Assembly: GCA_903813345.2 (NCBI GenBank)
Contig: CAIIXF020000007.1
Coordinates: forward strand, 32,334,698-32,398,697
Length of the DNA stretch: 64,000 nucleotides
Source of the DNA: Owenia fusiformis
Lineage: Eukaryota; Annelida; Polychaeta; Sabellida; Oweniidae
Direction: 5' to 3'
Shown: piece after piece, positions 1-64,000 of the stretch
Position numbering within the stretch: the first letter of the stretch is position 1
How the letters are laid out: each line of letters starts with the position of its first letter
The notes under the pieces: generated by a model
What the model saw: only the letters and a program-made list of their open reading frames with translations
Databases searched by the model: none
Told to the model about the DNA's origin: nothing
Translations under genes and position numbers: made by a program

Positions 1-1480
1 CAGGTTTTTAAGGTATCGTATAAAAATATCAAAAGTGATTTTTAGAAAACAAAAACTAAATTAATTAATTGATAAATAGAAGTTGAGCAACAGTATCATA
101 CATTGTCCAATTTTATTCACTTTTTTGACCAATGACGTTTGATAACATTCTAATATTTTTATTTGGCCATTTCTATGGTAACTATGTCCACTTGGTTGCC
201 ATAGCAACGACTGATTTAGTTGCCTTTCTCAACTGAAGACCTTTTGAATTATGTCCTTTCTAAAATCTGACACCATTTTTGGACTCAGCATGTCATTTTT
301 ATCTATTACTGAGATCGATGTTATAAACATATTTAGATTTTACAAAATTATATTACATGTTAAAGTTTACTACGCAGGTTGGTATGTAGGAAATAAGGAT
401 CTCTTTCAATACATTAATGACTTTAGAGAAAAAATAATGGATGGTAAGAACCATCAAACACTGTTCGGTCTTAATCAATTCTTTTTCTGATGATGTGTGA
501 TTACCCTTTCATATTTCTGCTTAATTGATGCTATGGCAACTACATGTATGTCCACTGTGTTGCCATAGCAACGATGAATAAAGGGGATTTTGTTCATTGT
601 ATAGCCGCAACTACAAGGTTACAGAAATATAACAATCTGACACCATATTTGGAATTAGTTAATCAAACTTACCTATTGAATATTCAAATATGAAAACATT
701 TTTTAAGATACTAACTTTTTACAGCATATTGATGGTTACTAAGAAAATTTAAACTTAGGAAATGACAACAATTTATGAACTTTAAACCGAAAAATTGAAC
801 AAAATATGTCTTTCAGATGTCATTAAACACTGCCAAAATCTCAAATTTCACGAGTCAACTTCATGTGATTACTGTATGACATATCTATTTTTGTTACTAT
901 GGAAACCAGATGTTGGGTTAACCATAGCAAGAGTTATTCAATGTGATTTGATCTCTTCTAGACACCCTGGATAATGCTATGATAAAATTCTAACACTATA
1001 TTTGGACTCAGCAGGTAACCTTTAATATAAATGTTCTAATATAGTATCATGAAGATATACAACATGTCATTGGTTACCTTGTTGGTTTGAAGTTTGAAGA
1101 TTACAAACCATTCAAATTGCTCAATTCAATAAATTTAAGAAAGTTCAGAAACTATAGATGGTAAGGAGCAGCCATCAAACATTGCATAATTATAATACAT
1201 CCATACTTTTGGCATTAAATAACTTTGATATTACTGATTTGCCGTTGCCATGAGAACCACTAACTTGTTTTACCATAGCAACCATTGTTTAAAGTTTGTT
1301 TTTTTTCCATTGTAGACAAACTGGATTATAGTATCCTTAAAATCAGACACCATATTTGCAACCAAGAAAAAATTGTTCACCATTTTTTTTACAAATATTC
1401 ATAAATATGGATTATTTTGGGAGGGTTGAGGATTTTAATATACAGACACACAAATTAATCAATATTGTTTCATAATCTGA
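1..1480. repeat. Diverged tandem repeat, about four units of ~350-365 bp
   Basis: No gene seen. Four related blocks recur, anchored by a CCATAGCAAC motif near 195-208, 559-572, 917-930 and 1269-1282 (spacing about 364, 358, 350). Each anchor is followed 60-100 bp later by a variant of 'tctgacaccatatttgga'. The units are heavily diverged, so this is an old array. Two units carry a perfect 14-bp palindromic X-box (GTTGCCATAGCAAC), the RFX-type consensus. Confidence 0.7.
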
Positions 1481-1893
1481 TAATGCTTTGACATTTTTAT
1501 TTTTATTGTTGCTGTTGTACCAAAGTCCCCACAGCAATAAGAAGTTAATTTTTTGCTGTGCAGTGTGCACATCTTCAAACACCCAAGAAGTGTAAAATGC
1601 ACATAAAAGAGTTCAAGAACAAGCACTTACATTCACCAATGATTAGTTATACTTAAATTTTAACCTGTGTACAAGCACCAGCACAACTGTCGCCAGTATG
1701 AAATAAATTATATAGATAAATCTTCTCAAGTTCACATGGTGTATATAATATCTATGTAAGATAAAAAATAATCAGTGTGGCTTAATGAATAAGAGTTGAT
1801 GAATAAAATTTATGAAACTGCATAACTCATCTGGATATAATAGGGTGAACTTTTACATACAATATCTTAAATACTCTTGTAGGAATCTAGCTA

Positions 1894-2204
1894 CTGTAGA
1901 TACACTTACTTTGGCTCCTGTTTTAATATGACGGATTGGCGGATTCAGAAAATCCGCCAAATTAAGAATCCATCAAATTTCAGTTTGGAATTTTTGTCCA
2001 ATGCACTTCAGAAATTAAACTCCAGGGGCCCCTTTTCCTGACAATATGTCATCAATTCTACATTATTCCAAAAGAAATACAGAAAATATTTTTGTAAACA
2101 CCTGTCCTAATGACATAAACATCTACAAAAATTAAAGAGCCACCAATATTTAGAATTGAGCAAATCCGTCAAATTGAGTAGCATCAAAATAAGTGTATCT
2201 ACAG
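1894..2204. mobile_element. MITE with ~25-bp inverted ends and TA flanks
   Basis: The left end begins CTGTAGATACACTTACTTTG and the right end is its near-perfect reverse complement. TA dinucleotides flank both ends, as in Tc1/mariner-type insertions. No ORF. A secondary inverted pair lies just inside ('gacggattggcgga' against 'aaatccgtc'). The superfamily is inferred from the TA target only. Confidence 0.7.
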
Positions 2205-2754
2205 TATAATTGCACATATTTACATGTTTGTTTAACAGCTCCTACGAGATCAAAGATGAATGAAATTGATATTGAACATAGTTCAAATCAAGAGTCTAGT
2301 TCGCAGACTTTTTATGATTGACAAAATCTAAGACCTCGTCCTCTGATATTGTTTCAAGTCAATGATGACAAAAGAATATGCACATATTCTTTACAATTGT
2401 TAATCAAAAGAATTACAAACCACTATAATTTTAGAAAAGCAAGGGTTTATGAATACTGTACTCCTGGTAATTTTTGCATGGTATTATATTTTGCGGATTA
2501 ACAAGTTGTGGAAAATTAATAAAAGAAATTTGAAAAATAAGCTGCAAAAATTGATAATTGCAAAATTCAAAAAAAAAAGAAATTTAGTAAAAATTAAGTA
2601 GGAAAAGATCAAGGAAATCAAAAGCCTTGACTGATGTAGCTTTAAAAACTTGGTCCATTATCATCATCCTCATTCGAGTCATGATGCATGCCAACTTTAT
2701 GTTTATGTTAATTTAACATAGTTTTGTCTATATTTCAAATGTCACTTTATGATA
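2205..2754. other. Intergenic, nothing recognised
   Basis: AT-rich sequence with A-runs near 2568-2590. No coding potential, RNA gene or repeat pair seen. Confidence 0.5.
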
Positions 2755-3183
2755 CCGGATTTTCTTGCATATACGCCCCCCTAAATTTAGGCCCATGGGC
2801 CAAAAATCGAATGCAGTACGCTTATACGCCCATGGGCCTATAACAATGGCTATTTATTGATTATTTCAATAAATTCAAGAGTATTTTGTCACTGGCAGAT
2901 CGTTCTGTCTTTACTTTGTTTCAACATTAAGTTCAACGCTGTGCCGTAAGTGGCAGTGGTGGATCGTTCTGTTGTTACTTTGTTTCAACATTAAGTCCAA
3001 GGTTGTAGGACTACAACAGTAGGTACGATAGTCTTTGAGCTCTTCTCACCTTTACACCCACTGGGCCAAAAATCGAAAGTAGTACACTTATACGCCCATG
3101 CCGAAAAATAAGAGGTAAAATAACAGACAAAATTACCCCTTCTTTCAGTTATACGCCCAGGGCTAATATGCGAGAAAATCCGG
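2755..3183. mobile_element. MITE with ~26-bp inverted ends and TA flanks
   Basis: The ends begin CCGGATTTTCTTGCATATAC and finish with the imperfect complement (gctaatatgcgagaaaatccgg). TA flanks both sides. The interior carries a direct duplication: 'gatcgttctgt...ttactttgtttcaacattaag' near 2898-2935 and again near 2963-2996. The phrase 'tatacgcccatg' also recurs. No transposase; non-autonomous. Confidence 0.75.
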
Positions 3184-3693
3184 TAACAAGAAGGTAATTT
3201 TAAATTTGAGTGTGATTCAGGTCATGACGGTGATCATCAGCACAGAAGTTATTGATGATAGCCCAGGCACACTCAATAGATTAGAATCCAAAGTGATATT
3301 TGGTTGTGATCAATTTCACATTCAGGAATGGCATAACCTGGACTTATAATTTCATTGGACAGCTTACTATATGGATGTATCCTTCTCGATAACAGGATGC
3401 TAGATGTAGCAGTGTATCAGAATCTCTTTCAATTTCTTTTCATTCAAATTAATCCACTAGAACCATATACATATTATCGGTAACTTTACATATGCTCTTA
3501 CTGTCACCGTTTCATCCAGATATCCATATTCTGAACGATAGTACTATGTATCTTTGGCATACAGCTTTAGATTTTATTGCTCGAGTCTATGGTTTTTGTT
3601 GTGTCATTGGCGAGCTAGTCTTTTGGAATATGTACCGTAATAATCATTGTTTATTGGATCCAGCACCCTCACCACCAGTGGTCCATATATTTA
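3184..3693. other. Intergenic, nothing recognised
   Basis: Only short ORFs without domain-like composition. No repeat or RNA structure noticed. Confidence 0.4.
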
Positions 3694-4300
3694 AAACTGC
3701 ATATCCAGGATTGCCAAGATTGCCATGTACATGTACGTAATGGGAATAAAACTTGTTTTCAGAGGTTGAGATGATTCATCAGTTGAGAAATCCTGGAATG
3801 GTAAAATGTATATTATGTATATAATTTCGAAGGAAATGTTTTTGTTTTTTTTACAGAATTCAAATTTATTTCTAATAATCAATACAATAGAATACATATG
3901 AACAATTTGCCATTGTTGATAAGTCAACATTATCGGCCATTGGAACAAAGTTAATAAAATAAAAATTTATATTCAGAAATACACAAAGTCAAATGATCTA
4001 TAAAAACTCCACAGTATTTACGTTTCTATATGATATTCATGTTCTTATAAAAAATGAGTGAAAAGTTTATATCTAGTCTTTTGGATACAAACCTTGTGAT
4101 ACAAACAACTGCACTTAAATGTAGGCCTATTTGTACTGAATACTGTACACTGATGAATTGGCAAGGTTGGTGCGGAGTCACTTTCATTTGCTGATTTTCC
4201 AGTAGATGATTTTCAAACTGCATAGCCAGGATTGCCAAGTTTTCAGAGGGCGAGACGATGCATTGTTGGAGAAATGCTGGAATTGGAAAATGAATTTATT
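3694..4300. repeat. Direct repeat pair of ~100-120 bp about 0.5 kb apart
   Basis: A block at 3694-3815 (aaactgcatatccaggattg, then a 'gttttcagaggttgagatgattcat' stretch) recurs diverged at 4215-4300. Small ORFs across it look incidental. Confidence 0.5.
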
Positions 4301-4340
4301 ATACACCATTCTACATGTACATGATGCATATTTCAAACGA

Positions 4341-5200
4341 GATGTATAAGGGATGTAAAAGTCCAATGATCTGAAAGCTCAATGACTTAAACGTGTATTC
4401 TCAAATTAGAATATCTAGCTTCCCATCACATCCAATGAACAAGACATAAACATTTCTCAATTTGTGATAAGATCAAAAAATCTGAAAAAACATTAATACA
4501 TGACAGTAGATATATTGATCAATTGTTTACTAGCCAGCTGTTATTTCATTTATGTAAAAACTATTGCTTTTATCAATACAATTTATTGGTCTGAGACCAG
4601 TTTTACTAAGAACAAGGCCAAGTGAAAGAAATTAGCTGATCTGGTAATATCAGATCATATTAATTAATTTGATAATTATCAAAATAATAGTGTATAGGAA
4701 TAATTTCATTTTTATTAAAACTATCGGTTTTATTGCTATATGTTAGAAAACTTCAGGACTGATCTGAATTAGTTTTTCTGATTATATCAGATAATATTGA
4801 TGATACTTGTGGCGCTAATTTTGATAAATATCAAATTCATCAATAATATCTGATAATGTTAATTTCATATGTGCTCTGTAGGTTATTCCATACTCCAAAT
4901 TTATTGATAATTGATGATTATCAAATTTATCGACTAATTTATCACTACTAGAATTTATCGCTATTATTGATAAAAGTGAGTTTCTGCACCTAAATGGAAC
5001 TGCCTGTATATTGGTGAGTAATGTATATTTTGAAAAAAGTAAATGTCACACTCCGATGACTGACATGAAAAACAAGTCTTGCATAAACCCCTGGTCTTTT
5101 CCCAATCAGTCATTTTTAAATTGATATGTAGACCAACACCAATATTTCCATACAGTGTCAAGGGTTCAAAGGAAGACTGAAATATTGTTATGCAATTAAT
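4341..5200. repeat. AT-rich stretch with recurrent TTGATAA/TTATCAA motifs
   Basis: TTGATAAT and its complement ATTATCAA occur many times between about 4640 and 4975, including a perfect 14-bp palindrome near 4669-4682 (ttgataattatcaa). No gene. Confidence 0.45.
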
Positions 5201-5499
5201 TCAATATGGGATAATCATATCATTATATATCTCGTATTAATATTTTATTGTATTTTATTTACCAATTTACCTCAGTGTAAAGCTGCTTGTGTCTGCTTGA
5301 GACCCGGGCTTGAGATTGGATTTTGAGCAAAAATCAAACAAATTGTTCCATCAAACTAGTCGTCGTTATCGTCCATGAATAAATCAGGCATCTGTCAGAT
5401 GTACTTGGAACGGCTTATTGATAGTAAGTATCGATCTATCAACTCAAATACGGCAAGATTCATCGTTAAATAGACAGAACAACGACGAAATGTACAGAA

Positions 5500-5643
5500 A
5501 ACTGAAATTTCATGTTGACCGGAAATTGTTGAAAATCTCTACCGGATTACGTTACAAGCGACGTCCTATTGGTCAATTCACATTGGCGCTAACGTAGCCA
5601 TCTTTAAAACTCCAAATTTTGTAAATAGTCAAATGCGGTAAGT
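5500..5643 (+). promoter_or_regulatory. Possible promoter with a start codon at a splice donor
   Basis: Two inverted CCAAT boxes (ATTGG at about 5570 and 5583) and a CGTTAC/ACGT-rich stretch precede an ATG at 5633. That ATG is followed two bases later by a strong donor (gtaagt at 5638). This could be a tiny first coding exon or the 5' end of a transcript, but I found no convincing downstream plus-strand exon. Low confidence. Confidence 0.2.
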
Positions 5644-8600
5644 AATTATTAAAAATTAGGGCTATAAATCGAAAATGTGCTCGCATAAAATCATTTTCTG
5701 GTATCTCTAGTATTGCCTCGAATGCTTTTTGCGTCAATTCGTGCTCAATTGAAGATTTGTTTGTATGAATGCGGGAAGCAAAAAATTCATCGAAATTAAC
5801 AGTTTTCCAGCGTTCATTTCTTTATTAATGATCCGATTTTAACGATCATACTCATTTTTGTGGGGAAGGATATGCTTAATCTCTATGGAAAAAATCAGGT
5901 CAATCCATGCGCTAGATCAAAAGATCCTGCGAGCGAAGTGCATTTTACACTTACTCTGTTAACGTACAGACGCCGGGGGTCATTTCCAAAAATTTCTAGT
6001 TTGTTATATAAAACTTCCTAAACTTGTTTATATGATCGAATATGAATATTTATTGATCAGTGGCAATAAAATAAGACCCAAAAGTACAAAAACCTGAATA
6101 ACTAATCACAGACCTCTAGTATATATTATAGTCGAGGTTTCGCCAATAACATGGTAAAGCGACCCGGGCAAAGTGACGACTAAATGGAGCTTTCTGTCCA
6201 AGAATACGAATCTCTATCAAGATAACGCACATAGATTTTGTACGACATTGTGAAATTTTGTCAGATGGGAAGTCGGACTTTATTTGAAGTGGTTTCACTA
6301 TCCCCTGCTGCTGGAGGTAGCCGCTTCATAGATATACTGGCCAACCCCTCTCCCCAAACGTTTCCTCGACCCTTCCCTGATTTGGTTGCTTACTCAAGGA
6401 AGTCAAATCCACACCGTGTTCAAATCAGAGTACATCAAACGAAAATTGATTCCACCGAAGAATGATGACGGCATACATCATTTATGAGTCAATATGTCAA
6501 AGAAAAAAGCTTTTCAGAATACCATGTCAAAAAAACATTTGTGCTTTATATTTAGTTTGTGCTTTACTCTCGTGTACCATGAGAGCCTATACAGGTAGCT
6601 TTAATGGAAATGATGTTCAGTTATGACATTTGTAATCAGAGGGAAGAAATAATAGTTCCTGTTGATAGCTGCATCGTATTCAATAAGTTGCGATTGTTCA
6701 GTATTTGCGATTTGGAGAAGTGACAGCATTGATTCGGTTTGGTTTGAATTTAATTTTACTCGTTTTTTGAAGCCTTCGCATAAAGATATTTAGGTGTTAC
6801 TCTAACAAGATCATGGGACTTTAACTCAGTTTGTTCATGTTGCCACGTGCTGGCCTTTTTTTAGAGGTAGACAAAATATCTAGAATTGATCAAGAAAGTG
6901 TAAATTAGAAAGAAAAAAAAATCAGACGAAAAACGAGGTACTTTCAATTTTACATGTTTCTTGTATTTATTTGTATAATGATCACAATTCAGTTTCTCTA
7001 CATGTTTAATAGCAATGAACCTTAGGTGTAAATATATGAAAATAATCTTTAGGCTAATTTGTCATTAAATCTTGTGTCCTTACCCTTGGTTTAGCTTGTG
7101 TATGCCCATGGATTTATCCATGCACGATATTAAGTCAAAATCAATTAAATTTTGTCTATCAAGAATCTTTTTACCGCCCTTTTAAAAACCAACATAGTGA
7201 AAATAAAAAATCCTGAATATATTTTCGTGATTATAGATGATCAGTGACCATCTCCAGGCTTCTTAGGTTGCTTATTCGATGAATAAAAACCATACCCCTA
7301 ATCGATGGAGCGGTTTAGCTGTATTCTTTAGAAAAGATATCTTCAACAATGGTCTTGTACCACTATACCATTATAATTTAGTGTTTGTATACTAATTGAA
7401 TGGATAGGGACATATTGCAAAGCCTCGCTTTCGTGCTCTACAGAGTGGATGTGTTTTTGTCTAATATGCTAGCAGGGGGAACAAAAATACCAATTCGCAG
7501 AAAACATAAAAAATCACAAATAGCATGTCAATTAAGGTTTAACAAACATTTATTGAAAGTAATTTTCTGGGCTATTATGCTCTCTCTTCAAGGTGTTTGT
7601 GTGTGTTATTAAGTGGCATTTAAGGATATGAAAATGAGTGGCACGAATTGTGAATTGTTTGGCGAAATTAATGTTGGGAGGGACCAGGGACTTTATGCAA
7701 GACTGTCAAATGTCAAAGTTCTTTCAAATATGACTTTTTAATGAAGGAATATAGAATTTACTTCAGGACTTAATAAAGAGTTGAAGTATGTTACGTTTGA
7801 CTGCGACTGCAATTTATTTCTTTTATAACATGTATGTTGGTTTCATGCATTCACCGGGTTATTTCTAATGACTTTACAAATTTTGCATTCGTTCGACTCG
7901 TTTGTAGAACTAGACTCTGCGCGAGGGTAATGACTTTAAGTTGACTATTCTATTCATCCTTACAACCGCCACGGAATTATTGACGCTCCCTTTATAATAT
8001 ATTTTCAACTCTATCAATTCTCTCAAAAGAATATGTTAAAAATGATCACGATTCGAGATCATCTTTAAGAATATGATACGGAAGTGTGACATTTAAAGAT
8101 ACTCGCACTAAAGTTAGTGTCTGTTTGTATATTAAATGTACGACAAAAATGACATCATCCTTCCCAATCCTTATTTAGGCCTGCGGTTTCTGAAGATTGA
8201 TCTTTATAAACATATTTCAAACAAAAAGAGTTGGTTCAGTAGATTCTGATGTACGCTTTCATTTATGATCTGTTCGTATGGAGTAACGTAATGCGGTTAC
8301 AGTCGGTATGCAATTAAATCATGATCTATACTTTCTTCTCCAAATCATAACTGCATTGACACTGTGAATGTGGTGGTCATTCGGTACTCAATAGCTCTAA
8401 TTTCAGGTATTTGCGAATGCATTGTTTGGTATTCTGATACCTATCGTTTGTCATCTCTTCAAACGGATATTGAAAAAGAGGAGGTTGCTCAATGCGGACA
8501 TTACCAGCCTTGATGATGCTGAACCATGAGATAAGGGGCCAGTTATATAAAGATGAATCTCTCAAAGGAGTGAAGTCAAACAAATGTACATGTCTAGAAA

Positions 8601-9110
8601 GCGTAGGTCACGTTTAAAGGGTTTTTTGATTTAATATATTTAGATTAACGACATCAGTGTAGGACGAAAGAATTGTTTCTCATGTATACGAGGGTTATGC
8701 CAGGTGTTTATGATAACATCCAACTTACCGATTAGCACCTATGTTTTACATCATGTCGATATTGATTTCTCTAACTGTACTATTTACACAAAGGATCGAA
8801 GCATATCAGGAATACTATATACAGGGTCATCTCAGGCATGTCCGTTAACTTTTCCAATATACAGATATACAACCAACATTTCCTCACATAATTGCTATTT
8901 TAGTGTTAATAAATCAAGAAGAACAAAAGCATAACATGACAACCGACTCCATCGTGGATTGTTATAAATTGTTAAAAGTGAAAGACCGATGGATACGAAC
9001 TCAGGCTTTCTATATGGGTGTGGTTTTGCGGCTCTCTAGCGTCACAATTTATATTTATCATTTTTCTTTTTCCTCTAGTTCTCAATATCTTCTTGTTCTA
9101 AATACTTATA
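5644..9110. other. Intergenic, no supported gene
   Basis: Short ORFs of 60-76 codons (for example at 6238-6465 and 8704-8934) lack recognisable motifs or splice context. No tRNA-like cloverleaf or repeat pair noticed. Confidence 0.4.
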
Positions 9111-10372
9111 GTACAGGCTAGGGACATTCCAGTGAGGCCTCTTTCTATGACATACCCCCGCACCCGGTATAACAAGACGTATGTGGTACCATTTTGTTCG
9201 GTATGATGTGAAGTTTTCAGAAACCAATTTTGACATTTTCAAATATGGGTCAGATTCCAGATAATTAGCGTAATGTTACATAATTTATTGTTTTCTATGT
9301 TTTTATATTTTCAAGGTTTAAAACAGCTATGGTTAGGTTTTTATCAAAGTATAACAACAGATAATGGTGGTAATGCTTTCAGAAAAAATTGATGACAAAA
9401 TTTTAAGAAATTTAAAATCAATATTAATCATAATTATGTAATTATTATGTAATAATGTTAAAAAATTTGAAATTAGACGTTGCAAGACACGCTTTAATGC
9501 AATAAACTGGTTAAACTTCACCAAATACAAAAAATGAATAAAAGGATGTGATAGCACAATTTTATTTCCACAATTTGTAAACATAATTAATATGAGGATA
9601 TAATATTATGTAATATATACAGACTTATAGATTTTCAGTATCTGTTTGCCATACCACAGTAATCATTTTATCAGAGTCACTATGCAGAGCTTATGGCCAT
9701 CCAGATAGGATGGTCTTGCTGAATGCATTCAACAAAAGGTTATGTGTAGCTAGTTTATTTAATACTTTGTTATCCCACCAAACGAAGGGAGGGATATACA
9801 AAAGCCACTCGTCTGTCCGTAAGTATGCTTGGGTGATTACATAAATACCGATTGACATATTTGATTCAAATTGTATAGGCTTATGCCTTATGGATGTAGG
9901 ACCTCTGCTGGAGAAGGAATTATCAATATGACTGCTCATATGGCCACCATTTGTGTAAAAATACAAAAAAATCTCAGTGGTATTGAGAAACCTGTCGATG
10001 ATGGAAATATTGGTTTTATAAGTGGATGCTGCAATCAATAACTTTGATCAAATTGAAGACACTATTGATTTGAAGGGATCAACACATGCTATGGCCATGG
10101 TCTTGTATAAATGATAAGAAAATAACAATGATAACAAGGAGCAGAACAGAAAAAACAAGACTTCTCTGGAAGACACAGATATATGTAACTATGAAAACCA
10201 AAGGTTGATGAGTTAAACCAAAAGTGACACCAACACCGAATCCCATTTCATCAAAAGAAAATATAGAAATGATGACAAAGTACAGTTCATACCACAGTAC
10301 AATCAAATCTGACCTGATGTGGAGACTTGTGAGGCATATGAAACAATCAGAAGGCCGAAAGAAGGCCATTTA

Positions 10373-10886
10373 CAGGATGGTAAAAAAACTTACACCATTT
10401 TTCTCATATCTTTGTCATTTTAAGAACTGATATTTTACACATTTGTACATAATTCAATTTCCTACCAGCCCACTATATTTCATGACCATCAGATTGATTA
10501 CAGCACAATGTTACAGCACTTTAAAGAACATGCCCCAGTGGCCACTATTGTGCTGTCAGCAAACCTGCACATGTAGTCCAAAATGTCTCTACTTGTGGGG
10601 AAACGGCAACGATAAAGTGTATGAGAATGACCTCAGGACAATTGCAGACCTCAAAAGTAAGATCATTAGTGTTATTCAGGCCATATCTGCTGAAGAATGT
10701 ATTTGGATCATTGACAACTGTGCAGGTTTGACAACAGCGTGATAATGCCCAAACCTGAAGCATGTTGTTTAAAGTGCTGTTGTATGATAGTGAATGATGT
10801 ACAAATGTGTGAAATATGAGAGAGTAATATTTTAAAATGACAAAGATATGAGGAAAATGCAAGGTTTCCATTTTTTGACCACCCTG
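10373..10886. mobile_element. MITE/foldback of 514 bp with TA flanks
   Basis: The ends read CAGGATGG and CCACCCTG in inverted orientation with TA on both sides. The inverted match continues inward, with 'tctttgtcattttaa' at the left against 'ttaaaatgacaaaga' at the right, and an inner pair around 10540-10575 and 10722-10760. It is nested in the 9.1-13.0 kb element. Small ORFs across it mirror each other because of the palindrome. Confidence 0.7.
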
Positions 10887-11299
10887 TACAACAAAGCACA
10901 AAAGATTCTATTCAACCATCTCGTGTATAGAATATGACAATGAGTTGGAAATATGCACTTAACAGCAACCCTAGCCTTATTTCCAGGATTGTTGAACTGT
11001 ATAGTGAATCGAGATGGCAAGTGAAGCATGTTTCTGGCTGATGTTTAAGTCTGTAGAAGATTTTTGTTAAAATCTGTAAAAAAAACAGGTCTATCAGGGA
11101 GGTGGTAAAGTCACATTGTCACATCGCCAGCGACTATGCAGAATCTGTTAGAAATCTGTACATTCAACACAAAAACCTCATGAAGAATGCCAACCAAAGC
11201 GAGTCGAAAAGGATGAAGATGTGCGCAAGATATGTAGTCTTGTAGGTCCAAATTATAGATGGTTTCTTAGGAATGGTAAAATAAGGCAAATCTTGCTAA

Positions 11300-12260
11300 T
11301 TTCTAACAAAATGTGCAAGTCGGGTGTGCAAAATGCGAAAAAAGTGATAAATCAATCATCTTAGCTGGACGTTTTCAAAAAAGGGTGAAGGCTAATGACC
11401 ATAACAACAACTGGTTCTTACAGTGCAGAGTATACATGGAAGCATGTCTTGATGAGGCAGATACTCTTATGATTTACCATGTAATACAAAGGTCAAAGAC
11501 AGCTAAGTAAGAATAAGAGAAATTGTTCGATGCAGTGATGCTGATGTGTTGGTCATGTTTTTGTACTACTACCACACAGTTCTTTACATCGTCACATGAT
11601 ATATTCATGCACGGTGGCCATGGGTCAAAGCAGCGCTTCATCAATTCACAGAATATGAGAAAACTTGGTGAAATGTTTTGCAAATCATTATCAGCAGCTC
11701 ACACCCTTATAGCTGTGACACTACCTGTTCATTTGCTAAAATTGGGGATATATTACACAAAATTAATCAAGAACATCGATCACCTCAGCAATTTATGCAA
11801 GCTTAGATCAGATGAGCATCTACAATGTGAGAGCCATGTAGATGACAAGAAGACAATGACATTGGATGACTGATGCTTTATTTTGGCATCCACAACTGAC
11901 AAGCCTGCATCTGCAATGTTACTAACAAAAGATGCTTTAAACAACATCTTCTACCAGCACATCTCCAATGTCAAATCTGGACAAAGTGCTCACACAGCAA
12001 AGCCCAAACTTTGGAAACCAGAAGGCAATGAATGCTACTTTATTGATGGAAGTCTGGTTCCTAAGATGATTTTGAGAGCATCCACCCCCATTGAATTAAG
12101 GCATCTTACCCAAATCTATTGTAAAGATGGATTTCACACTAATCAGGCTTGTAGATGCCTACTTGCAGGATTATTGTGCATGTCTATCTGTTCCCGTGAG
12201 GTGGGTATTTGCCAAAACACAATGATGGTTGAGGAAAAACCATATCCAGATGTTTAGAAT
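11300..12260 (+). pseudogene. Decayed transposon-type protein (CDTT / cysteine-rich C-terminus family)
   Basis: Pieces of one protein are spread over shifted frames. DEADTLMIYHVIQRSKTAK lies near 11450-11507, CSDADVLVMFLYYYH near 11530-11575, and a 'LGEMFCKSLSAAHTL' block near 11665-11710. These are followed by CDTTCSFAKIGDILHKI near 11723-11773 in another frame, then an ORF at 11883-12257 ending in a Cys-rich segment (IYCKDGFHTNQACRCLLAGL). The order EAD, then DVLV, then CDTT, then a Cys-rich CxC/GLxC tail is one I recognise from repeat-borne proteins common in invertebrate genomes; its function is not clear to me. Stops at about 11550 and 11660 and at least two frame changes mark it as dead. 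Confidence 0.5.
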
Positions 12261-12988
12261 AATGATGTTTGAAATAATCATATCATCATATTATATAATG
12301 ATTCTATTGAAAGATGTAAGCCCTTATATGTAAAAATTGATATTTATCATGTTTAAAATGATCATAACAGTTACCTGATTTTTATATGCATGAATATTTG
12401 GATAAGTATATCTGATTAAATATTTAATGATATTATCATTGTGTCTTAATACACCATTCACGTACTGTTATTTGCTGCTACATATGCATGGCATATATTG
12501 TTTACAATGAGATTAAGTCTTTTTATAAAGGTTTGTACTCATAATAAGTTATTATTGCTTGAATTGGTTTAGCACATGGCGTTTATATCATTTAGAACAA
12601 AAATTCTGTTATCTTAAAAACGAAAACAATTCAAATTGTAATTTTACTCATAAAACAATGGAAATTATGTAATAATTACATAATTCTAAGTCCAAAGTAT
12701 TTTTGATAATTATCAAAATTTATTTTAAAGTATATACACAATTAATATTTGTTTAGCTCATGATTTCTTTTCATTATTTCCTTTAAAAATGGTTTACAAA
12801 AAATGCTATGTCATAATAATAGATTACATAACATTATGTCATTTTTATCGGATCTGACCCATATTTCAATCTGTCAAAATTGGTTTTTGTAATGTACTCA
12901 ACAAGACGAACAATTTGATACCCATGACGACTTGTTATACTGGGTGCGGGGGTCAAGTTGATATTTGGCTCATAGGTAGCCTGCACTA

Positions 12989-15739
12989 TTAATGCATATG
13001 TAGACAGGGTTTGGACGACAGAGTATACTAAAGTGAATATTAATTTCTTTATAGAAACACAGGTGCACCAAAGCAGACTAATTTGATATGGAATGAGGAA
13101 GGTGTGTATCACGTACCATGGGGTCTTCGTGTCTTCATATCAGATTTACTCCGATAAAATAATTGGTATCAAGAGAGCTAGGCACCAATGACGTGTTTAA
13201 TTCATGACTCTGAAACATGTTTATGTTTTTTACTAATGATTGCTTGGTTGACAGAAGGTATACAATATATTAATAATAATTAGCATTAACACAGCCCAAT
13301 ACCCAAAAAGCAAAGATAAACGTCCTGTCGTCAGTTCAAAGTGTGACAATCGGAGATGTGACCCAAACAATGGTAATGTGTTATATGCTCAGACTAGCTC
13401 CTAGGCATTGTTTCCTCCTAAAAAATTCTTGGGAGCCAGGTTCTATATATAGTAAATGGCGGCATTTTGCTTAAAATATGCTTAAAGTACATATATATAA
13501 CCACTTTAAAGAACTACGTGCACGCACTTATGGATATAATTCCTGACATTCTTTAAGGATACAAAATCAAACATAATGTTTGCTGACTGAGGCATTGAGC
13601 ACACACCCAACTTCTTAGGCCTGACGAGTATCTAGAATCTAAGTGTAAAGCTTACAATCATATTTGATTCATTGCAGTATTTCTTATATTGAACTGAAAA
13701 ACTCAATTTTCAAGTTGCTGAGCGCGAGACTGAAATCAAGTCACACCATATTAATTGCATTTGAATTAGTTTCATCATTGGAATTGAACTTCAAAATAAA
13801 TTAAAAACACCATATTTCTAAAAATTAAATCAATCTGTACAACAGCACCTTGCTTGACTGGAAACAGCTGTGGTACACTTGCTATTGATCAGCTCACTAT
13901 TAATCCATAATTCTAGTGATAACAAACATGGTAAATTGCTTATTTAGTTCATTGTCATCACTACTTGCACTTTCTGACACGGATTCTGAATCATTATATT
14001 GAAACAGGATAAAATCCCTTTCAATTCCAAAAGCAATGTATCCTATATCAGCGTCGACTTCCCCGTCCCCTCAAAAAGCCACACCCTAGTTCTTCCCTTT
14101 TAAACATACATCTCTCATTTAGAGTAGAAATAGGCAAACGTAACAATATCGATCATTTCGGTAAATGAAAAATCAAACCCATTATCTCTTATAAATTTTA
14201 TATACATTTTACTATGTTATCTAAAATTGTCAAACATTTGTCAATGACTTACCGTTTAACTGTTCTATCTTCGGTGTCTCGATGGTTAATGCTCAAAAGT
14301 ACGAAGTTATTGTTATACAGTTTATGTCCATTGGCAAAATATTATTTTTCTAATATGTCCTTTTTAACGTTTACTGGTAATAATATTCCGAAGGTATGTC
14401 TTTCATTGAATCTTTTTATATATCCTGATATGTGTCCTGACTGTAGCCGATAATATCTCCATACAGTTTGAATTTCAACATATAATTGATTTCTCAGTCC
14501 ACTTTCATTCGTATATAAACCCTTTTCAGTCTTTTAGGAAGTTCAACAATTTTTGATGAATGACTACTGAAGAATGTTTACCTTTTATTATAAGCTATTC
14601 AGTTTGTGTATAATAGGATTTTTCAATTCATATTCATGTTTTTGTTAGATCCCACCCACTTTCCTTATATGGCAATATCCGTTTAATTTGCATGATAAAA
14701 ACAGCAATCTGACGGTTAAAACATGATCAGATAAACAGAAATCTCTCGAATAAAAATATTTCGTCAATGTTTTTCGCGATATGTTTAGCCGCCGAATCAA
14801 TATTAGAATGTGGATGTCTATGTGACCCTTTTGCGTGAATAACATGATCTCGGATCGTCAGGGGATGATGATATATGGTTTATAGAAAGAAGTACAAATC
14901 CCCAGACACAAGGCATATCAAACCAGCTTATTACAAGTATAACACGTAATATATCGAAAGCTAGTAAATCCGCTAAAAGAACTTTTCCGAACACGTATGA
15001 AACCGAACTAGAAAATGGACTTTTGCATGGGAATTGTTGAGATAAATCTTAATCAAAAATTGATTCATTGAGATGTCTCCGGTAAATTCTGTATCGATGA
15101 ATCACTGTGTCTTGAAAATATACCTGTGATTAATGTTGTCATGGCAACCCGTGCTATAAGTTCATATCGTGATGAGTATCTAAATTGTCTCGTCTTTCCA
15201 ATTTCTTAATTGGCTGGGATAACATTCCCACATCATGAGATATCATGGCCTTCTATTAGCTTCACACTACATATTTCTGGTTGAAGACAGAAAAGGAGAT
15301 GTGATGAGTATCAGAATGACATTCACATACAGTGAGTTGGAGTTGAGACCAGCATAAAATATATATATTAATTTATGTTAGTCTCAGGTTAGAGTAATGT
15401 ATCCTTTGGCGATATACATACTTGTTAGGCAATTAGATTATGAGGTTTTGAATTACTTAATTGGCAATAATGCCCGAATGCAATGAGTCTGTTATGCTTT
15501 GAAATGTCGACTATGGGATTATCATTCACATTGAATCACATGATTAACATGTGAAACATTCTTTAAATTTTGAAGTTCGATAACATTAATTCACCAAATG
15601 ACTTTGAGCTGGTATATTCATTTAATGATGCTACAATACAAGCATTAATACAAAATTTGAGCCAAAAGAAAGATCCCGTGGTCATGTTGTAAATGTTGCC
15701 AAATCAGCCACTGCAGCTGGGTGGATATACAGTATATTA
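12989..15739. other. Intergenic, no supported gene
   Basis: No coding sequence with recognisable features. ORFs at 14214-14453 and 14645-14845 are short and unsupported. No strong repeat pair noticed. Confidence 0.4.
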
Positions 15740-16370
15740 CATTTATATATTTTATTAAAATGTCACCTATTGTACAAAATAGCCAGCCCAAACTGAGCTC
15801 ATGAGATACATTAAACATTTAATTATTAATCTTATATGTGTGATTCGTTTTTATATTAAAAATGCAGTTCAAATAGTTTGCAGATTTTTTAACAATACTT
15901 ATACAATACAAAATTTATAAATGATTCAATATTTGGTGTTAAAACAAGTCTCTCTGTTTCACAGGCCTTACATTCAAATAAAAAATGTTTCTCATCTTCA
16001 ACTTTGTTTAATTTGCAAACATGGCACAGTCTGTCTTGTATTGGTGTTTTTCTTGGTTGTGAGTATCTCCCAGTCTCTATTGCTAGTGGTAGGATGCCAC
16101 TCCTCAGTTGTGCTATCAGTGAACGTTGTGACAATGTTAGTTGACACAAATTTCAGTTGTTTCACTTTTGAAAGTGATATGTGCGCAATTTACAGATTTA
16201 TCTTGTGAAGTAATATTTCTTTTCCAGTTTTCTGTGTGGTTTGATAAAATTCTTGATTTAGCTGTAGCCAATCTGATTGTTTCCATTTTAGAATGTTTTG
16301 GGCTCATATCATTCCTCTTAATGTCTTTTTCTAAAAATGCTCAAAGTGCACAGTTTATTTGACGAAAACT
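15740..16370 (-). mobile_element. Fragment of a non-LTR retrotransposon (LINE) 3' end
   Basis: An ORF at 15889-16149 (-) encodes LRSGILPLAIETGRYSQPRK and a zinc-knuckle-like CHVCKLNKVEDEKHFLFEC, the C-terminal domain found after the reverse transcriptase in many LINEs. The same arrangement occurs in the longer LINE at 28445-29605 (LAIETGRFNN; CLLC...EDEKHFLLDC), so the two are related. Sequence 5' of the ORF (up to about 16370) continues in broken frames. No reverse transcriptase core remains. Confidence 0.7.
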
Positions 16371-18047
16371 GAAGATTTTTACAATAATGCATTCAATTGT
16401 TTGTAAATATCAATTGTTTGCTAGATCAATCATGCATATTGTTTGCAATTTTGTCACCCCTATAGATCTGATTCTGCTTATTTTCCAATACAATCAATTT
16501 TGCTAAGCTAAAATGTTGAAGTATCTATTCAATTCTCCAAAACCCCATTAAGATCGCACCTCCACGCATTTTTCAAAATATAAAACGACCACGTTACAGT
16601 TTTAATTTATTACATCAATAGATTTGGGTACTGTATGCAACAAGTAGATCGGTATTGAGTCTTATTTGGAAGATATAAATTTCGGTCACTAAACTTAAGC
16701 TGAAAACAATGGATAACATGGGAAAATAACATCATGGGATGTGTCGTCTCCCCCTCCCCTTTCAAAAACTGAAAAGTAAAATTCATAAGGTTAGGTCTTT
16801 TTCGAATTAATATCTTTATTTTAAAACATCTACAACAGTACAAGTTGACCTTGGGTTTAAGAGATGACCTTTTGACACTTGATTTTAGATTTGACCTATA
16901 TTTGACCTTCAAATGGTCATATACATCATAAGATTACCTTCAATCTTGATGTTTAGTTAATAACTGGATACAAATAGAGAGACATATAACATAGATAACA
17001 TAACATAAAATAACATAAAAACGTGTAACTTAACCTCCGCATTACAGTATTCTTTCAAAGCATTTTTCTTACTTTACAGCTAGATTAAGGTAATGATTAA
17101 GTCTTATATCTCGGTCAAATGTCAAAATCGAGGTCAAACAAAGTTCGACACTATACTTCAATATTTTTGTTTGAAAGGTCCACATAAATATTAGTATGCT
17201 CTTTGTGTCAGCTTTTTACTGCATAGTTTAGAGTTGCACATAAGATTCTGATCGAAATATAGGCCTATGCCTGAGATGCTATTAATGAAGTATGGATTTT
17301 CAATAAAATAAAAGACTATGAAAATGAGCACACAATGACATCATACAACATACACACATATAATAGTGACCAATAGCCCCATTCCAAAGGGCTGAAATGA
17401 GGTTATTAGTTGAGAACTTAGTACAAACTCATTATTCACCCTATGGCTTGGCACTATGGCTCCATCTATTGAAATCAAGTCAAGTCAAATGTACATGTAA
17501 GCCTTCTAAACTAGTACTGACACCCTGAGAACAGGAGTCGCAAGATGGTAATAATAGAAATACATTTGGAACAAAATATTACATAATACACTGTGCAGAA
17601 AACAAGTAATGTATGGATTCTGAAACAAATGCAGTCAATACTTTATGGTTAAACAAAAGAAATACCCTGTGGAAAACTGCTAAGACTAGTAAAAGGTTGA
17701 CAGGAATCAACACTTGCAGTTCTACAATAAAATTAAAAATCCATTTGCAGTTCTGAAAAAATCAAGAAAACTTGGATATTTCAAATTCACCCCTGTCCAG
17801 ATATTTTGGTGCAGGGTAACACAAAAAGTAGCCCATGGATTATTTTGATTAATTTCTTATCCCAATTAAATCTGTGTGTAACAAAATTAAAACACTATAA
17901 AAAGTGTATTTCCATAATGCTATCCATTAGAAATCTCATGAATATTGCAAAGAACTTCTTAAATTGATCATCACTATTCCAATATTAACATCAACGACAT
18001 GATATGACATCAAATAATTTAGCCTTCTTTGTCACACACAGAGTGTA
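16371..18047. other. Intergenic, no supported gene
   Basis: Contains a short (ataacat)n stretch near 16987-17020. No coding, RNA or clear repeat structure seen. Confidence 0.4.
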
Positions 18048-18273
18048 CAGGGTGTCAAATAAATATGTCATCCCCCTTAATTTCAAGAGAATGAACTTTT
18101 GTGCACAAAAGTGCATCTAGTTGAGCTAGTCATCTGAGACTTCTTGTGGAGTTGCTCTGTGAACCTAGTTTTGATGTGCTAAAGAACAATTCAGATATGT
18201 AGACAAAAAGGTTATGCAACATTATGTGGATGTTGAAGATAAGGAGGGGAGGACATATTTATTTGACACCCTG
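18048..18273. mobile_element. mariner-type MITE, 226 bp, TA flanks
   Basis: The ends are CAGGGTGTCAAATAAATATG and its inverted copy, each flanked by TA (18046-18047 and 18274-18275). The CAGGGTG terminus is typical of mariner-like elements. No transposase. Confidence 0.85.
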
Positions 18274-18416
18274 TAGATAAAGATTATAAGTGCAGAACTT
18301 ATAAGAGATCAAGAGGCCTACATTTTAGGGTTACACTGTTTAATTATATGTTTACACACTGTAGTTCTAGTTTTCATAACAGTTCAATGACATATTTCTC
18401 ATATGTAGAAACATAT

Positions 18417-18711
18417 CAAGGAGGATTGCTCCCAGGATCGACACTCGATATCTTCCAACAATGAAAACGTCGAAATGTCGTTATTTTCAACCGACTATAA
18501 ATTCAAAATAAACAGTCCAAAAGATTCGAACCAATATCTCAATCATTTCTTGTGAGTTTTGGAATTTTTTGTTAGAAAATAAGACCAAAATTCACGATTC
18601 AAATGTTTAAGTGAACAAAATGGTGGCTGTTTGAATTCGAATTTTGTATCACGACATGCCTATTTATGGGACAGAATATCGATGTTGCACTCTGGGAGCC
18701 AATCCTCCTTG
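18417..18711. mobile_element. MULE-type MITE, copy 1 (295 bp)
   Basis: Inverted ends CAAGGAGGATTG and CAATCCTCCTTG. The interior matches the copy at 53904-54209 in reverse orientation almost throughout, for example the 'aacgacatttcgacgttttcattgttgga' stretch there. The flanking 9-mers (18408-18416 and 18712-18720) share the final ACATAT, a decayed 9-bp duplication. Confidence 0.8.
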
Positions 18712-20483
18712 AGTACATATCATTAGTGGTGGGACTCGTGTGAATTATCCTACTCGAGTAGAGGCTCTTGAACACTCGATTTATTCGCGATTAAAATGAA
18801 TGATTTTGGAAAAAAGTTCAGAAAAACTTTCTTCGGAAAGTTACAAACTTTCACTTCCGGTAGCAATGTTTTCAAGTGTTCTCGGCTCAACCTACCTTGA
18901 ATAACTCCAACATACCCATCAAATTATTCAAATAGAATAACTCAATACACTTTATATGTTCTTGTTTTGCATTGAAAAGTAAATAATTTAGCTTACTTCG
19001 GTCCAAAGCCTTCTCTATATTCCGGCTTTGAGGAGGAAGATTGAGCTGCCTTAGTATTATAAATATTGTAAATCATTGTGTCACACGCACAGTAAATATG
19101 GCATAATAATATGAAATATACCTTTATGTATAGATTTGAAGAACATCAGCTCACATCCCCGTCTGAATCTATTGTTATATTTGATTTCTTTAAGCGAGAA
19201 TAATTTCAAATGTTATTCACGTCCAGAACCGGAAGCCATTTTTAGCTACAGCGAGAAAATTTCACCATGTGTCAAAACTCCGAAATGAAATTTTGAAATA
19301 TCTAAATCCAGACAAACAACGCTTCATCCTAAATATGATTAATATTCTTAAAAATATTTATAAAATTTATTAAAAATGAGTTCTAGGTGCGTGTAGCACA
19401 TTACATACGAAATCAATGAAGTTTCGTCTAGCTGTAAGCTAGAGACTCGAGTAAAATTTAGCAATTTACGCTAATTGGTTTGACCTCGTTAAATATTGCA
19501 TTGCACATGCGCAACCGGATGTAATCAATAAATAAAAACAAACACGAGAAAGCCTATCGTATTTGATTTATTATTTCAGTTAAGGTATCAAACTACAATG
19601 CTATATATTAAGGAAGGCATCATTGTTAAACATTGTACAGAAATGTTGTACATTGGATGTGTTTTTTTACGTAAATTGCGGTTGAAAGGTGGGTAAATCA
19701 CATTTTCTTCATCATTTTTTTCATTTTTTTTTCAATTCGAGTCAGAATTTACCAATCGATGAATCGTATTTACAGGGTTTGGCGAGTAGTATTCGAGTCC
19801 ACGAGTCAATCGTTGCTCCACTACATATCATGATTGACTTTGCAACTGTGAGAAATAATGTTTCAATCTAGCCAGCTCCTTGTTAGCTCAATAAATATTG
19901 ACAAGACTGGAATAGTCTTGTATTTTGAGTGATTTGGAGTGACAGCATGCCTTGACCAATGTTTCCTATATTGACCACGCTACCTACACATGAAAATTCA
20001 TCAAGATTCCATGAAAATCAGGATAATTATTCCCTGAAAATAGGTTTGTATTCTTTTATGTCATCCTCTATCTGATTTATACTTAAAAAGAGAGACTCCT
20101 TATTGATCATATATTCTCTAAAGTTCAGCTAGCACATAATGTGAACGTATAATGTTATCCACTGACACATCCATTGTAAAGCCATGTAAAAGCAAAGTTG
20201 CTTTGTATAATAATCACAGTCTGTCTTAATATTATCATTCACTTGCAGCATCACTGCTACATCAGTGTCATGTTAATAATAATTAATCATTAATCTTCCA
20301 AAATCAGGACTGTGATCCTGATCCTATACTGTATGCAATTTAATGTTGACTTTGAAACTTAGTAAGTACATGTATGGACTGATTCAATTCTCTCACAAGT
20401 CCAAAGAGTAAGCCACAACTGTTACAAAAAGGATACCTGGTCGCTGGTCTCCTGAGATAGTTGCATTACAATAAACATCTATA
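18712..20483. other. Intergenic, no supported gene
   Basis: No coding sequence recognised. An ACCGGAAGCCATTTT motif near 19228-19243 resembles adjacent ETS and YY1 sites, but no gene end is visible next to it. The 3' end of the palmitoyltransferase lies at the right edge, with a possible ATTAAA polyadenylation signal on the minus strand near 20338. Confidence 0.35.
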
Positions 20484-21350
20484 TTACATGTCCTTCAAGT
20501 CTTCATAACGTGTTCTTTTTGGTGGTTCGATTCCAATTGAAGGCAAAGTTGAAGGAATGAATGGTGAAATCCATGCGATGTACCAATGATCTCCAAATAC
20601 CTCAATTATGTTCTTCTTCCAGCCCAAGTCAAAGTCTCGTATATTTTTGGCTTTCTCGTACACCGTTTGTCCATTGAGTATTAACATAAGGTGGTAGGTG
20701 CATAAAACTAGTAATAAGGCACAGCCCACAACACAGAGCGCAGACATGAATGCAACACTGAATGTGAATGATTCCGCATACCCAAGCAACCAGGTAAGCA
20801 TTGGTAATAGCATTGTGAAGACAGACTTAAAGGAAATACCTCCAATAATATGCCAAGTGTAGTCAAAGTTCATAATGTTACAATAGATAGCGCCAATACA
20901 TAACGTAATTAGGAAGTTCATGTAGTAACGCTTATTGGAATGTCCAACACAACTGTCTGTGAAGAGGCAGTGGTGGTCCCTTGTGAGCACACATGTATCA
21001 CATTCACTGCAGTGCATAGATCTTGGTGGTGCATTGTGTTCACAAACATAACAGAAGCGCCAGCCAGGCTTCAAAACACTTGGTAACATGTGACCCCTAC
21101 ATGTGATTTCAACTGTCATCATTTTCCAGATGCTTCCGACACAATTTATGAAGAGGGCAGTTCCACAAAATATATGTACATAAGCCCATGTTGACGATAA
21201 CCCCGGATGCACAGTAGGCAGAACGACTAACAGTTCATAAAAATATATTGTTGGTAAAATTCCAACCAGAAATGCAGAGGCCACAATTCCAGACCGAGAC
21301 TTCGGGAAAATGTGCTTCAGCTTCATTGTCCTTGCTGAAAAATTGTCCAT
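20484..21350 (-). CDS. ZDHHC24: DHHC-type palmitoyltransferase, ZDHHC24-like
   Basis: Protein S-acyltransferase that moves palmitate from acyl-CoA onto cysteines of target proteins at endomembranes. It is a 288-residue uninterrupted ORF. Hydrophobic segments lie at about 22-42, 54-75, 145-162 and 198-225. The cysteine-rich domain begins at residue 100 (CYVC, then CSECDTC at 114-120), with the catalytic DHHC at 125-128 and CVGHSNKRYYMNF after it. NGQTVYE at 226-232 stands where the family's TTxE motif sits, with Val for the second Thr. Size and the short N-terminus fit ZDHHC24-like enzymes. The start is the first Met of the frame. The whole coding region is in one exon, unlike the other split genes here; it could be intron-poor by nature or an old retrocopy, but it shows no decay. 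Family certain, paralog assignment moderate. Confidence 0.9.
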   Translation of the reverse strand: MDNFSARTMKLKHIFPKSRSGIVASAFLVGILPTIYFYELLVVLPTVHPGLSSTWAYVHIFCGTALFINCVGSIWKMMTVEITCRGHMLPSVLKPGWRFCYVCEHNAPPRSMHCSECDTCVLTRDHHCLFTDSCVGHSNKRYYMNFLITLCIGAIYCNIMNFDYTWHIIGGISFKSVFTMLLPMLTWLLGYAESFTFSVAFMSALCVVGCALLLVLCTYHLMLILNGQTVYEKAKNIRDFDLGWKKNIIEVFGDHWYIAWISPFIPSTLPSIGIEPPKRTRYEDLKDM

Positions 21351-22863
21351 ACAAAGATGTTTCTCGGCTTGTTCGTAATTTGCTCCTAAATGCAGAAGAA
21401 TGGTCTAATTACGAGAAATATAACATTATACAGATCTAAGTTTTCGAAAGATTCCTGACCTTGGAACACCTTCTCTATAATTCACTTGAAATTATGTATT
21501 TAACCATCACATAAAAGAACCAGATATTTTGTAAGATTAAAAAAGTTACAACTTATCTCGTTATAGCATCATTAATACATATTTTTAGGTCCATTGTGTT
21601 GATTTTGTACAAAAGAATAATGGGAATGTGTATTTCGCTATAGCGACTCAACTGTTCTCGCTTTACTTGGGTCATGAAGAGGGAGGATTAATCCCGGGGT
21701 TCAAAAGCCCATTTAAACATGTTAAAAGAGACATATGTCTATCAAATCTGTATTGAGGAGACACCGTCGCTGATTGGTCAAATCGTCAAATAAATGAAGT
21801 CATTCAATGGCGGTTTCAAGATTTTCTTGACACACTTCGAATAACATTATGTTAAGATTAATTTTGGCGTGTAATCAATATCATAGCTTGTAAGATATAG
21901 CACGGAAGAAAAAGCCTGGAATCACGCTAACAACGCTAACAACGATTAAAACATCACAACGACGTGTTGCATTCGTAAAGTAGCCGGTGAAAATTCTGAC
22001 AAACGAAGGTGGTAAGCAAAAGACAGAATTACATGTATAATGTCTGTCACCTCATACCTAAAGCTAGAGTTTTCCCTCCTCTTGGTTATATGCTAAACTA
22101 CAGAAGGCTCTCCAAGAGGGGACAGTGAGGTTGCTTAATTTGTCAATATTTTGTCTGATTTATTCCTTTTTAGTTAATTCTTAGGAGTATTCCTTTTAGA
22201 TAAAGTAGAAAACAATATTTTCCCGATAGTTTTTTTATACATAAAGGATGAGTGGCTTTAAGACCCAATATTATCCCCCAAGATATTTAGAAAAAAGTTG
22301 TAGAGGATATCAAAGAAGAGACTTTGTTTGATAACCAGATCCCAAAATTAGGTCATTCTGACATTTATATTTCAAAATATAGGTCATTCTATTAAGTTAA
22401 ACGTGTATAAAATGACCTTTTCAAGGAAAAATCACTTTTTCACATCATTATTGTCAAAGTAATCATTATTTTCAGTCATTTAAGACTTTTTAATTGATCC
22501 TGTTGCTATTATCTTACATAAAAGTGACTATAACAAGTCAAAAATACAAACTTTGGCAAAATATAGAATAGTGATCTTCTTTATACTTCATTTAGAACAA
22601 TTGTCTACAAAAAAAGTTTGCGAAACTATGCCAGAAAAGAATATTGAGTTTTTTTTAAAATTTACATCACAATGAGAAAGACCAAGGGGCAACATTTAAA
22701 AACACATGAAGTAATTAAGAAGTCAAAAATGAATATCAATCAATAATATATTGATCTGCTTCCTTGAGATCATTTGCAAATATGCAGTTTGTGGCAGTAA
22801 AATACTGAATTTATTATTTCACATCACAGTGAGGAAGCAAAAAGAGCAACATTTGAAAACACA
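21351..22863. other. Intergenic; upstream of the palmitoyltransferase
   Basis: The promoter of the minus-strand gene should lie just right of 21350, but no clear TATA or CCAAT arrangement stands out. A short direct duplication (an 'acatcaca[a/g]tgag' block followed by a 'gcaacatttraaaacacatg' stretch) occurs near 22668 and 22820. Confidence 0.35.
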
Positions 22864-23121
22864 TGGACTTTACATAACTGTTGATGAGCACATTCATGTG
22901 TTTGTTCATTAGAATAAGAGATTCTCTGAGCTATCATCATCTTCTTCAGATGACAACATTTCATACATATCTTTTGATTTTAAAATGTCAAACTTCGTGC
23001 ATTTCTTTTTGCTTTTATACCGCTTGTGCCTTACAACCCTACTCCCAACAAGGCATGTACAACACCATCCAGTGATTGCATCAATACTATTACATACATC
23101 TGGATCTGGGTTATACTCCAC
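22864..23121 (-). pseudogene. Decayed coding repeat, copy A (possible SWIM-like zinc-finger segment)
   Basis: The minus strand reads PDVCNSIDAITGWCCTCLVG, then SRVV, then a lysine-rich and an acidic stretch (MLSSEEDDDSSENLL). The WCCTCxxGxRVV pattern resembles the CxC...G.RVxGCC start of SWIM-like domains in repeat-borne proteins, but the following cysteines and histidine are absent. A second copy lies at 39336-39605, so this is a dispersed element and not a host gene. Family identity is tentative. Confidence 0.4.
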
Positions 23122-23749
23122 CCATGTATAATGAGATTTAGAGGACGCAAACCGATTACTGGACTTTTACACAAATTAGGCCATATGTATCTTTTTTAAC
23201 AATGATGGTTTATTTCCCATCTACTTGAAGATGGTCATCTGTGCACCGTTTAAATTGGTTGGCTTGATCTCAAGAGAGTCTAATATGATTTAGATGTAAC
23301 CCTCTTGGCTCCATACAGGGGGTACTGGGAGATTGCAGTTCACTCATGCAGTTCCCTTTGCTTTTGGGCATTTTATTAGCAAATGTTTTTTCCGCCTACT
23401 GATTGTGACTTACAGTATATTTCTTCTGTACGATAAAGTTGAGCTATATTTCTAAATATGAACATTGGTATGATCAGCCAGTGAACTGTGATAATATAAA
23501 AAGATTATTCATACGCAAAACATCAAGATAAAATGATTGTACAGCAAATTAAAAATCATCTCATATGAATGTATTGAAAGGAATTGCATGTTATTATGTT
23601 GCTTAGAGCCATGGTGAAGATATATGCTTCTCAAGAGGTCATGCTCCAGTGCAAGCATACATATTAGTTCATGAAAAGATCATATGAATAAAGAAAATAT
23701 ACTCAAATATATAAAACACAACTGTCACAATCATTCTAAGGATTTTCAA
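23122..23749. other. Intergenic, nothing recognised
   Basis: No ORF, RNA or repeat signal noticed. Confidence 0.4.
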
Positions 23750-23924
23750 AATGGCTGACATCATTTTATTTCATGCTGAAAATTGCAGAAATGTTCCATT
23801 TTTGCACAACATTTGGTCCTTACCTAGATTTTTACATATCTCAAGAAGTACCTGAAGTACACTTTTCCCCCAATACATATAATTTTCGAGGTAAGAACCA
23901 AGTGTTATATGAACAAGATTTTGG

Positions 23925-24215
23925 AGCTAAAGCATGTATGGCATACATCATTTTTTCTTCAGAAAGCATTATACTGTGCATCGAAATCAAATTTGCCAGC
24001 ATAGTACTCAATAGACATGAGTAGAATGATTCCCGTTGACACCAACGTGAAATAGCATATCTCCCGTTCTAAATACGAAACTAAATCTGATCGAGTGTCT
24101 GAAGTAGACCACTTAGCGCTTGTTTTGTACGCATGCTACATACTTTACTGTTTCGATTCATTGGCTTTGAGTTCACGATTACGTTGTGAAAAATATCGCT
24201 AGCTTAAACTCTCTA
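23925..24215. repeat. Dispersed repeat, copy with an empty insertion site
   Basis: Matches 27285-27455 joined to 31519-31590: shared 'gattcccgttgacaccaacg', 'gtctgaagtaga' and 'gattacgttgtgaaaa' stretches in the same order. Here TGTTTTGTA (24121-24129) runs straight into 'cgcatgcta', whereas the other copy is interrupted after GTA by a 4,063-bp element. This copy therefore shows the pre-insertion state. Confidence 0.8.
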
Positions 24216-24639
24216 ATAAGGTTCTAATCGCAAGGTCGTTTGACGACTACGTATGAATTGCATGATTTCTTATGGACGGTTACGTATTTGATTAGTTGAT
24301 TGTACATTTGATATTTAGTGGACACTTACGTGCATGTACACCTGTCAAGTCAAGGTTGCTAGTTCTGGAAGCTTCTTTCCATGTTATTGTTATAATGGGT
24401 AAAAATTGGAATATTGAATTGCCTATATTTGTTTTCAGGACTCAAATCAAATCCGGTTGAAAAATATCTAGCAACATTTCAATTTTGGTTCACAGGCGAT
24501 ATATGAAATGAATCGGGGTTTCATATTTGAACGAGGATCGCGTAACCGTCCATCAATTTTTGCGTTGCCGCAAATTTAAAATACATTATTATGGCTTGAG
24601 TAGAACATATTAGGGGGTTTCCAATGCTTAATTATCCCA

Positions 24640-25590
24640 TCGAACGAAGTTCGGAGGGATATAGGGAACGCCTCCGTCCGTCCGTCCGGGCAATAACTCA
24701 AATACCGTTGGCCTGATTTTGTTCATATTTTGTACACATTTACCCTATGGGGGTAGAAGTTCTGCTCGAAAGCTGATTTTCAAAATGGCTGCTCATTTAA
24801 AAATGGCGGCCATTTTAGTGCCGATTTTACAGTAATTTAGGTGCAATATGTAAAACTGTAATAGCAATATGTTTTAAGTGTAAAAAATTACATAGGACAT
24901 CAATAAAGCTAGAAATGTAGATATTAATGAAGCACATGGCAGCCATCTTGAAAAATGGCGGCCTTTACTCGTTATTTTACGATTTTGCTGTAACTCAAGA
25001 AGTAGTGGAGCGATTTTGTTCATATTTGGGATGTGCATACTATAAGCATGGCTAACTGCCTAATGACGCTTTTGGTAGGAGGCGGCCATTTTGAAAAATG
25101 GCCGCCATTTTAACATATTTTATTATAACTCAAAAGTAGTGGAGCGATTTTGTTCATATTTGGTTTGTGAATACTATGAGCATGCCACACTGTCTAATGA
25201 CACTTTTGGTAGAAGGCGGCCATTTTGAAAAATGGCCGCCATTTTAACATATTTTACTATAACTCGAAAAGTAGTGGAGCGATTTTGTTCATATTTGGTA
25301 TGTGAATAATATAAGCATGGCACACTGTCTAATGACACTTTTGGTAGAAGGTGGCCATTTTGAAAAATGGCACTTTTGGTAGTAGGCGGCCATTTTAAAG
25401 TATTTTACTATAACTCGAAAAGTAGTGGAGCGATTTTGTTCATATTTGGTATGTAAATACTATAAAAAAAGCATATTACTTCTTCTGGTGACAACTTGGC
25501 TAGTGAGCAACCATTTCGAAAATGGTGGCCTTTCTTATGTGTGTTATGTTTGCTATATATTTTGTTTGTAAAAATGCCAGCCATTTCTGT
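24640..25590. repeat. Dispersed repeat with internal tandem units and YY1-like hairpins
   Basis: Begins near 'cccatcgaacgaagttcgga' with a (CCGT)n tract at about 24680 and ends near 'tcgatgggattcg' (25593). Internal units of about 135-150 bp repeat the phrase GTAGTGGAGCGATTTTGTTC near 25000, 25136, 25273 and 25424. Between them are perfect 12-bp-arm hairpins (GGCGGCCATTTT-GA-complement) at 25081-25106 and 25215-25240, with a decayed third near 25353. No ORF supported. Confidence 0.75.
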
Positions 25591-27184
25591 TCGATGGGAT
25601 TCGCTACGCTTTAGCGTTGCCGTTGTTCTTGTTGGCTTTGTATGATCGTATGCAGGAACATTTATATATACCAAGGTTGTATTAGGCAATGTAGACCATG
25701 CCCTAACGAGGGAAATAAACAAATTACTTTTTATGTAGTTTTGAATTTCAAACAGTTTTTAGCTTATTTCATGTTATCCCCGGAAATCAATTCGCAAAGA
25801 CTACGGTCAAAATATACATTACTGAATGCATCACTGAATGCGACGCTTACATAAATCGTGCATGCTTTCATTGATACACAGTAGTCGAAAATAATGCACC
25901 AACCTTGGCTATCTTTTCCATCGTGGCCATTTTATTGGATAAATCAAGGGAAAGATCAATACCCGGTGATTTCAGCGGGAAGTTGCGTTTCGTTCAGTGG
26001 ATGAGCTGCGCGCGCACGCATAAATGTGATTATCCAATATATTTAGGGGAGGGCTATTTGAAATAGTTTTTGGTCTCAGGCGCGACCAAGGGCTGTTGTC
26101 TTAAGGACATTTCGTTGAAAATGATCCATTCGGCTGATAATTGGTAAGAGTTTGCGATCTTATAATGTATAACTGTTACTCAGACACATATTTTGACACG
26201 ATTCTGTTGGAAATAAGCTTTGAACCGAGAGATATTCACGATTGATATGCACATTTTTGATTGTGCCATTGCTTTTCCATTGCACAATCCATGTATTGAT
26301 AGAAGTAACATTAATAATGCAGATTGGTTTACCTTCAATACATGGCAGACACTACATATCGGTCTATTAAATACCAGTTTGTGCCTTGAATAGTTTATAT
26401 TTCTATCCACGGCCTGGAGCCTGGGTGTGTTTGTCTCTTATGTGTATGCTTGTGCATGGACTTCTAATCACTAGCAGAATTTAACATGATGCAAACTCGT
26501 CATTATAACTCATGTTGTAACATTTTGACTTCGCTGGAAAACAATAGGAATTATTTTTCTTGCCAATCAATCATGAATCACAATCAAAATTTCAGAATGA
26601 TCAATCAGGCAATGGTCCAAATCAAGTTATAACATTATATGATATTCAGCAAGAAGTCCGGTAGAAATACAGAATATTTAAACATCAAAGCTGAAAGTAA
26701 TTAAAAGATAATCTGTCAATTTTCTGTCTGCAAAAGAGCGTTTACATTTGACACAATAACATTTGAAATCTAGGATTCCCCAGGAAAATATGACGTCATA
26801 CTAATTAGCATAAGGATTTCCCTATTGGTCTGGGTCGAGCCTTGTTCGAAAACACAATCCATAAATACATGCTAATTTCTAAGGAGATAGGAAGTGTATA
26901 ACGTGTTTATCGATTTTGTTTAAAGATTTAATCAATTTATCAAATTGTTTAAGTGGATAAAGTGGTCACACTTGCTTCAATTCATAGCGTAATCGACGGA
27001 TGGAAACTGACCGAATTCCCGCTATCCTACCCCGTATTACTGTAGGCTATTAAGCACAGTGACCTACAGAGGGCGCTATCACAAACAAGTACTGCACGAA
27101 CCGATAAATTCCCGGGTATTGTAACGCCCTTGGATAAATCGGTGAACGCAACAGTCCAACCTCGATTTCAGAGATGGCGTAACC
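25591..27184. other. Intergenic, no supported gene
   Basis: Short ORFs only, none with recognisable motifs. No repeat pair noticed. Confidence 0.35.
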
Positions 27185-28096
27185 GTCATGCTATGACGGT
27201 GTGAATATGCCATTGATATTTACACAGCTGGTTTTCTATGGTACATATTTTAAACAAGCTGTTTCGTAAGATATTAGGAGCTAAACATGTATGACATATA
27301 TCATTTTCTTCAAAATTGCCTAGCATAGTATTCAACAAACATGAGTATATGATGATTCCCGTTGACACCAACGTGAAATTGCAAAACCCCCGTTCTAAAC
27401 ACAAAACTGAAGCTGATCGGGTATCTGAAGTAGACTAATTATTGCTTGTTTTGTAAGCTACGTTCACACCAATGGCGCTTTGATGGCGCTTCAAAGCGGC
27501 TTGTAAAGCGGCACCAAAGCGTAACAAAGTTTGATTAAAGCGTCGGGGTCGTAATAGGTAGTAGAACAGCTCGGAGTTAAGCGGGATATTCGGCAAGAGC
27601 ACTAAAAATGTAAACTGTTCAAGCTACGTTCGCACCAACGGCGCTTTGATGGCGCTTTAAAGCGGCTTGTAAAGCGGCACCAAAGCGTAACAAAGCTTGA
27701 TTAAAGCGTCGGGGTAGTAATAGGTCGTAGAAAAGCTCGGAGTAAAGCGGGATAGTCTGCAAGAGCGCCAAAAAATGTTAAACTGTTTAAAATTTTTGGG
27801 CGCTCTGTTACGAATTGATTGAAGCGCCGAGAGCGTATCAAAGCTTAACAAACCGTAACAAAGCTCAACAAAGCTTGACTCAAAGCGTAGGAAAGCTTAA
27901 CAGAGCTTGGTTCAAAGCGGGGACCCCAGTCTGTTCACGGTCTATTACCACTTGACACGCTTCGTTAAGATGTCTCAAGATTTGCTACGATCTGGCATGA
28001 AGATCTGACACGAGGTCAGACGCTATCATCAATATCTGACACTCTTTGTTACACTTTCATGAAGGACTCTCAAGCTTTCCAACGAATTGAGACGCT

Positions 28097-28237
28097 TTAA
28101 TCAAGGATTGAAACGCTTTGCTGTACGCTTGACAAGTTTCCACACGCTATATCACGCCGTGCGACAAACGTCATGTCTTCTTCAGATAGGTCATGCTCTG
28201 GTCCATCTGTAATTTCTGTATCTCGTTGTTCTGCCAT
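28097..28237 (-). CDS. Small ORF inside the AAAGCG element
   Basis: A 46-codon ORF starting MAEQRDTEITDGPEHDLSEE followed by DMTFVARRD. It is acidic and lacks a recognised domain. It begins a few bases from the LINE insertion point at about 28260, so any promoter it had has been separated. It could be a remnant first exon of the element's own gene, or chance. Confidence 0.2.
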   Translation of the reverse strand: MAEQRDTEITDGPEHDLSEEDMTFVARRDIACGNLSSVQQSVSILD

Positions 28238-28261
28238 CGTGTTCTCGAGTCAAAGATGCAA

Positions 28262-29610
28262 TGGTTTTATGGATCTACTGCATCTTTATATAGTTAGTTT
28301 AGTTTATATAGTTTATTATAGTGTCACAGGTTCATACATATACAATAAAATACAATACTAAAATACATTAATAAAAAAACCTCTAGCCGATGCCGGGCTA
28401 ATGAGACACTTATATTATACATAAATAGCATCAATATTACAATGTTATTGCAAACGTTCCAGATTAAATGCCCTCTTTTGAAACATTTTATATAGAGAGG
28501 AAGCAATTTTCCTTTGACTAGATTTACATGTCATTATAGAGTGGAGTGTAATATTATCAACACTAAAATTATCGAATGAATCTCTTAAATATGAAAATAG
28601 GTCATTTCTGATATCTATATAATGTGTACAGTCTAACAGAAAATGTTTTTCATCTTCTACTTGGTCACTATCACATAAAAGACATTTTCTGTTGTGTAAT
28701 GGAATGTTATTAAAGCGACCTGTCTCTATGGCTAACTTCAAAGTACCAGATCTAAATTCTGCCAGTATTTTTCTATGGTGTCTTGGCAAGTTTTCCTTTA
28801 TAAACTGTTCAGTGCAGACACCGAATTTAAATTCCCTATATGTTCTTAATTTATTTCCATTTATAAGGTTTCCCTTGTCATTCCATATGTTATTTAAGAA
28901 TGGGTCTTGACTTTGGAAGTGTAGTTGAACATTTTGGACTGTTTGTTTGATATTGATTGGTTGTTCCATTTCTAAAACATGGCCCTGGTTTGCTTTTTGA
29001 ATAATATTGAGCACTTTATTGTCCCAGCTTGATTTTCTCCTTATTGACCAGCTATGTACCTTAAAGTTAATTCTATTATGGTCTGTATTCTTTAATCTGA
29101 GGAATAGCCTAACACATTGGAGTTTTTGTTTATTTATAGGTAGCTCCCAGCCCAGGTCTCCTCGGACTGCTTCATTGTTTGTCCTTGAGCCTACTCCTAA
29201 ATAAAACTTCCCTGCTCTAGCCTGGATCTTGTTGAGACACTTATGCTCAGTAAGCCCTATGATAGATGTCCCATAGTTAATGATTGGTTGCACTAGTGTA
29301 TCATAGAGCTTATCAAAAACATCAAAGTCCATATCTCCAAAGTGTTTTGCTTTTGCTATAATAACACCCAAGGCTCTGTTTGCTGATTTTGCTATTTCTT
29401 GTGCTGTGTGTTGGGATTCTACATGTTCATTAATCCACAATCCAAGATATTTGTAAGTATTAGCATATGTAAGCTCTATGTTACCACATGTAAAATTAAA
29501 ATTACACCTAGGGGTGGATTTTGGCCTGTAGTGCACAATTTTTGATTTATCAGCATTAATTATCATTCTCCATTTCAGACACCACTGGCTAAGTACATTA
29601 AGCATATAGT
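28262..29610 (-). mobile_element. 5'-truncated non-LTR retrotransposon (LINE)
   Basis: A 386-codon ORF at 28445-29605 is open from the truncation point. Its N-terminal part is the end of a reverse transcriptase (WCLKWRMIINADKSKIVHY, then YKYLGLWINE at about 53-62), where the thumb region follows the lost catalytic core. The C-terminal part holds LAEFRSGTLKLAIETGRF and a zinc-knuckle-like CLLCDSDQVEDEKHFLLDC. This layout is typical of the CR1/L2/Jockey-like groups; the clade is not resolved. Upstream sequence switches abruptly to AAAGCG-type repeat at 29611. The ORF has no stops, so insertion is fairly young relative to the LINE scrap at 15.7 kb. Confidence 0.9.
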
Positions 29611-30029
29611 CATTGGATCAAAAGCGGCATGGAATCGGCGATCTCGACATTTTCCAATGCGTGACAGAGCTTAACAGATGCAATCGTATCAGAGCCTGAT
29701 TTAAAGCGTCATAATCGCATCAAAGCGTAATAATGCTTATCAAAGCTTATCAAAGCGTGATTTCAAGCGTAACAAAGCCTGATCAAAGCGGGATCAAAGC
29801 GTGGGGAACCTTTTTAGAGCTATGTTAAGCTTTCCTACGTTTTGGATCAAGCTTTTCTGAGCTTTGTTAAAGTGTCTCACATATTCGATCAAAATTTGCC
29901 ATGCAAACATGTTAGTCTACTTTACTGCCCCCCCTTGCTGTAACAAGGAACCCAAAACACATTAAAACGTAAACATAAACCAATTAGTCACTTCACTATG
30001 AAAGTGGGGGTGTTAGCAAATGTATATTA

Positions 30030-30458
30030 GGCCATAAGAAGTAGATTCTTTGTTTTGCGTCCTGGCAAAATCCAAATCATGCAAGGGTACAAGGAAAACA
30101 AACACAAACTCAAGAAGAAAGAAAAACTTGTTTGCTGAGAAATATATACATTTTAGGGGCATAAAAAGGATGACATCCCAATTTGCAGTGATTACAAACA
30201 CATATCTATACATTTGATACAATATATAAAAATATAGCTATTATTCAAGGGTAAAAAATAAGAAAAAACACAATGTATGTCAAATAATTATAACACTGTC
30301 AATTTTGACGCACATCAAATTATCCGCCATTTCATCTGATTCTGAAATGCGATGGTACTTTCAGACCCTTGTGATTGCTATTTGGATGTGTTTTTTCTGA
30401 TTTACTCAAAATCGTGCAAGCAAGGGGACGCAAAACAGAGGATCTACTTCTTATGGCC
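30030..30458. mobile_element. PIF/Harbinger-type MITE, 429 bp, TTA target duplication
   Basis: Inverted ends start GGCCATAAGAAGTAGATTCT and pair for about 35 bp with the right end. TTA flanks both sides (30027-30029 and 30459-30461), the TWA target and GGCC terminus expected of Harbinger-type elements. No ORF of note. It lies within the 4-kb AAAGCG element. Confidence 0.8.
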
Positions 30459-31046
30459 TTAGCAGAATACGCTGTGTGCATGGACTAACACAATATCAGT
30501 GGTCATTTACTGTGTCAACTTAGTAACCCTTGCATATCGTGCTCACTCAAGTATTGAATAATTTTTTATGATCTAAATGTTTTTGGTTTATAAAAAAAAG
30601 TGATATATTTTAGTTAGAAATACATTAATAATATATTCATTCAAACAGCACTAGAATGCGGGAAGAAAGAGCAATGGTGACAAAATGTAGACAGAATTTT
30701 CCGTAAGGGTTTCAAACATTTCTGGACACAATCATACATGTATATAGTGTACTGTTATTTTTAGTGCTGTATTTATAGATATAATTTCACGTATTAAAAT
30801 CATATTTTCCAGCAATGACTTCAAATCCGGAACCACACCCATATCACATTTTCTTCAATAACTCCAAACATGTGTAAACATTGACCATGTGCATATAAAT
30901 TCAGATTTCACGAGCTCTTTCATATTCGAGTACCTCATACACCCCTGCATGGATTTGAGTTGGATTCGCCTTTTATACGTGAGCCGACACACTCGCAAAC
31001 GCTGATTGGATAAAGATTGCGAGAATCTTTAAGCTTTGATACGCTC

Positions 31047-31234
31047 CAAGGAGGATTGGAAGCCAGGGTTCCAACTCGATATTCTTTAATCTCCACGCAT
31101 GCGTCATTTGCTATTCGTGTCTGTATAATTTGTACGACTGCATGGAGAATGACTCGATACTCTCCAACAAAGCTATCGCTAGGTGATTGTTTTGCAGAAT
31201 ATCGGTGTTGCATTCTGGGAGCCAATCCTCCTTG
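31047..31234. mobile_element. MULE-type MITE, copy 2 (188 bp), perfect 9-bp target duplication
   Basis: Ends CAAGGAGGATTGG and CCAATCCTCCTTG. The flanks GATACGCTC at 31038-31046 and 31235-31243 are identical 9-mers, the duplication length typical of Mutator-like insertions. It is inserted in the right subterminal repeat of the 4-kb element. Shorter than copies 1 and 3, with a different middle. Confidence 0.9.
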
Positions 31235-31518
31235 GATACGCTCTCGGCGCTTAATCGATTCGTAACAGAGCGCCCAAAATTTTTAAAAAGTTAAAAAATT
31301 TTTGGCGCTCTTGCCGAATATCCCGCTTTACTCTGAGCTTTTCTACGACCTATTACGACCCCGACGCTTTAATCAAGCTTTGTTACGCTTTGGTGCCGCT
31401 TTACAAGCCGCTTTAAAGCGCCATCAAAGCGCCGTTGGTATGAAGAAAAATGACAAAAATGACGGCGCTTTGATCGCCGATTTAAAGCGTGGCATTCGCC
31501 GTTGGTGTGAACGTAGCT

Positions 31519-32230
31519 GTATGCGCGCTATACAGTATACACTGTATTGATTCATGGACTTTGCGTTCACGGTTACGTTGTGAAAAACAATGGAGAGGTT
31601 AAGCTTTGCATATATAATCGAAACTGAACCTGTACGTATCACTCGACCATATACAAATTCATGTAGCCTACTCATATAAATAGCCGTTCAAATCCAGTGT
31701 TTGTTTAGACACTTTGCGTTCACGGTTACGTTGTGAAAAACATCGTTAGCTTAACCTCTCCTATATCGTCCCGAAAACCGTCAATTTAAGTTTTAGACCC
31801 ACTAGCTCGCTAGATGTTTGAAGAGTCTCATAGTGAACCGTTTTTCTACAAACAAAACAAATATACCTTTCTCTCGGTATATTATTCAAAGATACAAAAT
31901 CTCTCGTTTTAGCGGCGTTGAAGTCTCCAGCTGTGAGAAAATGCTTATTTTCGGCCAGGAATTCAACGTTTAAGTCAAGTTATTTCGCCTGCAGTGTTTT
32001 CCTCGATACGGTTTCGATACGCCCCATAGTTGGCCCCCGCGTGTAAATGGTCGGGACAGAATTCTACGAAAGTTAGGGAAAAAACTAAATGAAAACAACT
32101 AAAATCATATGAACGTTTGGCGTTTGTAATTCAGTTGCCTCATTTTTTATTATTATTTGTCAAAAACAAGTGTTTTTTTTCATTTGTAACATGAAGCGGA
32201 TTCCATTTTGCCTATAATGGTATAATGACT
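31519..32230. other. Right flank of the AAAGCG element, then intergenic
   Basis: 31519-31590 continues the dispersed repeat seen intact at 24.1 kb. The phrase 'actttgcgttcacggttacgttgtgaaaaac' occurs at about 31558 and again at about 31711, a local duplication. Nothing coding. Confidence 0.5.
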
Positions 32231-32544
32231 ATTATACCACTCTAAGTCCAATTACAGTTGTATAATATGGGTCTATAACAACGATATACAGTGGAGAGTG
32301 GTATATCGTTATCGTATACAACTCCTCCGTATACACTCCAGCGTATACCACTGTAGAAGTGCATTCTGGGAACTAATGAATAAAAAAAATCATGAAAATT
32401 TTCATGATTTCCTAGAATCAAGTGACGTCATAAATGGATCGAGATAAACATCAGCATTATTGGGTTGGCTATGGGATATTTTTATGGTTTTTATTGTTAT
32501 GATTGTGTTCGAATCAACTGTAATTGAACTTAGAGTGGCATAAT
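32231..32544. mobile_element. Foldback/MITE with 30-bp inverted arms
   Basis: The left arm ATTATACCACTCTAAGTCCA (32231 on) pairs with the right arm ending at 32544 over about 30 bp (27-28 matches). The interior has 'aaatcatgaaaattttcatgattt', itself a perfect palindrome near 32388-32411. No ORF. Confidence 0.7.
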
Positions 32545-32547
32545 AAG

Positions 32548-32703
32548 ATTATATAATGGTTCATTCTGTATATCGTGCATTTTATACTCTCGTGAGAATA
32601 TAATATATTCACTCGTTCGCTACGCTCACTTGTGAATATATCATATACTCACTCGAGTATAAACACGATATACAGAAAGAACCATTATATAACCTCATAT
32701 AAT
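32548..32703. repeat. ~155-bp foldback with ~42-bp arms
   Basis: ATTATATAATGGTTCATTCT and onward pairs with the complementary stretch ending at 32703. The inner arms continue through 'tgtatatcgtg' and 'tatactc'. It immediately abuts the previous foldback, so the two together form a double hairpin just downstream of BHMT. Confidence 0.7.
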
Positions 32704-32814
32704 ATGATAACTGTTCGATGTTATATCCTTCAATCTTGCAAATCTGTGTCCAAAATATTATTATTGCATAGTTAGGGGCTCTATACAAAAAAATTAAATT
32801 AGTTTTCTGTGATG

Positions 32815-35800
32815 TTAAGGTGCAGGTCGTTTAGCATTGTCACTTGTGCTATACCAGTATTCAGCTCCTCTCCTGAAAAACATTTAAAGACATGCCAGTT
32901 GCAAATACTGAAGATATGTCTCTATGCAAAGGAAGATAACAGATAGAAATATCAGAGAATCAACAAAATAGAGAATATTGGGATCATAATTTCACATTTC
33001 TCATAAAATGTATTTATTAGATACTAAATAATTAATTAGAGGGAAGAGAATATGGTATTGAACAAAGATTATGATAAACACAATATAATTGAATACAAAT
33101 AATACAATGTTCAATTCGCTTAAATAAAGATGGTATCTATACCCCGCCTTTAAAGGCGGAACATAAGATACACGTATTCAAATTTAAGAGAACCTGTACT
33201 TGAGCGTGTAAAAAGTCGACACGGGTTTACTGTCCCGCTCTCAATTCACTTTCCCAGGGACCTAATTACAATTATTTTCAGTATACCTTCATACTTAATC
33301 GGCCAAGTAAACACTACAAATGGTGGAACTAATCCACAGAGGACCATAATACTACACGTTCACGTGCAAGTTTTTAAAAAACGTGTATCTTTAACCTCCC
33401 TCCCTCGATTGGCGCTTCATAAAATACTACATAGGCGTTACCAGAAATGAGGCAAGTAGCCTCACATGTGTCCAAAATTTTATTATTGCATAAAAAAAGT
33501 TGTATCTGTAATTAGTTCTCTATAATAATTTTTTATAACATTGTTGTGTGTATAGTTTGAATTGTAGAGGTTTACCTGTGGTTCATCTCAGCCAACATAG
33601 TACTGTTTATGCCCGCACCAAATTGTTCATTTTTATCTGCACCTGGGGGTCGATACCCTTTTTCTGGAGCAAGCTGCAATGCAAATGAGAATCCTTCAAC
33701 TCCACCCAGTAAAGCCGGAAGTGTGTTTTCCTATGTACAGGGTGACACAAAAAATGACACCCATCTTACATTGCATTACTTGTTTGTCTATTAAGATATA
33801 GACTTTTCCTTTGGCACATTTTAAGAAGACACAATGCGAATTTATGAGCGTTACAATATATGCTCCATATGACGTCTGCTCCTTTGCAGGCAAACTTGAA
33901 TTCTACGGACAAAGTTGTTGATTACCCTTACACATTGAGATATGGCCTTGATTTTCCTTGACATTTCTCTCTTTAAGTCAGCTATGGTTTGGGGATTTTT
34001 GTCTCATTCACATGGTCCTTTAAGTAACCCCAGATGTAAAAATCTGAGCTAGATATCTGATATTGCTCGAGGTGCTCTCGCATTATGTTTACTTTAAATG
34101 AGCCTAAGGACAAGTCTATATACAAGGGTCGTTCGAAAAGTCTTGCACGACAGCATCTCAAGAGAAGAGATTTCATCATTTTTATGTGAAATTTCATACA
34201 GATATAGTACTAGTATTGCCCTTAGCTTCTTACAAGCTTATATGAAATTTCAGGACCATAAGCAATATACTTCCTGAGATACATTGACTTAAAAAATTTG
34301 AACCAATGGCCCCATGGTACATATGACGTCATTAGATTGAATTTCTCTGATTTTGTGAATGCCTTTATAGACTGAAATGATTCCGTCAATCTTTGTTCTT
34401 TCAGCTGTTAATCAGGTTATATTATAACTAAATATTTAATCTAAATATACAGTACTTAACATATAGGCTTCCTTTCAGTAATGCATTATACTTGTAGCAT
34501 TACGTCCAGTCCATAAGCAAATGTCTGAACCATCCTACCTATAGGATATCAAGCCCTCTCATAAGTACAGCTACCCTCAATACATTTCCCTTCTCTTATT
34601 CCATCTTGGAATACTTAGCAGACCCTATTGGAGTCATTATATGCAATATGTCTTAATCATGAATGAGTATAACTTGTGTAATACTATTTCCCCATTCTTT
34701 ATTATGTATTCTATCAATGTTTTCTGCTCCAGCTTTATTATTCAAAGTCATATTCTCCAATATTTCCTGAATTCATGAGAACTTTGATAACGTCACAAAA
34801 TCAGGTGATTTGTTCAGATGTTTGAAGAGTATGTTTACGGTCATTCTTTCACATAACCAAAGAAAACAAGCTGGGAAATATTGAGATAAGATTCACATTT
34901 TCCATTGAGAACAATACCAGAAATTGTTTACATTTAAATTGACAGTTTATGAAAGTTAATTTAGCGTGCTTAGTAACATTGATCTTTATGTGTTACTAGT
35001 TATCTTTTACAAAATGATATGTACCAAAGCGTCATCACCGTGGTTACTATAGCAACCGTAAAATGTTAAGTAGTAGGCGTATATACACGTACATACTAAC
35101 TATGAACAAGATTGGTCCATTATTCTCACAATTAGACATATTTGTGCAAAACTTTTTTGAACAACCCTTGTAGTTTTGGACAAACAAGTAATGCAACGTA
35201 AGGTGGGTTTCATTTTTTGTGTCACCCTGTATTAAGGGAAATGGACATTATTACTAATTAAGAATACAAAGGGTTGAATGTTCGGAGACATCCCGATTGA
35301 AGCCAAATCTGCAAGCATCGAAAGTAACTTGGATTACGATACACAAAGAACGCCATACCTCCTCTGCCATCTCTCTTATATGATGAGGTTCAAAGCCACA
35401 ACATCCTCCCATGTATCGTACTCCGAGATTATACGCTTCTCTTGCATATCTCCTAGCATCCCACCTCGTCATCATTCTGGCCTCTAAAGCTGTAAAATAA
35501 AAGAAACGTCTTGCATAATGTATTGCATTGCATTGTATTGTATTGTATCGCGTTGCGTTGTATTGTATTGTATTGTATTGCATTGCATTGTATTGTATTG
35601 TATTGTATCGTATTGTATTATATTATATTATATTGCATTGTATTGCTTTGTATTGTATTGAATTGTATTGCATTGCATTGTATTGCATTATATTGTATTG
35701 CATTGTATTGTATTGTATTACATTGTATTGTATTGCTTTGTATTGTATTGTATTGAATTGTATTGCATTGTATTGCATTGTATTGTATTATATTATATTG

Positions 35801-38499
35801 TATTGCTTTGTATTGTATTGTATTGAATTGCATTGTATTGTATTGTATTGTATTTTCTGGACCGCCATTTTATCAGTCGAGCTCAACAAGCAAAATAGTC
35901 TAGGCTGAAACGGGGATCAAACCAGTAGTATCTAATACTGCAGAATGAGGTATCAATATAATGCTGGAAATATAGCAAATATTAAAACGTATGATTCTCG
36001 GTAGATGGTCTCTTCATACTTTTTCGGTCAAACCTGAATTCTTTACCCGAATCATGGGCTTTCAACCCATGCCTGAATATAACGCGTATAGTCCTACACG
36101 ACATCTAAGTTGACCTCTGTGTGTACCATATCGAAAAACGGAATGATTTGAAGCCTAGAATAGATGCACATCTCATGGGGTTGTTTTGGAATGAACAAAG
36201 TACCCACCTAATGGGAAATCTGGCATATCATGATATCCATCCATCTTATCCTCACAATCACTTGTGTAGTAGGCAACTGGCTGCATGATGAGAACTGGGT
36301 TCAAGCCTGCTGCATCTAGGCTCTCTTTCATCTTCTTTACTGTCTTCAGACTGGTCACCGGACCAAATGAACAATTCACTCCAACGATATCAGCACCTGT
36401 TTTATGAAATAGGCTGTTCTATTATTCAAGAAATGTATCCACCTAATATAGGATATAGAAGGCCACTGGGAATCAACATCAAGGAAAATTCTGGATCTGA
36501 GAGTCCTGTGTTCGAAGGTTAATGACATGTTGATTATATACGTGGTAATTTTATTTACCCTGTCAAGGTCACAAAAACGGTTAGACATAAACTATCGATT
36601 ACCTGCCCTTGCCATTCTTACGGCGCATTCTCCAGAATCGACATTTGATTGGTCTGTGCTTGGTCCTATCCTCATAGTGGCGCCACATGGCTTTCCAGAA
36701 TTCTTCATCACCTCAATGGCCCACTCAGTCTCTTCTATTGTACTGAAGAACTAAAACAAATACACGTGAAGCGTGTATACGTGCCGCTACTAGATCATTG
36801 TTATTTACTCAAAATAAAACATACATTCATCATTTTGAAAGTCCAAAAAATCTAAACAATAAGGTTAAAAATGGTTGATGCATATATTCTCATACGAGTC
36901 TGGATTGAAAGCGACTTACCTTTGATAAGAGTCAGTGCCCAGTGTGTGGTTTAAGTTTAAGTTAAATAAACACATGACTCAATAAATTTGTAAACGATTC
37001 CTTGAATGATAGCCTTTGAACTCGGGCTGCTTTCCTCGTTTGAAGTATCATACAAGACATTCATGCAAGAATGGAACTTTACCTCAGCCAGCATAAAATC
37101 CACATCATTCTCTAGATATATTTCCACTTGTTTTCTAAATTCATCTTGGACAGTTTGTTTTCCCTTGCCTTCTTTGTATGTAGGTGTGGGAGAGAGTCCT
37201 CCGCATATAAGTACATCTCCCTCTGCCGCGACCTCTTTGGCAATATCACAAGCTGCTTTGTTGATTTCACTTACCTGAATATAACATGTTTAAAGCAAAA
37301 GTTGCATCTATATGAGTAAATGTACTATTTTGGTTATAGGAATATTTTGGCCAGTGATGGTATTTAAAGGCCCTATATACATGTGCGTTAAATTATTCCA
37401 GATAAAAATGTTGTTGGTACGCATATATCCTGTTAAGTAATACTTTACATCAATGCACAACATACATCCTAACCTATTTCGAGACAGAAGAACTTACAGT
37501 ATAGATTTTTCCTGTTTTGTTTGACTTGAGTCTTCCCTCAGCTGCATAGAAACTAAACGTCTGTAGCACATCTGCCCCAGCTCGCATGAACTCTCTGTGT
37601 AGTTGACGAACTATCAACAACAAATGGACAGAATATCATGAAGATGTACGTCGTTCATACCCGCTAGAGTGAGCTCTTTGCAAGCTATCATGATCAATCG
37701 AAAATGCACATTAAAAAATTTATAGATAACAATTAGAAACTTTAACACTAGCTAGATCTGCAAATTGATGAACTCAAATAAACGTAGGAACTACAGAACT
37801 ACAGAACTAAAGACTACAGAAGATCCAGATTTTTGCATGAGATTTAAGTTTTCACTTCTCACTACTGGTATCTGTTATGGTAACTAATGATGGTACATAT
37901 CATGTGACATGTGTCTCAGCTTATTCATCAATTCAAATGATTAATTGAACCTGCGTCTGGGTATTCAATCACAGCTTCGGGGGTCCAGTTCCCAGCTTTG
38001 ACGTAACCTCTCTTCTCCAAGGCTACTGTCATACCACCATCCCCAACTAATGGCCGCTCTCGCAGTATGTCCAAGACATTTCGTCCCTCAACATTCTTTC
38101 GACCTAGAATATAAGCACAGTGAACACTATCATGTGGAACACCTTTATCATGTTGAACTTCTCAGGCATTTTTGGTCATTACATGGCCTATTTGGTGCTT
38201 TAAGGCCAAATTTTCAAAAATGGGCCTGAATTTTTCAAGATTTGGGCCAAATTTTGGGATTGAAGGGCGCAAATTTTTTAACGCCCAACCGAGGAAATAT
38301 TTTAAGAATTCCAAATTTGCCCCCTTGCTAACTTCTGAATCCACATGTTTTTGATGCATGATGTACATTGATAATCATCCTCCAAAAATTCCAAACATAG
38401 ATAAATTACTTGAATGTCAGGTTCTCTTGGGAAAATATCTACACATTATTTTAGTCAAGGGGATGCGATTCAATGTAACTTACTTGATTCAGATGACAT
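32815..38499 (-). CDS. BHMT: Betaine-homocysteine S-methyltransferase, nine exons, complete
   Basis: Cytosolic zinc enzyme that moves a methyl group from betaine to homocysteine, giving methionine and dimethylglycine. Coding exons: 38484-38499, 37951-38103, 37498-37610, 37083-37274, 36603-36750, 36208-36396, 35359-35489, 33576-33673, 32815-32872. All junctions are GT-AG and phases agree; the total is 1,098 nt (365 residues). Seen: [19 protein letters not shown] near the N-terminus, [19 protein letters not shown], the zinc ligands Cys216 (GVNC) and Cys300-Cys301 (GGCCGFEP), and [10 protein letters not shown]. The first exon codes only five residues plus one base (MSSES). At 365 residues it is near BHMT2 size and lacks roughly 40 C-terminal residues of human BHMT, ending [14 protein letters not shown]. 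Introns carry nested mariner remnants and a (TATTG)n tract. Identity is firm; BHMT against BHMT2 orthology is not separable. Confidence 0.95.
33144..33159. repeat. Perfect 16-bp GC-edged palindrome
   Basis: CCGCCTTTAAAGGCGG in BHMT intron 8, next to the dispersed repeat at about 33165-33420. Confidence 0.6.
33165..33420. repeat. Dispersed repeat, copy A
   Basis: Shares ordered blocks with 46119-46280: 'agagaacctgt', 'ataccttcatactyaatcgg', 'gaactaatccacagag' and 'acgtgtatct'. It lies in BHMT intron 8. Confidence 0.65.
33738..35229. mobile_element. mariner-like remnant split by a second TA-flanked element
   Basis: Outer ends CAGGGTGACACAAAAAATGA and its inverted copy pair for about 50 bp, with TA flanks at 33736-33737 and 35230-35231. 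The minus strand at about 33982-34075 encodes [16 protein letters not shown], resembling the mariner transposase C-terminal block (DFFLWGYLK-type). Most of the transposase is missing. It occupies BHMT intron 7 and is interrupted at 34123-35170. Confidence 0.8.
34123..35170. mobile_element. Inner TA-flanked element of ~1,048 bp nested in the mariner remnant
   Basis: Ends CAAGGGTCGTTCGAAAAGTC and an inverted, slightly diverged copy (GACTTTTC... against 'aaaacttttttgaacaacccttg'), with TA on both sides. No transposase ORF found. It is nested in the outer element's right part, so it inserted later. Confidence 0.75.
35515..35860. repeat. (TATTG)n pentanucleotide microsatellite, ~345 bp
   Basis: Nearly uninterrupted TATTG units with CATTG, GATTG-like and TATTA variants. 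It lies in BHMT intron 6 and ends about 25 bp upstream of the exon 7 acceptor (exon starts at 35489) as read on the minus strand. Long ORFs across it on both strands are artefacts of the 5-bp period. Confidence 0.95.
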
Positions 38500-38944
38500 T
38501 TTCTGTACTAAAGTTCACCAACCAAACTGCAAAATGTCTGCAAAACACAATTAGAAAGAATAGATAAATGTATCTCAAGTTATTAGGATGCCTTGACTTT
38601 GACATAGATCTGCAATCTTTTTATGTATGTTATATTTGGTCATATCCGCTGCTAGTATTTTTGAATTGTCAATACTTGTAAATGTCAAGTTGTCTAAAAA
38701 ATACCACAATAATGAGAGGTTCTCGACTTTGCAAACACACGTGTTTTATACCAAGTCGTCAATAGCACAATATCACACCATGGATGATACTGTATAAGTG
38801 AACACAATTGACTCGGGTCGTTGCTGTGTCACTAGCGGTTATGTCAGCAATGAAATACAAGATTGAATTGTTATACACCTACATGTATACACCCTCTGCA
38901 AGTGATCTAATCAGTGGCAGCGTTTTGTTTACAGGCACTGGTGG
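38500..38944. other. Upstream of BHMT; no clear promoter
   Basis: The BHMT transcript start should lie here on the minus strand. No TATA or CCAAT arrangement convincing enough to call. Confidence 0.3.
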
Positions 38945-39326
38945 AAGGAAAACATTTTGGAAAAATTTCTATACCTGCACAAAATAAAATATGAAGGCAT
39001 CTGTGCATTTCCTTGCTTTTTTCAGGAAAGCATCATTCCATTGTCTGCTTTTAGTAAATCTGGTAAGAGGTCAATGATGGTAACTCAAGGAAATGCTGAT
39101 ATTTCAAGAAAATGGCTGCCTTTCCAGTTTTTCAAATTTCTTCTCCAAGTTTCTCAACAACACTGGATTGTCAGTGACCTCTAACCAGATATACTAAAAG
39201 AAGAGTGTAATGATATTTTCCTGGAAAAAGCAAGGAAAACCACATGCCTTAGTACTATTTTGTACCAGAAAATAACATGTGCAGGTATAGCAATTTTTAA
39301 AAATATTTTCATTCCACCAATAACTT
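38945..39326. mobile_element. Foldback element, family F1 copy A
   Basis: The left part ('ggcatctgtgcatttccttgcttttttcaggaaa') pairs in reverse with the right part ('ttttcctggaaaaagcaaggaaaaccacatgcc'), and 'acctgcacaaaata' pairs with 'ttttgtacc...gtgcaggt'. The interior phrase 'aactcaaggaaatgctgatatttca' recurs at about 52313 in a related element. Confidence 0.65.
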
Positions 39327-39335
39327 ATCTGGACT

Positions 39336-39605
39336 TTACATAACTGTTGTTCTTCTGTAGATGAGCACTAATTCATGTGTTTGTTCATTATAATAAGAGA
39401 TTCTATGAGCTTTCATCATCTTCTTCAGCTGACAACATTTCAGACATATCTTTTGATTTTAAAATTTCAAACTTTGTGCAGTTTTTTTGCTTTTATTCCC
39501 CTTGTGCTTACAGCCCTACTCCCAACTGGGCACGAACAACACCATATATTGATTGCATCAATACTATTAGGTACATCTGGATCTGGGTTGCTTATTTCGT
39601 GATAT
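39336..39605 (-). pseudogene. Decayed coding repeat, copy B
   Basis: A diverged copy of 22864-23121, with the same order of 'gactttacataactgttg', 'tgtgtttgttcatta', 'catcttcttcag' and 'catctggatctgggtt' stretches. On the minus strand the coding frame is more damaged than in copy A. No host gene. Confidence 0.55.
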
Positions 39606-39617
39606 GAGGACTAGTTC

Positions 39618-39831
39618 CAGGCCCGTAGCCAGGGGGGGGGGTTCGATGGGTTCGAGCGAACCCCCCCCCACCCCCTGGTCAAAAATTCTTTCAAAATCAA
39701 GCAGTTTTTCACCATTCTGAGCACTTTTTAAGTGATTTTGGCCATTTTTGGACCAAAATTGTCAAAAGTGAACCCCCCCTGGAATTTTCCAAAAAGTGAA
39801 CCCCCCTTGGCAAATCCTGGCTACGGGCCTG
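39618..39831. mobile_element. MITE of 214 bp with 16-bp perfect inverted ends and AGTTC duplication
   Basis: Ends CAGGCCCGTAGCCAGG and CCTGGCTACGGGCCTG. AGTTC is present at 39613-39617 and 39832-39836. The interior has a G/C homopolymer palindrome near 39631-39677 (about nine G, later about nine C) and two further C-runs. The superfamily is unresolved; the 5-bp duplication is read directly. Confidence 0.9.
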
Positions 39832-39836
39832 AGTTC

Positions 39837-42801
39837 TATTAAAAACCTGTTTGGGGACATCAATGGTATACTACATCACAATCTTTGGATAGAATACTAT
39901 AATTTGCAGACATACTGTATAATTAAGTGTACAGAATAACTGGGAGACATGTGATCAATGCATAGGATAGTGGCAGGTTGGAGAGAATCTCAAAACAGAA
40001 TCCCAATAACTTTCATTGTTTCAAATCATGTCTTCAAGACAGCGGTCTGTCTCACCGGCAGAAAGGATATCGATGTTTCATCAAGTAGTTTGTGTTAAGA
40101 GATTATCAAGTAAAGAAACTACAGAGAATGAGCCACCAAAAGCCACCAAGAGCAATCAAACTGTTGTAATCAAAGTAATGTCAATTTCAAAAGTCACAAT
40201 CGTAAGCATGTATGTGGTGGATACACTGATGTGAACGTCAATGGCGATGAAACCTCCATCATAGCTGTCAGTGGTCCAATAGACACCAGTATACAATGCC
40301 AATGGTTATAAATAAAGCACCAAAATAAATGCCAAAGGTGATGAATGCACCAATGTAGATGCCAACTTTGAAAGCACCAGTGTAAATAGCGTGAGTACCA
40401 ATTACACAAGAGGTCCGATCCCGGACTCGATCCCGGCAAGTCAGGCAAGACTTACTTGCTTGTTTGCATACAGTACTTTAGGGGTTGTCCACAACTCGTA
40501 AAAAATGCTGTGGTGTGTACTTGTATGACTATGTATGAGTGAACATAAAATAACACAGGGTTCCCTCAAGGAGGGGCTCCTGGGTCTGGCTTCCATGATT
40601 ACATGCGTTGATTGCGACCGTATGTATATAATGGATCCCGGGGGGATATACCAAGATGTATTGCTCACCTTCATTGGTGGTAAACAAAATACAATACAAT
40701 GAAATATTGGAGATTAAAAGAGCAATAGCCAGGATATTCCTAATTCCAACCTTACAAAACATATGAACAGCCGAACTGACAAAGGAATCATATCCCGAAT
40801 CATATCTAATAAGGCTTATCATGCTCTAAATGACCATACTTATGGAGCTAATGAATCACTGTCTCCTGTTGTACCACCATAAGAACACTGGAAATTAAGT
40901 ACACTGTAAATGGCATTGAGAAACAGCTCATTTATACCACTCTTAATGACCATACCTACTTAAGCAGTCAAACACTGTCTACAACTTTACCATAGGTGAC
41001 AGTCACAAAACGAAAGAGGTCATTGATACTACTCACTGTCTTACAGACTTACACCTACTGAAACCATTAAACCTGACAGCCCTTTGATGGAACTCACTCT
41101 CTGACACCTACTGAAACTATTGAAACTGAAGCTGAGAAACATCCCTTTGATTGGACTCCCTGTCTTACACCTACTGAAATCATTGAAACAGTCTTACAAC
41201 AACTCAAGCCATTGGAACCAAACTTGCAAAAGAGATTATTGATTCTACTCACACTAGTCCAACTACTTAAATCATGGAAGATAAAGTTGAGTTTCAACAA
41301 GAAAAATATCAAAGCACAATACCAACTTGAACATCTAATGATGAAATAATTAATACAGGAGAAAGCACTAAGAGTGAGACTTCCAAAACAGTGGTATGTG
41401 GTGCCATTGGAGACAGAAACACTGTACAAGTTATACGTAAACTAGTAAAAACAATGTGCAACGAGTAGAACAAGACTGTACATCTTTAGGTAATCTCTCT
41501 CCAGGACTAGATTTTGAAAACTGATACTGCCATCATACCTCGGTTAAATTGTCTAATGAATCAGTGAAGCTAAAGAAAAGGATATCAACAGGATGTTCCA
41601 TTTTTATTGCTACAATTCACTCTATTTCAACCTAACTGTCAGAAAGTGCAAGACGGCTGAAAAAAATCTTCAAATATCTGCGACAGTTTCCTAGCTGAAG
41701 ATTTTTTTTAGATCCATTTACCATTGCAAATATAATTGTTTGAAATCATGTACATAAACTTCACAATAATATAAGATGGTATAGAAAAAATCATAAATTG
41801 TATCATAAATGGTTCAGAAGATGTTTGAACTTTAAACGCCGTTTTCTCAAATCCATGAACGTGTTAGTTAGGAAACCCTGGTTCTCACGCGACGATGTAT
41901 GAGATCGAAAGTTTTGATTTTCATGGGATAATTTTGATATTTTGTCATGAAGGTAAGATGTTTTGATTTCTCTGAAATTTTGAAAATCGATGGGCTGAGA
42001 TTTGGGAAATACTAAGTTGAACTTTAAACATCCATCTCAGTGGAACAAAAAGTAATTAAGGAGGGTTCTACCTAGTAAAACATTTGTCATTGGTGCTATT
42101 TCGCATGTCTTTCTTTGTGATGTATTGACGTTTTGCAAATTGACCACGTAACTGCTGGAAACGACGATCTAAATTCTGCCGATTCAGCGGTTTTCGTTTT
42201 TTCACTGGAAATTATTGTTTCAGTTTATAACCATTTTCATTTTGAAGATCATCATGTAATTATATAACATTCAATGAAGATGGGTTTTATTAGTTTCTGT
42301 GGGGATAAATTAACGTGGGCTGTGCAATATTTTCGAGGCCTGCTAGTATTCACCGGAGTCACTTTTCAACACCACTTAGATAGATCAAAAATACATGTAT
42401 TAATGATCAAAAAGTAACCATGGGTCCAAAAGTTTAAAAAATTGGGGTGAAATGGCGAAAGAATTCAGCGGCTTACAACGTACATAAAATTATTATATGA
42501 AAGTTCCATATTTAGAGAAAATTCTTATGTTCTCTTTTTGATGTTTGCACCCAACACCCCTTTTAATATTTAATTGGTACATTCGATATGACATTTTATC
42601 ATTGAAATAGTGTGTACTTTGTTTAATGTTTGCAATGGAATGAAAATGTTAGTTATGTTTTGGACTGCATTTTGCAATAATTGATGATTAAAAAATTTCA
42701 ACTTTAATTTGAAAAATGGCATGAAATTTGAATATTAAAGAAATAAAAATTGGCGCCTTTTAAAAAACAGTTTATGTTGTTCATAGTTTTGATTACCATT
42801 C
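39837..42801. other. No intact gene; decayed repetitive coding-like stretch at ~41040-41240
   Basis: Plus-strand frames at about 41040-41240 read a repeated LTPTETI-like phrase three times (LTPTETIKPDSP; TPTETIETEAEKHPFDW; LTPTEIIETVLQQLK), broken by a stop or frame change near 41098. ORFs at 40016-40234 and 41094-41429 (-) are unsupported. The stretch 40290-40400 repeats 'gccaa..gatg' type words. The remainder to 42800 shows nothing. Confidence 0.3.
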
Positions 42802-45194
42802 ACACATAGCAAGGTGTGATACATTCCAGCCAATTAGAAAACGCTATTCACACATTATTGCAAGGTGTGTTCAATTCCAGTCAATCAGAACACGCTATTC
42901 ACACATTATTGCAAGGTGTGTTCAATTCCAGTCAATCAGAACACGCTATTCACACATTATTGCAAGGTGTGTTCTATTCCAGTCAATTAGAACACGCTAT
43001 TCACACATTATTGCAAGATGTGTTCAATTCCAGCCAATTAGAACACGCTATTCACATATTATTGCAAGGTGTGTTCAATTCCAGCCAATAAGAACACGCT
43101 ATTCACACATTATTACAAGGCGTGTTCTATTCCAGCGAATAAGAACACGCTATTTACACATTATTGCAAGGTGTGTTCAATTCCAGCCAATTAGAACACG
43201 CTATTCAAACAATATTGCAAGGTGTGTTCTATTCCAGCCAATTAGAACACGCTATTCAAACAATATTGCAAGGTGTGTTCTATTCCAGTCAATCAGAACA
43301 CGCTATTCACACATTATTGCAAGGTGTGTTCAATTCCAGCCAATCAGAACACGCTACTCACACATTTTTGCAAGGTGTGTTCTATTCCAGCGAATTAGAA
43401 CACGCTATTCACACATTATTGCAAGGTGTGTTCTATTCCAGTCAATCAGAACACGCTATTCACACATTATTGCAAGGTGTGTTCTATTCCAGCGAATTAG
43501 AACACGCTATTCACACATTATTACAAGGTGTATTCTATTCCAGTCAATCAGAACACGCTATTCACACATTATTGCAAGGTGTGTTCAATTTTAGTCAATC
43601 AGAACACGCTATTCACACATTATTGCAAGGTGTGTTCTATTCCAGTCAATCAGAACACGCTATTCACACATTATTGCAAGGTGTGTTCTATTCCAGTCAA
43701 TCAGAACACGCTATTCACACATTGTTGCAAGGTGTGTTCAATTCCAGCCAATTAGAACACGCTATTCACACATTATTACAAGGTGTGTTCTATTCCAGTC
43801 AATCAGAACACGCTATTCACACATTATTGCAAGATGTGTTCAATTCCAGCCAATCAGAACACGCTATTCACACATTATTGCAAGGTGTGTTCTATTCCAG
43901 TGAATTAGAACACGCTATTCACACATTATTGCAAGGTGTGTTCTATTCCAGTCAATCAGAACACGCTATTCACACATTATTGCAAGGTGTATTCTATTCC
44001 AGTCAATCAGAACACGCTATTCACACATTATTGCAAGGTGTGTTCAATTTTAGTCAATCAGAACACGCTATTCACACATTATTGCAAGGTGTGTTCTATT
44101 CCAGTCAATCAGAACACGCTATTCGCACATTATTGCAAGGTGTGTTCTATTCCAGTCAATCAGAACACGCTATTCACACATTGTTGCAAGGTGTGTTCAA
44201 TTCCAGGCAATTAGAACACGCTATTGACACATTATTACAAGGTGTGTTCTATTCCAGTCAATCAGAACACGCTATTCACACATTGTTGCAAGGTGTGTTC
44301 AATTCCAGCCAATTAGAATACGCTGTTCACACATCAAGTTAATTGCAAGGCGTGTTCTATTCCAGTCAATTAGAACACGCTATTCACACATTATTACAAG
44401 GTGTGTTCTATTCCAGTCAATCAGAACACGCTATTCACACATTGTTGCAAGGTGTGTTCTATTTTAGTCAATCAGAACACGATATTCACACATTGTTGCA
44501 AGGTGTGTTCTATTTTAGTCAATCAGAACACGCTATTCACACATTGTTGCAAGGTGTGTTCTATTGTAGTCAATCAGAACACGCTATTCACACACTATTG
44601 CAAGGTGTGTTCTATACCAGCCAATTAGAACACGCTATTCACACATTATTGCAAGGCGTGTTCTATTTCAGTCAATTAGAACACGCTATTCACACATTAT
44701 TGCAAGATGTGTTCAATTCCAGCCAATTAGAACACGCTATTCACACATTATTGCAAGGTGTGTTCAATTCCAGCCAATTAGAACACGCTATTCACACATT
44801 ATTACAGGGTGTGTTCTATTCCAGTCAATCAGAACACGCTATTCATACATTATTGCAAGGTGTGTTCAATTCCAGTCAATTAGAATACGCTATTCACACA
44901 TTATTGCAAGGCGTGTTCAATTCCAGCCAATTAGAACACGCTATTCACACATTATTGCAAGGTGTATTCAATTCCAGCCAATTAGAACACGCTATTGACA
45001 CATTATTTCAAGGTGCGTTCTATTCCAGTCAATCAGAACACGCTATTCACACATTATTGCAAGGTGTGTTCTATTTTAGTCAATCAGAACACGCTATTCA
45101 CACATTATTGCAAGATGTGTTCAATTCCAGTCAATCAGAACACGCTATTCACACATTATTGCAAGGTGTGTTCTATACCAGCCAATTAGAACAC
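42802..45194. repeat. 51-bp minisatellite, ~47 copies, with 459-bp higher-order repeat
   Basis: Units of 51 bp contain GGTGTGTTCAATTCCAG, then CCAATCAGAACACGC, then TATTCACACATTATTGCA. Because 51 is a multiple of three, long ORFs run through it (43164-44342 and 44343-45245 in one frame, plus shorter ones in another); these encode 17-residue repeats such as QLEHAIHTLLQGVFNSS. Two frames are open, and breaks come from single variants (CCAATAAG units near 43087 and 43140, a TAA at 44340). I therefore read it as non-coding. Variant units recur 459 bp apart (the 'ttcaattttagtcaatcag' variant at about 43583 and 44042), that is nine units. Flanks on the right match a dispersed element at 48.9 kb. 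Confidence 0.95.
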
Positions 45195-45224
45195 GTAACT
45201 GTATTTCGTTATATAATCAATAAC

Positions 45225-45530
45225 GAACTCGAGGTCACTAATTAAACGGTTAACATGGTGATGACTGCATCTTACAAATTGAAATCGATACTTTGCCAGC
45301 TTGACCCTTGCAATAAGTTTCAAATATGTTATTTTAGTGATTTCGTATCTTTTAGATGATTTTGTAGAAAATATTTTGCAATGTATGAAAAGAATTAAAG
45401 TTCAAGACTCAATACATTGTGTAATGACCATACCTTTCAAGCGTTGTTTCCTAAAATGAACACTCGATGCTTCTCATCTCGTGCAAATTTTTGAAAGCAA
45501 CACCTTCAAGGAATGTTCATTCCTGAATAA
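45225..45530. repeat. Dispersed element, right flank of the minisatellite
   Basis: Shares ordered blocks with 48950-49228: 'agtgatttcgtatcttttar', 'atattttgcaat', 'aatgaccatwccttt', 'gtgcaaatttttgaa' and 'caacaccttcaaggaatg'. Roughly 280 bp, about three quarters identical by eye. Confidence 0.75.
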
Positions 45531-46118
45531 TCATTATTGAATGAGTTATATCTTAACATTAAATATGGAGTTTTGCACATTATGGTTGAACACTCACTAG
45601 AAATATGTAAATGTTAAAATGTTGAGTGTTCTCATATTTGTGAAACCCGAAGACGATACTAGCAGAACGTACCTATTGTTAGCTTCCTTTGTGATAAACC
45701 CCAATGCACAGCAATGATAGTAGATACTAGTGTCTTCTGAGATGAAAGACTTAAACAGTTACTATCATTGCACATTGGTTCATAAATTATCTCATTTACA
45801 AATAAATGTTCAATTCAATATCTTGTACAATAGAAGATAACGATTAAAACAATTACAGTATTTGTATATATAACTACAGGACCAAACATTAGTAATAATC
45901 TGTGATTATAGGTACACTAGATATAGTACTCTGACCATGAACTGTAATGTCAAGATTGGCAGCTCCTTTCTATGCATGTAATTGGGTCATATACAATTCA
46001 AATGACTCTTCACATTTGTTTAGATTTGGTTTTTATTTCAAGGTAAAACATATTGATCCTCCTTCCATGCTGGCGAATAAAAGATTGGGAGCTAATAGGA
46101 GTTATTAGGGAGGTTAAA

Positions 46119-46280
46119 TAACGTGTAAGAGAACCTGTGCGTGACAGTTCATTTTTCAAGGGACCTGGACATACCTTCATACTCAATCGGCCAAGTTAAC
46201 AGTAATGGGAGAACTAATCCACAGAGTACCATAATTCTACATGTCACGTCCAAGTTCTTAAAAAGCGTGTATCTGAACCT
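46119..46280. repeat. Dispersed repeat, copy B
   Basis: Counterpart of 33165-33420 in the same orientation, lacking some internal sequence. Confidence 0.6.
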
Positions 46281-46393
46281 TCCTATAATTGATTCTAACG
46301 ACATGATTTGTATATTTTTGAGCATTGGATACAGTACTTTAATTTTTTAACGTAATCTAATGAAAATAAACAGTGAATTGCCAACTTCATTTT

Positions 46394-47690
46394 TATGTCC
46401 CCACCACATAGTGTGGGGCCATATTGTCGGCCTAGGCGCGTCCGTCCGTCTGTTTGTCTGTCTGTCCGTCCGTACGTCCGGCAGTTTTCTCCAAAACCGC
46501 TACAGATATCACCTTCAAATTTTCAGGGATAACTTATGAGTGCATACAGATGTGGATGACAAAAAAATTAACTTGATACCTACTTCCTATCGGCCATTTT
46601 GAAGACGAAGCTAAAATCCTTGTCTGCAAACTTTAAGAAAAACGGCTTCACAGTTGCTTTTAAAACTTTAACATCTTGTTCAGCCCATTTCATTCTACAT
46701 CTGATTAGGTTTTGGACCTGTCAGTCATGTCAGCCATTAATATTTTGAATGTCTTAAGAAAAGTTAGCGCGCGATAATACTTTGTATCATATTGAATGGT
46801 GTTTTTGAGTTTTAATACTTTAACTATTTAGTAGCTTTATAAATAATTTCAGGTGTACTTTGTTGTAAAAGCCTATGTTATTGTTAACAGTGGTTATATG
46901 TGACAATTTTGTAAAAGGAAATCAGCAAAAACTCCTAATCACTTTTTTATTGTCGGCCATTTTGGATTTTTCCGTCCTAAAATCTTGTCTGTAAAGTCTT
47001 GTCTACGGGTTTTCAGGTGAATCGTTTAGTAGATCAATTTCAAATTTTCAGGGATGATTCTTAGTATGAAAATCTAGATCTGATTAGTTTTTGGGCGTTC
47101 TGGGTAAATGTCAAGGCAGCCATTTTGGATTTTCCGTCTTAAAAATCTTGTAAAGTCTTTTCTACGCATTTCCAGGTGAAGCGTTTGGTAGATCAATTTC
47201 AAATTTTCAGGGATGATTCTTAGTATGAAAATCTAGATCTGACTAGTTTTTGGCATTCTGGATAAATGTCAAGGCAGCCATTTTGGATTTCCCGTCTTAA
47301 AATCTTGCCTGTAGTCTTGTCTACGCGTTTTTAGGTGAACCGTTTGGTAGATCAATTTCGAATTTTCGGGGTTGATTCTTAGTATGAAAATCTACATTTG
47401 ATTAGTTTTGCATTCTGGGTAAATGTCAAGGCAGCCATTTTTGATTTTCCGTCCTAAAATCTTGTCTATAAAGTCTTGTCTACGCGTTTTCAGGTGAACC
47501 GTTTAGTAGATCAATTTCAAATTTTCAAGGATGATTCTAAGTATTAAAATCTTGAACTGATTAGTTTTTTGACATTCTGGGTAAATTCAAGGCAGCCATT
47601 TTGGATTTTCCATTCTAAAATCTTGTCTGTAAAGTTTTGTTTACATGTTTTCTGGTTAACTGTTTGATGGATGAATTTCAAAGGATGAGT
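46394..47690. repeat. Dispersed repeat with ~180-bp tandem units
   Basis: Starts 'tccccaccacatagtgtggg', with a (GTCC/GTCT)n tract at 46439-46488. Then about four to five units of 175-185 bp follow, each with 'ggcagccattttggattttc', 'aaatcttgtctgtaaagtct', 'tttcaggtgaaccgtttggt' and 'gattcttagtatgaaaatct'. Same general style as the 24.6 kb repeat (CCGT start, GCCATTTT units) but different sequence. Confidence 0.8.
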
Positions 47691-48600
47691 CTGGGGATGA
47701 GTCTGGGTATCGACTTAAAAAATATTGAAAATTGTAATGTCTGAAAAACCAACTCACTCACACATATTATTAAACTTCAATATCTTATCCTTCTTCTGAG
47801 ATTACAAAAATATAAATTTGTATCACAATTGATGAAGAATATTGGCATCAAAGACAGTGCATATCACTTTGTCAGAATTGAAAAAAAATCAATGGCAAAT
47901 ATTAAATGAATTATTTATGCAAAAAGTTTGAAACATATCTTCCAAAACATTGGTTACTTTCTTTGTATAGACATTGAATGGTATTTCTGGATAAGTGAAT
48001 TGGTCTTTATCTGGGTAATCAAGGGATTATAGTCACTCAAATTAAGTTACTGAGCAACCAGTTTTGAGACTTCAATTGTGTTGGTGATGTTACACATATT
48101 TCAGTCAAATTCATGCTTAGCACAACATTTTGGTTTCAATTTTATAATCTCTATACATGATCCTGGTGATGAAGAGTCAGAATCAGTCAAAAAACCTAAA
48201 CCGGAAAACTGTGCTCATTGTGAAAACTAAAAGTGAAGCAACTTTTTTTCTGATATTTCTTACATCAAATGGCAACCATCTTGTTTTCCCCCTTCAAATT
48301 AAACTGGCGGGAAATTCAAAAATTTGAAATAAATTTTAATCCTTAAATATATTTCAAAAATATGATCTTCTTTTTAATCCTTCATGGGTCTTAAGTTATT
48401 TCTTCTTTGTATGTCATACATGTTGTCATTGGTGTTTTTTCTATGATAATGACTATTTTTTGTTGTTGTTAAGATACTTATTCTGACTCTCAGCAGGGGG
48501 TTAATTATGTATAAAAACTCGTGAAAAAGTAAATATACTTATCAAATATAACTAGGACAGTAATAAAAAACATATTTCACATCCATTTGACTGAGGGACC
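47691..48600. other. Sequence separating tandem units; nothing coding
   Basis: AT-rich. It interrupts the 180-bp unit array before one more unit at 48601-48790, so it may be an insertion, but no inverted ends or target duplication were found. Confidence 0.35.
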
Positions 48601-48790
48601 AAAAGGGCATATACCCGGACACATCTTTTCAGGTGTGGTTCTTAGTATGAAAATCTAGAACTAACTAATTTTTGGGCATTCTGGGTAAATTTTAAGGTGG
48701 CCATTTTGGATGTTCCGTCCTCAAAATGTTTCGGTAAAGTCTTGTCTACTTATTTTCAGGATAACCATTCGATGGGATCACCCATTGGTG
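48601..48790. repeat. Outlying unit of the ~180-bp tandem repeat
   Basis: Repeats 'ttcttagtatgaaaatctag', 'gcattctgggtaaat', 'ggccattttgga' and 'gtaaagtcttgtctac' in the same order as the units at 47.0-47.6 kb. Confidence 0.7.
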
Positions 48791-48862
48791 GGTACATTTT
48801 GTCCACATTTGTGTTCTTGTTAATTATTACTATTTAAATACCAAATTCTTAAATTAGAATTC

Positions 48863-49228
48863 AAACATAGCCAAGCATGGTGTGTCCGATTTTACCCAAT
48901 CCAAACACAGTATTTGATATAACTGCTGTGCATTATAATATCACCAATCACCGCATCCAAGGTCACTCCTTATGTGGTTGTCAATGTGGCAACTTGACTC
49001 TATAGATTGAAATTGATGAAAATATGTTCTTTTAGTGATTTCGTATCTTTTAAGTGACATGACATATTTTGCAATTTGTGGAAGAATTGAAGCCAACGAC
49101 TCAATGAATTGTGGAATGATCATTCCTTTCGGTAGCTGTGTCCTAAAATTAACACTTGATGCTATGCATCTGACTCGTGCAAATTTTTGAACGCAACACC
49201 TTCAAGGAATGGTCATTCCATACTGCAC
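48863..49228. repeat. Dispersed element with a single minisatellite-like unit
   Basis: Its left end (48873-48918) reads GCATGGTGTGTCC...CCCAATCC.AAACAC.GTATT, aligning with one 51-bp unit of the 42.8-45.2 kb array. Its remainder matches the sequence right of that array (45225-45530). Confidence 0.65.
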
Positions 49229-50327
49229 TGTTTCCAGGGCCTAAATCCTCAACTAACATATTCATGTAATTCTGCTACCTCTGCTATCTTTATCTGATTA
49301 AATCTGATCTTAACAATTGTTAATATTTTATAATATGATGATTTACATGTACATGTTATTGCATTGAAATGAACTCTGAGCATTCTGTGCACTCTGTTGT
49401 AGTTGTTTTCGACCTTTTCTTTTCGATTAAAAAACAAACTTGTGCAGTATATAATCCAAATCCAATTATAAAATTAAATATGTACATCTTTATGATAAAT
49501 ACAGAGATAATAGAAATATTAACTATAAAATGTAATATATGTACAAATATTTACGAGAAATACCAAATGAAAAAATATGTCTTGTTTTTCTCAACACCTC
49601 TATACACCTCCTCTTATACACTTAGGATTCTGTTGTTCAGATCGCTATTTAACAATTTTCGAGGACAACGTGAAAATGCAATAATTACCAAAAAGGTAGG
49701 ACCCAAAACACTTTTTAATAACATAATTGTGTTTGGAACTATGGCGTTTACTGTAACTTTATCATCAGGATTTGCTTGTGGACTCTGCTAGTGCACCAAT
49801 CTTTATAGTTCATATTATCAGAGATTCCTAGGTGTATCTTTAGAACTTTTCGTCAAATCATGGTGACGTATTTCCAGGCTGTATACGAGATTGCAGGCAT
49901 TGGTCATGCTGTTGATGAATGTTGTGTTCTGGAGTTCTGGAGAAGTTTTAGCTCATTATCGAATAACTGTTACGCCGCCACCTAGCACAACAGGGCTGGG
50001 GTCAGATTTACAACTGTCGTAGATGCACTGGAAACAATTGCCATGTAATGTGTTGTAATGCAAACATATCATTCATTTCATTCTCAGTTCTGGCCTTTAA
50101 GTTAAGGGGTTCCAGGACCATGCGGTTCAAGACCATTGAGGTTACTGAAGGTTAAGTGAATATTTGAAGGTCAATGTCACTCAAAAGGTCAACTGTCAAT
50201 ATTAGGACATCGCATGTTATGAGTCTGACAACAAATAAACCAACATGTATAACATTTAATTAGTGTAAATGAATGACGATTTTCAAAAACTAGATCTGAT
50301 TTACATTAGATGATGTACAGTACTTAC
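49229..50327. other. No supported gene; 3' end of the proline-rich gene expected here
   Basis: A 140-codon plus-strand ORF at 49369-49791 has no recognisable domain and odd composition, and I do not support it. The terminal exon of the minus-strand gene should lie here but I could not identify it. Confidence 0.3.
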
Positions 50328-53188
50328 GATGCATATCCAGACTACAATCCAAGGGAAGAAGAAGAATGTGATGATAGCATGTAGAAGGTGGTTGGTGCCG
50401 CTTTTGCTATAAGGAATTAAAGATGGGTTTAGCAATCAAAGGACCACAATATCATATAACATGCACTAAACAGCATATGGCTTGTTATAATTTATGAAAT
50501 TGTGGAGGCTTATCGCTGCTAAAATCAAACAGTCAAGATACAGAATAGAAAATGGAGTTGCATGGAGAAATTATTGTATTTTTAATCTATATAGTACTTT
50601 ATAAATGTTTGAATAAATTTTTAAAATACTTTTCATTCAACCTTTAACCCCTATCACACCAAACTAGTTCTCAACCGTTCTCTAACGTCCATGAAATTTG
50701 TAAATAGACCGTAGAAAGTTGCAGCTACGTCCGTTCCGTTTGCACACAGTTTAAAACCAGTTCGGACACGTTTTGAAGAACGCAGTGGCAACTAGTTTGG
50801 TGTGATAGCAATATTTTTGCCAACACGTGCATAAGTCTTTAATACGTCCTTAATCAGTTTAAACACGTTCGGAATTACTTCCATGGACGTGCTCGGACGG
50901 GAAAACATTTAGAATTTTGAATCACTTTCCCGAAATTCGATGCCGACCATACCGTTCTGGGATTAGATCGCGTGACAACGTACTTCAAACGAGATGACCT
51001 ACTAGACTAGGAACGTAGTTCACCGTTCCACAACTACTTACTTTGACGGAACCTCAATGTAACAAAATGGATGAACTTCCTGGTTACGAGTTTTTTGTTT
51101 TCTCAATTTAAACCTACTTATAAGTCAAGTTGCAGATTATGATTTAGCACAAAGCTAGAAAATATACTCTAGTTTTATTAAGTTTCTTCGAGTTGGAATT
51201 TGTTTTGAAAATGAAGTTGCGATTCATATATTGAGCCCTTCACTTTTGTTACATTGACGAAAGTCCGTTATATTACCAATGTATGTTACTTTGATGACGT
51301 ACGTCAATGTAACAAAAGCGTTGGTCTAAAAACATGAATAACAGCTTTATTTAAAAATCAAATTCCAAACCGAGAGCATTTCTAAAAGATAGGCTATATT
51401 GTCTAACTTTGTGGAAATGCTTGCCAAAAAAACGAAATGATAGTCGTCATAAATTAGGTGTCATCATAAAGTAAAGTCAAAATTGTTCCTAACAACATGC
51501 TCTATCATATTTTCAAATTTTTGGTTTTATAAATTATCATTTTTTTCAAGATGTGCACTGACTTTATCTTAAGAAGGTCACAATAACGTAAATAACACTG
51601 AGGATATGTTGCATTCAACCATGACACGCTCTTCACCAGACACTGCAAAACAAACAATCTCCTCTTTGTGATGACAAGACTAAGAGGAAATACGTTTAAA
51701 ATATGTCTTATCAAATATACTAAAAGAAGACAATGAAATGATACTTTCCTGAAAAAAGTAAGGAAATTAACACATGCCTTCATACTTTATAGTGTACCAG
51801 AAAATAACATGTGCACGTATAGCAATTTTTTTATAAAGTATGAAGGCATGTGTTAATTTCCTTGCTTTTTTCAGGAAAGTATCATTACATTGTCTTTTTT
51901 TAGAATATCTGGTACAGTAAAATTTTAAATGTTTGTGAGTACTTTGAATTTAAAAAATAAGCAATCGAATGACCAAATTGAAACAGTTTATGTAAAAATA
52001 TATATATACTTTTGTATATTTTAGTTTGTTTTGTAGTTTAGCTATCATATCTGTGTCCTCTTATACGAATTTTGATACTTCTCTGCCATGTTATTTTCGG
52101 AAAAATTAACATGGGTGAAACTCCCTAAATTACAAAAGGCCACAGCTTTGCTGCACATTATACATTACTATCTGAAATATACAAAAGTTAGGATAAATAT
52201 AAATGTTTCTATTTTTACATAAACTGTTTCAATTTGGTCATTTGATTGCTTAAATTCAAAGTACTCACTAGCAAAAAATTTTACTATAAGAGTTCAATGG
52301 GAACTCAAGGAAATTCTGATATTTCACACTTTCTATTTTCCAAATTTTCTTTCAAAGTTTCCAGACAACACAGGACCTACCATTGACCTGTTTCCCGGTT
52401 TACAAAAAGTAGACAAAGTAATGATACTTTCCTGAAAAAGGCAAGGAAATACACACATGCCTTCATACTTAATTTTGTACCAGAAAATAACATGTGCAGG
52501 TACAGCAATTTTTTACCAAAATGTAACTTTCCAGCTGAACCTTAAATGATCGATTTTGACCATATCAAAACATTTCTCATGGCTATAGTTACGATATCAG
52601 GTGAGCAATGATTTCGCAAGGAATCTTCCTTTAATTACGAGTTGAGACTAAACAAATCAATCATGTTGATGGTATTTACTCAAAATATAATTCCAAAAAA
52701 TGTATACAAACTTTGGTTGGTTACCCTGTACAACTACAGTGGTAGGTGCAGGTGCCGCTGCGATCATACTAGGCGCCATCACCTGGTTTACAACGTTAGT
52801 AACCTGGGGCGCCGCTGCAGGGGCTGGTGCTGGCGCTGGGGCAGGCTGAACAGGGGCGGGCTGAAAAATATTGTAAGCTGTCATAAAATCCCTGAAAAAG
52901 TAACTATTATTTTCCTTCTAGTAGTAAAAATGTAGGGATATACTATAAGCTATAAAATGGTATTTTTGTGTTATCCTAAAATTCAAAATTGATCCTCACT
53001 GCGTGATAATGGTGGTGCTGTGGCACTTGTGGCGGCGGCTGATAATGTACCGGAGGTGGCTGATGATGAACAGGGGCAGGTGGTGGGTAGTGCGAATTTG
53101 GGACCCCGTAAGGATATGGGGTCGGGTGATCGGGAGCAGTAGGATACGCAGGTGGCATCCCCTTGCTGATGTTCATGTTTGGGTCCAT
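50328..53188 (-). CDS. Small proline-rich membrane protein, partial gene model
   Basis: Three likely exons. Exon A, 53000-53188 (boundary at the gtgagg donor), starts MDPNMNISKGMPPAYPTAPD and continues rich in Pro, His, Tyr and Gln. Exon B, 52725-52860, encodes PAPVQPAPAPAPAPAAAPQV and ends TTVVVQ at a gtaacc donor (phase 1). Exon C, 50328-50406, encodes KSGTNHLLHAIITFFFFP followed by WIVVWICI, a single membrane-crossing segment. Exon C needs an incoming phase of 2, which exon B does not give, so at least one exon between them is missing; the last exon is also not found. The layout (proline-rich cytoplasmic tail, then NHxLHxxxTFFFxPWxxVW) looks like small tail-type membrane proteins, function unknown to me. 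Strong donor and acceptor sites and the clean hydrophobic exon support a real gene. Confidence 0.5.
50651..50808. mobile_element. MITE of 158 bp with ~20-bp inverted ends
   Basis: CTATCACACCAAACTAGTT at the left pairs with AACTAGTTTGGTGTGATAG at the right. The interior is rich in ACGT/CGTTC words ('cgttctctaacgtcc', 'acgtccgttccg'). Target duplication not clear. It lies in an intron of the proline-rich gene. Confidence 0.75.
51716..52530. mobile_element. Foldback cluster, family F1 copies with nested inverted pairs
   Basis: 51716-51907 is a hairpin with arms of about 70 bp (for example 'aaggaaattaacacatgcc' against 'ggcatgtgttaatttcctt'). 51915-51997 pairs with 52215-52290 ('gaccaaattgaaacagttta' and complement). 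52385-52530 repeats the left arm in direct orientation. Related to 38945-39326. It lies in an intron of the proline-rich gene. Confidence 0.75.
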
Positions 53189-53229
53189 ATCTTGCAGTGG
53201 AGCTTCCGTTTTGTTTACAGCCTTTAGCC

Positions 53230-53903
53230 CTCTCTATGTCCCCATCAGCAAGTAAATTGACGATCCAGTCGACGACGTACGTAGGTGAATAGTGTTATCA
53301 GTTAATCTCTCACTTTCGTTGAAAGTAATCTTGATTTTGTTTTGTTATTGTGATTTTCTTATGACCCTGTAGAAGTCATCTCTGATTACTCCATCGTATG
53401 TAATTCGTTTAGGCTTTTCCCCTGAACGTATTTCAAACACAAAATTGATTAAACTCTGAATTTCTGTCGGTCGACAACACCACCCTCTGACATTTTAATG
53501 TTGATATATTTGAATGATTTTTGAAATAGATAATGACAGTCTGTGAAATCTTGAATGTGTAAGGACTATTGGCTATTATTTTGAGAAACATAGTCGTGGA
53601 TTTTTGGCTGCATGTTCTGGGCCCAGATCGAAAGGTTACATTTAATATCTAGAGAGTGGAGATGCAATTAAGCTTTTGTCAAGGGTACTCACCCTGTACC
53701 GTATTCTAGGAAATTCTCAGGGTCATCTTGATTCAGGTTCAGAAAACTATTTTGTTCAAAGACGTATTGTATCACAGTTGGACGGTTTTGCAATGTAATC
53801 ACATTTCCAATTGGTGTTCACAACACTAACTCATAAAGTGACTCAAATGCAAACGACTGCTGATTGGCCAAAAATAACCTAATTTTCAATGTTTATATTT
53901 AGT
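53230..53903. other. Upstream of the proline-rich gene; no clear promoter
   Basis: No coding sequence or recognised repeat. The minus-strand gene's promoter presumably lies just right of 53230. Confidence 0.3.
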
Positions 53904-54209
53904 CCAAGGAGGATTGGCTCCCAGACTGCACCACCGATATTCTGTCCCATATATGGGTATGTCGTAATACAAAATTCGAATTCAAACAGCCGCCATTTTG
54001 TTCACTTCAACATTTAAATCGTGAATTTTGGTCTTATTTCCAAACGAAAAATTCCAAAACTCACAAGAAACGATCGAGATATTGGTTCGAATCTTTTGAA
54101 CTGTTTATTTTGAATTTATAGTCGGTTTTAATTTCAGAAAATAACGACATTTCGACGTTTTCATTGTTGGAAAATATCGAGTTTCGATCCTGGGAGCCAA
54201 TCCTCCTTG
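53904..54209. mobile_element. MULE-type MITE, copy 3 (306 bp)
   Basis: Ends CAAGGAGGATTGG and CCAATCCTCCTTG. The flanking TATTTAGTC at 53895-53903 and 54210-54218 is a perfect 9-bp duplication. The interior is the reverse-orientation relative of copy 1 at 18417-18711. Confidence 0.9.
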
Positions 54210-55188
54210 TATTTAGTCTAATTGGATAAATTCCTTATATTTATGTTATGGTCGAGATGGTGACGTAGAGTGTGGTGTCCGTAACAAGATGGTACATAAT
54301 ATGCCTACTGTACCGAGTGGCGCTTATCTTCGCTTTTGTTCTCAAGTAAATGGAGATATAGTCTTACGTGTATTTGTGTCTCCAACGTGGACAGGGAAAG
54401 TATTAAACTTTCCAAGAAAATATCTTAAGGATGTTCCCTGGTCAGATAGGAAAATATTCAATAGTATTTAACTTTTTCTCAAAAATGGTTTTCTGGGATT
54501 CTCACGGGCAACAAAGAATATTAAAACTTTAAAAACCATATGTTAGTGTGCTTTTTTCTGAGCAAGAGGCCTCTAAAGTGGCAATATTTGACAAAAGTGG
54601 GCGTGGCACTTTCTCATTGAAACCCATGTTAAAAATCAGGTTTTCACCCCAAAACACACTTTTGAATATTTAACTTTTTCTTAAACTCACAGAAACACTT
54701 AGTTATGCTATGTACTTCACATTTTTAAAAGAAAAATTAGGGGTTGGTGTTCATCGTTTTCAACTTCGTCCAGGGAACATCCTTAAGTACGCCTTAATTT
54801 TAGTCTATTGGTGCATGTGGGGCATCAAGATATCCAGACAATCTCAGTGATTTTTAAATAAATACCATTTTTATTGTCCCATTACACCTCCACTAATTGC
54901 TATGGCGATCCTCAGCTTGTTATGATCCGTTCGAAATCATCAATTGGGATTAAAAAGCACTTCCGAGCGAGCAATTATTGAGAATAATTCCAACATTTGC
55001 TGTATTATTCGGAGACGAATTAGGGTGCAAACAACATGTACGACGTTGAAGGGTGTATAAAATCTTAAACGCGATCACAGACTGTCATAAAAGTGAACTA
55101 GGCCTATGTATCAATTTTATCAACTTGAACAATAGTGCAACTAAGAAAGAATTTCGACCAGGGATAGAAGCTCTCAATTCGGTCGAAC
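54210..55188. other. Upstream of the bursicon-like gene
   Basis: No recognised exon. A 60-codon ORF at 54289-54471 has no motif. No TATA box called with confidence. Confidence 0.3.
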
Positions 55189-55611
55189 ATGTCAGTCAAA
55201 TTTCAACTATGTATACTTGGACTAGTGCTCTACATTTTCAGGACTGATGGACACCGTGGACCAGGTTATTTCGGTCAGTTCAATAGTCGTCGTGGTGGTA
55301 ATTGTGGGACGCGTATTACGAAGTTACACGTGGAACATTCAGGGTGCATTCCGGCAGTAGTTTCGACATTTGCATGCCGAGGAGAATGCCATTCTCGTTC
55401 TATTCCAGAGTGGAGCAACATTGAAGAACGTATGGAAATGGTACCTAGTTGTACCTGCTGTAAACCAACTCGTCATGCAAGAAAGTTCATTGCGTTGGAA
55501 TGCCCTGGGTCTGGTAAGAGAATAAAGAAACTGATTCGTGCGGCAATTGACTGCCAGTGTCGCCCATGCTCACATGGTAACCCCCTTGCTGAGACTACTT
55601 ACGTTCAATGA
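55189..55611 (+). CDS. burs: Bursicon-alpha-like secreted cystine-knot hormone subunit
   Basis: Secreted glycoprotein-hormone-type subunit. In arthropods bursicon alpha pairs with bursicon beta to activate the LGR2 (rickets) receptor; in non-moulting animals the role is unclear. The 140-residue ORF starts with a signal peptide (MSVKFQLCILGLVLYIF). The mature part has 11 cysteines (39, 53, 63, 67, 88, 90, 91, 105, 122, 124, 127), the bursicon number. It shows the family spacing GCIPxxxSxFACRGEC, SCTCC and CxCRPC; the C-x9-C-x3-C and CxCC patterns fit alpha better than beta. AATAAA signals at 55883 and 55894 suggest the transcript end. A fair 3' splice site (ctctacattttcag, ending 55241) lies inside the signal-peptide region, so a two-exon model with another N-terminus remains possible. 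It faces the chitinase gene tail to tail. Confidence 0.9.
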   Translation: MSVKFQLCILGLVLYIFRTDGHRGPGYFGQFNSRRGGNCGTRITKLHVEHSGCIPAVVSTFACRGECHSRSIPEWSNIEERMEMVPSCTCCKPTRHARKFIALECPGSGKRIKKLIRAAIDCQCRPCSHGNPLAETTYVQ

Positions 55612-55889
55612 TGATAAAACGAGTATGCAGTTGAAGTAACCCGACCAGAGTATGCGTATATATGCGTACGTAATTGCGCCACGCATTGGGACAAGTAACA
55701 AGTCTTGAGCTTGTTTATTGCTATATCGGGAACGGCCATTTTGACAATTGTTGATACCCCGGCCCTTGTCGGGTCATTTAGGGTCAACTGGAATACAAGA
55801 ATAATTTGAATAACGATCAATGTGTTCCAGGATATAAAGTTGCTCAAGTAATGTAGAAACGCAGAATGAATTAAGAAAAAAGAATAAAT

Positions 55890-56613
55890 TGTGAATAAAT
55901 GTGACTTATTTTAAAAAGGGGCGTGGTTTTAGTTTTTGTAATAATGTTTCTGTAGTGGTGTCCTATTTATCTTTTTTTGTTTTAAGCAGTTTATTCGATC
56001 AAATAACATAAATAAATGCAGGATGGCCAAAATAAAAATGCATTGCGTAAAGCTTGAACTTTCTTGGGACTTCGACATCCTGAATTCCTGCTAAAATATA
56101 TAATATAAGATGTTATCATCTTGTTGTAAGTGAATTTCCTTAAAACGAAATATTGTACAAAGCGTTGCAAAATAGTATTTAGAGCTAAATCCATGATTAA
56201 CGAAGATTAGATTAAATGGAATTCACCGAAGCAATGAAAACAAAAGTAGTTGATTTGTTATTGTAAATGTTATACGAACATTTGAAATGTTAATCGTACA
56301 AGAACAAATGGTTGCATCCAGTCTACTAAATATAAAGAATAAATGGTGAATGATACTCCAAATGGATTAACCAAAATTGGGAATTCATTTTAATTTATTT
56401 AAATATGACACATATATAACATAAATTAAATATGAATTGGTTAAATATCATATAAATATCATGTACATCAATATAAACATCAAGTCAACTGCATTGTTCA
56501 GCATCGTTTCACTGCTGAGAGCTCTCCTTGTTAACTCGTCACCGTTATGTTGCAAATGCATAATGGCCATTGCACAATGTAGAAGGTATTTACAAATTTA
56601 TTCATTTCACGTC
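55890..56613. other. Convergent intergenic region between bursicon and chitinase
   Basis: Contains the bursicon polyadenylation signals (55883, 55894). On the minus strand, AATAAA signals serve the chitinase at 56598-56603 (just past the stop) and 56394-56399. No gene. Confidence 0.5.
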
Positions 56614-59600
56614 TCACTGTCTTAACATCATCCATTGTGTGAATACAAATGACACCAATGCTATTAATACATTTATAGTTCTATCAACTGCATTGTATTT
56701 TGCCCCACTGTTACTGCGTCCTCTCTTCAACTCACCACCCGTATGCGGGCTCTTTGAGAACTGCACGCGTTGTATGGTGCGGATGAGGGGATAGGTACCC
56801 TCGTTACAAAACGTCCCTTGGTAGTCGTCTAGATCTATCGACCACACCATGGCACCCCCAAGCTTATTTTTGACCAGCCACGCTGTCTGAAATAATCATT
56901 TTGCAATTATTGTAAACCTGTGCCTGTGAATATGTGATCCCATTGTAAAACATATTCGTATTTTTCAAAAAATTATGAGCGTTTGAGAAAATCTACTCCT
57001 ATATATAAATCGATAGAACAGATAGGAGAACGAGTCTCAGAGACGTTAAATGGAGAATTTGAGAAACGTACTTTTTTATCTATGTAATCTGTGAAGGAAT
57101 AGCGTGCATAAAGTGTGCTCATTGTAATATTCTAATGCAACTTTTCAATATCATGAAGCAAATCACAATATCAAATACAGAATCAGTTGACCTACTTTTA
57201 TTGCTATACTTCGTCTGTTATCATAGCCGATCCAAAAGTCACCCTTGTGGAAGTATGGGCACATTTGTACACTGTCCCATTGGAGCGATCCTTCCCCACT
57301 TCGCTCTAATTCACAAATCTGTAGAAAACAATTGCAATTATGTTACATAAATATTGAGAGCAAATGCTACCAATATGTTTCTCCAGGATAGGTTAATTTC
57401 GCACAGATTGTTACGCGGTAAACACGATACAAATATATGTCATATTCCGCAACGAATATTGCATATTCACCTGCGGTGTATGACAGATTCACCTGCAGTA
57501 TAAGGCATATTCCATAACCAGTGAGAAGGCGATACGGAAGTACGCAATTGTCAATTCGATCGAACGAGCAGGCACACGTTTATGAATTATTATAATGATT
57601 ACTGAATCAACAGGTCAGTCCATTGTACAAAAAATCAACTAATACTACTGAATATCATACTCCAGTCGTACCTGTATTGTTTGATGTTGTGTTTTGTACA
57701 TATGAATATGGACATATAGAAACTGAGAAACATTTTCTTCTACAATGCTCTTGTTACAAAGATTCATAAAGTTCACCATATCGATACCCATCCTTTGCTT
57801 AATTTGTGGTCCATTTTATTAATTTTTTCCAGTTTGTTGGAATTTCAAGTTTTACCTTTGCCATACAACTGCAAGAGCAAAATAATAAGACAAGTGAAAT
57901 ATCCCAATGTTGACTACTGAATTTCCTTCATTTGAAACATTTAAGGGCAAAAATTTTAATTTTTTCAACAAAGTCCTGTTAAAATCCCTTTAAATATATG
58001 TTTTAGCACTTTCTGGATAGGTCACAAAAATAAATCAAAAATAATAGATAGCTCAAGGACAATAGACATAGACTCCCCCAATTTAATTCAAATATAGGTT
58101 GCGCAATTCAATTTTCCATTACTTGCACAATGTGCTCTTCAAATAAATAGGAGGCAAAAATAGCAAAAAATGTGAATCCCAATGAAAGAAAACAATTTCG
58201 AAAGTGACTCCTTGCCAAAAATAGAGTTTTCTAGCGTTCAGAGCTTTGGTGAATCACGTGCATTGCATCAAGGAACTTTAACATGTTCAAAATTGTCTGA
58301 TTAATATCATAAAGGGACCCTTTTGACGTTATATCCCCATCACTTACATGTATACTCGCTTCATTTGTACAACTGAATTTCTTTTGATGGTATTTAGAAC
58401 AGTATTTCAGGCCTAAAATGCACAGTGCAAACCTATTATCGCCCCTCTCAAAATAGATAGCTTCTCTGTAATCTCAGTCATTTTACATAAGATAATGTTA
58501 TACATCTAACATAATTCCATCTTTGCATATACCTCAAATAAAGGTAATCAAACAACGACAAATTACTGAAATACTGCAAAAAATAATCTCAAAATCTCGG
58601 TGTTCGCATTATTTTATTTATTCTTTTTGAATATAATTTGAAATAAATATGTATACTTTTCTCTATATTGTTTTAGAACATGCACCAGACACTTCTTGGA
58701 ATGAAATAAAACATCTATCCGAACCACATTGGAGCAAAATGACTTTAAACACAATGTGTTTAGGTCTCTCAATATCGTAATTGTACAAAGGAAAATTCGG
58801 TTGATTTAAAAAAGTATCTTGTTTCTGTAATAAAAGTATTATCTTAATTTTTATCTATTTGGGTTTTTTATGTTTTAATCTTTTGAATACTTTTTTCATT
58901 TGTATAACTATAATATTGAGAGGTCTAAGAAGATGTTTTATATGCTATTTTGTTCCAACAAGCTTCGGAAAGATATTTTATTTCATTCTCAAGAATTGGT
59001 AAAAAGGAATAAAAAAAACAATTGCACTAAAAAACAAAAAGTCTCAACAACAACAGTTATATAAAATATTTCTAAATAATTTTCGCACTAAATTGATGTC
59101 AATCAGTGACCATTACATAAAGGATCGTGATTTTTACAGAATGTTTTCAATAATTGGTTTAAGAGAAAAACATTGTTGAATTCAGTTCACCATATCGATA
59201 ACAATCCTTTGGCAAAAGTATTGGTATCGAGACTGGTTTAAGAGAAATGTGTGTTCAAAAGGTTCACCATATCGATACCCATCTTTTAATCAAATTAGGC
59301 AGAGATTAAGCAAATTTAAAAAAGTTTTCACCAAATTCACCGTTAGGTGGCTCCAAAAAAAATTGCCGAAAATATTTTAACCCCCTCCTGTCAAATCCTG
59401 GATGTGCCACTGATGTATGTTTTACACGCAAATACACACTTCAATGGAAACATTATTACGCTTAAATAAAGGAACCTACGTTCGTGGAGCTTATGTTTGC
59501 CAAATCAACAGTTGACAAAGACCAGATGCAAACCTACAAAAATCACGGATATTTTTGTATTGTTGTATTGGCAATCACGATATACACATTTCTGCTACTT

Positions 59601-62600
59601 GGAAGTTGCAGAAGTGTCATTCAGCAATTCCACATATTAGTACTCGGAGCGTGAACAATATTGATAATACAGCGTAATTTTACTTTTAGATTATTTTGAC
59701 CAATCAAATCACAATATTCTGACATATTCCGTGAGTATCGGGTATTCACTAAAACCAATGTATCGCATATTCACTGCGGAGTATGCCATACTCACCTGCG
59801 GAATATGCCATATACCACAGATTAGTATGGCATATTCACCCGTATCACAGATGCCGCACATGAATATATGCCATATTCCGCGTAACACAGGTAGACACAC
59901 AAAACCTACACTTAAATCAATCCAATAACCATAATCTGACAAAAGAAAGGCGTAGATTGCATCTACGTGTCCCCAGGCCATATGGTATTGTTACCTCAAA
60001 ATATGACATAACTCCCTTTTCGCGAGTCATCCTACCAGCATAACCTGGTCCCGTGGCCTTAGCACCAATCATGGTAGCCCTGGGGTTGGCTAGTGTAAAG
60101 GAACGACCCTGCATTGCCATTCCAAGTACGAGTTTGTGTCTTGGTGCTCCAGCTTGTATATATCGGTTGATGACCCATTCCTGGAAGAGGTTTGGACATA
60201 TAAATAAATGTTAATGATGATCTGTTCCAACGGAACATTTCGGGGGAGGAACCAAGATCCCTATTTAAAACCCAACCAAAGAAACATACTTAAGGCTACC
60301 ATATTAAATTGATAGTTCCGAAATGGCCGGCACAACAAATCTATTGAAATCAAATATGGGCAAATTGGCTGTTAAAGCTATACTAGCAAACATTTCAAAC
60401 ATAGTCAAAAATTCTTACCTGACTTAGAGAATGGCTGAACTTTCGGTTCTGGCTATTCCTTGAGAAAAGTGGACTGTTGAACCCAAGGTAACTCTGCCAA
60501 TGACCATGGAAGTCATATGTCATAACATTGAAGAAGTCTAAATACCTAGAAAATGGAATGGAAGGTAGTTGTTATGGATCTATATATTAAGGATCGAGGC
60601 TCTTTGCTTCCTCCTCATTTTCTCTAACATCAGCATGATCAGGAAAATATGAAAAAATAATTGGGGTCGCGGGGATGATAGTTACGATAGACTTAATGCA
60701 CAATGCAACTAGATGCACTTATTACATACGATACACTTGATTCAAGATCCATACTTTGAAATCTGTGCAACGTCGTAGCTGTATGTGATTTGATTCTCGT
60801 TGACACCCACTGCTGCTGTTAGTATCAATCGAGGTCTTTTAGTCATCTTTGACTCCTTTTCAAAAGCTTCGCGAAATTCCTATAATATATAATGAATGCG
60901 ACGTCAGACGTTTGAGATAAAAATATATTATGATGTTCATGGATGCCTTTGCTCCACATCATCGGGTTATGTTCATTCGCTGTTGTCTTGGATAAGTAAA
61001 TTTTGCTTCGAATTCTGATCATACTCGAACTATATGAACTACAGGGTGATCCAGAAGTAACGTCAATGGTGTTGCCATTTCAATACTATTTGCCCAATCT
61101 TCGTAAAACTTGGTACATACGCTCCCCAAATATTATTGACTAAATTACATACCTAGCGAAGCATTTGTATGGAAGTCAATGGAGCTGAAGGTCGGCTATA
61201 TATTAATGTATATCCAAAATATAAAGATTCTACTGTTCGATTGGTTGACTTCATGGTAACTATGGTAACCAAATGGGACGTCACATGAGGCAAATTATTT
61301 GTTTTAGTAGAAAATGGTATGAAAGATTTAATAATCATTTTTACAATCATAATAATTTGATTGCTCAACTATTGTTTACATATTACTCTGCAAGTCTGCA
61401 TAACACCATTAGCATGGTATGGCACCATTTGGCAACTTGAAATCAATCAAAATCATATTGAAGGATTATTGATATTTATTTAGGTTTATCAAGACGAGAA
61501 AAGTTATTTCTTTCTTGTCACATCGGGTTGCCATAGTAGCCATGAAATGAACCGATCAAATAGTAGAAGCTTTAGAGGAACATCTGTACAAAGTTTCAAG
61601 ATGATTGGTCAAGTAGTGTTAAAATGGCAACACCTTTGACGTTACTTCTGGATCGGCCTGTATGCTTCTGTTGTATTGTAAAACACAACACTAAAATGAA
61701 AGCTAAATGAGACAATCTAGTAAAAGTCTTGATGGACACTTACACTACACTTACATTTGCGGCATTTTTGTATATCTAATTAGACTCTAATTCGATTTAA
61801 CCTATCTATGAATCTCTTCAATTTCCACATCCTGATACATGTGATTAAAATGATGTTTCTACATACGTTCACCCTCACCTTAATAAGTTCAGTGAACTGG
61901 GCCCGGTCGTGCGACCTTGGGAATTCCCAATCAATGTCAATTCCATTGAAGCCATACGTCCGTAATATATCAATAGCACTCAGTATAAATTTAACTCGTC
62001 TTTTCTTAGTTGCTACCATTTGTATGAACTGATTAGTCCCAGCAGTGTGGCCTCCGACTGATAACAATGTCTTCAAATTGGAATTTCTCTCCTTGATATC
62101 ATTGAATTTGTTATAGTTTGGTAAGTCAACGCCATTGTTGATGTCCGTCTCGTCCCAAGGTGTAAGGGTCAAGGACGTGGGGTCTATCTTGGCAAAGGCG
62201 TATATGAGGTGCGTACATAGATCGGGCTCGATGTAATCAATATCAAATCTAGCTTCTTCAACCTCGCGGTGGATGGACCAGCTGGCGAAGTAACACACTC
62301 TCCGAAATCCCTGTCGCTGTGCTGAAATGTTATAACATAAAAGGAGAAATGGTACTATTCATAATATCAAATACATATATGTGTCTTATGCAAACAATGA
62401 TTTCATTTTATGGGGAATGGATATATGATTGCATAATGCATATACGAGGGTTGATCATAAATCTATAAAGTTCTCTCTGATTTCATTATTTTCCAATATA
62501 TTCTAATATTATTTTCACAGAACGAACAGCATAGCATGCCTTATTGTTCCAGCAAAAATATTAAGTATAACAGAAATATATATTTTAATAGAAATGATTG

Positions 62601-63039
62601 CAATAACATTACTTTAACATAACTTCTAATCAAGCATGACAATCATCCATTTAAGATCGCACAATTCACATAACCATTATAATAACTTAAAATAGTTACG
62701 AGCACATAGCATTAACATTTTGATGAGAGTACATAGTAATTAATATTTTGATGTGCTTGATAGTATTTAAACATGTATGGTTTATGTCTTTAAAGTGCTT
62801 TGATTTTTGGTTACTATGGCAACCATATCTTATTAATTTTTCTGTTATATTAAACATATTTTGCATATGAAGCTTACAAGTATTCTTTAGTTGTATGATT
62901 CGGAAGATGTTTAAAATATAATTACAATATGATAAAGACTGTCGTGTACATGTAGTTTATTGTTTGTCGACTTACCTGATATTATAGGAATCGGCAACCA
63001 CACGAATATTCCAAACACCAATGTAACAAACCATTCCAT
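56614..63039 (-). CDS. GH18 chitinase, seven exons, complete, probably membrane-anchored
   Basis: Secretory-pathway enzyme expected to hydrolyse chitin. Coding exons: 62976-63039, 61879-62321, 60755-60879, 60419-60545, 59995-60180, 57196-57318, 56614-56886. GT-AG junctions and phases are all consistent; 1,341 nt, 446 residues. Exon 1 is a signal peptide (MEWFVTLVFGIFVWLPIPII). Exon 2 holds CYFASW and the catalytic motif GIDIDWEFP, with Asp150, Asp152 and the proton donor Glu154 present. Exon 4 has MTYDFHGHW (219-227), exon 5 LVLGMAMQGRSF, exon 6 PYFHKGDFWIGYD, exon 7 GGAMVWSIDLDDY (Trp371). No chitin-binding domain follows. Instead a basic stretch leads to a hydrophobic C-terminus (NVLIALVSFVFTQWMMLRQ), suggesting a GPI signal or tail anchor. 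It could be active; substrate specificity is unknown. Introns 2 and 5 hold a MITE and LINE scraps. Confidence 0.95.
57660..57775 (+). mobile_element. LINE C-terminal scrap
   Basis: The plus strand reads CTYEYGHIETEKHFLLQCSCY then a stop, matching the EDEKHFLLxC knuckle of the LINEs at 15.9 and 28.5 kb. Only about 35 codons survive. It lies in chitinase intron 5, antisense to the gene. Confidence 0.55.
57776..59690. repeat. Chitinase intron 5 interior with a recurrent 'ttcaccatatcgataccc' phrase
   Basis: The phrase occurs near 57771, 59186 and 59264 followed by 'atcyttt'. Otherwise AT-rich with no coding signal. Confidence 0.4.
59715..59880. repeat. Short repeats of GCATATTC / CCTGCGG words
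   Basis: Words such as 'gcatattcactgcggagtat', 'actcacctgcggaatatgcc' and 'gccatattccgcgtaacaca' repeat irregularly in both orientations. A related set lies at 57440-57510. Both are in chitinase intron 5. Confidence 0.55.
61042..61660. mobile_element. mariner-type MITE, 619 bp, TA flanks
   Basis: CAGGGTGATCCAGAAGTAAC at the left pairs over about 40 bp with the right end (GTTACTTCTGGATCGGCCTG), both with TA outside. It carries 'atggtaactatggtaacc' and 'ggttgccatagtagccatg' X-box-like words. It lies in chitinase intron 2. Confidence 0.85.
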
Positions 63040-64000
63040 GCTTTGTAGAATAGCTGAGACCATATATTATTACAGATCATACAACTTGTTGGAGTTCGTA
63101 GAATGTTTATGAAATCACATCATTATGTCACATATTGAACTTTTCAATAGTTAAGGCTGCTTTCAGTGTCATCTTATATATACATTCTTATTAGGTACGT
63201 GTACGTATCATATCCATATATTTGGCAGAGTATATCTTCTTTAGTTCCATTTTATTCTTATCGATATCATCCAATATAGGCCTTCACCACCATTTTGAGT
63301 GACTTATAAATTAGCATCGAGAAGTCAATGTACATCTTTATTACTAATTACATTTCTACATAGGCTATGTGACATATGTTTGATTTTAAATTCATAATTG
63401 AAATGCCTGCATGTACAATCATTTATATAATGTATCATATCTTGATTTCCTATTGACATCAGTGATAGGGTTTTCTAATATTGGAATACAGCATTACTAT
63501 TCAAATTGGACAGTTCGTCTATCAAAAACGTAAGACATTTCTTGTGTTTAAATATTTCTCTTTTCCTGGAAGAATGTCCTTAATATTATTTTGTAATTAA
63601 CCGTTTTGAGCAGGCAGAACACAAATATCTGCAGAACTAAAGAACGTTGTCTGAATAAATATACGTATTTGTTGCAACTTGTCTCTTTTGCCAGTCTTTG
63701 TTGGCCCTTTACGTATTGAGTGTATATTAAACACGTTTCATGATGCAGACATACGTTGGCCTCTGACACACATTACCTTTTAGCCTTATGAATTATAATG
63801 AAAGAGAGGCCCTTTCCATGGTTTAGTCAGTCGTAGGCATTGGCTTAGATAAAACACACACAGTGAAACTCTTTGAGTAACGAATCCTTCAGACTGACAC
63901 CTGTTTCCCCATTTAATATCATTTGCAGTTTGTGTAAGTGACAGTAAGTTATTAAATAAATTATTGCCATTTTTTAGCTCACAGAAACCCCGGGACAGAA
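63040..64000. other. Upstream of chitinase; no clear promoter or gene
   Basis: The chitinase promoter should lie here on the minus strand, but I could not fix a TATA box. The ORF at 63548-63769 (-) is unsupported. Confidence 0.3.

Follow-up and report, generated by a model that had tools for sequence, protein, structure and literature searches.

The window analysed here, a stretch of 64,000 nucleotides from the annelid Owenia fusiformis, contains a 4,063-bp AAAGCG-rich segment with GTA on both sides, and it raises the question of what kind of element this is and what the bases at its flanks record of its transposition. A DNA transposon with perfect inverted ends, GTA on either side and a paralogous empty site at 24.1 kb had been described in the first-pass annotation, and these parts of the description were borne out (Table 1). 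The 15-bp terminal inverted repeats are perfect. When the flanks were joined around one GTA, the paralog matched them at 175/212 positions (83%, 207 bits), against 174/212 and 196 bits when they were joined without it. The 4,063 bp, however, are not the natural size. Judged against a single copy, that of locus L017, the true element measures approximately 1.41 kb and the remainder is made up of later insertions; it is a non-autonomous DNA transposon that was split afterwards by four nested insertions. The 390-aa ORF of the nested retrotransposon fragment gave a weak RVT_1 match of 17.3 bits, which falls short of the 29.6-bit cut-off.

Table 1. Features of the element and of its empty paralogous site in the window.
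Feature	Position	Strand	Remarks
Empty paralogous site	23987..24193	+	One GTA at 24127-24129
Target duplication GTA, left	27453..27455	.	Single GTA in empty paralog
Terminal inverted repeat AGCTACGTTCACACC, left	27456..27470	+	Perfect over 15 bp
Element proper, piece 1	27456..28294	.	98.7% to L017 element
End copied internally, AGCTACGTTCGCACC	27622..27636	+	Within tandem duplication 27455-27608/27621-27774
31-codon MAEQ stretch MAEQRDTEITDGPEHDLSEEDMTFVARRDIA	28145..28237	-	TATATAAA-like box upstream in other copies
Non-LTR retrotransposon fragment, nested	28295..29603	-	390-aa ORF; ATATAG each side
Element proper, piece 2	29604..29870	.	90.4% to L017 element
Nested insertion	29871..31028	.	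Edges approximate
Small element within 29871..31028 insertion	30030..30458	.	Ends GGCCATAAGAAGTAGAT, TTA each side
Nested small element, ends CCAAGGAGGATTGG	31046..31235	.	7-bp duplication ATACGCT (31039-31045, 31236-31242)
Element proper, piece 3	31231..31518	.	98.3% to L017 element; alignment overruns few bases into preceding small element
Terminal inverted repeat AGCTACGTTCACACC, right	31504..31518	-	Perfect over 15 bp
Target duplication GTA, right	31519..31521	.	Same GTA as left side

The subterminal inverted repeats are rich in AAAGCG, as had been noticed. The window holds 48 such sites (17.45 +/- 3.98 when the whole window was shuffled), 32 of them inside the element, and the inverted arms comprise one stretch of 192 nt with 94% complementarity and another of 161 nt with 90%. 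One may guess that these repeats are putative transposase-binding sites; a narrow literature search for subterminal binding sites of Harbinger elements matched no paper. The 31-codon MAEQ stretch is probably the relic of a first exon; its shortness prevents classification with respect to the second ORF of PIF/Harbinger elements, which has a Myb/SANT domain. Among the 150 relic matches listed (of 317 candidates) the longest open frame was 87 aa.

A genome search for the exact 15-bp end, which the first-pass annotation had proposed, gave 336 matches (176 + 160) and none for the reversed control. The family has its own ends and makes three-base target duplications, which in the relatives are T-N-A. 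GTA did not prove to be the usual target: TAA or TTA flanks 80 of 94 external AGCTACG ends, a count that leaves out six ends with the flank ACATTTTTAA, taken as internal duplicate ends, and among the ends listed for a young sister subfamily 88/100 are flanked by TWA and 96/100 by T-N-A. The GTA of the window copy is an exception outside T-N-A. Older copies with AGCTACG ends show decayed-looking flanks such as AAA, ATA and TAC.

The evidence points to a PIF/Harbinger-type element, with the 3-bp TWA duplication in the family (the window copy itself having GTA) and short terminal inverted repeats that are perfect over 15 bp. Assignment to one of the other groups that make 3-bp duplications, i.e., CACTA, or NuwaII/Pangu of the PHIS superfamily, is improbable. 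Arrays of subterminal repeats are frequent in CACTA elements according to the available part of PMC4423477, but the ends here are AGCTACG/AGGTACG and not CACT(A/G), and the target is T-N-A rather than variable. For NuwaII the target C|TNA|G is given in the accessible text of PMC4482050, whereas C stands outside the triplet at only 35/94 ends here. A family with a DDE_Tnp_4 ORF, moreover, shares the target and the centre mismatches described below. The T-N-A triplets also differ from the TTAA target of piggyBac.

No transposase of the element's own was visible, as already noted, and the search for a linked one also found none with these ends. A genome profile search with PF13359 (DDE_Tnp_4), which also matched in 1 of 14 control genomes, gave many matches (150 scored, 269 candidates). 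When 142 of these 150 rows were compared by coordinate with 150 MAEQ-relic places, none with these ends was found, and a further 19 of 80 rows compared with the relics gave no autonomous partner; the partner search thus covered the matches listed, i.e., 150 of 269 DDE and 150 of 317 relic candidates. None of nine fetched DDE loci had a pair of such ends, and L088 had a single GTTCACACC. Membership therefore depends on the target, on the ends and on a second family that behaves alike. The DDE_Tnp_4 ORF in L003 was considered as the family's own transposase and dropped, because copies elsewhere revealed ends of its own, AG[C/G]CCCCC..., and its point of nesting differs between L003 and L030.

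The flanking triplets are best compared in the young sister subfamily AGGTACGTTCACACC, which was active recently: 16 copies (of 20 fetched loci, leaving out L047, which was cut short, and L049-L051, which have other ends) have a mean pairwise identity of 98.95%, and the copies carry 3-15 substitutions to their own consensus in 1,427 bp. Among 29 pairs of ends joined by rule, without conditioning on T-N-A and leaving out plus-minus combinations >1,500 bp, the triplets were the same in 19 and different in 10, with 0, 10 and 0 mismatches at positions 1, 2 and 3; a second tally gave the same counts. One combination left out, C3:22398083-22400929, reads TTA..TAA and is an element interrupted by a copy nested within it. 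A longer, T-N-A-conditioned list that overlaps the first (49 + 6 pairs), from which the TGG ends past C9:25.3 Mb (25 of 84) were omitted because the AGG list ends at C9:26.1 Mb, contained 40 same and 15 different pairs, and TAA..TTA exceeded TTA..TAA by 11 to 2 (binomial p 0.02). Many insertions of the young subfamily, then, leave triplets that are unequal at the middle base only. The 34 older-subfamily rows (16 same, 8 TAA..TTA, 0 TTA..TAA, 10 others) were assembled by hand, with two repeating a listed element and decayed flanks included, and reliance was therefore placed on the young subfamily.

The second Harbinger family in the same genome, with ends AG[C/G]CCCCCTCACATATG, behaves likewise: 11 of 27 pairs differ, all at the centre, with TAA..TTA and TTA..TAA at 8 vs 2. 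A DDE_Tnp_4 ORF (25.1 bits, cut-off 24.8) lies in the L003 copy of this family, and AAAGCG sites number 0-5 per locus in six fetched 6.7-kb loci. Some of its copies sit nested inside AAAGCG elements. Eight pairs of a control element with a 7-bp duplication, of the same kind as the small element nested at 31046..31235 and all undated copies, were perfect at 7 bp in five cases and at 6 bp in two, and one had a single mismatch. A wider TTAA duplication as the source of TAA..TTA was rejected, TTAA being present on both sides in 1/7 (C3:9698754 only). The accessible parts of PMC2872659 and PMC2836001, which deal with overhangs or duplications, held nothing further on mismatched triplets.

Joining the flanks of mismatched copies yielded an empty paralog for 6 of 15 in the AAAGCG family and 3 of 11 in the second family. 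In all nine the two flanks adjoin one another in the empty paralog, with just one triplet between them. The triplet found most often in the empty copies is present on one side of the element, and that on the other side departs from it at the centre. Read towards the element, the changed end is TAA in 7/9 and TTA in 2/9 (C2:14110772, C3:25097961). The empty copies disagree on the triplet in 4/9 cases, and C9:19865625 rests on an 84% paralog. For C8:19561085 (TAA..TCA, second family) the sole paralog, at 89%, reads TTA. Genome searches covered 11/13 joins of one batch and 6/12 of another, with 40 of 3447 and 40 of 4065 candidates scored, so that a missing empty site means little; where tens of empty copies were listed, 9 (case 5) and 12 (case 9) were read.

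The reading we favour, at a probability of roughly two in three, is that of a long, Tourist-like, non-autonomous PIF/Harbinger-type cut-and-paste element which is mobilised in trans and whose donor overhang is sometimes ligated at the new T-N-A. A Harbinger-type transposase would make cuts staggered by 3 nt in the donor, outside the element, so that the excised DNA would bear 5' overhangs made up of the donor T-N-A. Such overhangs could pair into the 3-nt gap of a new T-N-A site and be ligated rather than resynthesised, leaving a centre-base mismatch that would later be resolved to the donor or the target base. With somewhat less assurance, we lean towards the more general view that Harbinger transposition seals the three-base overhang of the donor and bypasses gap synthesis, in which case the 'duplications' would be partly inherited and a triplet pair would record both donor and target. 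A two-parameter fit, from which the six pairs with a central G or C were left out, gave a donor-triplet retention of 0.34 (0.22-0.46), or roughly a third of the ends. For mPing, the available part of PMC4561436 proposes that the flanking triplets are cut in a staggered manner that leaves 5' overhangs, and excised rice mPing is reported to bear them. In the same text, however, mPing flanked by TCA on both sides inserted into TTA or TAA in 45/46 cases and into TCA in 1/46, which argues against frequent carry-over in that system, and that no donor copy was identified also counts against carry-over.

The foremost rival, unlikely but to be taken seriously, is that the element is of Harbinger type but that its centre mismatches arise when the 3-nt gaps are filled after insertion, by a process prone to error or biased towards A, rather than from donor bases. 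The excess of pairs with outward A at both ends in both families and the outward A at most changed ends would fit this as well, as would the single donor triplet among the mPing insertions. Polymerase error would, however, be odd with positions 1 and 3 free of mismatch in the 29 unconditioned pairs, and a mismatch share of 27% (15/55) to 41% (11/27) is very high for misincorporation; TTA..TAA pairs do occur (2/55 young, 2/27 second family), and two changed ends read outward T. That ectopic recombination joined halves of different copies is very improbable overall. Nearly all targets being T-N-A, such chimeras would likewise differ at the centre only, and inverted duplications of copies exist (L006/L007), but the contiguous flanks exclude recombination for the nine empty-site copies. 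Ordinary mutation after insertion, which the decayed-looking flanks of the older copies might recall, has next to no probability and is refuted for the young subfamily, in which substitution predicts 0.59 mismatches in 55 pairs and 15 were seen, and in which the outer positions have none in 29 pairs.

Compared with PIF/Harbinger and Tourist-like MITEs such as rice mPing, the family shares the TWA target, short terminal inverted repeats and recent amplification of non-autonomous copies, presumably by a transposase in trans. It differs in its length of 1.2-1.44 kb, its long AAAGCG-rich inverted arms, the first-exon-like stretch that it has kept and the centre mismatches of its young pairs. The second family agrees in target, mismatches and TAA excess, and differs in its ends, its few AAAGCG sites and the ORF of its L003 copy. 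In piggyBac, DNA synthesis can reportedly be bypassed. Before the excised element is joined to a TTAA target there, the opening of hairpins provides it with a TTAA overhang of four nt (PMC7351741, in the part available). The likeness lies in the proposed overhang-joining step alone and no membership is claimed; piggyBac has another transposase, and its target is always TTAA, so that a mismatch cannot show there.

If carry-over is true, cleavage of the non-transferred strand would fall outside the element and ligation would close the gap, a step that the available portions of the literature do not settle for natural insertions. With the nine empty-site cases, the question becomes testable in other genomes by sequence alone and also by a yeast assay. 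The unequal flanks are a hint that an element of this sort takes a few bases from its old site with it when it moves, and the donor and target of each jump could then be read from any genome that has had a recent burst of Harbinger elements.

Perfect inverted ends, AGCTACGTTCACACC at 27456-27470 and, inverted, at 31504-31518, bound the AAAGCG-rich element, and GTA adjoins it externally on left and right, as the first-pass annotation had described. When the flanks were joined around a single GTA, the paralog at 24.1 kb agreed with them in 175 of 212 aligned positions (83%) and is therefore an empty site. AAAGCG was enriched as claimed (48 in the window versus 17.45 expected; 32 of the 48 inside the element), and the suggested search of the genome holding the window (498 Mb) found 176 + 160 occurrences of the exact end AGCTACGTTCACACC and, as control, 0 of the reversed end. 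The length of 4,063 bp was not the natural size; comparison with the copy L017 (1,410 bp) revealed a 1.4-kb element split by later inserts, the window copy aligning in three pieces (98.7%, 90.4%, and 98.3%). The small element at 30030-30458 is itself Harbinger-like. The small element with CCAAGGAGGATTGG ends has 449 + 432 ends genome-wide, counting ends without G ten bases out.

Whether GTA is also the target duplication of other copies had been raised as a question, but 80 of 94 ends regarded as external read TAA or TTA instead (TAA 55, TTA 25; from 100 ends listed among 287 fitting the pattern). These flanks are the PIF/Harbinger target TWA (PMC4482050). With GTA the window copy departs from the family target, yet GTA was truly its target, as the empty site shows. 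A more recent subfamily has ends AGGTACGTTCACACC and GGTGTGAACGTACC[A/T]; 16 of its copies showed a mean identity of 98.95%, with 3-15 substitutions each relative to the 1,427-bp consensus, and T-N-A flanked 96 of 100 ends listed among 197.

Eight copies of the AAAGCG family, 1.2-1.44 kb, were alignable along their full length, sharing AAAGCG-rich inverted arms. Their middle part has a TATATAAA-like box and a leader, followed by the start codon of a short frame (MAEQQDPEIPDGPEHDLSEEDMMFVARRDIA in the copy L018), probably what is left of a lost gene's first exon; of 317 candidate matches to this frame 150 were scored, and among these the longest open frame was 87 aa. As far as can be told without a repeat library, this family is new but its type is known. 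Of the two AAAGCG elements L006 and L007, the latter holds ORFs of 1005 aa (kind unassigned) and 383 aa (strongly repetitive), and the ORFs at L005 look by eye like Polinton/Maverick parts.

No transposase with these ends was found, in agreement with the earlier reading. Among 142 DDE_Tnp_4 rows compared with the listed relics of the short frame, two places lay within 15 kb, both of a second Harbinger family, and none of nine further loci inspected had a pair of AAAGCG-family ends. The ORF at L003 matched DDE_Tnp_4 (25.1 bits, cut-off 24.8; 80 match rows in a search with it, fragments counted), but it does not belong to the AAAGCG family: the copies that carry it end in a sequence of their own, AG[C/G]CCCCCTCACATATG, and sit nested at different positions in L003 and L030. 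The second family was seen in or near AAAGCG elements at L003, L030 (C7:25.63 Mb), C2:14.11 Mb, C2:0.147 Mb, and C6:36.19 Mb; of the 19 transposase places that were compared, 4 had a listed relic no more than 15 kb away, and L003 is the fifth such place. One possible reason for this proximity could be a target preference for TAAAG.

Features, loci, and empty sites of mismatched copies (unprefixed positions are in the window)
Feature	Position	Flanks or empty copies	Insertion (left, right)
Reference copy L017	C2:28807459-28808868
Insert between pieces: retrotransposon fragment (390-aa ORF; RVT_1 match weak, under cut-off)		ATATAG each side
Insert between pieces: kind unassigned, smaller TTA-flanked element within
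Insert between pieces: small element, ends CCAAGGAGGATTGG	31046-31235	7-bp duplication ATACGCT
Small element, ends GGCCATAAGAAGTAGAT	30030-30458	TTA each side
134-bp unit, three tandem copies	25000-25402
Array of short ATTGTATTGC-like repeats	35466-35929
L005: several long ORFs between two AAAGCG-family ends ~10 kb apart	C2:33413110-33423100
L006, L007: two AAAGCG elements	C3:13182090-13194620	mirrored, as in inverted duplication
L011, L021	C1:37294157, C1:37340793	common left AAGTGGGGGT, not T-N-A; right TTA
109-bp mini copies, AAAGCG-family ends	C3:1327618, C3:4406348, others	first two: both 10-bp flanks common, mirrored, as though within another repeat
Case 1, within sibling copy	C3:22398261	TAA in 16/16 young siblings	TAA, TTA
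Case 2	C2:30621773	TTA in 5/6 loci	TAA, TTA
Case 3, within second Harbinger	C2:14110772	8 loci: 6 TTA, 1 TAA, 1 TCA	TTA, TAA
Case 4	C3:23705082	TAA in 3/3	TAA, TTA
Case 5	C3:25097961	TAA 8/9, TTA 1/9	TTA, TAA
Case 6	C6:39318421	single paralog, 99.5%, TAA	TAA, TTA
Case 7, second-family copy within AAAGCG element	C6:36186174	ungapped uninserted copies TTA	TAA, TTA
Case 8, second family	C9:19865625	window 50734-50832, 84%, TAA	TAA, TTA
Case 9, second family	C4:13580792	n=12: 8 TTA, 3 TTT, 1 TAA	TAA, TTA

The two flanking triplets of a copy often differed. When plus and minus ends of the young subfamily were paired in that order at ≤1,500 bp among 100 listed ends, 29 pairs resulted, 19 with like triplets (11 TAA/TAA, 5 TTA/TTA, 3 TGA/TGA) and 10 with unlike ones (7 TAA..TTA, 2 TTA..TAA, 1 TTA..TGA), with 0, 10, and 0 mismatches at positions 1, 2, and 3. 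A longer list for this subfamily, overlapping the first and restricted to ends with T-N-A, took in 59 of 84 TGG ends and, out of 144 AGG ends, the first 100. It gave 49 unlike-end pairs (35 same, 14 different) and 6 like-end pairs (5 same, 1 different); mutation would be expected to make 0.59 of these 55 pairs differ, versus 15 observed. In the second family (first 100 of 119 ends having T three bases out), 16 of 27 pairs were the same and 11 different (8 TAA..TTA, 2 TTA..TAA, 1 TAA..TCA), both among copies <400 bp (9 and 5) and longer ones (7 and 6). As control, 100 listed ends of the small element with a 7-bp duplication, from copies of unspecified age, gave 8 pairs; the duplication was perfect over 7 bp in 5 of them and over 6 bp in 2, and 1 had a single mismatch. 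No report of center-mismatched Harbinger/mPing duplications at natural insertion was found in the literature searched, most subscription papers lying outside it.

Uninserted paralogs were found for nine mismatched copies, all with contiguous flanks, and a chimera of two insertions is therefore excluded for these nine. If the commonest triplet of the empty copies is taken to be the target, the end that differs from it reads, in the direction of the element, TAA seven times and TTA twice (cases 3 and 5). The case 1 site is mostly TCA in older-subfamily copies, beside a 3-base difference; among empty loci of case 2, L003 reads TAA and L009 has a length difference; case 3 has one extra base change adjoining the right triplet; case 8 is the weakest.

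Such changes could be caused by the excised element carrying its donor's triplet to the new site. Gilbert et al. (PMC4561436) proposed that mPing is excised by staggered cleavage at the flanking triplets with 5' overhangs, a geometry that would retain the donor triplet at each 5' end. A 2024 paper (PMC11254759) describes three-nucleotide overhangs on excised mPing and donor-site TTA/TAA often found at Cas9-cut targets, and piggyBac has an equivalent overhang step with TTAA (PMC7351741). On the other hand, of 46 insertions of mPing flanked by TCA/TCA, 45 showed TTA or TAA and a single one TCA (PMC4561436), so in that system the sequenced ends showed carry-over rarely at best. Either TAA-flanked donors or A-biased gap filling could account for the excess of outward A; the TTA..TAA pairs and the restriction of mismatches to the center favor donors, without proving them. 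A two-parameter fit of donor carry-over to the 76 pairs whose centers are both A or T put the retained share of ends at 0.34 (0.22-0.46) and the share of donors with outward A at 0.79 (0.63-0.94); it predicts outward A at 0.60 in daughters, and the TWA ends gave 51/88 (young) and 62/91 (second family). A donor overhang meeting a new T-N-A gap would fit save at the middle base, and its ligation would leave a mismatch, then resolved to the donor or the target base. Overhang ligation would therefore predict differences only at the center of contiguous sites, and such differences were observed in these Harbinger-type elements.
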